Positions 1 through 49,288 of a stretch of 49,288 bases of DNA are shown here, piece after piece. The stretch comes from Pontibacterium granulatum (lineage in GTDB: Bacteria > Pseudomonadota > Gammaproteobacteria > Pseudomonadales > Balneatricaceae). The DNA is taken from positions 1 through 49,288 of the forward strand of contig NZ_JASBRH010000029.1 in the NCBI RefSeq assembly GCF_029961155.1. The letters are read 5' to 3'. A program made the position numbers and the translations under genes. Position 1 is the first letter of the stretch, and the number at the start of each line of letters is the position of its first letter. The notes under the pieces are model-generated. The model was not told the origin of the DNA, did no database searches, and saw only the letters and a list, made by a program, of their open reading frames with translations.

Positions 1-93
1 CATTGGGTGACCTCACCCCCTGGGAATATCTGGCCAAACATGACCCGCTGGAAAACTCTAATTATGCGTGTAACTAATTAGGGGAGGTTTACA
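1..93 (+). mobile_element. Right end of an insertion sequence (partial)
   Basis: The window begins inside an element whose transposase tail stops at 77. The element probably ends near 93 with GGGGAGGTTTACA, whose reverse complement begins TGTAAACC, a TG...CA terminus typical of IS3-like elements. From position 94 the sequence changes to the truncated end of another reading frame. The family is not certain, because only about 25 codons of the transposase are visible. Confidence 0.5.
3..77 (+). CDS. Transposase C-terminal fragment
   Basis: The last 24 codons of a gene that enters from the left edge. The peptide contains LGDLTPWEYLAKHDPLEN and then a stop. A 'LTPxEYL' segment close to the C-terminus is typical of rve/DDE integrase-type transposases of the IS3 and related groups, where it follows the catalytic core. 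No catalytic residue is inside the window, so the assignment rests on this tail and on its place just inside the probable IS end. Confidence 0.5.
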   Translation: MGDLTPWEYLAKHDPLENSNYACN

Positions 94-189
94 TATACAT
101 CACTGCGACTTGAATATTCCGGTCAGCTCAAGGATTACTGGGCTTCGTGGCGTTTACATTACTTTGATACGTTATGGGTGAAGGCATAA
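94..189 (+). pseudogene. 3' remnant of a host gene cut by the IS
   Basis: Immediately after the IS end a frame stays open for about 31 codons and stops at 187-189. It is rich in aromatic residues (peptide includes KDYWASWRLHYFDTLW) and has no start codon or ribosome site. In this frame a stop lies inside the IS at 79-81, so the readable part begins at the junction. The simplest reading is the C-terminal tail of a gene disrupted by the insertion. The family is not recognised. Confidence 0.4.
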
Positions 190-214
190 TCTGTTGAGAA
201 AACGACACTTTCAA

Positions 215-236
215 GCCGGTACGTGGTTAAACCGGC
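215..236 (-). terminator. Weak hairpin at the end of ubiT
   Basis: GCCGGT (215-220) pairs with ACCGGC (231-236) around the ubiT stop codon. The downstream tract on the minus strand is TTGAAAG rather than a clean T-run, so it is a possible but weak terminator. Confidence 0.35.
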
Positions 237-715
237 AGCTTACTCACCAACTCAACCCCTTTACGCATCATCTGCGGCAGGTCGTCCCAATCGATGCTGT
301 CGAGCAGGTTCTTTACCGCCAGTCCCAGTTCCGTATTGCCTTCGATCAGCAGGCGGCGTTGGAAGAAGAGGGTGTCCGGATCCTGTTCCCGGTTGGCCAG
401 TTTTAAAAAGTCGCGTGCTTCACCTTTAACCCAGGCATCGGCGCTGTCTGAATTGCACACCACCAGTTGTTCCGTTTCGCAGCTGAGTACAACTTTAATA
501 CCCAGATCGGTCACTTCCAGACCCAGCTGGTGGTCTTCCAGAAAGTAAAACTCGTCATCGGCCAGCGGTTGCGAAAAGGCCTGATTCAGGGCTTTCTCCA
601 GCAGTTGTTTCTTTACGCTGAACGGGATCAGGGACTCGGTTTTGCTGATCACCCGAGTCATCAGTTTTACCCTGTCGGGGCGGGTAAACGCTAAGCGTGC
701 GGTGAGAAAGGCCAT
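227..715 (-). CDS. ubiT: UbiT-like SCP2-domain protein, O2-independent ubiquinone biosynthesis
   Basis: A 162-aa protein with the SCP2 sterol-carrier fold of the E. coli YhbT/UbiT family. The hallmark C-terminal block is present (about residues 110-140: REQDPDTLFFQRRL, then IEGNTELGLAVKNLLD). UbiT is a lipid-binding accessory factor that works with UbiU and UbiV to make ubiquinone without oxygen; ubiU and ubiV are not in this window. The ATG at 715 is preceded by AGGAG with 8 nt spacing. The gene is divergent from nrdD. A TATGAT -10 element (742-747) and an FNR site centred 41.5 bp upstream of the implied start near 735 indicate anaerobic induction. The family call is firm; the function is known from homologues. 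Confidence 0.88.
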   Translation of the reverse strand: MAFLTARLAFTRPDRVKLMTRVISKTESLIPFSVKKQLLEKALNQAFSQPLADDEFYFLEDHQLGLEVTDLGIKVVLSCETEQLVVCNSDSADAWVKGEARDFLKLANREQDPDTLFFQRRLLIEGNTELGLAVKNLLDSIDWDDLPQMMRKGVELVSKLPV

Positions 716-741
716 CTGATTACTCCTCTAAAGTGGCAGCC

Positions 742-783
742 ATCATAAGGGAAAATAATTTTTGGCCCCTTGATAACAATCAA
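742..783 (-). promoter_or_regulatory. FNR-dependent ubiT promoter
   Basis: Read on the minus strand, the FNR palindrome at 770-783 lies at -41.5 relative to a start near 735, and TATGAT (5 of 6 match to TATAAT) occupies exactly -12 to -7 (747 down to 742). This is the geometry of a class II FNR-activated promoter. It leaves a 5' UTR of about 20 nt before the ubiT ATG. Confidence 0.6.
770..783. promoter_or_regulatory. FNR/Anr box shared by ubiT and nrdD
   Basis: TTGATAACAATCAA is a perfect match to the FNR consensus TTGAT-N4-ATCAA. Its centre (776.5) is 41.5 bp upstream of a plausible start for nrdD (about 818, with CACAAT at 807-812 as a weak -10) and of one for ubiT (about 735). One dyad therefore appears to serve both divergent promoters. 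Confidence 0.8.
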
Positions 784-812
784 GGCTATCTAGTGGTTGG
801 GTTACGCACAAT

Positions 813-828
813 GCACTACATATTGTGC
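813..828 (+). promoter_or_regulatory. NrdR box 1 upstream of nrdD
   Basis: GCACTACATATTGTGC matches the NrdR repressor consensus (ACACTATATATAGTGT type) at 12 of 16 positions and keeps the CACT...TGTG arms. It overlaps the predicted nrdD transcription start. Its partner box starts 31 bp downstream. Confidence 0.7.
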
Positions 829-843
829 TAAGTTGTAAATAAC

Positions 844-859
844 CAACCATATATAGTGT
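844..859 (+). promoter_or_regulatory. NrdR box 2 upstream of nrdD
   Basis: CAACCATATATAGTGT matches the NrdR consensus at 13 of 16 positions. It starts 31 bp after box 1, the three-turn spacing typical of NrdR box pairs in RNR promoters. It sits just before the nrdD ribosome site, so repression by NrdR is likely. The nrdR gene is not in this window. Confidence 0.7.
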
Positions 860-869
860 TGAGGGTGTC

Positions 870-2594
870 ATGGATAACCATCAGTCAGTAGCCGTCAGAA
901 GTACCGTGGATGAGTATCTTGAGCGTAGCGACTGGCGTGTAAACGCGAATGCCAACCAGGGGTACTCGTTGGGAGGTCTGATTCTGAACGTTTCAGGCAA
1001 AGTGATCGCTAACTACTGGCTGAATGAGGTGTACACACCCCAGATCGGCCTGGCGCATCGTGAAGGGGATCTGCATGTCCATGACCTGGATATGCTGTCC
1101 GGTTATTGTGCCGGTTGGTCGTTACGCACACTGTTGCACGAAGGGCTGAACGGCATTCCGGGTCGCCTGGAAAGTGGTCCACCCAAGCACCTGAGCAGTG
1201 CGGTGGGGCAGATCGTTAACTTCCTCGGCACGCTGCAAAACGAGTGGGCGGGTGCGCAGGCGTTCAGCTCCTTCGATACCTATCTGGCGCCGTTTGTACG
1301 TAAAGATCAGATGAGCTACGAGGCTGTGCTGCAGTGTATGCAGGAGCTGATCTACAACCTCAACGTGCCGTCCCGCTGGGGGACTCAAACCCCGTTCACC
1401 AACCTGACCTTCGATTGGCACTGTCCGGAAGATCTGGTCGAGCAGATCCCGGTGATCGCCGGTGAAGAGATGCCGTTTAACTATGGCGAGCTGCAGGCAG
1501 AGATGGACATGATCAACCGCGCTTACCTGGAGGTGATGGATAAGGGCGACGCGATGGGGCGGGTGTTCACCTTCCCGATCCCCACCTACAACATCACCAA
1601 GGATTTCGACTGGGAGTGTGATAACGCCGAGCGTCTGTTCAGCCTTACCGCCAAGTATGGCCTGCCGTACTTCCAGAACTTTATCCGTTCCGACCTGGAG
1701 CCGAACATGGTGCGTTCCATGTGCTGCCGCCTGCAGCTGGATCTGCGCGAGTTGCTGAAGCGGGGTAACGGCCTGTTTGGATCTGCCGAACAGACGGGCT
1801 CTATCGGTGTAGTGACCATTAACTGCGCCCGCCTGGGGTATCGCAACAAAGGTGATTGGGATGAGTTGTACGAACAGCTGGACCACCTGCTGTACCTGGC
1901 AAAAGACTCGCTGGAACTGAAGCGCCAGCGTATTCAGCAGTTGATGGATGAAGGCCTGTTCCCGTACAGCAAACGTTACCTGGGCACCCTGCGTAACCAC
2001 TTCTCCACCGTGGGCGTGAACGGCATCAACGAGATGCTGCGTAACTTCAGTGATGACCGTATGGATATCACCGGCGAGGAGGGGATGCGTGAGGCGATCC
2101 GCCTGCTCAACCATATCAACGAGCGCCTGACCGAGTTCCAGCAGCAGACCGGCCACCTCTACAACCTGGAGGCCACCCCGGCGGAGGGCACCACCTACCG
2201 CTTTGCCCGTGAAGACCAGAAACGCTTCCCGGATATCCTGCAGGCCGGTACCCGTGAAACACCTTATTACACCAACTCTAGCCAGCTGCCGGTGGGTTAC
2301 ACCGACGATCCGTTTACGGCGCTGGAGATGCAGGACGAGCTGCAGACCCGCTATACCGGCGGCACTGTACTGCATCTGTATATGCGCGAGCGGATCTCCA
2401 GCGTGCGGGCCTGCAAGCAGATGGTGAAAACCGCACTGAGTCAGTTTGCGCTGCCCTATATCACCATCACACCAACCTTCTCCATCTGCCCGGTACACGG
2501 TTATCTGGCCGGAGAACACGAGTTCTGTCCACGTTGTGACGAAGAGCTACTGCAGAAAAAGCAGGAGCAGATGAAGGCCCTGCTGGCCCACTGA
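870..2594 (+). CDS. nrdD: Anaerobic (class III) ribonucleoside-triphosphate reductase, catalytic part lacking the glycyl-radical loop
   Basis: A 574-aa class III RNR that reduces ribonucleotides without oxygen. The NrdD core is clear: GDLHVHDLD near residue 66, the thiyl-radical cysteine in VVTINCARLGY (C319), and a C-terminal zinc site made from CPVH (540-543) and CPRC (553-556). Two parts usual in E. coli-type NrdD (about 710 aa) are missing. There is no N-terminal ATP-cone, and the protein stops shortly after the zinc site, before the RVxGY glycyl-radical loop. That loop is encoded by the next gene (2651-2818), which has its own ribosome site. NrdG follows. Transcription is predicted to be under FNR activation and NrdR repression. 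The two halves presumably assemble into one enzyme. Confidence 0.92.
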   Translation: MDNHQSVAVRSTVDEYLERSDWRVNANANQGYSLGGLILNVSGKVIANYWLNEVYTPQIGLAHREGDLHVHDLDMLSGYCAGWSLRTLLHEGLNGIPGRLESGPPKHLSSAVGQIVNFLGTLQNEWAGAQAFSSFDTYLAPFVRKDQMSYEAVLQCMQELIYNLNVPSRWGTQTPFTNLTFDWHCPEDLVEQIPVIAGEEMPFNYGELQAEMDMINRAYLEVMDKGDAMGRVFTFPIPTYNITKDFDWECDNAERLFSLTAKYGLPYFQNFIRSDLEPNMVRSMCCRLQLDLRELLKRGNGLFGSAEQTGSIGVVTINCARLGYRNKGDWDELYEQLDHLLYLAKDSLELKRQRIQQLMDEGLFPYSKRYLGTLRNHFSTVGVNGINEMLRNFSDDRMDITGEEGMREAIRLLNHINERLTEFQQQTGHLYNLEATPAEGTTYRFAREDQKRFPDILQAGTRETPYYTNSSQLPVGYTDDPFTALEMQDELQTRYTGGTVLHLYMRERISSVRACKQMVKTALSQFALPYITITPTFSICPVHGYLAGEHEFCPRCDEELLQKKQEQMKALLAH

Positions 2595-2650
2595 AACGAA
2601 CACTAAGCCAACAAAATTACTGAATACTAGAAGCGAACAAGGAGTTCACC

Positions 2651-2818
2651 ATGAACGCACATATCGACGAAGCGAATACCCTGTTGAAACCGGAAGAACG
2701 CCAGCGCTGCGAAGTCTGGACCCGTGTCATGGGGTACCACCGCCCGGTGGCACAGTTTAATGCGGGCAAAAAAGCCGAGCACGCCGAGCGCTGCCACTTT
2801 GTCGAAACTAAGGCATAA
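2651..2818 (+). CDS. Stand-alone glycyl-radical domain of class III RNR
   Basis: A 55-aa protein too short for routine gene calling. It reads like the last 50 residues of a NrdD: CEVWTRVMGYHRPVAQFN followed by GKKAEH. RVMGY contains the glycine (G28) that carries the radical in glycyl-radical enzymes. It has a good ribosome site (AAGGAG at 2639-2644, 6 nt before the ATG), and 56 nt separate it from the nrdD stop. It is therefore a separate gene rather than a single frameshift. The protein should dock onto the 574-aa NrdD and be activated by NrdG. The arrangement recalls YfiD/GrcA, a free glycyl-radical domain that repairs pyruvate formate-lyase, but here the main subunit lacks its own loop. 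Confidence 0.88.
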   Translation: MNAHIDEANTLLKPEERQRCEVWTRVMGYHRPVAQFNAGKKAEHAERCHFVETKA

Positions 2819-2840
2819 GTAAGGCGTAAGTAAGGCCTAG
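2810..2840 (+). repeat. 11-bp tandem repeat at the 3' end of the glycyl-radical gene
   Basis: AAGGCATAAGT (2810-2820) and AAGGCGTAAGT (2821-2831) are followed by a partial third copy, AAGGCCTAG (2832-2840). The first copy contains the stop codon. It is probably a small slippage duplication; no function is evident. Confidence 0.7.
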
Positions 2841-2859
2841 AAAGCAGCGAGGAAATAGC

Positions 2860-3564
2860 ATGACGGCAGCCCTGCAGATCAGTGGTCTCACTCCCCTCAC
2901 CACGATCGACTACCCCGACCACCTTGCCTGTGTGGTGTACACGCAGGGCTGTCCGTTGCGCTGTGCCTATTGCCAGAACTCACACCTGATCCCCTTTCGG
3001 GAGGAACCGGGCCAGTTGAGTTGGTCGCGGGTGGTGAGTTTTATGGAGCAGCGCAAGGGGATGCTGGAAGCGGTGGTCTTCAGCGGTGGTGAGCCGACCC
3101 TGCAACCGGGTCTGCGTGAAGCAATGCTCAGTGCCATCGAGCTGGGCTATAAAGTGGGTTTGCATACTGCCGGTGTCAGCGCCAGTTCGCTGTCGAAGTT
3201 GCTGGGTCTGGCCGACTGGATCGGCCTGGATGTGAAAGCCCCGGATGATCTCTATCAGACAGTCACCGGGCGCGCCAACCAGCATATCCAGAACCAGCGT
3301 TGCCTGGACCTGCTGCTGGACAGCGGCACCCATTTTGAATGCCGCACCACGGTGGACTGGCGTCTGATGCAGCCGGACGATCTGTTACGTCTGGCAGAGC
3401 AGCTGATGACACGGGGGGTACGGCGCTATGCCTTGCAGATCAACCATGGAGGGCAGTGCCTTGATCCGAAACTGTGTGAACCGGCGGTGATCGCCACGTC
3501 CGAAAAGGTTCAGCTCAAAGCGGTACTGAATACGATGTTCCCGCACTTCGAATGGCGGGAATGA
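2860..3564 (+). CDS. nrdG: Anaerobic RNR-activating protein, radical SAM
   Basis: A 234-aa radical-SAM activase that generates the glycyl radical on NrdD. The [4Fe-4S] motif is QGCPLRCAYCQN (C31, C35, C38), followed by GGEPTLQ near residue 75. It belongs to the longer NrdG type (pflA-like, about 230 aa) rather than the 154-aa E. coli type. The ATG follows GAGGAA. It is the third gene of the nrdD operon, and its substrate should be the glycine of the small 55-aa protein. It ends 15 bp from the convergent kinase gene. Confidence 0.93.
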   Translation: MTAALQISGLTPLTTIDYPDHLACVVYTQGCPLRCAYCQNSHLIPFREEPGQLSWSRVVSFMEQRKGMLEAVVFSGGEPTLQPGLREAMLSAIELGYKVGLHTAGVSASSLSKLLGLADWIGLDVKAPDDLYQTVTGRANQHIQNQRCLDLLLDSGTHFECRTTVDWRLMQPDDLLRLAEQLMTRGVRRYALQINHGGQCLDPKLCEPAVIATSEKVQLKAVLNTMFPHFEWRE

Positions 3565-3579
3565 GCGGTTATCGATTGG

Positions 3580-5307
3580 TTATTTCAGCCAGAAAGCGAT
3601 CAGGGTAAACAGGGCGATCATAAACCACACCAGCGACATCAGCTGCCAGAAGATCAGTGCGTTAGGGGATTTCTGCGCGGCTTCACGCGGTACCAGGAAG
3701 GCCGGGTTGGGTTCGGTCAGATCCTGCATAAAGTGGTTGATAGTGTCGTAACGTTGTTGCGGGTCGATCATCATTGCTTTTTCCAGTGCGCGGTCGAACC
3801 AGATCGGGATGATCGGATTGTAACGGTCCGCAGGGATGTATTTCAGTTTTTGCAGTTGCTGTGGCTTTTCGCAGTTTTCCAGGCCGTCGCCAAACGGCAG
3901 GTGGTGGGTAAAGATCTCGTAGGTGATCGCCGCCAGGGAGAACATATCCCCCTTGATTCCGGTGTTCTGGCCCAGTCGGAAAACCGGGTCAGAGTAGTTC
4001 ATGGTGCCGAGGATCCGGTCGCGCTCGATCGGCACAAAAATCTCGTTAATCCCCGCCACAAACACCGAACCAAAGTCGACGATAACGGCTGTGTTATCCG
4101 GCCGGATCATCACATTGCTCGGCTTAAGATCCTGGTGCAGGGTTTCCCGTTTATGGAACGCCTTCAGACCATTGGCGATCTGCTTGACGATCTCAATGGC
4201 CAGTGCCGGTTTCGGGGTGGGATTGGCTTCGATCCACTCATCCAGCGGCACCCCTTCGATGGGCTCCATTAAGTAGTAGAGGAACGTTTTGGCACGGTTG
4301 GGGATATGCACTTTCACCACGTTGGGGCTGTGGATGCGGCTACCGACCCATTCCTCCATTACAAAGCGCTCGATGTAGGCGGCGTCGTCTTCGTAGTTGC
4401 GTGACGGGGTTTTCATCACCCAGAGCTGTTCGGTTTCCAGATCACGCACCCGGTACAGCTGGCTGCGGTTGCTGGCGTACAGTTCAGATTCGACAAAGTA
4501 GTTATCGATCTTCATGCCCGGTTCCAGATCCGGCGGGAAGGGCAGGTCGGTGAGGCGGTCGGTGATCTCGTCTACTGTGTTGTCAGAGAGTTTCTCCACA
4601 CGGACCAACTGACAGCTCAGGTTATCGGTGCTGCCGGCGTCGTAGGCAGCCTGCACCAGCGCTTCGCTGCAGGCTTGCAGGTCGCGGTCGGCCAGCGCCA
4701 TATTTTTCAGGACCGACGGTTCCAGCGTATCGTGGATGCCATCGGTGCTGAGCAGGAACAGGTCACCCTCTTCGATATCGATAGAGCGGTAGTCGATCTC
4801 CAGATGCGTATCCATGCCCATCGCCCGTGACAGGCAGCTGTTGCTCTCGCTCAGGCGGGTGATGTGATCCTCCGTCAGGAGCTCCAGGCTCTGGTTGCGG
4901 ATCAGGTAGATGCGGCTGTCCCCGATATGGAACAGGTGTGCCTTGCGGGACTTGATAACCAGCACGGACAGGGTGCAGACGTGGCCGCGGCTGGTGGAGA
5001 GGTATTCGTGGCTGCGGGCATAGAGCAGCCGGTTGATGGAGGTCAGCACCTTCTGGGCGGACTTGCTGACCGTCCAGATATCCGGGGTATCGAAGTAGTC
5101 GCTGAGGAACTCCTGCACACAGTATTGTGCAGCTTCCGCGCCGGCTTCGGCGGTGCTCACACCGTCTGCAATGATCGCGACCGCGCCTTTGGTGGTGAGC
5201 AGGTTGCCCTCCGGTTGATAGGTCCCCAGGCAATCCTCATTGCGTTCTTTACGGCCCTTTTCACTGCACTGGCCGGTTTCAAGCTCAATTTCGTTGCTGA
5301 GATACAT
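3580..5307 (-). CDS. Bifunctional PP2C phosphatase / Ser-Thr protein kinase, membrane-anchored
   Basis: A 575-aa fusion. Residues 1-240 are a PP2C phosphatase (RNED near 23, ADGVSTAEAG near 48, FHIGDSR and STDGIHD). Residues 265-530 are a Hanks-type kinase (VMKT lysine, HQDLKPSN catalytic loop, VDFGS metal site). A single hydrophobic segment at the C-terminus (WQLMSLVWFMIALFTLIAFW) should anchor it to the inner membrane. The ATG at 5307 is preferred over an upstream in-frame start because AGGAA lies 7 nt before it. It lies 108 bp downstream of the nitrate transporter gene, same strand. The same pairing occurs next to nasA in Pseudomonas, which suggests phosphorylation control of nitrate uptake or assimilation. 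The substrate is unknown. Confidence 0.85.
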   Translation of the reverse strand: MYLSNEIELETGQCSEKGRKERNEDCLGTYQPEGNLLTTKGAVAIIADGVSTAEAGAEAAQYCVQEFLSDYFDTPDIWTVSKSAQKVLTSINRLLYARSHEYLSTSRGHVCTLSVLVIKSRKAHLFHIGDSRIYLIRNQSLELLTEDHITRLSESNSCLSRAMGMDTHLEIDYRSIDIEEGDLFLLSTDGIHDTLEPSVLKNMALADRDLQACSEALVQAAYDAGSTDNLSCQLVRVEKLSDNTVDEITDRLTDLPFPPDLEPGMKIDNYFVESELYASNRSQLYRVRDLETEQLWVMKTPSRNYEDDAAYIERFVMEEWVGSRIHSPNVVKVHIPNRAKTFLYYLMEPIEGVPLDEWIEANPTPKPALAIEIVKQIANGLKAFHKRETLHQDLKPSNVMIRPDNTAVIVDFGSVFVAGINEIFVPIERDRILGTMNYSDPVFRLGQNTGIKGDMFSLAAITYEIFTHHLPFGDGLENCEKPQQLQKLKYIPADRYNPIIPIWFDRALEKAMMIDPQQRYDTINHFMQDLTEPNPAFLVPREAAQKSPNALIFWQLMSLVWFMIALFTLIAFWLK

Positions 5308-5415
5308 ATCAAATTCCTGTTTTCTAGGAGCTTGTCTGGCTCCAGGCTTCCCAAAACAGCAAAAGGCAGGGCCAGAAGCTGACCCCACCTTTTAATTTAG
5401 CTGTGGAGTAATCGC

Positions 5416-6888
5416 TTATTCCACATCGATAAGCTGTACGGTGCCATCCGGCAGAACCTCAGCCATCTTGCCGCTTGGCTCATCCATGAACTGCACCATG
5501 CCGAACACGACAGCAGCAGAGGCGGCGATTACCATGAAGAAGGTAGAGTAGTCCACGAAGCTCAGTACTGTCAGGTAGCACACCGCACCGACGTTACCGT
5601 AAGCACCCGCCATACCCGCGATCTGGCCAGTCATGCGACGCTGGATCAGAGGCACCACTGCGAATACTGCACCTTCACCTGCCTGCACGAAGAAGGAACA
5701 CGCCATAGTTGCGATCACTGCCAGAGGAATCCACCAAGTACCGTCGATCTGGCTCAGGATCATGTAACCAACGGCCAGACCCAGGATCAGCACGCTCAGG
5801 GTTTTCTTACGGCCGATCTTGTCACTCAGGTGACCACCGGTAGGACGTGCCACCAGGTTCATGAAGGCAAAACCGGATGCCAGCAGACCTGCTTTTACCG
5901 GGTCCAGACCGTCGAACGTCTCCAGGAAGAACAGGGGCAGCATGGATACTACCGCCAGCTCGGAGCCAAAGGTTGCGAAGTAAGCCACGTCCAATACCGC
6001 CACCTGCTTGAACTTGTAGCGGTGCAGTTCTGGTACGCCGTTTTTCAGGTTCTCTTCGTTAACGTGGTAGATCGCACGTACCTGAACCAGGAACAGGATC
6101 ACCAGCGCCGCGTAGATTGCGTTAGTCGCGAATCCATCCAGCAGCCCGATGTTTGTTGGCGACAGTTTCCAGGTCAGAACCGCCAGTGCCACATACATCG
6201 GGATGTTCATCAGAATGTAGAAGACGAAATCGCCTTTGCTGGTAACTTCCAGGCCACCGCTTTTCTTCGGCTTGAAGTACGTGGAGCCTTTTGGAGTGTT
6301 GCGTGCCATACGGTAGTAGATCAGACCGTACACAATCGCGATCACACCGATAGACGCCAGAGCGTAACGCCAGCCGTTCTCACCGCCGTATATCAGGGCG
6401 ATGGTTGGCAGGGTCATTGCCCCGGCTGCGGAACCGAAGTTACCCCAGCCACCGTAGATACCTTCAGCAACACCGACCTGTTTCGCTGGGAACCACTCGC
6501 TCACCATACGGATACCGATTACGAATCCGGCGCCGATGAAACCGCTGAGGAATCGCATGATCGCCAGCTGTTCATAGGTCTGTGCGGCCGCGAAGCCAAG
6601 ACAAATCGCACCGCCAATGACCAGCAGGATGCTGTAGATCAAACGAGGTCCGTACTTGTCCACCAGTGTACCGATGACAATCCTCGAAGGAATCGTCAGT
6701 GCCACGTTCAGTATCAGCAGTGCCTTAATTTCCGCGCCCGACAGACCAAAGACGTCCTTGATGTAAGCCATCATCGGCGCGTGGCTGAACCAGACCACGA
6801 AGGTCAGAAAGAAAGCGAACCAGGTAATGTGCAAGGTTTTAATTTTGGGGTCGCCAAAATTCAGTAACCTTATTCCGCTAGTGGACAT
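5416..6888 (-). CDS. nasA: MFS nitrate/nitrite transporter (NasA/NarK family)
   Basis: A 490-aa, 12-helix major facilitator of the nitrate/nitrite porter family. The N-terminus ([20 protein letters not shown]) and the glycine-rich signature block [14 protein letters not shown] (about residue 138) are characteristic. Length and the neighbouring PP2C-kinase resemble assimilatory NasA of Pseudomonas. However, no nirBD or nasC is nearby, and the promoter carries the same NarL/FNR arrangement as narK1 and narG, so it may serve respiration. The ATG at 6888 follows AGGAG at 7 nt. Its predicted start near 7065 gives a 5' UTR of about 175 nt. The choice between nitrate and nitrite, and between uniport and antiport, cannot be settled from sequence alone. 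Confidence 0.88.
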
Positions 6889-7071
6889 GTGACTGCTCCT
6901 AAATATTAACAGCGATTTTTGCAGTTTTACCGGCTAACAGATGGTGTGTAATTTCGTGGTTTACCGTTTGAGCAATCAAAAAGGTTTGAAGGTTTTTAAG
7001 TTGATAAACACACGATTTTTTACAGCAGTTATTCCAGTTGAGTCGGTAGTGATTAAGAGTAACTTGCAGTA

Positions 7072-7113
7072 AAAATATGCCCTTTCTAAAAGACGGATAT
7101 TGACATATATCAA
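7072..7113 (-). promoter_or_regulatory. FNR-activated promoter of the nitrate transporter gene
   Basis: TTGACATATATCAA (7100-7113) matches TTGAT-N4-ATCAA at 9 of 10 positions. On the minus strand the start is predicted near 7065, with TATTTT as the -10 (7077 down to 7072) at the class II distance. Confidence 0.7.
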
Positions 7114-7150
7114 CGGTTTTTCAGGCCGGTTTGAGGATGTAAAGGTGATA

Positions 7151-7166
7151 TACCACCTTCGTGGTA
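7151..7166 (-). promoter_or_regulatory. NarL 7-2-7 site upstream of the nitrate transporter gene
   Basis: TACCACC-TT-CGTGGTA is an inverted pair of NarL heptamers in the 7-2-7 arrangement. Its centre (7158.5) is 52 bp upstream of the FNR site centre, the same distance as at narK1 and narG. The heptamers match TACYYMT imperfectly (5 of 7), but TACCACC recurs at all four NarL sites of this window. Confidence 0.65.
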
Positions 7167-7242
7167 TTGGATGGGTTGATGTTTAATCCTTTGAATTTAA
7201 AAGGATATTTTTGTTTTTATAAGTGGGTGTTAGACTTTTTTC

Positions 7243-7266
7243 TACCCCTAGTAATCTTAAGGGGTA
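7243..7266. promoter_or_regulatory. Pair of inverted NarL heptamers, 10-bp spacer
   Basis: TACCCCT (7243-7249) and AGGGGTA (7260-7266) are perfect TACYYMT heptamers facing each other with 10 bp between them. A third AGGGGTA lies at 7374-7380, touching the -10 of the proposed small-RNA promoter. The spacing is not the 7-2-7 type, but three perfect heptamers within 140 bp suggest nitrate control of the plus-strand transcript. Confidence 0.45.
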
Positions 7267-7341
7267 CAGTGTGGCAAGAGAGGGGAGCAAATCGATGAAT
7301 TTGGGGACGTAAAGTTCAGCCTCAATACACCCTGTCTGTAA

Positions 7342-7384
7342 TTGATAAATATTAATTACAGGTGATTTTTTGAAGGGGTATATA
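7342..7384 (+). promoter_or_regulatory. FNR-type promoter of the putative small RNA
   Basis: TTGATAAATATTAA (7342-7355) matches the FNR consensus at 9 of 10 positions and lies at the centre of a longer dyad (CTGTAATT at 7336-7343, AATTACAG at 7354-7361). TATATA at 7379-7384 is placed as a class II -10, giving a plus-strand start near 7391. No coding gene begins before the terminator at 7590-7623. Confidence 0.6.
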
Positions 7385-7390
7385 AAACTT

Positions 7391-7623
7391 ATCTCTTCAG
7401 AGGTATTGGTCAAATAATAAACCGGGTTTATCGTTGACAGCGTTCTGAAGGTTGTTGCACGTGCTGATCTAGATGCTCGGATCAGGTTCTGGATAATACC
7501 CTCTCTCCTCGTTATCCAGTGACGTGCAATGGCTTATCAGAAACCTTGACTCATGAGGTGTTCAGGGCCTCATATCAACTGGCAAGTCACCGGCGGAATC
7601 TGACCTATTCCGCCGGTTTTTTT
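7391..7623 (+). ncRNA. Putative FNR-regulated structured small RNA
   Basis: A stretch of about 233 nt with no convincing gene, bounded by an FNR-type promoter and a strong intrinsic terminator. Its central part can fold as a three-way junction. P1 pairs TTGCACGT (7455-7462) with ACGTGCAA (7522-7529), extended by AAGGTT (7448-7453) with AACCTT (7542-7547). P2 is CTGATC (7464-7469) with GATCAG (7480-7485). P3 is CTGGATAA (7489-7496) with TTATCCAG (7512-7519). P4 is ATGAGG (7553-7558) with CCTCAT (7568-7573), and the terminator follows. The P3 loop holds CCCTCTCTCCTC, a pyrimidine tract able to pair with Shine-Dalgarno sequences. This suggests a trans-acting regulator of anaerobic genes, in the manner of FnrS. 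It matches no RNA family I recognise. Confidence 0.6.
7590..7623 (+). terminator. Strong Rho-independent terminator of the putative small RNA
   Basis: CCGGCGGAAT (7590-7599) pairs perfectly with ATTCCGCCGG (7607-7616) across a 7-nt loop and is followed by seven T residues (7617-7623). The T-run is on the plus strand only, and no plus-strand coding gene precedes it after the window start of the intergenic region. Confidence 0.9.
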
Positions 7624-7843
7624 CTAACTGAGATCACGTGATATTTGTCCGGATACTCGGCCCCCATTACTTGCATATATGCCTGTTGTTTTTTGCAACG
7701 TCTTTTTGTCCCCGGGCAATATATCTGTCTGAATTCAATTGGATAAATTGCGCTTGCCAGCGATGTTGTGCAACCATTCAACATGTTCGTAGTTCGGTAT
7801 TCAGCCGCCCACGCAGTCGAATGCGATGATTCAAGGAAAATCA

Positions 7844-10800
7844 ATGCGGAATCGCGACAGAGCCTCCGATAGAGATCGTGCTCAGATGCAATCTCACTCG
7901 TTAGCATCGCTAAACTTGACCCCGCCCGCTGTGTACGTGTTGGGCTTTATCTTGCTTCTTTCCTTCGTTACTGGCGCGTACTTCACTGAAAAATTCATTT
8001 ACGAGCGGCATGCCATCCAAGTCCGTTCTGAAGTGCAGCAGCACCTGTACACCACCCGGGACCGTATCGATAACAACCTGAAAGGTGATATGCAGCTTGC
8101 CAGGGGGCTGATCGCTGCGATAGCCGCCGATCCTTATATGGATCAACTTACCTTTGAGCAGGCTGCAGAGGCGTTGATGGAAAAGAATCAACGTCTTAAG
8201 GAGATGTCGGCGGCGCCGGGGCTGGTGATCAAATTTCTTTACCCGATAGCAGGGAATGAAGGGGCTTTAAATCTGGACCTCGCAAAAGTCCCCGAACAGT
8301 TTGGAGCAATCCAGCGGGCACGCAGTACCGGTGAGATGGTGTTGTCGGGGCCTGTTGATCTGATCGAAGGTGGTACTGCGTTTATTTCCCGGATGCCCGT
8401 GTTTCTGAGCGATGAGGGTGGGCCTTACTTCTGGGGAATCGCCAGCGCCCTGATTGATGAGCATGCATTGTATATGAACAGTGGCCTTCTGAATGATGAT
8501 ATGCCCATCGAGATCGCCATTCGCGGTAAAGATGCGTTAGGGCCGGAAGGGGAGGTGTTCTTCGGGCGTGCCTCCCTATTTGATGAACACCCGGTGCTGA
8601 CCGAGATTCTGTTGCCCAACGGCAGCTGGCAACTGGCAGCGGTCGCAAAAGGAGAGCAGGCACTGCCAGGCGTTATCTGGCTGATTCGCGGCGGATTTGC
8701 TCTGCTTGCGCTCGTAATACTGTTGGCTTTTGTTGCGATCGTGAATTCTCTGAGACAAGCCCACCTGGCTCAAGCCCAGTTGAGTCTATCCCTGCGTGCG
8801 CTGCACGAACGAGAGGCGTTGTTGCGTACCGTCGTCGATGAAATGCCTGATGTGGTGGTACTTAAAGACAAGGACGGTAAATTCCTGCTGGGTAATCAGG
8901 CGGTCGCTCAACTTTACAACACGACCCCGGACGAGATGCTTGGTAAGGACGATGCCGACTTTGGCGTGCCCAAAGAGATGGCCGATTTCTTCCGCGAGAA
9001 CATACAGGCGGTGATCGCTAGGGGTGAAACAGAGGTTGTCTTTGAGGACAGTACGGATGCCGTAACCGGCGAAGTGCGCCACTTTAAGTCGATCAAGCGT
9101 CCTTTTAAGGATGTGGACGGTAACGACCAGATTCTGGTCATCGCACATGACATCACCGATATCGTTGATGCACAGGATCAGGTGGCCGCCAATGAAGCCA
9201 AGTTGAGCGCCATCCTGGATAACGTGGACGCTTATATTTACCTCAAGGATTCGGACGGCAAGTACCTGTTCGCCAACAAAAAGGTCTTGGATTTGTGGGG
9301 TGTATCGATGGATGAAGTGATCGGTTACACCGATGACCAATTCTTCGATGCTGAATCTGTTGTGATTATTAAACAGAATGACCGACAGGTCTTTGAAACA
9401 GGTGAAACCTTCCGGGAAGAGGAGTCAGCCACCAACCTGCGCGATGGCAGTGTAGGAATCTACCGCACGACCAAGCTTCCTTTACGTCGGGACGATGGAT
9501 CTATCTACGCCCTGTGTGGGATTTCAGTGGATATCTCTGAGATCAAGCGGATCGAGCACGCCCTGCGTGAGAGTGAGCAGCGCTTTAAGGTGGCCGGGAA
9601 GGCGGCTTATGATCTGATTTACGAATGGGAGGTCGCAACAGACAGCTTGCGCTGGTTTGGTGATATCGACCGTATTCTGGGCTGCAAACCCGGAGAAATC
9701 TCTCATGAGGTAGACAGCTGGTTGGCGTTGATCCATCCGGATGATCGGCCAAGGCTGGCCGGTGTTGTGGAACAGCATCGTAATAGCATCCAGCCGATCA
9801 ATTACGAGTACCGTATTCGCCATAACAACGGCACCTACCGTTATTGGAGTGACCATGCACTGCCGTTGCTGGATGACAACCGTAAGCCCTACAAGTGGAT
9901 TGGTGTGTGCACCGATATCACCACCCAGAAGCAGCAACAGCGCGAACTGGAGTTCAGTGCTTATCATGATCGCCTGACCAGCCTGCCAAACCGTATGTTG
10001 TTGTCGGATCGCTTGCGTCAGGCGATGTATCAGGAAGCCCGTCGTGGGCAGAGTTTGGCGGTGGTCTACATCGATCTCGATGGCTTTAAAGAGATTAACG
10101 ATACTCACGGTCATGAGATGGGAGATCACTTGCTGGTAGCGATAGCAAAACGTTTCCAGCGTGTGCTGCGTGAGGGCGATACGGTTGCCCGCCTGGGGGG
10201 CGATGAGTTTGTGGCGGTACTGATCGATATCGAAACCACTGCCAGTGCCATTCCTCTGCTGCGCCGTCTGTTGAAAGTCATCGGCGAACCGGTGTTGGTG
10301 GATGATCTGATCTTGCATGTATCGGCCAGCATCGGTGTCTCGTTCTATCCACAAAATGATGACGTGGATGCGGACCAGCTGTTACGTCAGGCGGACCAGG
10401 CGATGTACCAGGCCAAGCTGGAAGGTAAAAACCGCTACCACTTCTTTGATGCCGAGCACGACCGTAGCTTACGTGGACAGCATGAGATTCTGGAACGGAT
10501 TGGAGAAGCCCTGTTGCGCAACGAGTTTGAGCTCTACTACCAGCCGAAAGTGAATATGCGCACCGGCCAAGTACTGGGTGTGGAGGCGTTGATTCGCTGG
10601 AACCATCCGGTGGAAGGGCATCTGCAGCCGGGTGAGTTCCTGCCGGTGATCGAGGATCACCCGCTCTCTATCGAATTGGGCGAGTGGGTGATCAATCAGG
10701 CACTTAAACAGTTACAGTGCTGGAGCCGCATGGGGCTGAATATACCCGTCAGTGTGAATATTGGCGGCTTGCAGCTACAGCAGAGTAATTTTGCAGAGCA

Positions 10801-11650
10801 GCTGCAGCGCCTGCTGGCGCAGTATCCGGATGTGGAGCCGGCGGACCTGGAGCTGGAGGTACTGGAAACCTGCGCGTTGCAGGATATCGTCAAGGTATCT
10901 AAGGTGATGCGGGCCTGTCAGCTGATCGGTGTAAATTTCTCGCTGGATGACTTTGGTACCGGGTATTCATCCCTGACCTATCTGAAATCGCTGCCGGCAG
11001 CGGTGCTGAAGATCGATCGCTCCTTTGTACGCGACATGCTGGAAGACCCGGATGATCTGGCGATTCTGGAAGGGGTTGTCGGCATGGCTGCGGCTTTCCG
11101 CCGTAAGGTGATTGCGGAAGGTGTAGAGTGTGTTGAACACGGAAAGCTTCTGTTGCAGTTGGGCTGTGAACTTGCCCAAGGTTACGCGATCGCAAAACCG
11201 ATGCCGGCAAGTGAGGTTCCGCAATGGATTGAATCCTGGCAACCGCCAAAGGAGTGGCGTACGCAGAAGCCGATCAGCCGGGATGATCTTTCTCTGTTAT
11301 TTGCAGCGATCGAACACAAGGCGTGGATGCGTACACTGGATTATTATCTGAGCGGTGATGTTGAACAAACGCCGCCACTGGCACCGGACACCTGCCGTTT
11401 TGGTCAGTGGTTGGATACCGAGGGCAAGAGACGTTACGGTGGTACGGCCTTGTTCAGTGAGGTTATTGAGCTGCATCGTCAGGTGCATCTGACAGGTCAG
11501 GATATCTGTCGTTTGTATGAAGCGAATGAAGTGCTTGCGGCACAGGCGAAGTTGGATGATCTGACGGATCTCAGCGATGACCTGCTCAGTTGCCTGGATG
11601 TGTTGCTCAGTGGTTATTCGCTGGAACGCTTGAACGTGGTATCAGATTAG
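7844..11650 (+). CDS. CHASE-PAS-PAS-PAS-GGDEF-EAL-CZB cyclic-di-GMP enzyme
   Basis: A 1268-aa inner-membrane sensor. Two membrane helices (about 28-47 and 278-300) bracket a periplasmic CHASE-like domain; three PAS domains follow (about 325-440, 450-570, 580-695). The GGDEF domain is intact (GGDEF 785-789) and has an RxxD inhibitory site (REGD) five residues upstream. The EAL domain has EALIRW (914-916) and DDFGTGYSS. The last 115 residues fit the CZB zinc-binding core HxxW-x22-CxFGxW-x21-HxxxH (H1158, C1184, H1211, H1215). The ATG at 7844 follows AAGGA at about 6 nt. It could make or degrade c-di-GMP in response to zinc or oxidants. The link to the neighbouring nitrate genes is positional only. 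Confidence 0.88.
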   Translation: MRNRDRASDRDRAQMQSHSLASLNLTPPAVYVLGFILLLSFVTGAYFTEKFIYERHAIQVRSEVQQHLYTTRDRIDNNLKGDMQLARGLIAAIAADPYMDQLTFEQAAEALMEKNQRLKEMSAAPGLVIKFLYPIAGNEGALNLDLAKVPEQFGAIQRARSTGEMVLSGPVDLIEGGTAFISRMPVFLSDEGGPYFWGIASALIDEHALYMNSGLLNDDMPIEIAIRGKDALGPEGEVFFGRASLFDEHPVLTEILLPNGSWQLAAVAKGEQALPGVIWLIRGGFALLALVILLAFVAIVNSLRQAHLAQAQLSLSLRALHEREALLRTVVDEMPDVVVLKDKDGKFLLGNQAVAQLYNTTPDEMLGKDDADFGVPKEMADFFRENIQAVIARGETEVVFEDSTDAVTGEVRHFKSIKRPFKDVDGNDQILVIAHDITDIVDAQDQVAANEAKLSAILDNVDAYIYLKDSDGKYLFANKKVLDLWGVSMDEVIGYTDDQFFDAESVVIIKQNDRQVFETGETFREEESATNLRDGSVGIYRTTKLPLRRDDGSIYALCGISVDISEIKRIEHALRESEQRFKVAGKAAYDLIYEWEVATDSLRWFGDIDRILGCKPGEISHEVDSWLALIHPDDRPRLAGVVEQHRNSIQPINYEYRIRHNNGTYRYWSDHALPLLDDNRKPYKWIGVCTDITTQKQQQRELEFSAYHDRLTSLPNRMLLSDRLRQAMYQEARRGQSLAVVYIDLDGFKEINDTHGHEMGDHLLVAIAKRFQRVLREGDTVARLGGDEFVAVLIDIETTASAIPLLRRLLKVIGEPVLVDDLILHVSASIGVSFYPQNDDVDADQLLRQADQAMYQAKLEGKNRYHFFDAEHDRSLRGQHEILERIGEALLRNEFELYYQPKVNMRTGQVLGVEALIRWNHPVEGHLQPGEFLPVIEDHPLSIELGEWVINQALKQLQCWSRMGLNIPVSVNIGGLQLQQSNFAEQLQRLLAQYPDVEPADLELEVLETCALQDIVKVSKVMRACQLIGVNFSLDDFGTGYSSLTYLKSLPAAVLKIDRSFVRDMLEDPDDLAILEGVVGMAAAFRRKVIAEGVECVEHGKLLLQLGCELAQGYAIAKPMPASEVPQWIESWQPPKEWRTQKPISRDDLSLLFAAIEHKAWMRTLDYYLSGDVEQTPPLAPDTCRFGQWLDTEGKRRYGGTALFSEVIELHRQVHLTGQDICRLYEANEVLAAQAKLDDLTDLSDDLLSCLDVLLSGYSLERLNVVSD

Positions 11651-11670
11651 ACCGTTCCTGTTCAACTACA

Positions 11671-11711
11671 CAGTACTGCGCTGCTTTTTGGATATAAGCG
11701 GCGCAGCACTG
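11671..11711. terminator. Hairpin between the converging GGDEF-EAL and narL genes
   Basis: An interrupted palindrome built from CTGCGC and GCGCAG blocks, with matching CAGT/ACTG and GCTT/AAGC arms, spans the 73-bp gap between the two gene ends. It has no long T-run, but it is well placed to act as a bidirectional terminator. Confidence 0.5.
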
Positions 11712-11723
11712 TGCCAAATCGAT

Positions 11724-12389
11724 CTATTTAATCCCTTCCTGAACGGCCCAAACTGCGACCTCTACGCGAGAGCGCAGGTTCAACTTCTTCAACAGATGTT
11801 TCACATGCACCTTCACGGTGCCTTCGGTGATGCTCAGTTTACGGGCGATCAGTTTATTCGGAAGGCCTGCGGCGATCAGTTTGATGATCTGACGTTCGCG
11901 TGGGGTCAGGCTGCTGATGTCCGGGCCCTTGGCGGTACGTTTGCTCTGCAGCGCCTGGGCGAGCAAGGTGGTGAGGCGGTCGCTGATCACCATCTTACCC
12001 AGCGCGGCTTGGTTGAGGTTGTTCAGCAGCTCCTCCGGCTCCATATCCTTCAGCAGATAACCGTCGGCACCGGCTTTTAGCGCGGCGACCACATCCTCTT
12101 CATTATCGGAGACGGTAAACACCACTACACGGGAATCCACACCCTCTTCGCGCAGCATCTTGAGGGTTTCGATGCCGTTGATCTCTGGCATGTTGAGATC
12201 CAGCAGAATTAGATCGGGCTCATGCTCCAGCGCAGCGGCAACACCATCGTTGGCGTTGCTGGCTTCGGCGACTACTTCGAGATCCGTATCCAGTTCGATC
12301 AGCTGCTTCACGCCCTTGCGCAGCAGGGGGTGGTCATCAATCAGCAGAATGGATGCGGGGCTGCCTTGCTCACTGCTCATGTCGTTCAT
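11724..12389 (-). CDS. narL: Nitrate/nitrite response regulator NarL
   Basis: A 221-aa NarL/FixJ-type regulator. The receiver domain has the acidic pair (IDDH near 17) and the phospho-acceptor D64 in [11 protein letters not shown]. The LuxR-type helix-turn-helix spans about 155-215 ([19 protein letters not shown], then [16 protein letters not shown]). It is the partner of NarX, encoded 19 bp upstream. Phosphorylated NarL binds TACYYMT heptamers, and such sites in 7-2-7 form occur before narK1, narG, moaA and the nitrate transporter gene. The ATG at 12389 follows AGGA at 7 nt, better than the second ATG three codons later. Confidence 0.95.
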
Positions 12390-12408
12390 TGGGATTCCTG
12401 TAAATCAG

Positions 12409-14229
12409 TTATCTCTGTTTGGGTTGAAAGCGCATCAGTACCTGAACACCGCCCTCACTGCGGTTCTGAACCGACAGGTTACCATTCAGGGTGCTGGCGC
12501 GGTCACGCATAATGACCAGACCGTAATGGTTCGTCAGGTCTTTGTCGTCCGGCAGACCGATGCCGTTATCTTCGATAGAGACCTCTACCTCGCCGTTCGG
12601 TTGCATCACGCGTACTGATACATCGCTGGCTTCACTGTGTTTGACCACATTTGCGAGGGCTTCACGTACCAGTTGTAGCACATGTACCTCTTCATTAGGA
12701 CTCAGACTTTGATGACGCAAGCCATACTTCAAACCGATATCGATGTTGAGGCGTTCGGAGAACTCTTTAATAGTCGCTTCCAGCGCAGGCTTCAGTCCCG
12801 GCTGATCCAGTGTCAGGCGGAAGGTGGTCAGTAGTTCACGCAGCTGACGGTAGGCGTTGTTGAGACCTTCCTTCAGTTCGTTGGTGACGTCATCAATCTG
12901 TTCTTCACTCGCTGCTTTATTGCGCAGGATCTGAAGACGACTCACCTGCATCTTAAGGTAAGAGAGGGACTGGGCGAGGGAATCGTGCAGCTCGCGGGCG
13001 ATCACGGCACGTTCCTCCATCAGGGACATCTGCTGCTCTTTCTCTGCTTTCAGTTCCAGCGACAGTACGGTGCCCAGGTTCTCCACCAGGGTGGTGAGCA
13101 AGCGGATCTGTTCGTTGCTTGGTGGGCTCTCCGGACCAAACTCCACCTCAAACTCGCCGAAGTACGCCTCACGGGTTTGGATTGGGATACTTAGAGTGTC
13201 GTGCTCTTTGTTGTCTTGACGGGACACCAGGCAGTCGTTGCAGGCCTGATTGGCACAATCTGTCGGGCGTTCCAGTGACTGGGTGGTAAGGGTGCGGTAA
13301 CTGCTGCGCTGGTTGGGTTCACACAGGGTTACACGTACGGGGCCGACCGGAATCACCTCTTCCAGCTTCTTCATCACCGGCATCAAACGGCGGCATATAT
13401 CTTCGTCACGGTTAAAGCGACGGGTTGCCTCATAAAGCAGTTGCAGGGATTCGTTGGTGTAGCGCAGCTGGGCGGTTTTCTTCTGTACCCTGTTTTCCAG
13501 ATCGGTGTAGGTCTTGGAAATCTCTTCAGCCATGTGGTTGAAGGTGGTGCCGAGCAAACCTAGCTCGTCATCACTCTGGTAATAAACGCGGGCGTCCAGC
13601 TTGCCCTGGCCGGCTTGTTTTGCCGCATCCAGTAGTTGCGCCAGTGGTTCGATCACGTTGCTTTTAATGTCGTACATAGCGATGAAGATGATCAGGATGG
13701 TCATGAACAGGCTGATGCCCTGAATCAGACTGAGTAGCTTGATCTTGGATTCGGTGCTTTCCTCTAACAGCTGTACCAGATGGTCGATCTTGGGCACGAA
13801 CTCTTCAACGCGTTTCAGGTATTCCGCATTACCCTGGGGGCCTGCCTGGATTGCTACTGTCAGGGCGGGAGCGAGTTCATCCTGCCATTCCATGATCAGG
13901 CTTTCATAAAACTGACGTTGGTTGTGGTCGCTGTCGGTTGGGATCACGTTGGCCAGCTTCGGGCTTTTGATGCGTTGCTCAAACTCATCCAGCGAGGTTT
14001 GTACCTTAGACCGGGTCTCGGTGGTGCCGATGCTTTCGTGTTGCTGGGTTTCAGCGACGATACGGTACGACATCATACGCAAAGAGCCGGCCAGGTTTAT
14101 GCCGGCCGCGTCGCCCTGGGTGCTTTCGGCCACGATCACCGAACTGATCATGCTGATCAGTGCCATCAGGCTGATGGCAAACATTGCGGTGCCCAGTCGG
14201 GTGATAATCGATTGGTTGAGGAAATTCAT
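12409..14229 (-). CDS. narX: Nitrate/nitrite sensor histidine kinase NarX
   Basis: A 606-aa membrane sensor. The N-terminal helix (about 12-34) leads into the periplasmic P-box that binds nitrate (GDAAGINLAGSLRMMSYRI, residues 39-57). The second helix is at about 168-188, followed by a HAMP domain and a central region with the NarX cysteine cluster (CANQACNDC, 325-333). The HisKA_3 box is ARELHDSLAQSLSYLK, with H415 as phosphorylation site, and an HATPase domain ends the protein. It forms an operon with narL and is divergent from narK1, with 258 bp between the two starts. Confidence 0.95.
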   Translation of the reverse strand: MNFLNQSIITRLGTAMFAISLMALISMISSVIVAESTQGDAAGINLAGSLRMMSYRIVAETQQHESIGTTETRSKVQTSLDEFEQRIKSPKLANVIPTDSDHNQRQFYESLIMEWQDELAPALTVAIQAGPQGNAEYLKRVEEFVPKIDHLVQLLEESTESKIKLLSLIQGISLFMTILIIFIAMYDIKSNVIEPLAQLLDAAKQAGQGKLDARVYYQSDDELGLLGTTFNHMAEEISKTYTDLENRVQKKTAQLRYTNESLQLLYEATRRFNRDEDICRRLMPVMKKLEEVIPVGPVRVTLCEPNQRSSYRTLTTQSLERPTDCANQACNDCLVSRQDNKEHDTLSIPIQTREAYFGEFEVEFGPESPPSNEQIRLLTTLVENLGTVLSLELKAEKEQQMSLMEERAVIARELHDSLAQSLSYLKMQVSRLQILRNKAASEEQIDDVTNELKEGLNNAYRQLRELLTTFRLTLDQPGLKPALEATIKEFSERLNIDIGLKYGLRHQSLSPNEEVHVLQLVREALANVVKHSEASDVSVRVMQPNGEVEVSIEDNGIGLPDDKDLTNHYGLVIMRDRASTLNGNLSVQNRSEGGVQVLMRFQPKQR

Positions 14230-14356
14230 GCTCTGATCCCGTGTTATGTCCGGCGGTACTCATAAAGAACCGGCGGGTAAAAAGCCTTTTCCTGCGACTT
14301 AAGTTGGAGTCCACAAATTATCAGTTAAAACAGCGGCTTACAAAAGGAATAAGAGG

Positions 14357-14372
14357 TACCACCAAAGGGGTA
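14357..14372 (+). promoter_or_regulatory. NarL 7-2-7 site upstream of narK1
   Basis: TACCACC-AA-AGGGGTA: the second heptamer is a perfect TACCCCT on the other strand. The centre (14364.5) is 52 bp upstream of the FNR site centre and -93.5 from the predicted start. Confidence 0.75.
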
Positions 14373-14409
14373 ATTCCAGAAAACCGCCATTTTTTCAGTA
14401 AGTTAGAAC

Positions 14410-14451
14410 TTGATACGGATCAATACCCGAAGGGCCTCTCAGAGCTAGTTT
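14410..14451 (+). promoter_or_regulatory. FNR-activated narK1 promoter
   Basis: TTGATACGGATCAA (14410-14423) is a perfect FNR consensus. TAGTTT at 14446-14451 sits where a class II -10 is expected, giving a start near 14458 and a 5' UTR of about 30 nt. The same -10 hexamer occurs at the same distance in the narG promoter. Confidence 0.8.
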
Positions 14452-14487
14452 TTGATCTAAAGCAAGTTCGACTTTCCCGAGATTGTG

Positions 14488-15777
14488 ATGGCCCAGGATA
14501 CTCAAAAGCAAATTTCAGCACTGATCATGAGCACACTGATGTTCGCGGCGTGCTTTGCTGCCTGGACGCTCATCTCCGTGATTGGGGTACAGATCAAGTA
14601 TGAACTGCAGCTAAGCGAAACGGAATTCGGGATTCTGGTGGCTACCCCGATCCTGACCGGTGCGCTGGCCCGTCTGCCTATGGGCATGCTGGCGGAACGA
14701 TTTGGCGGTCGTCGCCTGATGACCAGCTTAGTGTTGCTGGTCAGCATACCATTGTATGCCTTCTCTTACGCCGAAACCTACTGGCATTACCTGGCGCTGG
14801 GCCTATGTATCGGTCTGGTGGGTAGCAGCTTCGCCATCGGTATTCACTATGTTTCTGCTTGGGCCTCCCGCGATAACCAAGGGTTGGCGATGGGGGTTTT
14901 TGGCGCCGGTAACCTGGGGGCTGCACTGACCAACCTGGTCGCGCCACTGATCATTATCGCGTACGGCTGGCGTATGGCGCCGATTGCGTATGCCTTCGTG
15001 CTTGTGTTGCTGGGGATGTTGTTCTGGCTGTTGACCCAGGATGATCCCGTGCATCAGAAGCGCAGTGCGCGGCACGCTGAGCCGGGCTTGAAACAGCTGT
15101 TTTTGCCACTGATGGATCTGCGCGTGTGGCGGTTTGGCCTCTACTATTTCTTCTGTTTTGGCGGCTATGTGGCGTTGACACTGTGGTTGCCGGAGTATTA
15201 CGTCAGTCAATATGGACTGGACCTGAAAACCGCGTCATTCCTGACGCTGCTGTTTACCGTGCCGGGTGCGCTAACCCGCGTGATTGGCGGCTGGTGTGCC
15301 GATCAGATTGGGGCGCGCCGGGTGAACTGGACGGTTTTCTGGGTCTGTCTGGTATGTCTCTTTTTCCTTTCCTATCCCCCTACAACCATGACTATTCATG
15401 GCATCGAGCGTGACATGACGTTCCTGCTCGAGATGCCGGTCTGGATGTTTACTGTGCTGGTGATGGTTGTGGGTGTGGCAATGGGATTTGGCAAAGCCAG
15501 CGTGTTCCGCATGGTGTACGACTACTACCCCGATCATATGGGGACTGTAGGCGGCGCTGTCGGGCTGCTGGGGGCGATTGGTGGTTTCGTACTGCCGATT
15601 AGCTTTGGTCTGGTGACAGACCTGTTTGGGGTTCGTAGCTCTTGCTTCATGTTGCTCTACGGATTGCTGGCCCTGTGCATGATCACCATGTACTACGGTA
15701 TCAGCCTTCAGGACCAGCGACAGCGTTTGCAGGAGGCGATCCAGAATAACTTTCTGAAAGAGAACCTGGACGCTTAG
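14488..15777 (+). CDS. narK: Nitrate transporter NarK1
   Basis: A 429-aa, 12-helix major facilitator of the short NarK1 type, generally regarded as a nitrate/proton symporter. Nitrate-porter features are seen in the first half (LARLPMGMLAERFGGRR after the second helix, then AMGVFGAGNLGAALTNL). It is the first gene of narK1-narK2. In Pseudomonas and Paracoccus the two porters start respiration (NarK1) and then exchange nitrate for nitrite (NarK2). The ATG at 14488 is preferred; a GTG lies one codon upstream. The ribosome site is weak. Regulation is by the NarL and FNR sites upstream. Confidence 0.9.
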   Translation: MAQDTQKQISALIMSTLMFAACFAAWTLISVIGVQIKYELQLSETEFGILVATPILTGALARLPMGMLAERFGGRRLMTSLVLLVSIPLYAFSYAETYWHYLALGLCIGLVGSSFAIGIHYVSAWASRDNQGLAMGVFGAGNLGAALTNLVAPLIIIAYGWRMAPIAYAFVLVLLGMLFWLLTQDDPVHQKRSARHAEPGLKQLFLPLMDLRVWRFGLYYFFCFGGYVALTLWLPEYYVSQYGLDLKTASFLTLLFTVPGALTRVIGGWCADQIGARRVNWTVFWVCLVCLFFLSYPPTTMTIHGIERDMTFLLEMPVWMFTVLVMVVGVAMGFGKASVFRMVYDYYPDHMGTVGGAVGLLGAIGGFVLPISFGLVTDLFGVRSSCFMLLYGLLALCMITMYYGISLQDQRQRLQEAIQNNFLKENLDA

Positions 15778-15795
15778 GAAGGCCTTGGGTTTTGC

Positions 15796-15809
15796 CACCT
15801 CAGAAGGTG
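15796..15809 (+). other. Small intercistronic hairpin between narK1 and narK2
   Basis: CACCT (15796-15800) and AGGTG (15805-15809) can form a 5-bp stem with a CAGA loop in the 95-bp gap, with only a short T-run after it. It may modulate the relative expression of the two genes. The evidence is weak. Confidence 0.3.
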
Positions 15810-15872
15810 CCATTTTGAAATGTTTTAGGGGCGGGACTGTATCCTGTCCTGTTCTAGCCTGGAGAGTCAGTC

Positions 15873-17477
15873 ATGTCTGATTTACGTTCGTGGGATGTCG
15901 AGGACACTAAGTTCTGGGAATCCGAAGGCAAGAAAGTGGCGAACCGTAACCTGTGGATCTCTATCCCGAGTTTGCTGTGTGGTTTCGCCGTTTGGTTGTA
16001 TTGGGGCATCATCACGGTGCAAATGCTGAACCTGGGGTTCCCATTCGCCAAAGCCGAGCTCTTTACCCTGGCGGGTATCGCCGGTCTGACCGGTGCAACG
16101 CTGCGTATTCCGAGCAGCTTCTTTATCCGAATCGCGGGTGGCCGTAACACCATCTTCTTCACCACCGCGCTGTTGATGCTGCCAGCAGCAGGTGCAGGTT
16201 TCGCGCTGCAGGACAAAGATACTCCACTGTGGGTGTTCCAGATCCTGGCGTTCCTGTCCGGTATTGGTGGTGGTAACTTCGCGTCTTCCATGTCCAACAT
16301 CAGCTTCTTCTTCCCGAAACGCCAGCAGGGTCTGGCATTGGGTCTGAATGCGGGTCTGGGTAACGCGGGTGTAACTACCATGCAGATCCTGGTACCGCTG
16401 GTGATGACCATGGGTATCTTCGGTGGCACGCCGATGATCCTGGAAAACACCTCCGGTACGCTGATCGGTAAGATCCCTGCAGGTTCTGAGACCTACATCC
16501 ACAACGCGGGTTACATCTGGCTGGTGCTGTTGGTGCCGCTGGCGATCGCGGGCTGGTTCGGTATGAATAACATCCGTACCGAAGCGGTGTCCCCGGACAT
16601 CGGTTCCCCGATGGGTGCGATGGGCAAAATCACCGGCCTGCTGTTGATCGGTTTCTTCACTGCAGCCTGTGGTCTGTACGTGATTCTGCCTGCGCCGCTG
16701 GGCATGGGCGCACCAGGCTGGGCTAAATGGCCTGTTATCGCCGGTATCCTCTTCAGCACCATTATGCTGATGAAGATGATCCCGGGTGATATCCGCCCGA
16801 ACCTGCAGCGTCAGTTCAAGATCTTCAACAACAAGCACACCTGGGTGATGAGCATCATCTACACCATGACCTTCGGTAGCTTCATCGGTTACTCTGCAGG
16901 TTTTGCCCTGGCGATCAAAGTGGTATTCGGTTACCAGCACCTGATGGTTGACGGTGTGATGACCCATAACACTGTCAACGCCAACGGCCCATCTGCACTG
17001 ATGTACGCTTGGATGGGGCCTTTCATCGGTGCTCTGATCCGTCCGATCGGTGGCTGGATGGCCGATAAAATGGGTGGTGCAAAAGTGACTCAGTACGTTG
17101 CAGTCGTGATGATCGCAAGTGCGCTGGGTGTGGCTTACTTCCTGAAAGCGGCTTACCAGTCTGCGACTCCGGAAGAGTTCTTCGTACCGTTCCTGATCCT
17201 GTTCCTGGTGCTGTTCGCAGCCACTGGTATTGGTAACGGTTCCACTTTCCGTACTATTGCGATGGTATTCCCGAAAGAGCAGGCCGGTCCTGCACTGGGT
17301 TGGACTTCCGCGGTAGCGGCGTACGGTGCCTTCCTGATTCCTAAGATCTTTGGTGAGCAGATCAAGCTGGCGACTCCAGAGGTTGCGTTGTACGGCTTCG
17401 CAGTATTCTACGCTGTGTGTCTGCTGCTGAACTGGTGGTATTACCTCAGCCCTAAAGCTGAGTTCAAAAACCCTTAA
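15873..17477 (+). CDS. narK2: Nitrate/nitrite antiporter NarK2
   Basis: A 534-aa major facilitator of the longer NarK2 type, with an N-terminal extension (WDVEDTKFWESEGKKVANRN) and both nitrate-porter signatures (GIGGGNFASSMSNISFFFP near 130-148 and GIGNGSTFRTIAM near 452-464). NarK2-type proteins exchange external nitrate for internal nitrite and so supply NarGHI and export its product. The ATG is preceded by GGAGAG. It is followed at once by a strong terminator, so narGHJI has its own promoter. Confidence 0.92.
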   Translation: MSDLRSWDVEDTKFWESEGKKVANRNLWISIPSLLCGFAVWLYWGIITVQMLNLGFPFAKAELFTLAGIAGLTGATLRIPSSFFIRIAGGRNTIFFTTALLMLPAAGAGFALQDKDTPLWVFQILAFLSGIGGGNFASSMSNISFFFPKRQQGLALGLNAGLGNAGVTTMQILVPLVMTMGIFGGTPMILENTSGTLIGKIPAGSETYIHNAGYIWLVLLVPLAIAGWFGMNNIRTEAVSPDIGSPMGAMGKITGLLLIGFFTAACGLYVILPAPLGMGAPGWAKWPVIAGILFSTIMLMKMIPGDIRPNLQRQFKIFNNKHTWVMSIIYTMTFGSFIGYSAGFALAIKVVFGYQHLMVDGVMTHNTVNANGPSALMYAWMGPFIGALIRPIGGWMADKMGGAKVTQYVAVVMIASALGVAYFLKAAYQSATPEEFFVPFLILFLVLFAATGIGNGSTFRTIAMVFPKEQAGPALGWTSAVAAYGAFLIPKIFGEQIKLATPEVALYGFAVFYAVCLLLNWWYYLSPKAEFKNP

Positions 17478-17501
17478 GGTTTCCCCTTAAGTTCGATCAG
17501 G

Positions 17502-17525
17502 CGGGGTCTTCGGACCCCGTTTTTT
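17502..17525 (+). terminator. Rho-independent terminator of narK1-narK2
   Basis: CGGGGTC (17502-17508), a TTCG tetraloop and GACCCCG (17513-17519) are followed by six T residues. The stable UUCG loop and T-run make this a convincing terminator 25 nt after the narK2 stop. Confidence 0.95.
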
Positions 17526-17548
17526 GTGTCTGTTTGAAGGGGAAGGGT

Positions 17549-17675
17549 GTTGGGCAACGCTTCATGTTGGCCGGGTTCCGATGCTCCGTATGGGGAGTCT
17601 ATGTTGGGCAACGCTTCGCGTTGGCCAACCTACATACGGTCCGTAGGTTGGTCATTGCCATCGGCAATGCCCAAC
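17549..17675. repeat. REP-like element, copy 1 (GTTGGGC ... GCCCAAC)
   Basis: Two direct units, GTTGGGCAACGCTTC-x-GTTGGCC (17549 and 17603), are followed by an inverted unit, GTAGGTTGGTCATTGCC...GGCAATGCCCAAC (17643-17675). The 17603-17675 part is the complete element: outer arms GTTGGGC/GCCCAAC and inner arms CCAACCTAC/GTAGGTTGG, each half holding its own hairpin. Related copies are at 31603, 31730 and 38640. It lies in the 777-bp gap between narK2 and narG. Confidence 0.8.
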
Positions 17676-17683
17676 GTCGATTT

Positions 17684-17768
17684 GTAGCAGCCCTCTTTTA
17701 TGCCCTTTAGGGTGCTGAAGGCGGCAGGCCTCAACACCGGAAATGTCGCGGTCGGAGACCGCTGCTAC
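17684..17768. repeat. Inverted-repeat element bounded by GTAGCAGC/GCTGCTAC
   Basis: GTAGCAGC (17684-17691) and GCTGCTAC (17761-17768) face each other, and an internal GCGGTC-GGA-GACCGC hairpin lies at 17748-17762. It resembles intergenic REP-type elements of gammaproteobacteria. Between it and the NarL site (about 17769-17973) I see nothing that looks like a gene. Confidence 0.5.
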
Positions 17769-17973
17769 GTGTATTTCTGTCCAAATCTACACCCTTGTGG
17801 CAGCACTCTCCGAGCGCGACCAGCCCGTCTTGCAACCCTTTTTCACCCTTATTCCCGCTCTTCGGCCGAGGGGTACCCACTAAGAATCCCAGGTAGTACC
17901 CCGTATGCCCCTTCCTCTGTCCCCTGTTTGGGAAAGTCTTTGTAAATCAGCTATTTAAGCGTGAATTTCGATA

Positions 17974-17989
17974 TACCTCTAAGGTGGTA
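17974..17989 (+). promoter_or_regulatory. NarL 7-2-7 site upstream of narG
   Basis: TACCTCT-AA-GGTGGTA: the first heptamer is a perfect TACYYMT and the second reads TACCACC on the other strand. The centre (17981.5) is 52 bp upstream of the FNR site. Confidence 0.75.
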
Positions 17990-18026
17990 AATCATTGATT
18001 TTCAAGGTTTTTCCGCTTTTCGAGTG

Positions 18027-18068
18027 TTGATCTGCGTCAACAGCCTCCGGCCGATAGTGGCGTAGTTT
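18027..18068 (+). promoter_or_regulatory. FNR-activated narG promoter
   Basis: TTGATCTGCGTCAA (18027-18040) matches the FNR consensus at 9 of 10 positions. TAGTTT at 18063-18068 is at the class II -10 distance, giving a start near 18075. Confidence 0.75.
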
Positions 18069-18074
18069 TGGTTA

Positions 18075-18254
18075 CACAGTAAACGCAGATAGACCTGCAG
18101 GGATGTAGAGATATCTGTACAGACCAGCCGTCATCCGGCTGATGCAACAACCCAATCCGTGAGCAGATTGGTTTGTTGCACACCGGGTAAAACCGCCGGG
18201 TCCTTCAGAGGTGTGGGACCCAGTCCTGACCAAAGGGGTTTCAGGAGATAAGAC
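18075..18254 (+). other. Structured 180-nt 5' leader of narG
   Basis: Three hairpins are visible: AGCCG/CGGCT (18126-18140); a long stem of TGCAACAA and CCAATC (18143-18157) with GATTGG and TTGTTGCA (18166-18180); and GGGTCC/GGACCC (18198-18221). None is followed by a T-run. The narG ribosome site GGAG is at 18243-18246. The stems may stabilise the message or bind a regulator; I recognise no known riboswitch. Confidence 0.5.
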
Positions 18255-21200
18255 ATGAGCCATTTGCTTGATCGATTAAAATATCTGAAAAAAGAAAAAC
18301 CGGAGAAGTTCTCCGATGGTCACGGGCAGACTACAGAAGAAAGCCGTGACTGGGAGGACGGTTACCGTCAGCGCTGGCAACACGACAAAGTTGTGCGCTC
18401 CACGCACGGTGTAAACTGCACCGGTTCCTGTAGCTGGAAAATCTACGTTAAGAACGGCCTGATCACTTGGGAAACCCAGCAGACCGACTATCCACGTACC
18501 CGTCCTGATCTGCCTAACCACGAGCCGCGTGGTTGTCCACGTGGTGCGAGCTACTCCTGGTATATCTACAGCGCAAACCGCCTGAAGTACCCAACAGTTC
18601 GTAAGCGCCTGCTGAAACTGTGGCGTGAAGCGAAAGCGCGCAACAGCGATGCGGTAACCGCGTGGGCGTCTATCGTTGAAGATTCTGGCAAAGCTCAGTC
18701 TTATAAGTCTGTACGTGGTCAGGGTGGTTTCGTTCGTTCCACCTGGGAAGAAGTGAACGAAATCATCGCAGCGGCGAACACTTACACCATCAAGCAGTAC
18801 GGTCCTGACCGTGTCATCGGTTTCTCCCCGATCCCTGCAATGTCCATGGTGTCCTACGCGGCTGGTGCGCGCTACCTGTCTCTGATCGGTGGTGCATGTC
18901 TGAGTTTCTACGATTGGTACTGTGACTTGCCGCCGGCGTCTCCAATGACCTGGGGTGAGCAGACCGACGTTCCTGAATCCGCCGACTGGTACAACTCCAA
19001 CTACGTAATCGCATGGGGTTCCAACGTACCTCAGACCCGTACCCCGGACGCGCACTTCTTCACCGAAGTACGTTACAAGGGTACCAAGACTGTCGCAGTG
19101 ACTCCGGACTACTCCGAAGTTGCGAAGCTGTGTGACCAGTGGATGAACCCTAAACAGGGTACTGACGCAGCACTGGCGATGGCGATGGGGCACGTCATCC
19201 TGAAAGAGTTCCACGTCGACAAGCCAAGCGAGTACTTCACTGACTACGCCCGTCGTTACACCGACATGCCGCATCTGGTTCAGCTGGATCAGCGTGAAGA
19301 CGGTAGCTACGTACCGGGTCGCTTTATCCGTGCCGCTGACTTCGATAAGAATCTGGGTCAGGACAACAATCCTGAGTGGAAGACTGTCGCGTTTGATGAA
19401 GCTAGCAACAGTTTTGTTACGCCAAACGGCTCCATCGGTTTCCGTTGGGGTGAAAAAGGTAAGTGGAACATCGAAGCGAAAGAGGGTGGTGAAGGCAAAG
19501 ACACCCACCTGGCACTTACTTTCCTCGAAAACCACGACGAAGTGGTGTCTGTCGGCTTCCCATACTTCGGTGGTGTAGAGAACGAATACTTCACCAACAA
19601 CAAGTTTGAAGACGTTATCCACCACAACATGCCAGCCAAGAAGATCAAGCTGGCCGACGGTAGCGAATCCCTGCTGGTAACCGTAGGTGACCTGATGCTG
19701 GCGAACTACGGTGTTGACCGTGGTCTGGGCGGTGACTTCGTCGCGAAGAGCTTCGATGACAACGCACCATACACTCCAGCATGGCAGGAACAGATCACCG
19801 GTGTAGACCGCAAGGTTGTGATCCAGATCGCACGTGAGTTTGCAGACACTGCAGATAAGACCAAAGGTCGCTCCATGATCATCGTGGGTGCCGGTATGAA
19901 CCACTGGTACCACATGGACATGAACTACCGTGGCCTGATCAACCTGCTGGTAATGTGTGGCTGTATCGGTCAGACCGGTGGCGGCTGGGCGCACTACGTA
20001 GGTCAGGAAAAACTGCGTCCACAGTGCGGCTGGTTGCCTCTGGCATTCGGTCTGGACTGGCAGCGTCCACCACGTCACATGAACGGTACCTCCTTCTTCT
20101 ACAACCACTCCAACCAGTGGCGTTACGAGAAGCTGGAAGTGGACGAGATCCTGTCTCCACTGGCGGACAAGTCCAAGTACACCGGCAGCCTGATCGACTT
20201 CAACGTACGTTCCGAGCGCATGGGCTGGTTGCCATCCGCACCGCAGCTGGGCACTAACCCACTGGAGTTGACCAAAGCGGCAGAAGCGGCAGGCGTGACG
20301 CCACAGGAGTACACCGTCGATCAGCTGAAATCCGGCGCACTGGGCTTCGCAGCGGAAGATCCGGACAACCCGCAGAACTTCCCGCGCAACATGTTCATCT
20401 GGCGTTCCAACCTGCTGGGTTCCTCCGGTAAGGGCCACGAGTACATGCTGAAGTACCTGCTGGGTACCAACCACGGCGTACTGGGTAAAGACCTGGGCGA
20501 AGAGGGCGGTAAGAAACCGGAAGAGGTGAAATGGCACGACAAGGGTTCCGAAGGCAAGGTTGACCTGTTGGTAACCCTGGACTTCCGTATGTCCACCACC
20601 TGTCTGTACTCCGATATCGTGTTGCCAACTGCAACCTGGTACGAGAAGGACGACCTGAACACCTCGGATATGCACCCGTTTATCCACCCACTGTCCGCAG
20701 CAACCGACCCAGCTTGGGAAGCGCGCTCTGACTGGGATATCTACAAAGGCATCGCTGAGAAGTTCTCCGAAGTCTGCGTCGGCCACCTGGGTGTAGAGAA
20801 AGACCTGGTAACCGTGCCTCTGCAGCACGACACCCCAGGGGAACTGGCGCAGCCATACGACGTTAAGGACTGGAAGAAAGGCGAAGCTGATCCGGTACCG
20901 GGCAAAACCATGCCAAACTTGGCGGTGGTTGAGCGCGATTACCCGAACACTTACAAACGCTTCACCTCTGTAGGTCCATTGCTGGAGTCTCTGGGCAACG
21001 GCGGTAAAGGTATCACTTGGGATACCAAAGAAGAGGTCGATTTCCTCAAGAAACTGAACTGGACTCACACCGAAGAGGGCGCTCACGAAGGCCGCGCGAA
21101 GCTGGATACAGCGATCGATGCCGCCGAGATGATCCTCAGTCTGGCTCCTGAAACCAACGGACAGGTTGCTGTGAAGGCATGGGAAGCACTGGGTGAAGCC

Positions 21201-22010
21201 ACCGGTCTGGACCACACGCATCTGGCGATTCCTAAAGAGGAAGAGAAGATCCGCTTCCGCGATGTACAGGCGCAGCCACGTAAGATCATCTCCTCCCCAA
21301 CCTGGTCGGGTCTGGAAGATGAGCATGTGTCCTACAACGCCGGTTACACCAACGTACATGAGCTGATCCCTTGGCGTACCCTGACCGGTCGTCAGCAGTA
21401 CTACCAGGATCATGAGTGGATGCGTGACTTCGGTGAGAGCCTGCTGGTGTACCGTCCGCCGATCAACACCAAGGCTGTTGCACCGGTGATGGATAAGAAG
21501 CCGAACGGCAACCCGGAAATTGCGCTGAACTGGATCACCCCGCACCAGAAATGGGGTATCCACTCAACCTACTCCGATAACCTGATCATGCTGACCCTGT
21601 CCCGTGGTGGCCCGATCATCTGGATGTCTGAAGTAGACGCGAAGAAAGTGGGTATCGAAGACAACGACTGGGTAGAGATCTTCAACTCCAACGGTGCGAT
21701 TGCTGCCCGTGCGGTTGTCTCCCAGCGTGTGAACGAAGGTATGACCATGATGTACCACGCCCAGGAACGTATCGTGAACGTCCCTGGTGCGGAAACAACC
21801 GGTACCCGTGGTGGTATTCATAACTCGGTAACCCGTGCGTGTCCGAAACCAACTCACATGATCGGTGGTTACGCACAGCAGTCCTACGGCTTTAACTACT
21901 ACGGCACCGTAGGTTCTAACCGAGACGAGTTTGTTGTGGTTCGTAAGATGAAGAACATCGACTGGCTCGACGGTGAAGGCAACGATTACGTTCAGGAGGC
22001 AGCCAAATGA
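18255..22010 (+). CDS. narG: Respiratory nitrate reductase alpha subunit
   Basis: A 1251-aa molybdoenzyme that reduces nitrate to nitrite at the cytoplasmic face of the membrane, using quinol electrons from NarHI. The FS0 [4Fe-4S] ligands are all present with the histidine typical of NarG (H51, C55, C59, C94; HGVNCTGSCSWK). The molybdenum-ligating aspartate is D224 in YDWYCDLPPASP. Both align with E. coli NarG at +2. Length is typical of the family. The ATG follows GGAG. The stop overlaps the narH start (ATGA). It needs the bis-MGD cofactor made by the moa/moe/mob genes downstream. Confidence 0.98.
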   Translation: MSHLLDRLKYLKKEKPEKFSDGHGQTTEESRDWEDGYRQRWQHDKVVRSTHGVNCTGSCSWKIYVKNGLITWETQQTDYPRTRPDLPNHEPRGCPRGASYSWYIYSANRLKYPTVRKRLLKLWREAKARNSDAVTAWASIVEDSGKAQSYKSVRGQGGFVRSTWEEVNEIIAAANTYTIKQYGPDRVIGFSPIPAMSMVSYAAGARYLSLIGGACLSFYDWYCDLPPASPMTWGEQTDVPESADWYNSNYVIAWGSNVPQTRTPDAHFFTEVRYKGTKTVAVTPDYSEVAKLCDQWMNPKQGTDAALAMAMGHVILKEFHVDKPSEYFTDYARRYTDMPHLVQLDQREDGSYVPGRFIRAADFDKNLGQDNNPEWKTVAFDEASNSFVTPNGSIGFRWGEKGKWNIEAKEGGEGKDTHLALTFLENHDEVVSVGFPYFGGVENEYFTNNKFEDVIHHNMPAKKIKLADGSESLLVTVGDLMLANYGVDRGLGGDFVAKSFDDNAPYTPAWQEQITGVDRKVVIQIAREFADTADKTKGRSMIIVGAGMNHWYHMDMNYRGLINLLVMCGCIGQTGGGWAHYVGQEKLRPQCGWLPLAFGLDWQRPPRHMNGTSFFYNHSNQWRYEKLEVDEILSPLADKSKYTGSLIDFNVRSERMGWLPSAPQLGTNPLELTKAAEAAGVTPQEYTVDQLKSGALGFAAEDPDNPQNFPRNMFIWRSNLLGSSGKGHEYMLKYLLGTNHGVLGKDLGEEGGKKPEEVKWHDKGSEGKVDLLVTLDFRMSTTCLYSDIVLPTATWYEKDDLNTSDMHPFIHPLSAATDPAWEARSDWDIYKGIAEKFSEVCVGHLGVEKDLVTVPLQHDTPGELAQPYDVKDWKKGEADPVPGKTMPNLAVVERDYPNTYKRFTSVGPLLESLGNGGKGITWDTKEEVDFLKKLNWTHTEEGAHEGRAKLDTAIDAAEMILSLAPETNGQVAVKAWEALGEATGLDHTHLAIPKEEEKIRFRDVQAQPRKIISSPTWSGLEDEHVSYNAGYTNVHELIPWRTLTGRQQYYQDHEWMRDFGESLLVYRPPINTKAVAPVMDKKPNGNPEIALNWITPHQKWGIHSTYSDNLIMLTLSRGGPIIWMSEVDAKKVGIEDNDWVEIFNSNGAIAARAVVSQRVNEGMTMMYHAQERIVNVPGAETTGTRGGIHNSVTRACPKPTHMIGGYAQQSYGFNYYGTVGSNRDEFVVVRKMKNIDWLDGEGNDYVQEAAK

Positions 22011-23563
22011 AAATTCGCTCCCAAGTAGGCATGGTGCTGAACCTCGATAAATGTATCGGCTGTCACACCTGCTCGATCACCTGTAAGAACGTCTGGACCT
22101 CTCGCGAGGGTATGGAGTACGGCTGGTTCAACAACGTTGAAACCAAGCCGGGCATCGGTTACCCGAAAGAGTGGGAGAACCAGGACAAGTGGAAAGGTGG
22201 CTGGATCCGCAAGGCGGACGGCTCCATCGAACCACGCATCGGTGGTAAATGGCGTGTGTTGGCGAACATCTTCGCCAACCCGGACATGCCGGAGATCGAC
22301 GACTACTACGAGCCGTTCGATTTCGATTACCAGCACCTGCACAACGCACCCGAAGGCAAACACCAGCCGGTGGCTCGTCCACGCTCACTGATTACCGGTG
22401 ACCGTATGAAGAACATCGAATGGGGCCCTAACTGGGAGGAGATTCTCGGTACCGAGTTCTCCAAGCGTTCCAAGGATAAGAACTTCGACAACATTCAGAA
22501 GGAGATCTACGGCCAGTTCGAGAACACCTTCATGATGTACCTGCCGCGTCTGTGCGAGCACTGTCTGAACCCTGCCTGTGTAGCATCCTGCCCATCCGGC
22601 GCGATCTACAAGCGTGAGGAAGACGGCATCGTACTGATCGACCAGGACAAGTGTCGTGGCTGGCGTATGTGTGTCAGCGGCTGTCCGTACAAGAAGATCT
22701 ACTACAACTGGAAAACCGGTAAGTCCGAGAAGTGTATCTTCTGTTACCCACGTATCGAGTCCGGTCTGCCAACCGTCTGCTCCGAGACTTGTGTAGGGCG
22801 TATTCGTTACCTGGGCGTGATGCTCTACGATGCGGACCGCATTAAAGAGGTCGCAGCATCCGGTAACGAGCAGGATCTGTACGAGAAGCAGCTGGAGATC
22901 TTCCTGGATCCATTCGATCCGGCCGTAATCTCCCAGGCACGCAAAGATGGCGTTGAAGACAACGTGATCAAAGCGGCCCAGCAGTCCCCGGTGTACAAGC
23001 TGGCAATGGACTGGAAACTGGCGCTGCCGCTGCACCCTGAGTACCGCACCCTGCCAATGGTTTGGTACGTGCCACCACTGAGCCCGATTCAGTCGGCAGC
23101 TGATGCAGGCCAGATCGGCATGAACGGTGCAATCCCGGATGTGGACAGCCTGCGTATCCCGGTTAAATACCTGGCTAACCTGCTGACCGCCGGTGATGAG
23201 AAACCGGTTGTGTCCGCGCTGAAACGTATCCTGGCGATGCGTGCCTACAAGCGTGACGAGCAGGTGGAAGGCAAGATCAATCTGGAAGTACTGGAAGATG
23301 CGGGTCTCACCGAGGGCCAAGCGAAAGAGATGTACCGCTACCTGGCAATTGCGAACTACGAAGACCGCTTCGTGATTCCAACCAGCCACCGCGAACTGGC
23401 GAAGGAAGCCTTCCCTGAACGCAACGGTTGCGGCTTCAGCTTCGGTAACGGCTGCGCCGGCGGCGAGACTGAGTTCAACCTGTTCGGTGCCAAGAAGCAG
23501 AACGTCACCATGGTCGAGAAGATCAGCGGCGTGAAGCAGGTTGATCCTGCCCAGTTGGACTAG
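22007..23563 (+). CDS. narH: Respiratory nitrate reductase beta subunit
   Basis: A 518-aa iron-sulfur electron carrier between NarI hemes and NarG. Cysteine clusters for four centres are seen: CIGCHTCSITC near the N-terminus, CEHCLNPACVASCP near 182, CRGWRMCVSGCP near 215 and CIFC near 243. The tryptophan in CRGWRMC marks the [3Fe-4S] centre, as in E. coli NarH. It is translationally coupled to narG through ATGA. Confidence 0.98.
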   Translation: MKIRSQVGMVLNLDKCIGCHTCSITCKNVWTSREGMEYGWFNNVETKPGIGYPKEWENQDKWKGGWIRKADGSIEPRIGGKWRVLANIFANPDMPEIDDYYEPFDFDYQHLHNAPEGKHQPVARPRSLITGDRMKNIEWGPNWEEILGTEFSKRSKDKNFDNIQKEIYGQFENTFMMYLPRLCEHCLNPACVASCPSGAIYKREEDGIVLIDQDKCRGWRMCVSGCPYKKIYYNWKTGKSEKCIFCYPRIESGLPTVCSETCVGRIRYLGVMLYDADRIKEVAASGNEQDLYEKQLEIFLDPFDPAVISQARKDGVEDNVIKAAQQSPVYKLAMDWKLALPLHPEYRTLPMVWYVPPLSPIQSAADAGQIGMNGAIPDVDSLRIPVKYLANLLTAGDEKPVVSALKRILAMRAYKRDEQVEGKINLEVLEDAGLTEGQAKEMYRYLAIANYEDRFVIPTSHRELAKEAFPERNGCGFSFGNGCAGGETEFNLFGAKKQNVTMVEKISGVKQVDPAQLD

Positions 23564-23574
23564 GAGATTAAGCG

Positions 23575-24339
23575 ATGCGTAATCTGAAAATCCTCTCCGC
23601 CCTGATGGACTATCCGGAAGCCGAGCTTCTGGAGGGCCGTCAGGAGCTGATCGCCGAACTGCGTAATGACGCGTTCCTGGCGGCGGAGCAGAAGGAAGCG
23701 CTGATCGAGTTTGTCGATCAGCTCTGCACCTCCGATCTGCTGGATGCCCAGGAGGAGTACGTTGCACTGTTCGACCGCGGTCGCTCCAACTCCCTGCTGT
23801 TGTTTGAACACGTTCACGGCGAAAGCCGTGACCGTGGCCAGGCGATGGTGGATCTGATGTCTGTGTATGAGAAGCAGGGATTCGTAATCGATCAGCGCGA
23901 GCTGCCTGATTATATCCCGCTGTTCCTGGAGTTCCTGTCCTTGCGGCCGGAACAGGAAGTGCGCCAGTGGCTGATGGATGTCAGCCATATCCTGGCCCTG
24001 CTGGAAGCTCGATTGCAACAACGTGAGAGTCACTATGCGGTGCTGTTCGAAGTGCTGCTGAGCCTTATCGGCGTTGAAGTTGAGCGTGCCGAGCTGAAGG
24101 AGAAAGTTGCCACTGAAGAGCGCGACGATACTCCGGAAGCTCTGGATAAAGTATGGGAAGAGGAGATGGTGCGCTTTACCGAGGGCAGTGCGCAGGACGG
24201 GGCAGCAGGTTGCGGCGACAGCCTGCTCAATCAGCGCCGTCAGGAGCTGAATGCGCCTGACATTGCTAAGCCGGTGCACCTGGCGCCAATGTCAGGGCAA
24301 CCATCTCAGAAACCGACTCAGAGAGTAACCGGCTCCTGA
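23575..24339 (+). CDS. narJ: Nitrate reductase assembly chaperone NarJ
   Basis: A 254-aa TorD/NarJ-type chaperone that binds apo-NarG and helps cofactor insertion and NarGH membrane attachment. The family block DYPEAELLEGRQEL is near residue 12, and EEYVALFDRGRSNSLLLFEH near 59. It is acidic and helical, somewhat longer than the E. coli protein at the C-terminus. AGGAG precedes the ATG, 11 nt after narH. Confidence 0.95.
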   Translation: MRNLKILSALMDYPEAELLEGRQELIAELRNDAFLAAEQKEALIEFVDQLCTSDLLDAQEEYVALFDRGRSNSLLLFEHVHGESRDRGQAMVDLMSVYEKQGFVIDQRELPDYIPLFLEFLSLRPEQEVRQWLMDVSHILALLEARLQQRESHYAVLFEVLLSLIGVEVERAELKEKVATEERDDTPEALDKVWEEEMVRFTEGSAQDGAAGCGDSLLNQRRQELNAPDIAKPVHLAPMSGQPSQKPTQRVTGS

Positions 24340-24358
24340 GGGGCCCGGGAGAATTATC

Positions 24359-25033
24359 ATGTCATACATTAATGATCTTCTGTTTGGGGTATACCCATAC
24401 ATCGCCGGTGCAGTCTTTCTGATTGCCAGCTGGATTCGTTACGACCGGGAGCAGTACACCTGGCGTGCGGGTTCCAGTCAGATGCTGAACTCAAAAGGCT
24501 TCCGTCGTGCGAGCAACCTGTTTCACGTAGGTGTGCTGTTTATCTTCTTCGGTCACCTGGTGGGGCTGCTGACGCCACATGCAGTGTACGAGCCATTTAT
24601 CTCCAGCGGCAACAAACAGCTGCTGGCGATCATCTCTGGTGGTGCTGCGGGTATCGCATGCTGGGTTGGTGCATTCCTGCTGCTGAAACGTCGTCTGGGT
24701 GACCCTCGCGTACGTGCAACCAGCAGCAAAGCGGATATCTTCATCCTGGTACTACTGTTCGTACAGGTAACCCTGGGTCTGCTGACTATCCCATTCGCAC
24801 TGAACCACCTGGACGGCAGCGTCATGTTGCTGCTGGCCGGTTGGGCACAGGGTCTGGTGACTTTCCAGGCGGATGCTGCAGACCACCTGCTCGGTGTGGG
24901 CTTCATCTACAAAGCACACATCTTCGTGGGTCTGACTATGTTCATTGTGTTCCCATTCACCCGAATGGTGCACATCTGGAGCGTACCGGTGAAATACTTC
25001 GCGCGCAGCTACCAGGTTGTACGTCAGCGTTAA
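24359..25033 (+). CDS. narI: Respiratory nitrate reductase gamma subunit (cytochrome b)
   Basis: A 224-aa, five-helix membrane diheme cytochrome that oxidises quinol and passes electrons to NarH. Histidines at FHVGVLFIFFGH (second helix) and at YKAHIFVGLTM and RMVHIW (last helices) provide the heme ligands known for the family. It is the last structural gene of narGHJI; the message then passes two strong hairpins before the parvulin gene. Confidence 0.97.
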   Translation: MSYINDLLFGVYPYIAGAVFLIASWIRYDREQYTWRAGSSQMLNSKGFRRASNLFHVGVLFIFFGHLVGLLTPHAVYEPFISSGNKQLLAIISGGAAGIACWVGAFLLLKRRLGDPRVRATSSKADIFILVLLFVQVTLGLLTIPFALNHLDGSVMLLLAGWAQGLVTFQADAADHLLGVGFIYKAHIFVGLTMFIVFPFTRMVHIWSVPVKYFARSYQVVRQR

Positions 25034-25055
25034 TCAGTAACACCCTAAGTAAGAC

Positions 25056-25082
25056 GACACCTGCGGCCTTGCCGCAGGTGTC
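25056..25082 (+). other. 12-bp perfect hairpin after narI
   Basis: GACACCTGCGGC (25056-25067) and GCCGCAGGTGTC (25071-25082) form a perfect stem with a CTT loop. No T-run follows, so it is more likely an mRNA-stabilising or attenuating element than a terminator. Confidence 0.7.
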
Positions 25083-25103
25083 ACACGCAAACGGCGAATA
25101 AGC

Positions 25104-25145
25104 CCTATGGGTACTCTCGAACGGCACCAGCGGAGTACCTATAGG
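25104..25145 (+). other. Second intercistronic hairpin before the parvulin gene
   Basis: CCTATGGGTACTC (25104-25116) pairs with GAGTACCTATAGG (25133-25145), with one mismatch. It stands just 43 bp before the ribosome site of the parvulin gene and again lacks a T-run. Confidence 0.6.
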
Positions 25146-25198
25146 ACTTGCTCGAAAGCACTACACAGCGTAATCGCCCTTTTCTTTGGAGGCACACC

Positions 25199-26014
25199 AT
25201 GCAGCTGATCGATACCACCTCTCTGCCAACTGAAGCACCTGACTTTCCTGATGTGGTTGTGAACGGCACCACCATCGATTCGCACACCATCCTGCAGGAG
25301 ATGCAGTACTACCCGGCTGAATCCATGGAAGACTCCCGCCAAAAAGCGGCTCAGTCGCTGGTGGTGCGTGAGTTGCTGATGCAGCGTGCGCGCGAACTGG
25401 GAATGGACGTCTCCGAAGAGGATGATGCCAACGAAAACATGATCGCAGCCCTGCTGGAGAAAGAGGTCGAACTGACCACCGCCGATGCTGAGACCTGCGA
25501 GCGTTATTACGAAGCCAACAAAGAGCGCTTCAAAACACCGGTACTGATCGCCTGCAGCCATATCCTGCTGGGTGCTGACCCGAACGATCTGGAAGAGCGT
25601 GCTGCCCGCAAAGTGGAAGCGGAAGGCCTGATCGAAACCCTGAAAAACACACCGGAAAAATTTGCGGCCCTGGCAGAGCTGAACTCCGATTGTCCTTCGA
25701 AAGAGGTGGGTGGGCAGATGGGGCAGCTGGACAAGGGCCAGACCGTTCCCGAGTTTGAACGTCAGGTTTTCACCCTCGGCGTGGGACTGGCGGAGCGCCC
25801 GCTGGAGAGTCGCTATGGCTTCCACATCGTACGTATCGACCAGCGCGTAGAGGGGGAACAGCTGCCCTACGAAGCCGTGGAAGAGCGTATACGTGGATAC
25901 CTGCAGGAGCGTAATTATCGCAGTGCTGTAAATCAGTATATTCAGCTGTTGGCGGGGGAAGCCGAGATCTCCGGTGTGGAGATTCAGGGTGCAGATTCCC
26001 TGCTTGTGCAGTAA
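25199..26014 (+). CDS. PpiC-type (parvulin) peptidyl-prolyl isomerase of the nar cluster
   Basis: A 271-aa protein with a helical N-terminal half and a parvulin domain at about 112-220 (ACSHILLGADP, DCPSKEVGGQMGQLDKGQTVPEFE, YGFHIVRI). There is no signal peptide, so it should act in the cytoplasm, possibly as a folding aid for the large NarGH complex; this is inferred from the conserved position. The same type of gene follows narGHJI in Pseudomonas. The ATG at 25199 is chosen because GGAGG precedes it by 6 nt. Confidence 0.88.
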   Translation: MQLIDTTSLPTEAPDFPDVVVNGTTIDSHTILQEMQYYPAESMEDSRQKAAQSLVVRELLMQRARELGMDVSEEDDANENMIAALLEKEVELTTADAETCERYYEANKERFKTPVLIACSHILLGADPNDLEERAARKVEAEGLIETLKNTPEKFAALAELNSDCPSKEVGGQMGQLDKGQTVPEFERQVFTLGVGLAERPLESRYGFHIVRIDQRVEGEQLPYEAVEERIRGYLQERNYRSAVNQYIQLLAGEAEISGVEIQGADSLLVQ

Positions 26015-26033
26015 CGCCTGAAGGACGATATCT

Positions 26034-26657
26034 ATGCTTTCCGATCTACTGGCGAACAACAAAGCTTGGGCAAAACAGATGGAGGAGCGCCATCCCGGAT
26101 TCTTTAAAGAGCTGGCGGCGCAGCAGAAACCGGAATACCTCTGGATCGGTTGCTCCGACAGTCGCGTCCCTGCAAATGAGATCGTAGGTATGATGCCCGG
26201 AGAACTTTTCGTTCACCGTAACATCGCCAATATGGTGCTGCACACCGATCTAAACTGCTTGTCCGTTATTCACTTTGCTGTGGATGTCCTCAAGGTAAAG
26301 CACATCATTGTCTGCGGTCACTACGGCTGCGGTGGCGTGCGCGCCTCTCTCGGGAATGCGGATTTGGGACTGATCGATAATTGGCTACGCCACCTGAAAG
26401 ATGTCGCCTACGCCAACCAAGAGATCCTGAATGGGCAAGAGGACGAGAATGCCCGCGTCGATCGCTTCTGCGAACTTAACGTTATCGCTCAGGTGTCTAA
26501 CGTCTGCAAAACCAAACCGGTGCAGCGTGCTTGGAAAACCGGCCAAGAACTCTCCGTCCACGGCTGGATCTACGGTATCGAAGACGGCGTGATCAAAGAC
26601 CTGAAAGTGGATGCCAGCAGTGTGGATTGTATGCCTGAGTTGTACCGGGTGGATTGA
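26034..26657 (+). CDS. can: Beta-class carbonic anhydrase
   Basis: A 207-aa zinc enzyme interconverting CO2 and bicarbonate. Zinc ligands and the catalytic dyad are present: C40, D42 and R44 in CSDSRVPAN, H96 and C99 in CGHYGCGG. It is close in length to E. coli Can. It lies 19 bp after the parvulin gene with AAGGAC as ribosome site, so it may be co-transcribed with the nar operon. A terminator follows. Confidence 0.93.
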   Translation: MLSDLLANNKAWAKQMEERHPGFFKELAAQQKPEYLWIGCSDSRVPANEIVGMMPGELFVHRNIANMVLHTDLNCLSVIHFAVDVLKVKHIIVCGHYGCGGVRASLGNADLGLIDNWLRHLKDVAYANQEILNGQEDENARVDRFCELNVIAQVSNVCKTKPVQRAWKTGQELSVHGWIYGIEDGVIKDLKVDASSVDCMPELYRVD

Positions 26658-26681
26658 TTTAGCAGTCGCTTTCTTTGAATC

Positions 26682-26712
26682 TGAAAGGCTCCTGGTTAGG
26701 GGCTTTTTTTTT
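26682..26712 (+). terminator. Terminator after the carbonic anhydrase gene
   Basis: AAAGGCTCC and GGGGCTTT form an imperfect stem around TGGTTA and run into nine T residues (26704-26712). It probably ends the long narGHJI-ppiC-can transcript. Confidence 0.8.
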
Positions 26713-26740
26713 GAGTGTATTAATACCTTTTTTGTTCGTC

Positions 26741-26786
26741 TGTAGGGCAGCGTTCACGCTGCCGACAGGCTAAAGCCTGCCCTACA
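26741..26786. repeat. Palindromic element TGTAGGGC ... GCCCTACA
   Basis: Outer arms TGTAGGGC and GCCCTACA enclose two hairpins: GGCAGCGT-TC-ACGCTGCC, and AGGC-TAAA-GCCT. The design resembles the GTTGGGC elements of this window, but the sequence family differs. The rest of 26787-26951 shows no gene. Confidence 0.65.
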
Positions 26787-26951
26787 ATCTATTCGTTTAA
26801 TTTTGTTGCCCTCAGAACCCTGCTCCAAGTCAATAGAATGTTCATTCGCTATCTTCGACATCCTGCCAAAGGGGGTAGCCCTCAACCCCCTGTAAATTGG
26901 GCGAAAACGCCCATATCATCGTGTTTTTCTAACACCAATACTCCGCGCCGT

Positions 26952-26996
26952 TACCACCTGTGAGGTATACAGGGCCCCGGATGCCGTTGCGATAAT
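26952..26996 (+). promoter_or_regulatory. NarL 7-2-7 site and -10 of the moaA operon
   Basis: TACCACC-TG-TGAGGTA (26952-26967) is a 7-2-7 NarL site with the same TACCACC heptamer as elsewhere here. GATAAT at 26991-26996 is a good -10, placing NarL at about -43, an activator position. No FNR box was found next to it. Confidence 0.55.
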
Positions 26997-27026
26997 CGAT
27001 TGCAATTAGATTCCTGGGAGTTCGTT

Positions 27027-28028
27027 ATGAACACATCTGAAACACAGTTGATTGACGGTTTTGGTCGCAAGATCGATTACATCCGTTTGTCGGTGACCGA
27101 CCGTTGTGATTTTCGCTGTGTTTACTGTATGGCTGAAGATATGGAGTTCCTGCCGCGTGCCAAGGTGTTGTCGCTCGAGGAGCTGGCCACTCTGGGGGAG
27201 TCCTTCGTTAATCTGGGGATCAAACGCATCCGCCTGACCGGTGGTGAGCCGTTAGTACGTCGCGGTGTGATTGATCTGATCGCCAAGCTGTCGGCACTGC
27301 CGGGGTTGGATGAGGTGACACTCACCACCAACGGGTCGCAGCTGAGCAAGTTTGCCAAACCGTTAAAAGAAGCGGGGCTGAAGCGTATTAACATCAGCCT
27401 CGATAGCCTGAATCCGGAACGCTTTGCCCGTATGACCCGCCGCGATATGTTGCACCAGGTGTTGGCGGGTGTGGATGCGGCCGTGGCGGAAGGGTTTGAG
27501 AAGATCAAGCTCAATGCTGTGGTGATGAAGAACCACAACGATGACGAGATCCTGCCGCTGGTGGCTTACGCCCAGCAGCGCGATATCGATATCAGCTTCA
27601 TCGAGGAGATGCCGCTGGGTCAGATTCAGCATCATGATCGTCAGCAGGCATATTGCTCCAGCGATGATGTGCGCCAGGTAATCGAAAGCCGCTATGCGCT
27701 GCTGCCGAGTACCGATTCCACGGGTGGTCCTTCCCGTTATTTCCGTATCCCGGATGCCAAGGGGCGGATCGGTTTTATCTCGCCACACAGCCACAATTTC
27801 TGCTCCAGCTGCAATCGCCTGCGGGTGACGGCAGAGGGACGATTGCTGCTCTGCTTAGGGCAGGAGAACTCCGTAGATCTACGCGCGGTGCTACGCCGTT
27901 ATCCTGGTGAAGCGCACCGCATTGAATCACTTATTCGCGATGCGATCAGCCGCCGTCCGGAAGGGCATCAGTTTGCCGAGGACGACGCACCTCAGGTGCT
28001 GCGGTTTATGAACATGACCGGAGGTTAA
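27027..28028 (+). CDS. moaA: GTP 3',8-cyclase, molybdopterin biosynthesis
   Basis: A 333-aa radical-SAM enzyme that makes the first pterin intermediate from GTP, with MoaC. The N-terminal cluster is CDFRCVYC (C27, C31, C34); the C-terminal GTP-binding cluster is [10 protein letters not shown]...LLLC; the protein ends in the conserved GG. The ATG at 27027 has TGGGAG 6 nt upstream and is preferred over an earlier in-frame start. moaC, moaD and moaE are absent from the window, so this is probably a nitrate-dedicated second copy, as with Pseudomonas moaA1. Confidence 0.95.
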
Positions 28029-28035
28029 GCGAGCG

Positions 28036-28740
28036 ATGAATAAGGTTTGTGACAAAGAGACTCAGATGGCCGAGGCCCTGAGCCAGATCCGCAACCATAC
28101 GTTGCTGTCCTCACTGAACGACGAACAGTTTCAAGCGCTGACCGCGCATTCCCGCCTGATTGATCTGAAACCGGATCAGACCCTGTTCCTGCAGGATGAT
28201 GAAGCCGAGCGTTTCTTTATTGTTATCCAAGGCAGCATCAAGATGTTCCGTCTCACTGCCGAAGGGCGTGAGATTGTGATGAACGTGCTGACCCGGGACC
28301 AAGCCGTGGGCGAAGCGGCGATGTTTATGGCCGAACACCACTATCCGGTGAATGCCAGTGCGATCGAGCGGTGCCAGGTGATCTCCCTGAGCAGCAATGT
28401 CTATCAGCGCCTGCTGCGGGAATCGACCGATAGCTGCTTTGGCGTACTGGCCGCGATGGCGTGCCGTCTGCAGAACAGTATGGCGGAGATCGAAACCCTC
28501 ACTTTGCAGAGTGCTTCCCACCGCGTGATCCGCTTCCTGCTGGGCTTGGTACCAGAAGGTGCCGAACGTGCCGAGGTAAAACTGCCGGTGGCGAAGCAGT
28601 TGATCGCCGCACGACTGGCGATGCAACCGGAAACCTTCTCCCGCGTAATGCGGGATCTGAAAAGCCGTGGCTTGCTGCTGGTGGATGGTTGTCATCTGAC
28701 CATCCTCAGCGTACAGGGCCTGAGGGGGATGATGGCATGA
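28036..28740 (+). CDS. dnr: Dnr-type CRP/FNR family regulator
   Basis: A 234-aa regulator with a cyclic-nucleotide-fold sensor domain (about 18-140), dimer helix and winged HTH (about 165-230; KQLIAARLAMQPETFSRVMRDL). It lacks the N-terminal cysteine cluster of FNR, so it should not sense oxygen through [4Fe-4S]. The sequence and place next to moaA fit Dnr, a heme-based NO sensor that activates denitrification genes at FNR-like boxes. It may bind some of the TTGAT-N4-ATCAA sites listed here. Its stop overlaps the next start (ATGA). Confidence 0.85.
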   Translation: MNKVCDKETQMAEALSQIRNHTLLSSLNDEQFQALTAHSRLIDLKPDQTLFLQDDEAERFFIVIQGSIKMFRLTAEGREIVMNVLTRDQAVGEAAMFMAEHHYPVNASAIERCQVISLSSNVYQRLLRESTDSCFGVLAAMACRLQNSMAEIETLTLQSASHRVIRFLLGLVPEGAERAEVKLPVAKQLIAARLAMQPETFSRVMRDLKSRGLLLVDGCHLTILSVQGLRGMMA

Positions 28741-29234
28741 GCGAACAGGGCAATGGGAAGCGGGTGAAGCGCAGAGAGCTGCCGCTAGTATACGCCTGCT
28801 CCGGTTGCTCCAGCGTTGCTCAGCTTGCCAATGACGTGGCAGTGCATCTTGATCATCAATCCAAAGCGGAGATGTCCTGTATCTCCGGTGTGGGTGGTGG
28901 TGTCGAGGCCCTGGTGAAGGTTGCCCGCTCCGGTCGCGACATTATCGCCATCGACGGCTGTCAGTTGCACTGCACCGAAGCCTGTCTTGCCAAGTGCGGC
29001 GTAAAGCCCACAGAGCATGTGAAGTTATACGAGTATGGCCACAAAAAGCGTATTGGCGAAAAAGCGTCCGATGCGGATTTCGAGGCAGTGGTCGCTCATG
29101 TTGAACAATTGCTGGCGGGGTTGACGGAAAAGACCGATCAACCGGTCAGCGAACAGCTAGATTTTGATGGAGACTCCAGATGGGACACGCAAAAAAAGAC
29201 GCGGTCTTTCAGCCGCTCAACATTGCGGTATTAA
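28737..29234 (+). CDS. DGC-domain putative zinc-binding protein
   Basis: A 165-aa protein of the cysteine-rich DGC family. Conserved cysteines are C21 and C24 (YACSGCSS), C48, then IDGCQLHCTEACLAKCG (C75, C79, C83, C87). It overlaps the dnr stop by ATGA and the moaB start by 55 bp, so it is tightly coupled to both. The function of the family is not established; the cysteines could hold zinc or an Fe-S cluster. Its place between an NO-responsive regulator and Moco genes suggests a role in nitrate respiration or metal delivery, which is inference. Confidence 0.75.
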   Translation: MSEQGNGKRVKRRELPLVYACSGCSSVAQLANDVAVHLDHQSKAEMSCISGVGGGVEALVKVARSGRDIIAIDGCQLHCTEACLAKCGVKPTEHVKLYEYGHKKRIGEKASDADFEAVVAHVEQLLAGLTEKTDQPVSEQLDFDGDSRWDTQKKTRSFSRSTLRY

Positions 29235-29728
29235 CCGTTTCAGATACCCGGACACTGGAGACTGATACCTCCGGCGATACCCTGCAACAGTGTATTACCG
29301 ATACCGGCCACGCCCTATGGTGGCGTGACATCAAACCGGATTGCATCTATCAGTTGCGTTCGGTGGTATCCCAGTGGATCGCCCATCCGGATGTACATGT
29401 GGTACTGGTGACCGGCGGAACCGGTTTTACCGCCCGCGACACCACCCCCGAAGCATTGACTCCGCTCTTTGATAAACAGATCGAAGGCTACGGCGAGTTG
29501 TTCCGGCAGGTCTCTTATGAGGAGATCGGCACGTCAACCGTCCAGTCCCGCGCCGTAGCTGGGGTCGCCAACCGTACGGTAATCTTCGCCATGCCGGGCT
29601 CGCCTAAGGCGTGTAAAACTGCTTGGGAGAAGGTGATCCGCGAGCAGCTGGATGCCCGCCACCGTCCGTGTAATTTTGTTGAGATGGTTATGCCGAACGT
29701 GGACACCGCCTGCGGTTCCCGTTCCTGA
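29180..29728 (+). CDS. moaB: Molybdenum cofactor biosynthesis protein MoaB
   Basis: A 182-aa MogA/MoaB-fold protein. The signature TGGTGFTARDTTPEAL is near residue 75. MoaB/MogA-type proteins adenylylate molybdopterin before molybdate insertion by MoeA. GGAG precedes the ATG, which lies inside the 3' end of the DGC gene. It is followed by moeA in the same operon. Confidence 0.92.
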   Translation: MGHAKKDAVFQPLNIAVLTVSDTRTLETDTSGDTLQQCITDTGHALWWRDIKPDCIYQLRSVVSQWIAHPDVHVVLVTGGTGFTARDTTPEALTPLFDKQIEGYGELFRQVSYEEIGTSTVQSRAVAGVANRTVIFAMPGSPKACKTAWEKVIREQLDARHRPCNFVEMVMPNVDTACGSRS

Positions 29729-29764
29729 TCTGCCATCCACATCGAGTTTGCCGAGAGATCTACT

Positions 29765-30994
29765 ATGACTGCGTGTAGCTGCGACTATGACCGCCTGATG
29801 TCCTTTAACGTGGGTTTGCAGCGTTTGCTGGATTCTGCAAAGCCGGTTACTGAAACAGAAACCGTGCCGCTGGAGGACGCTGCAGGGCGTGTATTGGCTG
29901 CGGATGTACTGTCAACGATTGCAGTGCCACCGGCTGCCAACAGCGCGATGGATGGTTATGCAGTGAATACCAGCGCATTGCCGGAAAGCCTGTTGGTTCC
30001 TGTTAGTCAGCGTATCGCAGCAGGGCAGCAAGGCACACGTCTGGAACCGGGTACTGCCGCACGCATCTTTACCGGTTCGGAGATCCCGCCGGGTGCCGAT
30101 GCGGTAATCATGCAGGAACAAACCCGTCATGTGGGTGAAGATATCCAGTTGTTAATGCTCCCCAAGGTCGGAGATCATATCCGTCCTGCCGGACAGGATA
30201 TCCAGCCCGGCCGTTGTGTGGTGAAACAAGGTACGAAACTGGATGGACGTCACCTGGGCGTTATTGCCTCCGTGGGTGTGGCTAACGTCACTGTGTATCG
30301 ACGGCTCAAAGTGGCCATTCTGACCACCGGTGATGAACTGGTATTGCCGGGTGAAGAGGCCGGTCCGGGTAAGATCTACAACTCCAACTACTTCACTCTG
30401 AAAGGGTTGCTGGAGCGCATGGGGATTGAAGTGATCTTCCCCGGCATTATCGAAGATGACCCACAGGTAACCCTGGATGCGCTGGCATCTGCAGCTCAAC
30501 GCTCTGATTTGGTGATCAGTAGTGGCGGTGTATCCGTTGGTGAAGAGGATCATGTTAAAGCCGCTGTGGAGAGCCTGGGTGAGCTGATGCTCTGGCGTCT
30601 GGCCATCAAGCCGGGTAAACCACTGGCATACGGACGGGTCGGTCAGACCCCGTTTATCGGCCTGCCTGGTAACCCCGCTGCGGTGCTGGTGACCTTTCTG
30701 ATGCTGGCTAGCCCGTACATCAAAACCATGCAGGGCAGCAGTGAAGTTCTGCCGAAGCGTTATACCGTGAAGAGCGGTTACGAGCGCACCAAAGTGGTGG
30801 CACGTGAAGAGTTTCTGCGAGCAGCGCTCAGTGCACAAGATGGAGAACTGGTCGCTGCACCCGCTCACAGCCAAAGCTCCGGTGTACTGAGCTCATCGGT
30901 GATGTCCGATGGTCTTTTGGTCATTCCAGCCGAACAGGCGGTGGCGGTAGGTGATCCGCTGGAATTTATTCCATTTGACGGGCTCCTGGGCTGA
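29765..30994 (+). CDS. moeA: Molybdopterin molybdotransferase MoeA
   Basis: A 409-aa enzyme that inserts molybdate into adenylylated molybdopterin. Family motifs are seen in order: PPAANSAMDGYAVN near residue 57, TTGDELVLPG near 185, SSGGVSVGEEDHVK near 255 and GLPGNPAAVLVTF near 299. It contains an N-terminal CSCDYDRL sequence that is not catalytic. It lies 36 bp downstream of moaB and 12 bp upstream of mobA. Confidence 0.95.
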   Translation: MTACSCDYDRLMSFNVGLQRLLDSAKPVTETETVPLEDAAGRVLAADVLSTIAVPPAANSAMDGYAVNTSALPESLLVPVSQRIAAGQQGTRLEPGTAARIFTGSEIPPGADAVIMQEQTRHVGEDIQLLMLPKVGDHIRPAGQDIQPGRCVVKQGTKLDGRHLGVIASVGVANVTVYRRLKVAILTTGDELVLPGEEAGPGKIYNSNYFTLKGLLERMGIEVIFPGIIEDDPQVTLDALASAAQRSDLVISSGGVSVGEEDHVKAAVESLGELMLWRLAIKPGKPLAYGRVGQTPFIGLPGNPAAVLVTFLMLASPYIKTMQGSSEVLPKRYTVKSGYERTKVVAREEFLRAALSAQDGELVAAPAHSQSSGVLSSSVMSDGLLVIPAEQAVAVGDPLEFIPFDGLLG

Positions 30995-31006
30995 GGAGTC
31001 ACGGCG

Positions 31007-31597
31007 ATGAGTGAATCCTTCCTTTCAATCGCAGCCGTTATTCTGGCTGGAGGTCAGGGGAGCCGCATGGGCGGTGAGGACAAAGGCCTGGTGCCGTTCC
31101 GGCAGGGGCCGATGATTCGTTGGACGCTTGATCGCGTGCTATCCCAAGTGGATGAACAGGTAATCAGCTGCAACCGCAACCGTGAAACCTACGACCGTTT
31201 CGGCGTGGCCACAGTGACCGACGATACCCTGGGTTTTGTTGGCCCGTTGGCGGGTGTGCAGGCGGCGATGAACCATCTGGATGGCCGCCACTCACATCTG
31301 CTCGTGCTGCCTTGCGACACACCGCTGATCAGCGAAGCGTTGATTGGTCTGTTGATCGACAAGGCGAAGCAGCAGCCGGATGCGATTACGTTGCTTTATG
31401 CTGACGGCCGTCCCCAGTTTCTGCATGCGGTGATCCCAGTCCAGTACCACGCCAACCTGGATGCTGCGTTGGAAAGCGGTCAGCGTGCTGTATTCAAGTG
31501 GTATAAACAGTTCCCGATCCAGACGGTGGAAGTGGAAAACCACGCCCAGTGTTTGGTGAACATGAACACCTTCGAGCACCTCTCTTTATCTGCATGA
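31007..31597 (+). CDS. mobA: Molybdenum cofactor guanylyltransferase MobA
   Basis: A 196-aa nucleotidyltransferase that adds GMP to Mo-molybdopterin, giving the bis-MGD cofactor needed by NarG. The signature is LAGGQGSRMGGEDKGL at about 14-29, with the metal-binding aspartate in LPCDTPLI near 102. It is the last gene of the moaA operon and is followed by two REP-like repeats that may serve as 3' structure. Confidence 0.94.
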   Translation: MSESFLSIAAVILAGGQGSRMGGEDKGLVPFRQGPMIRWTLDRVLSQVDEQVISCNRNRETYDRFGVATVTDDTLGFVGPLAGVQAAMNHLDGRHSHLLVLPCDTPLISEALIGLLIDKAKQQPDAITLLYADGRPQFLHAVIPVQYHANLDAALESGQRAVFKWYKQFPIQTVEVENHAQCLVNMNTFEHLSLSA

Positions 31598-31602
31598 TTT
31601 GT

Positions 31603-31680
31603 GTTGGGCATCACGACGTGATGGCCAACCTACCTTTCACACAGTACCTGTAGGTTGGTCATTGCTATGCAATGACCAAC
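31603..31680. repeat. REP-like element, copy 2
   Basis: GTTGGGCATCAC-GAC-GTGATGGCC continues into AACCTAC. After 16 bp comes GTAGGTTGGTCATTGC-TAT-GCAATGACCAAC. The two hairpins lie within larger inverted arms. It is located 5 bp after mobA. Confidence 0.85.
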
Positions 31681-31729
31681 GGACCCTAATTCGCACTGGG
31701 CTCCGGTTTTCTTAATCTGTGTGAGTTTT

Positions 31730-31807
31730 GTTGGGTATCTCTGCGCGATAGCCAACCTACATTACACACCGTACCCGTAGGCTGGTCATTGTGCAGCAAT
31801 GCCCAAC
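31730..31807. repeat. REP-like element, copy 3
   Basis: GTTGGGTATC...GATAGCCAACCTAC, a 16-bp spacer, then GTAGGCTGGTCATTG...CAATGCCCAAC. It stands in tandem with copy 2, 49 bp downstream. Stems differ by compensating changes (TATC/GATA here, CATCAC/GTGATG in copy 2). Confidence 0.85.
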
Positions 31808-31832
31808 AATCCTTTCAAGTTCCTACTTTTGC

Positions 31833-31859
31833 GAACTTTTTACGGCCGTTGCACTCACA
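31833..31859 (+). promoter_or_regulatory. Possible AlgU/RpoE-like promoter of the SYLF gene
   Basis: GAACTT (31833-31838), 16 bp, then TCACA (31855-31859) resembles the GAACTT-N16-TCTGA promoter of envelope-stress sigma factors. The -10 half is only 3 of 5. Nothing else was identified between here and the SYLF gene. Confidence 0.3.
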
Positions 31860-32011
31860 TTGTCGTGATCTTTTTGCCAGAACCCGGTTATCACACTACG
31901 CTGAAGTTCAGGACACCTGAGATCGGAAACGGAACAGTTTTGCTATTTTCGTTCTAAGGCCTTTACAGGTAAGTAACACAGCAACAGTCCCAGTGACGGG
32001 GGAGATTGATG

Positions 32012-32557
32012 ATGTTACGGAAACTTCAATGTGCATTTCTGTTGGTGATCAGCATGCTGCTGGTGGTACCGCATGCCGGGGCCGCTTCCGGAGTAGAGAT
32101 CGACGCGAAGGTCCAGGAGGCGCTGAGCAATCTCTATAAAACCTCGTCTTCCGCCAAGCGCTTGTCCCAGAAAGCGGCGGGAATACTCGTGTTCCCTGAA
32201 GTAATCAAAGCAGGGTTTGGTATCGGTGGCGAGTATGGTGAGGGTGCACTTTTGCGTGGCGGTAAAACGAGTGGTTATTACAGTGTAGTTTCGGCTTCTG
32301 TAGGGCTTCAGTTTGGGGCACAGTTGAAGGCAGAGGTCATTCTGTTCATGACCAATGACGCAATGAATAAATTCCTTAACAGCGATGGTTGGGAAGCGGG
32401 TGTTGATGGCAGTGTGGCGGTTGCGACCCTGGGTGCGGGTGGTGAGATCGACAGCAACACGGCCCAGCAGCCGGTCATTGGTTTTATTTTTTCCAATAAA
32501 GGGCTGATGTACAACCTTACGCTTGAAGGGGCCAAAATCAGCAAGATCGATAGGTAA
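32012..32557 (+). CDS. SYLF-domain (YSC84-like) exported protein
   Basis: A 181-aa protein with a signal peptide (hydrophobic 7-20, cleavage near AGAAS) and a SYLF/YSC84 domain over the rest (AAGILVFPEVIKAGFGIGGEYGEG, GYYSVVSASVGLQFGAQ). SYLF domains bind lipids. Bacterial members are periplasmic or outer-membrane associated and of unclear role. ATG 32012 is chosen for its 7-nt spacing to GGGGGAG; another ATG is one codon upstream. It lies 6 bp before the CigR-like gene. Confidence 0.85.
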   Translation: MLRKLQCAFLLVISMLLVVPHAGAASGVEIDAKVQEALSNLYKTSSSAKRLSQKAAGILVFPEVIKAGFGIGGEYGEGALLRGGKTSGYYSVVSASVGLQFGAQLKAEVILFMTNDAMNKFLNSDGWEAGVDGSVAVATLGAGGEIDSNTAQQPVIGFIFSNKGLMYNLTLEGAKISKIDR

Positions 32558-32563
32558 GTTGTT

Positions 32564-33094
32564 ATGCGCATATTAATAGGATTGATTTGTCTGGCGTTGA
32601 CTTCAAGTCCAGCATTGGCCGCTAAGCCAGAGTGGGCGGGTGATGGCAAGAAGGCTGAAAAACATCAGCAGAAAGAGACGAAGAAGGCCAAGTCAGATAA
32701 AGGGAAGGAAAAAGCCGAACACAAGCGCTACTTCTCAGCACAGGAACACGATGTTATCCGGGAATATTATGCCGACCATGGCGAAAAGGGACACAAAGGT
32801 GGCAAAGTAAAAGACCTTCCCCCCGGTCTGCAGAAAAAACTGGATCGCGGCGGAGAGTTACCTCCGGGCTGGCAGCGTAAGCTTGAACGTGGTGATGTGG
32901 TTGACCGTGAAGTGCGTGCCGCATCTCACCCAATTCCAGAGCAGCTAGCTGAACGTTTGCCTTACGATGCTGCGACCGAAGAGATAATCCGAGTGCAGGA
33001 CAAGGTGATCCGTATGAGCAAAGGGGAAGGGACCATCATTGATGTGATCGATATTGCGGATGTGCTTGTGGGGCGTGGGAAACGCGGCGAGTAA
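32564..33094 (+). CDS. CigR-like exported protein
   Basis: A 176-aa protein with a signal peptide (1-19, ends ALAAK), a Lys/Glu-rich low-complexity stretch (about 28-55) and the RcnB/CigR-type repeat LPPGLQKKLDRGGELPPGWQRKLERGD near 86-112. The C-terminal part has the family ending (VQDKVIRMSKGEGTIIDVIDIADV). Homologues are inner-membrane or periplasmic proteins, some of them anti-virulence factors; the biochemical role is unknown. It is probably co-transcribed with the SYLF gene. Confidence 0.75.
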   Translation: MRILIGLICLALTSSPALAAKPEWAGDGKKAEKHQQKETKKAKSDKGKEKAEHKRYFSAQEHDVIREYYADHGEKGHKGGKVKDLPPGLQKKLDRGGELPPGWQRKLERGDVVDREVRAASHPIPEQLAERLPYDAATEEIIRVQDKVIRMSKGEGTIIDVIDIADVLVGRGKRGE

Positions 33095-33134
33095 GCGAAG
33101 CGCCTGGTGTGGTAAGACCAGATACCCGCGATAT

Positions 33135-33175
33135 TTGGGGATTAAAACAGAGCGGCCTATAATGGCCGCTCTGTT
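33135..33175 (+). promoter_or_regulatory. ybaK promoter embedded in a perfect palindrome
   Basis: TTGGGG (33135-33140), 17 bp, then TATAAT (33158-33163), giving a start near 33170. The TATAAT is the exact loop of a 12-bp inverted repeat, AACAGAGCGGCC (33146-33157) / GGCCGCTCTGTT (33164-33175). On read-through RNA the same palindrome, followed by GTTT, could act as a terminator for the upstream genes. Confidence 0.6.
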
Positions 33176-33191
33176 GTTTAAGGAGCTTACG

Positions 33192-33665
33192 ATGACACCG
33201 GCAATTAACGCGGCCAAAAAGGGCAAAGTGAAATATGCACTCCATGAGTACAGCCACGATCCAGCGGCGGCTTCGTATGGAGAGGAAGCGGCCGATGCGT
33301 TGGGTATGGAGTACGGCCGTGTATTCAAAACCTTGCTGGTGGAGATCAACGGCGACAACCGCAAGCTCGCCGTAGGTGTTGTACCGGTGTCAGGCCAGTT
33401 GGATCTGAAAGCGATGGCATCCGCGCTAAAGGCCAAGAAAGTAGCCATGGCCAACCCGGCCGATGCCGAGCGGGCAACCGGCTACGTGGTCGGAGGGATC
33501 AGTCCGCTGGGCCAGAAAAAACGCCTGCCGATGGTGATCGACAGCAGTGCAGAAAAATACGACGCTATCTGCATGAGCGCGGGCCGCCGAGGCCTGGAGA
33601 TCGAGATGTCAGCTGTAGATCTGATGAAGCTCACAGGGGCGATCTTGGCGCCGATTGGGCGCTAA
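33192..33665 (+). CDS. ybaK: Cys-tRNA(Pro)/Cys-tRNA(Cys) deacylase YbaK/EbsC
   Basis: A 157-aa YbaK-family protein that hydrolyses mischarged Cys-tRNA(Pro). The catalytic lysine region is GRVFKTLLVEI near residue 44; GYVVGGISPLGQKKRLP near 95 is diagnostic. The ATG at 33192 has AAGGAG 7 nt upstream, so a longer upstream frame is ignored. Its stop overlaps by 3 bp the convergent hypothetical gene. Confidence 0.93.
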   Translation: MTPAINAAKKGKVKYALHEYSHDPAAASYGEEAADALGMEYGRVFKTLLVEINGDNRKLAVGVVPVSGQLDLKAMASALKAKKVAMANPADAERATGYVVGGISPLGQKKRLPMVIDSSAEKYDAICMSAGRRGLEIEMSAVDLMKLTGAILAPIGR

Positions 33666-34126
33666 TCACCGATACTGTGTTTAAAAGCGTCCAGCTTTTC
33701 TTTTAGCTCCTCACTGTCTTGAAGGTGGTTTAGCTCCGTTCTGGCATTTTCCGTTATGTTTTGAACTTGGGCCAGTGCGTCGGATAGGTGGGAAACGGCA
33801 TTCATGAGGGCTTGATAGGTGTCTCTGTCTAACTCTTTCAAGTTGCCAAGTGAGTCACATGCCTGGTCAATCATCTGCGGTAGAGCCTTGAGGGCGGCAA
33901 TTTCCGCAGGCGTTTCATTTAGCTCGGCTTGCAGCTTTGCCCTGTCCTCGAGCCAGAGTTCTAGCTCTCGAATTTCTATCTCGCTAAGCTTGGCAGCCAC
34001 GTGAGGGGCGATAGTCTCAACCGCTGAATCGAAAGTAGCGACGACCACGCGTGTGTCTGGGTTGCCCTGATCGCCAGGAACGATCCGGATACATTGAACG
34101 GTGGCATCATCTGTGACGAACTCCAT
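33662..34126 (-). CDS. Hypothetical protein with coiled coil
   Basis: A 154-aa acidic protein, not recognised. Residues 45-150 are helical and heptad-like (LSEIEIRELELWLEDRAKLQ, then TENARTELNHLQDSEELKEK), and the first 40 residues look like a small beta domain. There are no membrane segments. GGGAG lies 6 nt before the ATG, which supports a real gene. It may be co-transcribed with the small zinc-ribbon gene upstream. Confidence 0.65.
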   Translation of the reverse strand: MEFVTDDATVQCIRIVPGDQGNPDTRVVVATFDSAVETIAPHVAAKLSEIEIRELELWLEDRAKLQAELNETPAEIAALKALPQMIDQACDSLGNLKELDRDTYQALMNAVSHLSDALAQVQNITENARTELNHLQDSEELKEKLDAFKHSIGD

Positions 34127-34268
34127 AAACGTTCTCCCTTTTGTTTTATTAACCTACTACCAAAAGAGATAGATGTTCTGTCGTTTAGTTCAACTGGTTT
34201 GTGCTATGGGTGTAACTCTCGACTAGGAACAAGCCTGTTCTCTGTCGATACGTTGCCTTGGATACACA

Positions 34269-34496
34269 CTACACGGGGGCATGAACGCACTCGGTACTAA
34301 TCCGCCAGCCAAGGCCTGGATCGAAACTCCAATTGGTACCACAAACTTCGCACGTGTGAAGGCTGAGGGTTTCGAATTTAGCGATCTCTTTTAGCTCACT
34401 GTGTCCGACCAAGGCTTGAACAGTGAGGGTCCGGTGACCTGCCTCCGTGTTCTTCAATGTGAAACAACGCGAACAAACTTCCTTTTGGCTTTCCAT
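34269..34496 (-). CDS. Small hypothetical protein with two CxxC motifs
   Basis: A 75-aa protein with CSRC (residues 8-11) and CEVC (about 49-52) separated by about 37 residues, the layout of a zinc ribbon. It has no recognised family. The ribosome site is weak. It is the same strand as, and 142 bp upstream of, the coiled-coil gene. Between 34497 and 34755 no further gene is convincing. Confidence 0.45.
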   Translation of the reverse strand: MESQKEVCSRCFTLKNTEAGHRTLTVQALVGHSELKEIAKFETLSLHTCEVCGTNWSFDPGLGWRISTECVHAPV

Positions 34497-34755
34497 AAAG
34501 ACACTCTGCTTGTGTACTGATGGTTAAGCAATATACATATGTGTCCGCGGTATATATATGGGAAAAATTTCAATTGAAATTTGGATATTTGTAGGAATGT
34601 TCAACAAGGTTGAGCAACCTATCGAACTACAGATGGCCTTGTAGGAGGTAATTGAATACTTGATTAAGCATTCACTGATCCGTGTGACGACAGTTGAGAA
34701 GTGCCTTATTTGTAAGATAAAAACTTTCATCGCAACAAGTCATGAACCAAACGCT

Positions 34756-35721
34756 TCAGGATGGAGACGCATTCCGTTCATCTCGTGGCGAGTGTCCATA
34801 GTGATTGCGATAACAGCGTGCGAAGTAAGAGGTTGAGCTGAAGCCACAGGCAGTGCTGATTTGCAGAATGGAGAGGGTGGACTGGCGAAGCAGGTGTTGG
34901 GCGCGTTCCAGCCTCAGGTTCATATAGTGGGTGGCGGGAGACGCGCCAACGGTATTACGGAACAATCGTTCAAGCTGTCGCGTCGAAAGGCCAACAAGGT
35001 CACCGATCTCCTGACATGTCAGCACCTCTTCAATGTTCGCACGCATCAATTCCAGTGCTTTTAGTAACCGCGGGTGGTTTGTTGGATGTCGCATCTGTAG
35101 CTCCATCCGTTGCTTCTCGTGTGCGGGGCGAATTGCCGGGTGAATACACTGCTCGGCGACGTCTTTGGCGAGTTCTTCACCATGCTTCCAGGAGATCATC
35201 TGCAACATCATATCCAAGCCAGCTAGTCCGCCTGAGCAGGTCATGATGTTGCGATCGATTTCGTATAGCTCGCCGGTAACGTTCAGCATGGGAAACTGCT
35301 CGGCGAGACTGGCCTGATTCTCCCAGTGGATGGTACAGGTGTGGTCTTTCAGCAAGCCTGCTTTTGCAAGAATCAAGCTACCGGTTGATGTTCCCCCCAT
35401 GCCAATCCCTTTGCGACTGTTATGTTTCAGCCAGTGGTACAGCTCTGGGTTGCCCGCATGTTGTGCGCCAATACCCGCGACAACCAGAAGAATATCCAGC
35501 TGATCGGATTCCGACTGTTTCAATGTCGGACTGAAAGGCAGGCCATTGCTCGCAGTAACCGTCTTATCATCGGGCGTCAGAAAGTGCCATTCGTAGAGGT
35601 GCTTTCCACTCATGCGGTTCGCCATACGCAGTGGTTCCAGTGCCGCGGAAAAAGAAAGCATGGAGAAATCCTGAATCAGGAAGAAGCCGACATGTTGAAC
35701 ATCGGAAGAGGCGGAGGACAT
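34756..35721 (-). CDS. GlxA-type AraC family regulator
   Basis: A 321-aa regulator with an N-terminal DJ-1/PfpI-like domain (about 8-190; GGTSTGSLILAKAGLL near 129) and a C-terminal AraC double helix-turn-helix (about 215-315; GDLVGLSTRQLERLFRNTVG and ISTACGFSSTSYFARCYRNH). This architecture includes regulators of carnitine, glycine betaine and related catabolism (CdhR, GbdR). The ATG at 35721 is preferred to a TTG five codons earlier, though the ribosome site is poor. It is divergent from the hydrolase gene, and two direct repeats in the gap are likely its operator. Confidence 0.85.
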   Translation of the reverse strand: MSSASSDVQHVGFFLIQDFSMLSFSAALEPLRMANRMSGKHLYEWHFLTPDDKTVTASNGLPFSPTLKQSESDQLDILLVVAGIGAQHAGNPELYHWLKHNSRKGIGMGGTSTGSLILAKAGLLKDHTCTIHWENQASLAEQFPMLNVTGELYEIDRNIMTCSGGLAGLDMMLQMISWKHGEELAKDVAEQCIHPAIRPAHEKQRMELQMRHPTNHPRLLKALELMRANIEEVLTCQEIGDLVGLSTRQLERLFRNTVGASPATHYMNLRLERAQHLLRQSTLSILQISTACGFSSTSYFARCYRNHYGHSPRDERNASPS

Positions 35722-35739
35722 ACAGAGAACTACCAAGAA

Positions 35740-35771
35740 GTCGTAATTTTATTCAATGATGTCGTAATTTT
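35740..35771 (+). promoter_or_regulatory. 21-bp-spaced direct repeats, likely AraC-type operator
   Basis: GTCGTAATTTT occurs at 35740-35750 and again at 35761-35771, exactly 21 bp apart (two helical turns), in the gap between the GlxA-type regulator and the hydrolase gene. Direct repeats at this spacing are typical of AraC-family binding sites. Confidence 0.55.
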
Positions 35772-35877
35772 CAGATTTTGACCACCGTGATTTGGCGATT
35801 ATTTACTCCAACAGCCGGGATTACAGGATTCCGGTGTTAACAATAAAAATCCCACTTTGAGATCGGAATCACGAATC

Positions 35878-36768
35878 ATGATCGAACAGAAAGTTAAATT
35901 TTATAGCGATGGCCTGCAGCTTGACGGTGCGTTTTTCACCGATGAATCCAACAACAATCCAGACCTGCCAATCGTAATTGCGTGTTCCGGTTTTACCGGT
36001 CAGAAAAACATTCACCCAGAGCGTTATGCACGTGCCTGGACGCCAAAAGGTTATACCGTATTTGGCTTCGACTACCGTGGTTTTGGTGAATCTGAGGGTA
36101 TCCGTGAGCGCGTAATTCTGGAAGAACAGGTACGTGATATCGCGAATGCCGTGGCTATTGTGCGTGAACGTGCCGATGCTGAAAACCGCAAAGTAGTTCT
36201 GGCGGGTTGGGGCATGGCGGGTGGCCTGATTCTTGATGCTGTGCGTCTTTGCGAAGGTATGGTTGATGGCCTGGTGGCGATGAACGGTTTCTTTGATGCA
36301 GTACGTGTACAGAAAGCGCTGCGCGGTGAACACGGCTGGAAAGAGTTCAAGCAGTTTATGGCAGATGAGCGTCTTCGCCTGGCGAAAGGTGGCGAGAAGG
36401 AAGGTATCGATCCATTCAAGATCTACCCACTGGATCCGGTAAGCCGCGAATACGTCTACACGGAGCTGGTGAAAGCACCGGGCTACGGCGTAACCTCCGA
36501 TTTTGATTTTGCAGACTCCCTGATCAGCTTCAAACCCGAAGCGCACCTGGATGAGCGTTTCAGCGTGATCCCGCTACTGATCGCGCACGGTGCAGAGAAT
36601 GACCTGCATCCGGTGACTGAGCCGAAGTCCCTGTATGCGGCTTACCCAGGTCCTAAGTCCCTGTTCCTGCTAGCAAATGGCGGTCATACAGAGTGGATGC
36701 TGGATGATGACCCGCGTTTCATCGAGTTCTCCGGTCACATTGCAAACTGGGTTGCTGAGAACGTTTGA
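35878..36768 (+). CDS. Alpha/beta-hydrolase-fold protein lacking the nucleophile serine
   Basis: A 296-aa alpha/beta-hydrolase. The oxyanion region ACSGFTGQK, the GFDYRGFGESEG block (about 63-74), the acid in AHGAENDLHP and the histidine in NGGHTEWM are all present. The nucleophile elbow, however, reads LAGWGMAGG (108-116), so glycine (G112) replaces the expected serine of GxSxG. It may be inactive as an esterase, use another mechanism, or bind a ligand. It is followed by an amidohydrolase gene on the same strand, with a hairpin between them. The substrate is unknown. Confidence 0.8.
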   Translation: MIEQKVKFYSDGLQLDGAFFTDESNNNPDLPIVIACSGFTGQKNIHPERYARAWTPKGYTVFGFDYRGFGESEGIRERVILEEQVRDIANAVAIVRERADAENRKVVLAGWGMAGGLILDAVRLCEGMVDGLVAMNGFFDAVRVQKALRGEHGWKEFKQFMADERLRLAKGGEKEGIDPFKIYPLDPVSREYVYTELVKAPGYGVTSDFDFADSLISFKPEAHLDERFSVIPLLIAHGAENDLHPVTEPKSLYAAYPGPKSLFLLANGGHTEWMLDDDPRFIEFSGHIANWVAENV

Positions 36769-36777
36769 TGATCAGAT

Positions 36778-36809
36778 TGCTGCAGGTGGATGATTGTCTA
36801 CCTGCAGCA
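36778..36809 (+). other. Intercistronic hairpin
   Basis: TGCTGCAGGT (36778-36787) pairs perfectly with ACCTGCAGCA (36800-36809) across a 12-nt loop, between the hydrolase and amidohydrolase genes. With no strong T-run it is probably a processing or attenuation element. Confidence 0.6.
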
Positions 36810-36822
36810 TTTGGAGATACCG

Positions 36823-37704
36823 ATGGACGATAATATTCCTCTCTGTGATGCGGCTGATCCGTTTCCGAAGCCTCCCGAGTTCGAACTGCCCGCTGGTGCC
36901 TGTGACACCCACGCACATGTCTTTGGTCCCCAGGATCGTTATCCCTACACACTAAACCGCACCTATACCCCACCCGATGCACCACCGGGCGCTTATCTGC
37001 ATATGCATGAGCGTCTGGGGATTGAACGCGGTGTGCTGGTGCAACCCAGTGTGTATGGCACCGACAACAGCCTGCAGATGGATACGCTGAATTACCTGAA
37101 CAATCGAGGTAAGCAGTACAAAGGCGTTGCGGTTGTCGCCGCTGATGTTAGTGACGCTGAGTTGGATAAGCTCGAAGCGGCAGGTCATTGTGGCGTACGC
37201 ATGAATCTATTGTTTAAAGGCGGTATCGAGTGGATGGATGTGCAGGGATTGGCGGAACGTCTGGCAGATCGTAACTGGCATATACAGTTTTTGGTAGATG
37301 TATCCGATTTCGATGATCTGGAATCTCGCATCCGAAAACTGCCGGTACCCGTGGTAGTAGATCATATGGGGCATATGAGCTGCGCCAAGGGAATTAATCA
37401 TGATGGCTTCCAGTCACTGCTGCGTTTGCTGGCTGATGGTGAGGCATGGGTGAAATTGTCCGGTGCTTATCGCATTACCGGCGAACAGTTGCCGCCTTAC
37501 AGTGACGTTGCTCCATTTGCGCAGGCGCTGATCGAAGCGAACCCGGAAAACTGCGTATGGGGTTCTGACTGGCCGCATCCCCACTTTTCTATCCCAATGC
37601 CTAATGCAGGAGACCTGCTGTCTCTGCTGGCTGCTTGGGCGCCCGAAGAGGCACAACGTCGGGCAATATTGGTCGAGAACCCCGCTCGGCTGTACGGATT
37701 TTAA
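36823..37704 (+). CDS. Amidohydrolase-2 family (LigI-like) lactonase or hydrolase
   Basis: A 293-aa TIM-barrel metal-dependent hydrolase. The start of the barrel is CDTHAHVFGP near residue 28, and the late motif WGSDWPHPH near 247 holds the catalytic aspartate. The closest described relatives hydrolyse 2-pyrone-4,6-dicarboxylate or sugar lactones. The ATG at 36823 follows GGAG. With the preceding hydrolase it probably forms a two-gene catabolic unit controlled by the divergent GlxA-type regulator. A terminator follows at 37749. Confidence 0.85.
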   Translation: MDDNIPLCDAADPFPKPPEFELPAGACDTHAHVFGPQDRYPYTLNRTYTPPDAPPGAYLHMHERLGIERGVLVQPSVYGTDNSLQMDTLNYLNNRGKQYKGVAVVAADVSDAELDKLEAAGHCGVRMNLLFKGGIEWMDVQGLAERLADRNWHIQFLVDVSDFDDLESRIRKLPVPVVVDHMGHMSCAKGINHDGFQSLLRLLADGEAWVKLSGAYRITGEQLPPYSDVAPFAQALIEANPENCVWGSDWPHPHFSIPMPNAGDLLSLLAAWAPEEAQRRAILVENPARLYGF

Positions 37705-37748
37705 TCCTCATAATGGTCGACTAGCTCGTGCTTTTGCTAGCCATTCTT

Positions 37749-37771
37749 GCCGCCCTTAGGGCGGCTTTTTT
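37749..37771 (+). terminator. Terminator of the hydrolase-amidohydrolase unit
   Basis: GCCGCCC (37749-37755), TTA, GGGCGGC (37759-37765) and six T residues form a compact intrinsic terminator. Confidence 0.95.
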
Positions 37772-37881
37772 GTGTGAGCATAATCAATAACTTATTGAAC
37801 TACAGTTAGGTTGGGTTTTGTTTCTAAGGTTGATGGGAGATACTGCTCACGCTTAAGGAAAACATCAGGAAGGAATCCTAA

Positions 37882-38619
37882 ATGAAACAAGCCAAGAAAC
37901 TGCTTGCCTGCGCCATTATCGCTTCAACCGTTGTGTTACCTGGATGTGTAACCAATCCTGCCAAAGAAAAGATAAAAGCCTACCAACAAGGAATGGTGTT
38001 CGAGGACACTTTAAGTATTGGTAATCATGAGCTTCCGTTGCCTGAAGGAAAATGGACATACGTTGGCTCTCAATTTCATATAAGTGATCGAAATCGTCCT
38101 TTCGGCATTGTTTCCTTGATAAAGAGTGATGGCAAAGTGCTTACAGATGCTTTGCTGGTTATGAGTGCTCTTGATCAAGGGGGAACCGCTGGATATTGGA
38201 GCAGTTCTTTCTGTGAGCGCCGAGATCTACTGTACAAAGAAGTTAGAACAAATGTCGAAGGCAAAAAGCAAGATTGTTGGGGCATTAACTACTTTGTGAC
38301 AGCGAGAACGCAGAAAACAGGTTCGGCTGCGCGGAAAACGCTGGAATATATTAAGAAGCATCGATTAGAGATGCCGAGCTTCGCAGTATATTCTCAGCAC
38401 AGACTGACTGAGTATGGGAACTTTGTTGAATATCAGCATGCTACCAATCCGGAATACTACTCCAATGTAGAGCCCGTACCGGCAAGTAGTTGGTTATCTT
38501 CCGAGTGGCATGTTGACCGCTATTATCGCGATCCGCAAAAAGTTCAGTACGTCGATAGAGTAAAGCGTCAGGCTCAAAAGCTACACGAGAAACTCAAGCT
38601 GGGTTTTGCTGTGAATTAA
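37882..38619 (+). CDS. Hypothetical lipoprotein
   Basis: A 245-aa exported protein. The signal sequence ends in a lipobox, VVLPGC (C22), so it should be a lipoprotein. The mature part is not recognised. It contains three further cysteines in the middle region (SFCERR and KKQDCWG among them) and ends in a basic helical tail. Codon use looks more AT-rich than its neighbours, which hints at a different history. GGAA precedes the ATG. It stands alone between a terminator and a REP-like repeat. Confidence 0.65.
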   Translation: MKQAKKLLACAIIASTVVLPGCVTNPAKEKIKAYQQGMVFEDTLSIGNHELPLPEGKWTYVGSQFHISDRNRPFGIVSLIKSDGKVLTDALLVMSALDQGGTAGYWSSSFCERRDLLYKEVRTNVEGKKQDCWGINYFVTARTQKTGSAARKTLEYIKKHRLEMPSFAVYSQHRLTEYGNFVEYQHATNPEYYSNVEPVPASSWLSSEWHVDRYYRDPQKVQYVDRVKRQAQKLHEKLKLGFAVN

Positions 38620-38639
38620 CAGCGTTTAGGCTTTGATGT

Positions 38640-38718
38640 GTTGGGCATCAGTTTGTGATGACCAACCTGCTTGGCAGGGAAGAGTGGTAGGTTGGCCAAG
38701 CAGTAAGACGTGCCCAAC
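38640..38718. repeat. REP-like element, copy 4
   Basis: GTTGGGCATCA...TGATGACCAACCTGC, a spacer, then GTAGGTTGGCCAAGC...GTGCCCAAC. The second hairpin is degraded compared with copies 2 and 3. It lies after the lipoprotein gene. Confidence 0.75.
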
Positions 38719-38734
38719 TTACAAATTACTCAAA

Positions 38735-38759
38735 TAAAAAAGCGCAGCCAGGCTGCGCT
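38735..38759 (-). terminator. Terminator of the ABC-GATase-PrpD operon
   Basis: On the minus strand AGCGCAGC, a CTG loop and GCTGCGCT (38759 down to 38741) are followed by a T-run (38740 down to 38735). It lies 21 bp after the MmgE/PrpD stop codon. Confidence 0.9.
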
Positions 38760-38779
38760 AAACGTGCTTGTTATAGGGC

Positions 38780-40099
38780 TTAAACGCTCAATAGTTTCAG
38801 GTAGTGTTTCAACTCTGTGCAGCTCAACCTGTCCAGCTTTAGCGTTAAGTCACAGATCTCGTCAGCCTGTTCACGGCTGATTCCTGATGTACTCAGGGTG
38901 TAAAATTTCTCGATCAGTTCTTCATCCGTGAGCGGGTTTTCCGGATTGCCACGTGCAATCGATGGTTCTGATTTCAGCGTACGGCCATCCTTCAGTTCAA
39001 CCTCCGCGTGAGCCCAGCGCTCGGCCGGGAATACTGCGTTGTATTGATCGGTCTCGTGGGTAACAACACGGCTACTGAGATCCAGCCGTTGTGGATTGCC
39101 CAATCCCTGCTCTGTTTCGGCTACTGCTTCGGCGGTGACCACATCGTCGATCAGCGCAGAGGCAACGGAGAAAGGCAGGCTGTACTGCGCTTGTTCAGTG
39201 GTTTGCGGGCGTTTGACGTGCAGGCGGGTGGCTTCATGAAAACTGTAGATATGGATTGTTTCGATCTGATCTGGATCGAACGCTTCGCGGCTACGGATCT
39301 GACGTACGGCTTCTACGGCCGGTTGGGCCCAACGGCAGACCGGATAAGCTTTGAAGTACTGTTCTAAGATGTACCAGCGGGATCCCAGGTCATCCCAGAT
39401 TGGAGCCAGTTTTTCATCCGCCAATGTGATCGCCGGTGCGCCGGTAAAACCGGAGCGAGCCAACAGGGCAGCGCTAATGCCTGCCATGGCACCCCAGCCA
39501 GAACCATCCTTCACCATGGTCGGGAAGTCGATGCAACGCATCATCTGGCTACGTGGGCCGTAGAATTCAGCCGTGCCCAGGGCTTCCAGTGTTTGTTGTT
39601 CATCCAGCTTCAGGATGCGTGCAGCAATCGCTGCAACGGCGATACAGTTCCAGGCACCGGAGGTGTGGTAATCCTCTGCGCTGGCGTGCAAGGCTATACC
39701 TGCACGGGTGGCTATTTCGTAGCCGATGACCACGGCATTAATGAACGCCTCACCGGAAAGTGCTTCTTCTTCCGCCAGTGCCAGCAGTGCTGGTAAAATC
39801 GCCACACCAACATGGCCTTTGGTGAGGACCTGTCCATCGTGGGCGTCGATGCTGTCGATCAGCATACCGCCGAACAAAGTCGCCCCCACCAGGCTGCCGT
39901 GCTTATCGCTGAACAGCAGTGGTGTTTTCCCCGGATACTGGCTGGTAACGAATTCGCCCAGAATGCGGCTTAAGCGGGTTTTGTGTCCGGCTACTGCGAC
40001 ACCGAGCAGATCCAGAGTGCAGATTCGGGCCAGGTGAACTACATCGTTTGGCAACTGGCTGAATTCGAGCTGATGAATGAAATGAGTGATCTTTTGCAT
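38780..40099 (-). CDS. MmgE/PrpD family protein
   Basis: A 439-aa protein of the MmgE/PrpD fold, which includes 2-methylcitrate dehydratase, cis-aconitate decarboxylase and iminodisuccinate epimerase. Family features include LDLLGVAVAGHKT (about 29-41), IDSIDAHDGQVLTKGHVG near 82 and YFKAYPVCRWAQPA near 248. The actual reaction cannot be told from sequence. It is the last gene of a six-gene operon with an osmolyte-type ABC transporter, so it probably acts on a carboxylic intermediate of the imported compound. Confidence 0.85.
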   Translation of the reverse strand: MQKITHFIHQLEFSQLPNDVVHLARICTLDLLGVAVAGHKTRLSRILGEFVTSQYPGKTPLLFSDKHGSLVGATLFGGMLIDSIDAHDGQVLTKGHVGVAILPALLALAEEEALSGEAFINAVVIGYEIATRAGIALHASAEDYHTSGAWNCIAVAAIAARILKLDEQQTLEALGTAEFYGPRSQMMRCIDFPTMVKDGSGWGAMAGISAALLARSGFTGAPAITLADEKLAPIWDDLGSRWYILEQYFKAYPVCRWAQPAVEAVRQIRSREAFDPDQIETIHIYSFHEATRLHVKRPQTTEQAQYSLPFSVASALIDDVVTAEAVAETEQGLGNPQRLDLSSRVVTHETDQYNAVFPAERWAHAEVELKDGRTLKSEPSIARGNPENPLTDEELIEKFYTLSTSGISREQADEICDLTLKLDRLSCTELKHYLKLLSV

Positions 40100-40170
40100 G
40101 ACAAAAGTGTCCTGGGGCAGGTGTGGCCATCTGCCCTGTTAGCAATTGATTAAGGATAATCCGGTTATGT

Positions 40171-41001
40171 TCAGCGGCCTTTGGTAAAGCCGCTCAATGA
40201 TGAGCGATGGGCTATCAGCGCCAACCAATTGGTCAGCTCCAGCATCCTCGTGTGTGGAACGAGGTCTTTGGCATCTACCCCCAGTCGTGCTGACGCATCT
40301 GCTTTGGACTCGCTCTCCAGTAGACGAAGATCGCGTGCCAAGGAGGCGCCGGAGGCAAACAGACCGTCGGCTTCGACGATATCGGCGATCTCGGTTGCGG
40401 AAATTTCCGGGTGATACTGCATCCCCCAAAAACTCACGCCGTTATTTTCATAGGTAAACGCTTGCACCGGTGAGTGGGCATTGGTTGCCGTCAGAAGAGC
40501 TCCACTTGGAAGCTCGGAGACTTCATCTCGGTGGATGCATGGGCAGGTAAATTCTGTGTTACGGCCTGCGTGGATCGGGTGCTTTTGGCCTTCGGTTGTC
40601 AGCTGGATTTTTTTTGCTAAACCCAGTTCCAAACCGTTGGGTGAGGAGTGAACTCTACCACCCAGTACCACCGCGCCCAGCTGCATACCGTTGCAAGAGC
40701 CCAGCACAGGTTTACCACTGCTAAGTGCTTTTTCCATGGTATCCCGCAGAGGTTTGGCCTCCGGTGCGTCGACCGACCAGTTTACGGTGGAACCGGTAAA
40801 AACGATTCCGTCCACATTATCGAAGGTGAGATCTTGCAGTGAAAAGTCCGGATGGTAAGGCTGCAGAAGCTGAGTAACGGTATTCGGCCGACAGCTTAAC
40901 AGTGCATTCTGGTAGTACTGCGCATTGCTGGTCACTCCCTGTTGAACGTTGATGCGCAGTTGCTCGGGCGTATCGCCCTCAATGATAAGTATATGTGCCA
41001 T
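40171..41001 (-). CDS. Class I glutamine amidotransferase-like protein
   Basis: A 276-aa protein. Residues 1-205 form a GATase1 domain with nucleophile cysteine in GSCNGMQLG (C102) and the histidine-glutamate pair in QYHPEI. The rest is a helical tail. Related stand-alone proteins hydrolyse gamma-glutamyl compounds or act as GMP-synthase-like amidotransferases. No synthetase partner is nearby, so hydrolysis of a gamma-glutamylated intermediate is a fair guess. It is the same operon as the ABC transporter. Confidence 0.82.
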   Translation of the reverse strand: MAHILIIEGDTPEQLRINVQQGVTSNAQYYQNALLSCRPNTVTQLLQPYHPDFSLQDLTFDNVDGIVFTGSTVNWSVDAPEAKPLRDTMEKALSSGKPVLGSCNGMQLGAVVLGGRVHSSPNGLELGLAKKIQLTTEGQKHPIHAGRNTEFTCPCIHRDEVSELPSGALLTATNAHSPVQAFTYENNGVSFWGMQYHPEISATEIADIVEADGLFASGASLARDLRLLESESKADASARLGVDAKDLVPHTRMLELTNWLALIAHRSSLSGFTKGR

Positions 41002-41032
41002 TGTCAGGATTCATCTGCACGTTGGGGCTGTA

Positions 41033-41058
41033 GGCCCAACCCCGATTGGGGTTGAGCC
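41033..41058 (-). other. Hairpin between the binding-protein and GATase genes
   Basis: CAACCCC (41037-41043) and GGGGTTG (41048-41054), with an outer GGC/GCC pair, form a stable stem with a GATT loop, 8 bp after the binding-protein stop. Such hairpins often raise the relative amount of the binding protein by protecting its message. Confidence 0.65.
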
Positions 41059-41065
41059 CTCACGC

Positions 41066-41947
41066 TTATAGTCCGTTTTCTTCCAGGAAGTCGGAAGCAA
41101 CCTGTTCGATTGACTGGCGCTGAACGTCTACACGCGCGTTCAGGTCAGACATATGGTAATTATCGATCAAAGCTGACAACTTGTTCATCTGTTCCGCCAG
41201 CTTCGGATTTGCTTTCAGGGCTTCTTCACGCACAACCGGTGTGATCGCGTACTCAGGGAAATAGTTTTTGTCGTCTTTAAGCACTAGGAAGTCGAATGCC
41301 GGAATACGGCCATCGGTCGCGAACACCAGCGCCACATCAACTTGGGATTCCTTCAATGCGGTATAGGTTAGGCCGGTATCCATACGCTTGATGTCAGAGC
41401 GTGGGAACTTGAAATCGTACGCTTTCTGCAGTGGTTTCAGACCGTCTTTGCGGGCATAAAATTCCGCATTCACCGCCAACGTCAGGCCGCCACCTGTATT
41501 TACGGCTTTGGCCAGATCAGTCAGGGTGCTGATGCCACGGTCGTCCGCGTCGCTACGACGCATTGCCAGTGCATAAGTGTTGTTTGCCTTTGAGGCATTC
41601 AGCCATACCAGGCCTCTCTTGGCATCCAGCTCTTTAACACGGGAGTACACTTCGCTTGCGGGAACCTTCTCTTTAACCTTGTTGTAGTTCAGCAGCGAGG
41701 TGCCGGTGTATTCCCAGTACAGGTCGATCTGACCGTTTTCCTGGGCTTTGCGCAGCACGGAGCTGCCCATGCCCGCTTTGCGCTCGATATCGTAGCCGTT
41801 TTTGCTCAGGTACTGGGAGGTGATTTCGGTCAGCAGCTGCTGTTCGGTGAAGTTCTTGCCACCGATAACCAGTTCGGTTGCTTTTACCGGAAGGGCCATT
41901 GCCATAGAGATTAGGCTTGTAGCAGCAAGTTTGGTAATACGCTTCAT
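41066..41947 (-). CDS. Glycine betaine/osmolyte-type ABC substrate-binding protein
   Basis: A 293-aa periplasmic binding protein of the OpuAC/OsmX family. The signal peptide is 1-23 (cleaved after PVKA). The mature start VIGGKNFTEQ is diagnostic, followed by WEYTGTSLLNY near 78 and DVALVFATDGRI near 204. Ligands in the family are quaternary ammonium compounds such as glycine betaine, choline or carnitine. The ligand here is unknown; the catabolic neighbours suggest a nutrient rather than an osmoprotectant. Confidence 0.9.
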   Translation of the reverse strand: MKRITKLAATSLISMAMALPVKATELVIGGKNFTEQQLLTEITSQYLSKNGYDIERKAGMGSSVLRKAQENGQIDLYWEYTGTSLLNYNKVKEKVPASEVYSRVKELDAKRGLVWLNASKANNTYALAMRRSDADDRGISTLTDLAKAVNTGGGLTLAVNAEFYARKDGLKPLQKAYDFKFPRSDIKRMDTGLTYTALKESQVDVALVFATDGRIPAFDFLVLKDDKNYFPEYAITPVVREEALKANPKLAEQMNKLSALIDNYHMSDLNARVDVQRQSIEQVASDFLEENGL

Positions 41948-41982
41948 CTTTGAATATCTCCTGTTATTTTTGTCTATTCAGG

Positions 41983-42714
41983 TTATGCGCGTTGTGGATT
42001 GACTCCCTTGGGAACCATCAGAAATGCGATTGCGGCGATCAGGATGTCCACCAATATGGCCAGCATAGCGGTAGGGATAGCCCCTGCGAGCATCATGTAC
42101 GGTTCATCCAGATCAATACCGGTGAAGATCAGTTCGCCCAGACCGCCACCGCCAATCAGGAAGGCTAGAGGTGCGGTGCCAACATTGATCGCCAGCGCGG
42201 TGCGGATACCGGCGAAGATAACGAACAGGGCATTGGGCAGTTCAACTTTGAATAGCATCTGGTTGGCGGTCATGCCGATACCAGCTGCTGCTTCTTTCAT
42301 GTGAGCAGGTACTTCTTTCAGGCCGGTGTAGGTGTTGCGTACGATCGGAAGCAGCGACGCAATACACAGACCAAATACCGCTGGGAGTGTACCGATACCC
42401 AGGAAACTCATGGCTAGCGCCAGGATTGCCAGGGTTGGAATTGTGGTACCGATGTTCAGGCCCTGCATTGCGGTCTCGGCAATCGCGGCAAAGCGTGGAC
42501 GGCTCAGGATGGTGCCCAGTGGAATCGCAACCGCGATCGCAATGGCGCCGGAGATCACAACCAGCTCGATATGCTGTACAACGAGATACATCACGTCTTC
42601 CTGATAGCTGTACATCTCATCAATGAAGCCATCACCCTCGAGCTGAATGCCCAGAACAAAGGCCAGCAGCACCAGTCCTACGTAGAGGTAGCGTTTTAGT
42701 GTTTGTTTATCCAT
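41983..42714 (-). CDS. ABC transporter permease (ProW/OpuBB type)
   Basis: A 243-aa permease with about six membrane segments and the BPD_transp_1 signature near residues 136-165 (LKEVPAHMKEAAAGIGMTANQ). It has an N-terminal transmembrane extension (LYVGLVLLAFVLG) absent from the other permease of this operon. It should pair with the 217-aa permease and the ATPase as a two-permease osmolyte importer. Confidence 0.9.
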   Translation of the reverse strand: MDKQTLKRYLYVGLVLLAFVLGIQLEGDGFIDEMYSYQEDVMYLVVQHIELVVISGAIAIAVAIPLGTILSRPRFAAIAETAMQGLNIGTTIPTLAILALAMSFLGIGTLPAVFGLCIASLLPIVRNTYTGLKEVPAHMKEAAAGIGMTANQMLFKVELPNALFVIFAGIRTALAINVGTAPLAFLIGGGGLGELIFTGIDLDEPYMMLAGAIPTAMLAILVDILIAAIAFLMVPKGVNPQRA

Positions 42715-42729
42715 GGTTTCGCTCCTGGC

Positions 42730-43890
42730 TTAAGCCTGTTGCAGCATCGGCTCGAGCGGCGCAACGCCACCGTCACGGTGATAGGTGGCCCCTAGGTAGT
42801 GGGTGATGCCGCGCTGGGAGATATAGCCAACCAACACACCGTTATCATCTACACACGGCAGCCAGGTCTGGTCGTGGGTAAACATCAACGATGCGATCTT
42901 GCGCAGGTCATCATTCACGTGGGCAATCGCTTTGAGGCCGAAGTAGTGTTCGCCGCAAGTACCACCGGTAGTTTTGGCAACCCCCTTGGAGACATAACCG
43001 ATAGGCTGACGCTGTGCGTTCACCAGTGGAATAGCGTGGTAGTAACCATGCTCTTCCATGCGGTGCAGGGCGGTGGACAGGTTATCCCGTTCAGTGACGT
43101 AGCTTCCCGGGCTTTCCATCACCTGGCTGACTTTTGCCAGTCGCAAGCGTTTCAGCGCACGGTCATCACCCACGAAGTTTTCGACGAACTTGTCTTTCGG
43201 ATGGGCCAGCAGGTCATCCGGCGTGTCGTACTGCACCAGTTTGCCATCGCGGAAGATCGCGATACGGTCTGCCATCTTTACTGCTTCGTCGATGTCGTGG
43301 CTGACGAACATGATGGTTTTCTTCAGTTCCTGCTGCATCTTCAGGAACTCGTCCTGGATCACTTCACGGTTGATCGGGTCGATTGCGCCGAACGGCTCGT
43401 CCATCAGCATCACAGGGGGATCGGCGGCCAGCGCTCGTGCAACACCCACACGTTGTTGCTGTCCACCCGACAGCTCTTTCGGGTAACGCTTCAGGAATAC
43501 GGATGGATCCAACGCCACCATCTCCAGCAGTTCTTTGGCGCGGGCCTTATATTTGGCTGCATCCCAGCCCAGCAGTTTTGGGACGATGGCGATGTTTTCT
43601 TCAATGGTCATGTTTGGGAACAGACCGATCTGCTGAATGACGTAGCCGATGTTGCGGCGCAGATCGACGGTGTTCATGCCGGTGGTGTCTTCGCCACCGA
43701 TCAGTACCCGGCCTGAGGTGGATGGGATGATGCGGTTGATCATCTTCAGCGTGGTGGTTTTACCACAACCGGATGGGCCCAACAGAACGCAGATTTCACC
43801 TTCGGGCACTTCCATCTGGATATGGTCTGCAGCGGTAACCGGACCGTTTGGGGTTTCAAAGATTTTGGTGAGGTTGTCGATTGTTATCAT
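42730..43890 (-). CDS. ABC transporter ATPase with CBS domains (ProV/OpuBA type)
   Basis: A 386-aa ATPase. Walker A is GPSGCGKTT (about 38-46), the signature is LSGGQQQRV near 140 and Walker B is VMLMDEPFGAID near 160. Residues 255-375 carry tandem CBS domains. In OpuA/ProV proteins the CBS pair senses ionic strength. It sits between the two permease genes on the minus strand. Confidence 0.93.
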   Translation of the reverse strand: MITIDNLTKIFETPNGPVTAADHIQMEVPEGEICVLLGPSGCGKTTTLKMINRIIPSTSGRVLIGGEDTTGMNTVDLRRNIGYVIQQIGLFPNMTIEENIAIVPKLLGWDAAKYKARAKELLEMVALDPSVFLKRYPKELSGGQQQRVGVARALAADPPVMLMDEPFGAIDPINREVIQDEFLKMQQELKKTIMFVSHDIDEAVKMADRIAIFRDGKLVQYDTPDDLLAHPKDKFVENFVGDDRALKRLRLAKVSQVMESPGSYVTERDNLSTALHRMEEHGYYHAIPLVNAQRQPIGYVSKGVAKTTGGTCGEHYFGLKAIAHVNDDLRKIASLMFTHDQTWLPCVDDNGVLVGYISQRGITHYLGATYHRDGGVAPLEPMLQQA

Positions 43891-43928
43891 TGTCTTGTCT
43901 CAGCGGAAATCAGTACTAAAGGTCGGGT

Positions 43929-44582
43929 TTAGGCTGTGGTCAGGCCTTTCGGGGTTAGGCGTTTCTGGAGCCAGAGCAGGGCGTAGTCCGTTACGATCGC
44001 AAGGATGCTGACGGCGATTGCACCGGCGACCAGCTGTCGCGGATCACTCTGGGAGATACCGCGGCTGATCAGCACGCCCAGGCCGCCGGCACCGATATAG
44101 GCTGCGATTGCCATTACACCGATATTCATCACAACCGCTGTACGCACACCGGCCATGATCACCGGAATGGATAGCGGGATTTCCACCATACGTAGGCGCT
44201 GACGCGGGCTCATACCGATGCCTCGGGCGGCCTCCCGTAAGCTAGGATTCACGTTGTTAATTGCGGTGTAGGTGTTGCGGATGATCGGCAGCTGGGAGTA
44301 CAGCAAAACGGCAATGACCGCAGGTAGGTAACCGATGCCGTGTCCGAAGGTGGAGAGCAGTGGGATCATCAGACCAAACAGGGCAATGGATGGGATAGTG
44401 ATGATGATTGAGGCTATATAGAGCACAGCTTTTGCCAGCTTCTCGTTCTGAGTGATGGCGATACCGATGGGTACACCGGTCAGGGTGGCCAGCCCGACTG
44501 CCACTGAAACCAGAGAGATATGCTCCAGCGTCAGTTTCAGAATCAGCTCCATGTTGGATGTCAGGAAATCTAGAGTTTCCAC
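43929..44582 (-). CDS. ABC transporter permease (ProW/OpuBD type)
   Basis: A 217-aa permease with five to six membrane helices and the signature NVNPSLREAARGIGMSPRQ near 109. It is the first gene of the six-gene operon that continues through ATPase, second permease, binding protein, GATase and MmgE/PrpD. The 317-bp region upstream contains the promoter and a pair of 21-bp-spaced repeats. Confidence 0.9.
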   Translation of the reverse strand: METLDFLTSNMELILKLTLEHISLVSVAVGLATLTGVPIGIAITQNEKLAKAVLYIASIIITIPSIALFGLMIPLLSTFGHGIGYLPAVIAVLLYSQLPIIRNTYTAINNVNPSLREAARGIGMSPRQRLRMVEIPLSIPVIMAGVRTAVVMNIGVMAIAAYIGAGGLGVLISRGISQSDPRQLVAGAIAVSILAIVTDYALLWLQKRLTPKGLTTA

Positions 44583-44693
44583 ACGCGACCTCGCAGTTGT
44601 TTATAGTTTTTAATGGGTGCGTATTGCTAATAGTCATGCGCTCAGCAATAGAATACACATTAAGCGGTTAATGAGATCGTATTGGAAAATATT

Positions 44694-44724
44694 GCGACAT
44701 TTTAGGCTATAAATGCGTCGTTTT
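44694..44724 (+). promoter_or_regulatory. 21-bp-spaced imperfect repeats upstream of the ABC operon
   Basis: GCGACATTTT (44694-44703) and GCGTCGTTTT (44715-44724) start 21 bp apart, about 110-140 bp upstream of the first permease gene. They share CGNNNTTTT and the 21-bp period with the perfect repeats beside the GlxA-type regulator. The rest of 44583-44859 shows no gene. Confidence 0.35.
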
Positions 44725-44859
44725 CGTCCTGGGTGACCAGTCTCTTCTTGAGAAAAGGGTGGATGTATCGTGCGGCTAAAAATGCGAAATAGACGGCTTA
44801 TAGCGGCTAAGTTGCTGGAATTTGACGTGTTCTGCGGTAGGGGGGTAGAGCGAAGGGGA

Positions 44860-44881
44860 GGGCTGGAGATCACACCAGCCC
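44860..44881 (-). terminator. Possible terminator hairpin after glrR
   Basis: GGGCTGG (44860-44866) and CCAGCCC (44875-44881) form a 7-bp stem 19 bp after the glrR stop. There is no clear T-run on the minus strand, so this is tentative. Confidence 0.45.
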
Positions 44882-44899
44882 ATCGGATTTCTGTCTGAA

Positions 44900-46240
44900 T
44901 CAGCTCGCCTTTCGACCGTTCTCGGACTTGAACTGTGCGGGTTCCAGATCGTACTTGTTGAGCAACTTATAGAAGTCGGTGCGATTACGTCCGGCGATGC
45001 GGGCTGCCTGGCTGGCGTTGCCCTCGGTGATCTGCATCACCTTGATCAAATACCGTTTCTCGAACTCAGCGCGGGCATCATTGAAGGTTGGCAGGACGTG
45101 ATCCTGGTTGGATAGCGCCTGGGCAATAGCACCCTCGGAGATGATCGGAGTGGTGCTGAGGGCGGTGACCTGTTCAATCACGTTTTCCAGCTGACGTACA
45201 TTGCCGGGCCAGGCCATCTGTGCCAGCAGTGTCAGAGCGGCCGGTGACAGTCCTTTTACCCTGCTGTTATGGCGCTCGGCAGCACGTTCAACAAAGTAGC
45301 GGGCCAGAAGCGGGATATCTTCCGGGCGTTCGCGCAGGGGCGGCAGGCAGAGATTCACCACGTTGAGACGGTAGTAGAGGTCTTCACGGAAGTCATTCTC
45401 CTGCATCGCCTTGTCCAGATCGCGGTGGGTCGCGGAGATAACGCGTACATCAACCGGGATGGTTTCGGTGCTGCCGACCGGGCGGATCTGGCGCTCTTGC
45501 AGTGCCCGCAGCAGTTTCACCTGCAGCGGCATCGGCATATCGCCAATCTCATCAAGGAACAGCGTGCCCCCATTGGCCGCCTGAAACAGGCCTTCGTGGC
45601 GGCTGACTGCACCCGTAAAGGCGCCTTTGACGTGGCCAAAAAGTTCCGATTCCAGCAGCTGTTCGGGCAGGGCACCACAGTTGATTGCCACAAACGGATG
45701 GCTACGGCGCGGGCTGGCCTTGTGGATGGCACGGGCGAGCAGTTCTTTACCACTACCGCTGGGACCGCTGACCAGCACGCTTACCGCAGAGTGAGCCACA
45801 CGTTCGGCTTGTGCCAGCAGGTCAGCCATTGTGGTGCTGCGGGTAACGATTTCCTGGCTCCAGTCATCCGGGCTGGAGGGTGTGCCGGAGAGTGCGCTCT
45901 CAATGGTTTCGAGCAGTTGTTCGCGGTTGATCGGTTTTGTCAGGAACCCAAACACGCCGTCCTGTGTTGCTTTTACCGCTTCTGGAATGGAGCCGTGAGC
46001 GGTGATAATTACTACCGGCAGTTCAGGGCGGCGCTTCTGCACCTGATTAAAGAGTTCCAGTCCGTCCATGCCTTCCATGCGCAGATCGGTCAACATCAGG
46101 TCGATGTTGTCATCCAGCAGTTGTAAGGCCTGTGGGCCACTTTCCGCGCAGGTTACCTTGTAACCGCTTGAACTCAGGCGCAGGCTTAAAAGTTTCAGCA
46201 GGCTGGTATCGTCATCGACAAGCAGAATGTGGGCACTCAC
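44900..46240 (-). CDS. glrR: Sigma-54-dependent response regulator GlrR
   Basis: A 446-aa NtrC-type regulator. The receiver has its phospho-acceptor in [13 protein letters not shown] (D53). The AAA+ domain has Walker A GPSGSGKE near 161, the sigma-54 contact loop GAFTGA near 208 and Walker [12 protein letters not shown] near 224. The C-terminal Fis-type HTH includes [21 protein letters not shown]. The order sensor-lipoprotein-regulator and the sequence fit E. coli GlrK-QseG-GlrR (YfhK-G-A), which controls the glmY small RNA and envelope functions. Its start overlaps the qseG stop (ATGA). Confidence 0.92.
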
Positions 46241-46731
46241 TGGGCTATCTCCCGATCGCGGCTGATCTCCCGTTCTATCTGAGTCAGCGCTTCAATCTTC
46301 TTACGCAGTTCCTGGTTTTCTTCTTGCAGCTGGTAACGTTGCTGGTTGTTATCCAGCATCAGTTTGGTTTGTGTAAAACGCAACAGCAGGTAACGATCAC
46401 CCGGGCAATCCCGGGTTGGATTGATTCCCTGCTTACTGAAGTATTGCAGGGACTTCTCCAGATCGCTGGCGCTGGCGGAAGGTTGTGATAACAGCAGGGC
46501 GGTTTGAGGGTGATCTCCCGCAAGGATTGCCTGTTTTATCATCGCTGTGCGTTTGTCAGTTTTGGCGGACAAAAAGTTACGCTCCTGATAAAGAAGCCCA
46601 CTAAGGCGTTCGTCGCCTATATGGCAGCCCGTCAAAGCATCAGGTGTATCTTCGTAGAACTCTTTCAATTGGCGCTGAAACTCACAGCCTGTGATCAGTG
46701 TGCTCAGCAGTAACACGATTCCTATACGCAT
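46237..46731 (-). CDS. qseG: QseG-like lipoprotein
   Basis: A 164-aa protein with a lipoprotein signal (LSTLITGC, C16) and a coiled-coil C-terminus (about 128-163: QRYQLQEENQELRKKIEALT). In E. coli QseG is an outer-membrane lipoprotein that binds and activates the GlrK kinase. Sequence similarity is limited, so the call rests mainly on the conserved place between glrK and glrR. It is 2 bp from the end of glrK. Confidence 0.75.
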   Translation of the reverse strand: MRIGIVLLLSTLITGCEFQRQLKEFYEDTPDALTGCHIGDERLSGLLYQERNFLSAKTDKRTAMIKQAILAGDHPQTALLLSQPSASASDLEKSLQYFSKQGINPTRDCPGDRYLLLRFTQTKLMLDNNQQRYQLQEENQELRKKIEALTQIEREISRDREIAQ

Positions 46732-46733
46732 CT

Positions 46734-48134
46734 TCAGGTACTCAATTCACTTAAAGCCAGGCGGAAACACACTTTGTTCTGTTGGTTGTAGTGCAGGCTA
46801 AGTTCGGATTTCAGAGCATGGGCTGCATCCTGCGCGATGCTCAGGCCAATACCTGAGCCTTTGATGGCGCCTGCACGTTTGTGGCTGCCTTGGTAAAACG
46901 GTTCGAACAGATGAGGGATATCCTCATCTGGAATAACGGGGCCGCTGTTTTCCACATCAATCAGCATGGCGTTTGCTGCCTCGGATACATTGATGGCGAG
47001 CTCGCCCCCCTTGTAACCGTAATGGGCGGCATTCGAGATCAGATTGCTGAGAATTCGCATCAGCATCTCCCGGTCAGTGTGACAGTATACCTTGTTTTCC
47101 GGAGTGAAGACCTGAATCTTTTTCTGTTCCAACAACAGCTTATGCGGTGTCAGCGCCTCGTTGATCAGCATGCGTAGGTCCAGTTTCTGTGGTTGGACCG
47201 GTTCCTGCTGACCCAGTCGGTTGTAGTCCAAAAGCTGTTCGATCAGAGACTGCAATTGAACTGCGTTGGTCTGCAGCAGGCCTACAATTTCCCGTTGAGA
47301 ATCGTTCAGGTTGCCGGCGACCTCTTCTGCCAGCAGGTCCGATCCCTCGCGCAACGTGGTCAATGGTGTTTTCAGTTCGTGCGACATGTGGCGCAGGAAA
47401 CGCTGTTTTTCGCCTTCCAATTGCTCCAGTTGCTGGCTGAGCCAATCCAGCTGTTCATCCAGTTCGACCAGTTCCCGGGGGCCACCAATGCGTGTGCCGA
47501 AGCTGCGTTCTCCACGTCCAAGTGCACGAATACGGCTGCCAAGGCGCAAGACAGGCCGACTGATCCGGCGACTGAAGAACACCATTAAGATCGCCGACAT
47601 CGCGATCAGAATTGATGCCTGGATCACCAATTCATTCTGTGTGTTGTGAGCGACGGTATTCAGATCTTTCAAGCGGATATCCAATGCTTGATCCAAGCGA
47701 ACATTCAATTCACGGGTCAGGCTGATCAGTATCAGGTTGTCAGGATCAAACTGATCGTCCGTCAGCTCGTCGAGGTGTTTGTATATCAGCTGAATGTGAT
47801 TGCTTTCATCAAGCGCAAAGCTTTGGATGGTCAGCAGCTGTCGGTAATCGTCGAGTTGATCGATGAGGCGGAGTTTGATCTCTTCCTGAGCAAGAATTTT
47901 GTACTGGCGGGCTGCGCGGGTGATGTCTTCGGCAAGCAGCTGCATGGTTTGGCCTCGACGGCTTATCTCAAGGGACTGTCTGGCCAGATCGCGTCCCATT
48001 GCGGATTGCTCAACCAGTGCGTTGCTGGCCTGAAACAGCAGGATGCCCAGTGGCATGACCACTAGGATAAATGCCAGTAAAACCAGCTGTTTGAGCGAAT
48101 TGGGGCGCCAGTTGGCGAAGCGGGACTGAGTCAT
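46734..48134 (-). CDS. glrK: Sensor histidine kinase GlrK
   Basis: A 466-aa kinase from the start chosen here. Two membrane helices (about 16-34 and 172-190) flank a helical periplasmic domain. HAMP, a HisKA domain with MSHELKTPLTTLREG and an HATPase domain with GSGIGLSIAQDAAHA follow. The segment NSLKQLVLLAFILVVMPLG resembles the start of E. coli GlrK, which favours the ATG at 48134 over one 18 codons upstream at 48188; neither has a strong ribosome site. It is the first gene of glrK-qseG-glrR. Confidence 0.9.
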   Translation of the reverse strand: MTQSRFANWRPNSLKQLVLLAFILVVMPLGILLFQASNALVEQSAMGRDLARQSLEISRRGQTMQLLAEDITRAARQYKILAQEEIKLRLIDQLDDYRQLLTIQSFALDESNHIQLIYKHLDELTDDQFDPDNLILISLTRELNVRLDQALDIRLKDLNTVAHNTQNELVIQASILIAMSAILMVFFSRRISRPVLRLGSRIRALGRGERSFGTRIGGPRELVELDEQLDWLSQQLEQLEGEKQRFLRHMSHELKTPLTTLREGSDLLAEEVAGNLNDSQREIVGLLQTNAVQLQSLIEQLLDYNRLGQQEPVQPQKLDLRMLINEALTPHKLLLEQKKIQVFTPENKVYCHTDREMLMRILSNLISNAAHYGYKGGELAINVSEAANAMLIDVENSGPVIPDEDIPHLFEPFYQGSHKRAGAIKGSGIGLSIAQDAAHALKSELSLHYNQQNKVCFRLALSELST

Positions 48135-48213
48135 GAACGGTCGAAATATGTGAATGCAATAACGAAAATTATCTACCAAAGCGTCCATGAGGTTAAGTCC
48201 ATTGTGAAAGGGG

Positions 48214-48255
48214 ACAGGCCATATTGGGTAGGGTAGGGTAGGTAATATGGCCTGT
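48214..48255. other. Hairpin with a telomere-like G-rich loop
   Basis: ACAGGCCATATT (48214-48225) and AATATGGCCTGT (48244-48255) are perfect 12-bp arms. The 18-nt loop between them is GGGTAGGGTAGGGTAGGT on the plus strand. It stands between the EF-hand gene and glrK, which are both transcribed from the minus strand. Confidence 0.85.
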
Positions 48256-48316
48256 TAGGGGGCGCATCCGAGTCATCAGTTGGGAGGGATATGACTCGGG
48301 GCGCTAATGCTGTGAC

Positions 48317-48613
48317 TTAGAGAGTAAATACAGCGCTTTTAGAAAATAGACGTGCAGTTGTTTCCGTATCTGTCTGGATAAGGGAAAACTCGGCTTCCGT
48401 CAGGTAGCCATCTTTGTTGATGTCCAGTTCTTCAAATTGCTGTGCCAGTGGAGCGGTATCTTTCGCTTCAATAGCACTGATCTTGCCATCTTTGTTCTGG
48501 TCCAGCTGCTCGAATGCAGTTGGTTTTTCTTCTGCAGTAGTATCGGTTGCCATCACCACAACAGGGGATGCCAACAGTACCGCAGCCAGAGCGATTGCAG
48601 ACGTCTTTTTCAT
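48317..48613 (-). CDS. Exported EF-hand protein
   Basis: A 98-aa protein with a signal peptide (1-22, cleavage near VMA-TDT) and two calcium-binding EF-hand loops: DQNKDGKISAIE (38-49) and DINKDGYLTEAE (64-75), each with acidic ligands at positions 1, 5 and 12. It should be periplasmic or secreted and bind calcium. The ATG at 48613 follows AAGGA at 7 nt. Its upstream region (48614-48996) contains no gene that I can support. Confidence 0.85.
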   Translation of the reverse strand: MKKTSAIALAAVLLASPVVVMATDTTAEEKPTAFEQLDQNKDGKISAIEAKDTAPLAQQFEELDINKDGYLTEAEFSLIQTDTETTARLFSKSAVFTL

Positions 48614-48929
48614 ACTTGATTCCTTCAAATTTTGAGTTGGCTGTAGTTTCAAATCGCAATGTATATATCAAACGGTGTGCCAACTTTTTAAAATCCTTTA
48701 AAAACAAGTATTTAAATGATTCTTTGTGAAGGCTTTAGGATAAAGAAGAAAAAAACAGCACAATAGTTCTGAAATTGACGCTATTTGTGTCTGTATCTGG
48801 CGACAGGAATTGATCAGGTGCTGGAAAAGCTCAGTTTTAAAGGGCTATGGCGTTGTAGCGAAAATGCGACAGCTAAAATGATGTGTCCCGGATGTAGCGA
48901 CAAAAGGGCGGAAAGAGATGCTTAAATGT

Positions 48930-48967
48930 AACCGCGCGCCGTTTTTGGCATTGGCTCGCGGTTGTTT
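48930..48967 (+). other. Hairpin with short T-tract in the gene-free stretch
   Basis: AACCGCG (48930-48936) pairs with CGCGGTT (48957-48963), followed by GTTTT. It could be a weak terminator, but no transcript leading to it is evident between 48614 and 48929. Confidence 0.3.
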
Positions 48968-48996
48968 TGGCATAGTTTTATCACGTTACTTCTCTG

Positions 48997-49198
48997 TTAT
49001 TCGTAATTCAACTCACCGAATAGACCTATCATCAGATCGTCACGCAGAGCTTTGAACGGTAGCTCCACATAATCACTAGGGTGTCTGGGTGTGGCACGCC
49101 CATCGTTGGGTGCATTCTTGGTATGACCTTTCACGTAACCCCCACTTTCTTTGATGTAGGGTAATACGACTATTCTTCCGTGATTTTTGGAGACAATC
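48997..49198 (-). pseudogene. 3' remnant of a host gene cut by the right-hand IS
   Basis: On the minus strand a frame is open from the IS boundary (49198) to a stop at 48997-48999, about 66 codons. The peptide contains RIVVLPYIKESGGYVKGH, and further on HPSDYVELPFKALRDDL. It has no start codon. In the same frame a stop occurs just inside the IS, so the upstream part of the gene has been separated. The family is not recognised. Confidence 0.6.
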
Positions 49199-49288
49199 TG
49201 TAGTGGTCAACTAATTCCGGACAGTAAATTAAGCTGTTCTTCGGCTCGCGCAGGAGCCAATCCCTTGTTGTGCTGATGAGGCCTTTGG
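49199..49288 (-). mobile_element. End of an IS3-family-like insertion sequence (partial)
   Basis: The element begins with TGTAGTGGTCAACTAATTCC, a terminus seen in IS3-type elements, and contains the transposase C-terminus on the minus strand. It truncates the host frame that ends at 49198. The rest of the element is outside the window. Confidence 0.7.
49207..49288 (-). CDS. IS3-like transposase (OrfB) C-terminal fragment
   Basis: The final 26 codons of a transposase that enters from the right edge. It reads RPHQHNKGLAPARAEEQ and ends LLSGIS. The RPHxxN...PxxAE tail follows the DDE core in IS3-family OrfB proteins. The stop at 49207-49209 lies 8 bp inside the element end, as is usual for the family. 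Confidence 0.7.
   Translation of the reverse strand, partial: QRPHQHNKGLAPARAEEQLNLLSGIS

Follow-up and report, generated by a model that had tools for sequence, protein, structure and literature searches.

The window, by which we mean the whole stretch of 49,288 nucleotides of Pontibacterium granulatum DNA that was analysed, carries a nitrate-transporter gene, narK, and a putative small RNA (sRNA) gene in divergent orientation, with a GGDEF-EAL gene downstream of the latter (Table 1). On the far side of the GGDEF-EAL gene from the RNA are narL and narX. The names narK, narL, nar and nrd are those we presume for the window genes, and seven window proteins were covered by a domain check. The GGDEF-EAL protein, located inside the nitrate locus, ends in a C-terminal CZB zinc-binding domain, and a protein encoded between the nrdG-like and narK genes (3580-5388) combines PP2C-type phosphatase and Ser/Thr kinase domains. 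FNR and Hfq are both encoded in the window's genome. In addition, a CRP/FNR-family regulator distinct from the genome's FNR is found at 28036-28740, with a score below the cut-off of the FNR model.

Table 1. Position of the putative sRNA gene, its elements and the neighbouring genes in the window.
Feature	Position	Strand	Remarks
narK-type MFS transporter	5416..6888	-	divergent anchor gene of the sRNA; own FNR-type dyad at 7100-7113
FNR-like dyad TTGATAAATATTAA	7342..7355	+	9/10 consensus positions; centre about -42 (-41.5) from the predicted start
NarL-type heptamer TACCCCT	7374..7380	-	exact match; overlaps the -10
-10-like TATATA	7379..7384	+	sequence reading
Conserved 5' element TATCTCTTCAGAGGTA	7390..7405	+	11/12 fixed positions of the presumed NarL 7-2-7 site; also foldable as a hairpin
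Putative small RNA gene	7391..7623	+	predicted start; conservation, fold, covariation
Three-way junction	7455..7529	+	P1 7455-7462/7522-7529 (8 bp), P2 7464-7469/7480-7485 (6 bp), P3 7489-7496/7512-7519 (8 bp)
C/U-rich P3 loop CCCTCTCTCCTC	7499..7510	+	predicted unpaired, mean probability 1.0; candidate mRNA-pairing site
Fourth hairpin	7555..7574	+	stem 7555-7559/7570-7574
Intrinsic terminator	7589..7623	+	11-bp stem 7589-7617 and seven T (first T counted in the stem)
CHASE-PAS-GGDEF-EAL-CZB protein	7826..11650	+	downstream, not part of the RNA gene; domain check
narL-type response regulator	11724..12389	-	convergent direct neighbour of the RNA gene in 7/14 loci

The original prediction, made from the window sequence, had proposed an FNR-like dyad followed by a -10 element at the class II distance. 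Both were found where they had been placed, and the -10 sets the putative start near 7391, with class II spacing. A sigma-70 scan of 6880-7860 gave no full promoter. The pattern TTGAYNNNNRTYAA occurs in the 49-kb window as nine strand-matches (five sites) against 0.69 expected. The other four FNR-type dyads are located at 770, before an nrdD-like frame; at 7100, before narK; at 14410, between the narX-like kinase and an MFS gene; and at 18027, before a 1251-codon frame at 18255 that is narG-like by size and place only. Since the one upstream of the nrdD-like gene (870-2594) is a perfect FNR-type palindrome, TTGATAACAATCAA (770-783), the anaerobic ribonucleotide reductase may share the regulon.

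Folding of the 233 nt gave an energy of -81.6 kcal/mol (z -4.44), and none of 200 shuffles was as good. P1, P2 and P3 are perfect helices exactly as predicted. The fourth hairpin exists as well, but its proposed span, 7553-7573, was shifted by a base or two, and the stem in Table 1 is the better one. The terminator, predicted at 7590-7623, was recovered with one more base at its 5' side, and a hairpin with a T run is kept at the same place in relatives. Since the terminator scan found one against a shuffle mean of 1.0, the assignment follows from this conservation and not from the scan. No Rfam family reached its gathering score in the window. At a relaxed threshold, His_leader, Xoo2, PyrR, TtnuHACA13 and Hrs13 appeared, but none came close to its gathering score, and they were discarded.

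Conservation was evaluated by DNA search. In a first look, three of 57 genomes matched: the window itself, G004 and G019. In G004, which belongs to the same genus, the block corresponds to window 7368-7623 at 77% identity, beginning slightly ahead of the -10 and closing with the final T of the terminator. Extending the search to 116 family genomes gave 26 places among the matches listed, four of which were used (window, G004, G019 and G104), the other 22 being short matches. G104 was found through a 20-base identity; there, narK stands on one side of the RNA and a convergent narL on the other, with no GGDEF-EAL gene intervening.

The covariation alignment comprised the three sequences that share the junction (window, G004 and G104), with the structure drawn from one of them. 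Over the 22 pairs of P1-P3, 90.8% of the cells were paired, and 10 pairs had changed on both sides with pairing kept, a number that none of 500 shuffles reached and for which slid versions gave at most 2. On these three sequences, the junction thus passes the covariation test that the original prediction had put forward. Further pair types in the junction were less extreme (3/500 shuffles as high). In P1 of G104, three of the eight pairs were swapped for other standard pairs and the two outermost were lost, while P2, poorly aligned in G104, had 76.5% of its cells paired. In the fourth hairpin (alignment columns 169-185), one of five pairs had changed on both sides and one was broken in G104. 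The loop core UCUCCYC remained constant across the three sequences while P1-P3 changed.

The region beside narK was then compared in the wider family. The narK search matched 61 of the 116 family genomes. Of 30 loci retrieved, 29 were examined (L062 was left out as its orientation was not settled), and the upstream regions covered are those of the closer narK matches. In 14 of the 29, a second set of elements points away from narK and ends in a terminator. Typically there is an FNR-type box, and the -10 carries a GRGGTA motif; the 5' element reads TAYNNCTNNAGRG, exactly or nearly, and a T-run terminator follows after 85-331 nt. The RNA was taken by eye to extend from the 5' element as far as the T run. 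Twelve of the 15 loci without the element were read, in two of which the absence is uncertain because of runs of N, and the other three (L053, L057 and L060) were covered by motif scan only. By genus label, the 14 loci belong to g1 (three), g8 (one), g15 (eight) and g16 (two); they are not independent, and two of the g15 sequences are nearly the same. Their position and the 5' element suggest that all 14 may descend from one RNA gene.

FNR boxes with at least 7/10 positions are in place in 11 of the 14 loci, several of these being closely related, with centres 35.5-50.5 bases before the 5' element. However, the loci whose RNA is most like that of the window have a weak box (6/10 in G004) or none in place (best 5/10 in G104, and only an out-of-place 7/10 in G019). 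The proposed control by FNR is thus favoured by most of the loci but not by the closest ones, and activation of the sRNA by FNR is considered likely.

The RNA bodies differ between loci. A model of the junction built from the window, G004 and G104 (R1) recovered it at E ≤ 0.01 among the 116 family genomes only in those three training sequences, plus one match in G130 (E 0.002) that was rejected, as it falls inside a 401-codon frame, thiolase-like by eye. Further family matches were at E 0.10 (G094) and 0.30 (G065), and none beyond the window was found at E ≤ 0.01, with strict filters, in the sampled 390 order and 369 class genomes. A second model (R2), covering the promoter and 5' element of the 14 loci, had no family match beyond its training loci at E ≤ 0.01, the weaker ones being at E 0.017-0.48. 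Matches of either model to its own training loci are no evidence. Among the 390 order genomes, R2 had five additional matches (E 0.001-0.007), where about four are expected at the per-genome cut-off; they were taken as chance, and no NarK-like frame was seen near them by eye.

Five g15 loci have a long imperfect hairpin in common, in which 5 of 33 pairs changed on both sides (7/500 shuffles as high); further pair types were matched by 74/500 shuffles, and the structure was predicted on the same alignment. That all 14 loci share a C/U loop was rejected: the tract exceeded the length found in shuffles (p < 0.05) in only 4 of 14, and in seven of the eight g15 loci it is not exposed, with an unpaired probability below 0.4.

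The inverted repeat TATCTCTTCAGAGGTA, which had been absent from the original prediction, is the best conserved element of the 14-locus alignment. Read as an RNA hairpin it did not hold, with 66.7% of cells paired and zero both-side changes over the 14 loci; slid by +2 it did better (71.4% paired, four both-side-change cells). Compared with what we take to be the consensus of the NarL 7-2-7 site, it scores 9 to 11 of 12 over the 14 loci, a score without background. As for single NarL heptamers, for which we assume the consensus TACYNMT, the claimed TACCCCT copies are indeed present at 7243, 7260 (minus strand) and 7374 (minus strand). Upstream of the 5' element, an exact heptamer is spaced at 16 bases in five of the 14 loci and at 14 bases in a sixth. 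The two TACCCCT heptamers at 7243-7266 face each other. A similar GGGGTA element also occurs upstream of narK where the RNA is absent, and is therefore probably an element of narK.

Sites that overlap the -10 and the start usually repress. Since the NarL-like sites have this position here, we lean towards NarL-P lowering the sRNA when nitrate is present, with the reverse also possible. Nitrate control, as originally proposed, is therefore plausible, but sites over the -10 and start would be compatible with either repression or induction.

These data are most likely explained by a real, new structured sRNA gene restricted to this lineage. Its conserved structure, terminator-like end and separateness from the neighbours would place it with the terminator-ended bacterial sRNAs. 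The stand-alone structured sRNA of the original prediction is well supported, at the level of sequence comparison, by the covariation, the exact conserved block and the recurrence without the GGDEF-EAL gene. The whole reading, which we consider moderately probable, is an independent sRNA gene at 7391-7623, divergent from narK and with its own terminator, which would be switched on by FNR, lowered by NarL-P and act in trans through its loop. Under anoxia, activation by FNR would come from the dyad at about -41.5, and NarL-P would act on the sites overlapping the -10 and start, more likely reducing it in nitrate. Acting in trans, the sRNA would use its UCUCC loop to pair with the Shine-Dalgarno regions of mRNAs and block translation, probably together with Hfq. 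The start regions of the paired mRNAs would be GAGGAGAG-like.

Since the loop is predicted to be fully unpaired and its core stays constant while the stems change, Shine-Dalgarno pairing is the natural reading of the P3 loop. Targets were searched with a 14-base wobble pattern against its reversed control. The window genome gave five matches, including the gene itself, against two for the reversed pattern, and G004 gave four against two, which is near the control. Seven non-self matches were opened, of which one (L070, in G004) is a possible start region, being located 5 nt before a TTG of a 132-residue frame; it had no counterpart among the pattern matches of the window genome. Pairing energies were computed over 28 window start regions and, having no background, were not used as support; the six best included the frames at 24359 and 46240 as well as two nrd genes, nrdD- and nrdG-like. 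Pairing of the P3 loop with ribosome sites, as first suggested, is thus plausible from the constant core, but no target was supported by the search.

This result also fits an RNA whose main partner is a protein, such as a translational regulator, or one that sponges other RNAs, so that the loop would not be an mRNA-pairing seed. The heavy structure and the C/U tract that is not exposed in seven of the eight g15 loci point in the same direction, whereas the retention of the loop core in three sequences with changing stems argues for pairing. Overall, we judge this alternative unlikely.

The conservation could also be that of DNA only, namely of the sites for FNR and NarL in the promoter region of narK. 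The 5' element does match the presumed 7-2-7 site at 11 of 12 positions and lacks hairpin covariation, and the 7-2-7 form relaxed to fit it occurs twice in the window against 0.09 expected, the other match being inside the PP2C/kinase gene. Nevertheless, DNA sites do not explain a covarying junction 60-140 bases downstream and a conserved terminator, and narK has its own FNR-type dyad, which makes this explanation quite improbable.

Little probability is likewise left for a 5' leader role, in which the RNA would belong to the GGDEF-EAL mRNA and its terminator would work as an attenuator or riboswitch. The gene lies on the same strand roughly 200-300 nt past the terminator in the window, G004 and G019, and in these 3 of the 14 loci a GGDEF-EAL homologue is next on that strand, with its N-terminal part within the fetched DNA. 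It was not found next door in the other 11: a convergent narL follows in seven, and neither gene is within the fetched DNA in four. Since narL follows in half of the loci, the RNA is not generally a GGDEF-EAL leader, and such a cis role is refuted as the general one by the loci that have no GGDEF-EAL gene. The lack of any Rfam family at gathering score in the window also speaks against a riboswitch. The simplest history would be that the GGDEF-EAL gene was inserted between the RNA and narL, or was lost elsewhere. A GGDEF-EAL search of the genome contigs gave three distant loci.

Finally, that the region encodes a small protein is very improbable: the longest forward frame touching 7336-7640 and starting inside the RNA has 40 codons (GTG, 7519-7641), but it crosses the terminator into the flank, and helix changes on both sides together with loop-length changes fit RNA, not codons.

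Returning to the trans-acting sRNA, a conserved promoter with a fast-changing body suggests a constant signal input and targets that differ between lineages. A tentative extension is that a frozen FNR/NarL promoter drives a freely changing body, on in anoxia and lowered by NarL-P once nitrate is available, so that the RNA, encoded within the nitrate locus, would report 'no oxygen and no nitrate' and silence mRNAs via a Shine-Dalgarno-pairing loop. The body would have been re-tooled per genus, as a three-way junction, a long imperfect hairpin or a C/U tract in a terminator loop.

Several known sRNAs resemble the predicted one in part. RsaE/RoxS and the CCUCCUCCC 'cuckoo' RNAs are sRNAs with C/U-rich loops and pyrimidine motifs, and the candidate resembles them, by analogy only, in a pyrimidine loop that could cover Shine-Dalgarno sequences. 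It resembles FnrS of enterobacteria as a regulatory RNA of anoxia presumably activated by FNR. The comparison with FnrS is by description; it was not among the five sub-threshold Rfam matches, although the set of Rfam models searched may not include it. PaiI of Pseudomonas aeruginosa is likewise an sRNA tied to nitrate respiration and NarL, and NarS of E. coli/Salmonella is linked to narK, FNR and NarL. In a review (PMC8139620), FnrS, PaiI, NarS and others are described, and NarS is processed from the 3' UTR of the narK mRNA; the window RNA, in contrast, would have a gene of its own, on the opposite strand to narK and divergent from it on the upstream side. According to PMC5703892, PaiI has 126 nt and no extensive structure besides its terminator, is NarXL-dependent and lies between PA14_13970 (transposase) and PA14_13990 (part of an ABC transporter), not beside narK. 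The window RNA, with about 233 nt, a z of -4.44, a covarying junction and a place beside narK, is set apart by that description, and neither size, structure nor place supports the kinship to PaiI implied by the original prediction. The gene was not described in the literature on narK-linked Fnr/NarL sRNAs, Oceanospirillales and Marinobacterium, mostly at abstract level and including few subscription papers, nor was such an RNA described in the accessible text of a Methylophaga paper (PMC11526790).

The candidate would therefore add a covariation-supported regulatory RNA to the nitrate-respiration locus, none having been found for this bacterial family in the literature available at that level. 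In addition, the 14 loci offer a natural series, with the same promoter element and at least three body types, for studying how an sRNA body changes under a constant signal. As a separate observation, in the homologues at L045 (2691-2944) and L047 (735-1026, minus strand) a long terminator-type hairpin carries the C/U-rich tract in its loop region, in place of a separate stem.
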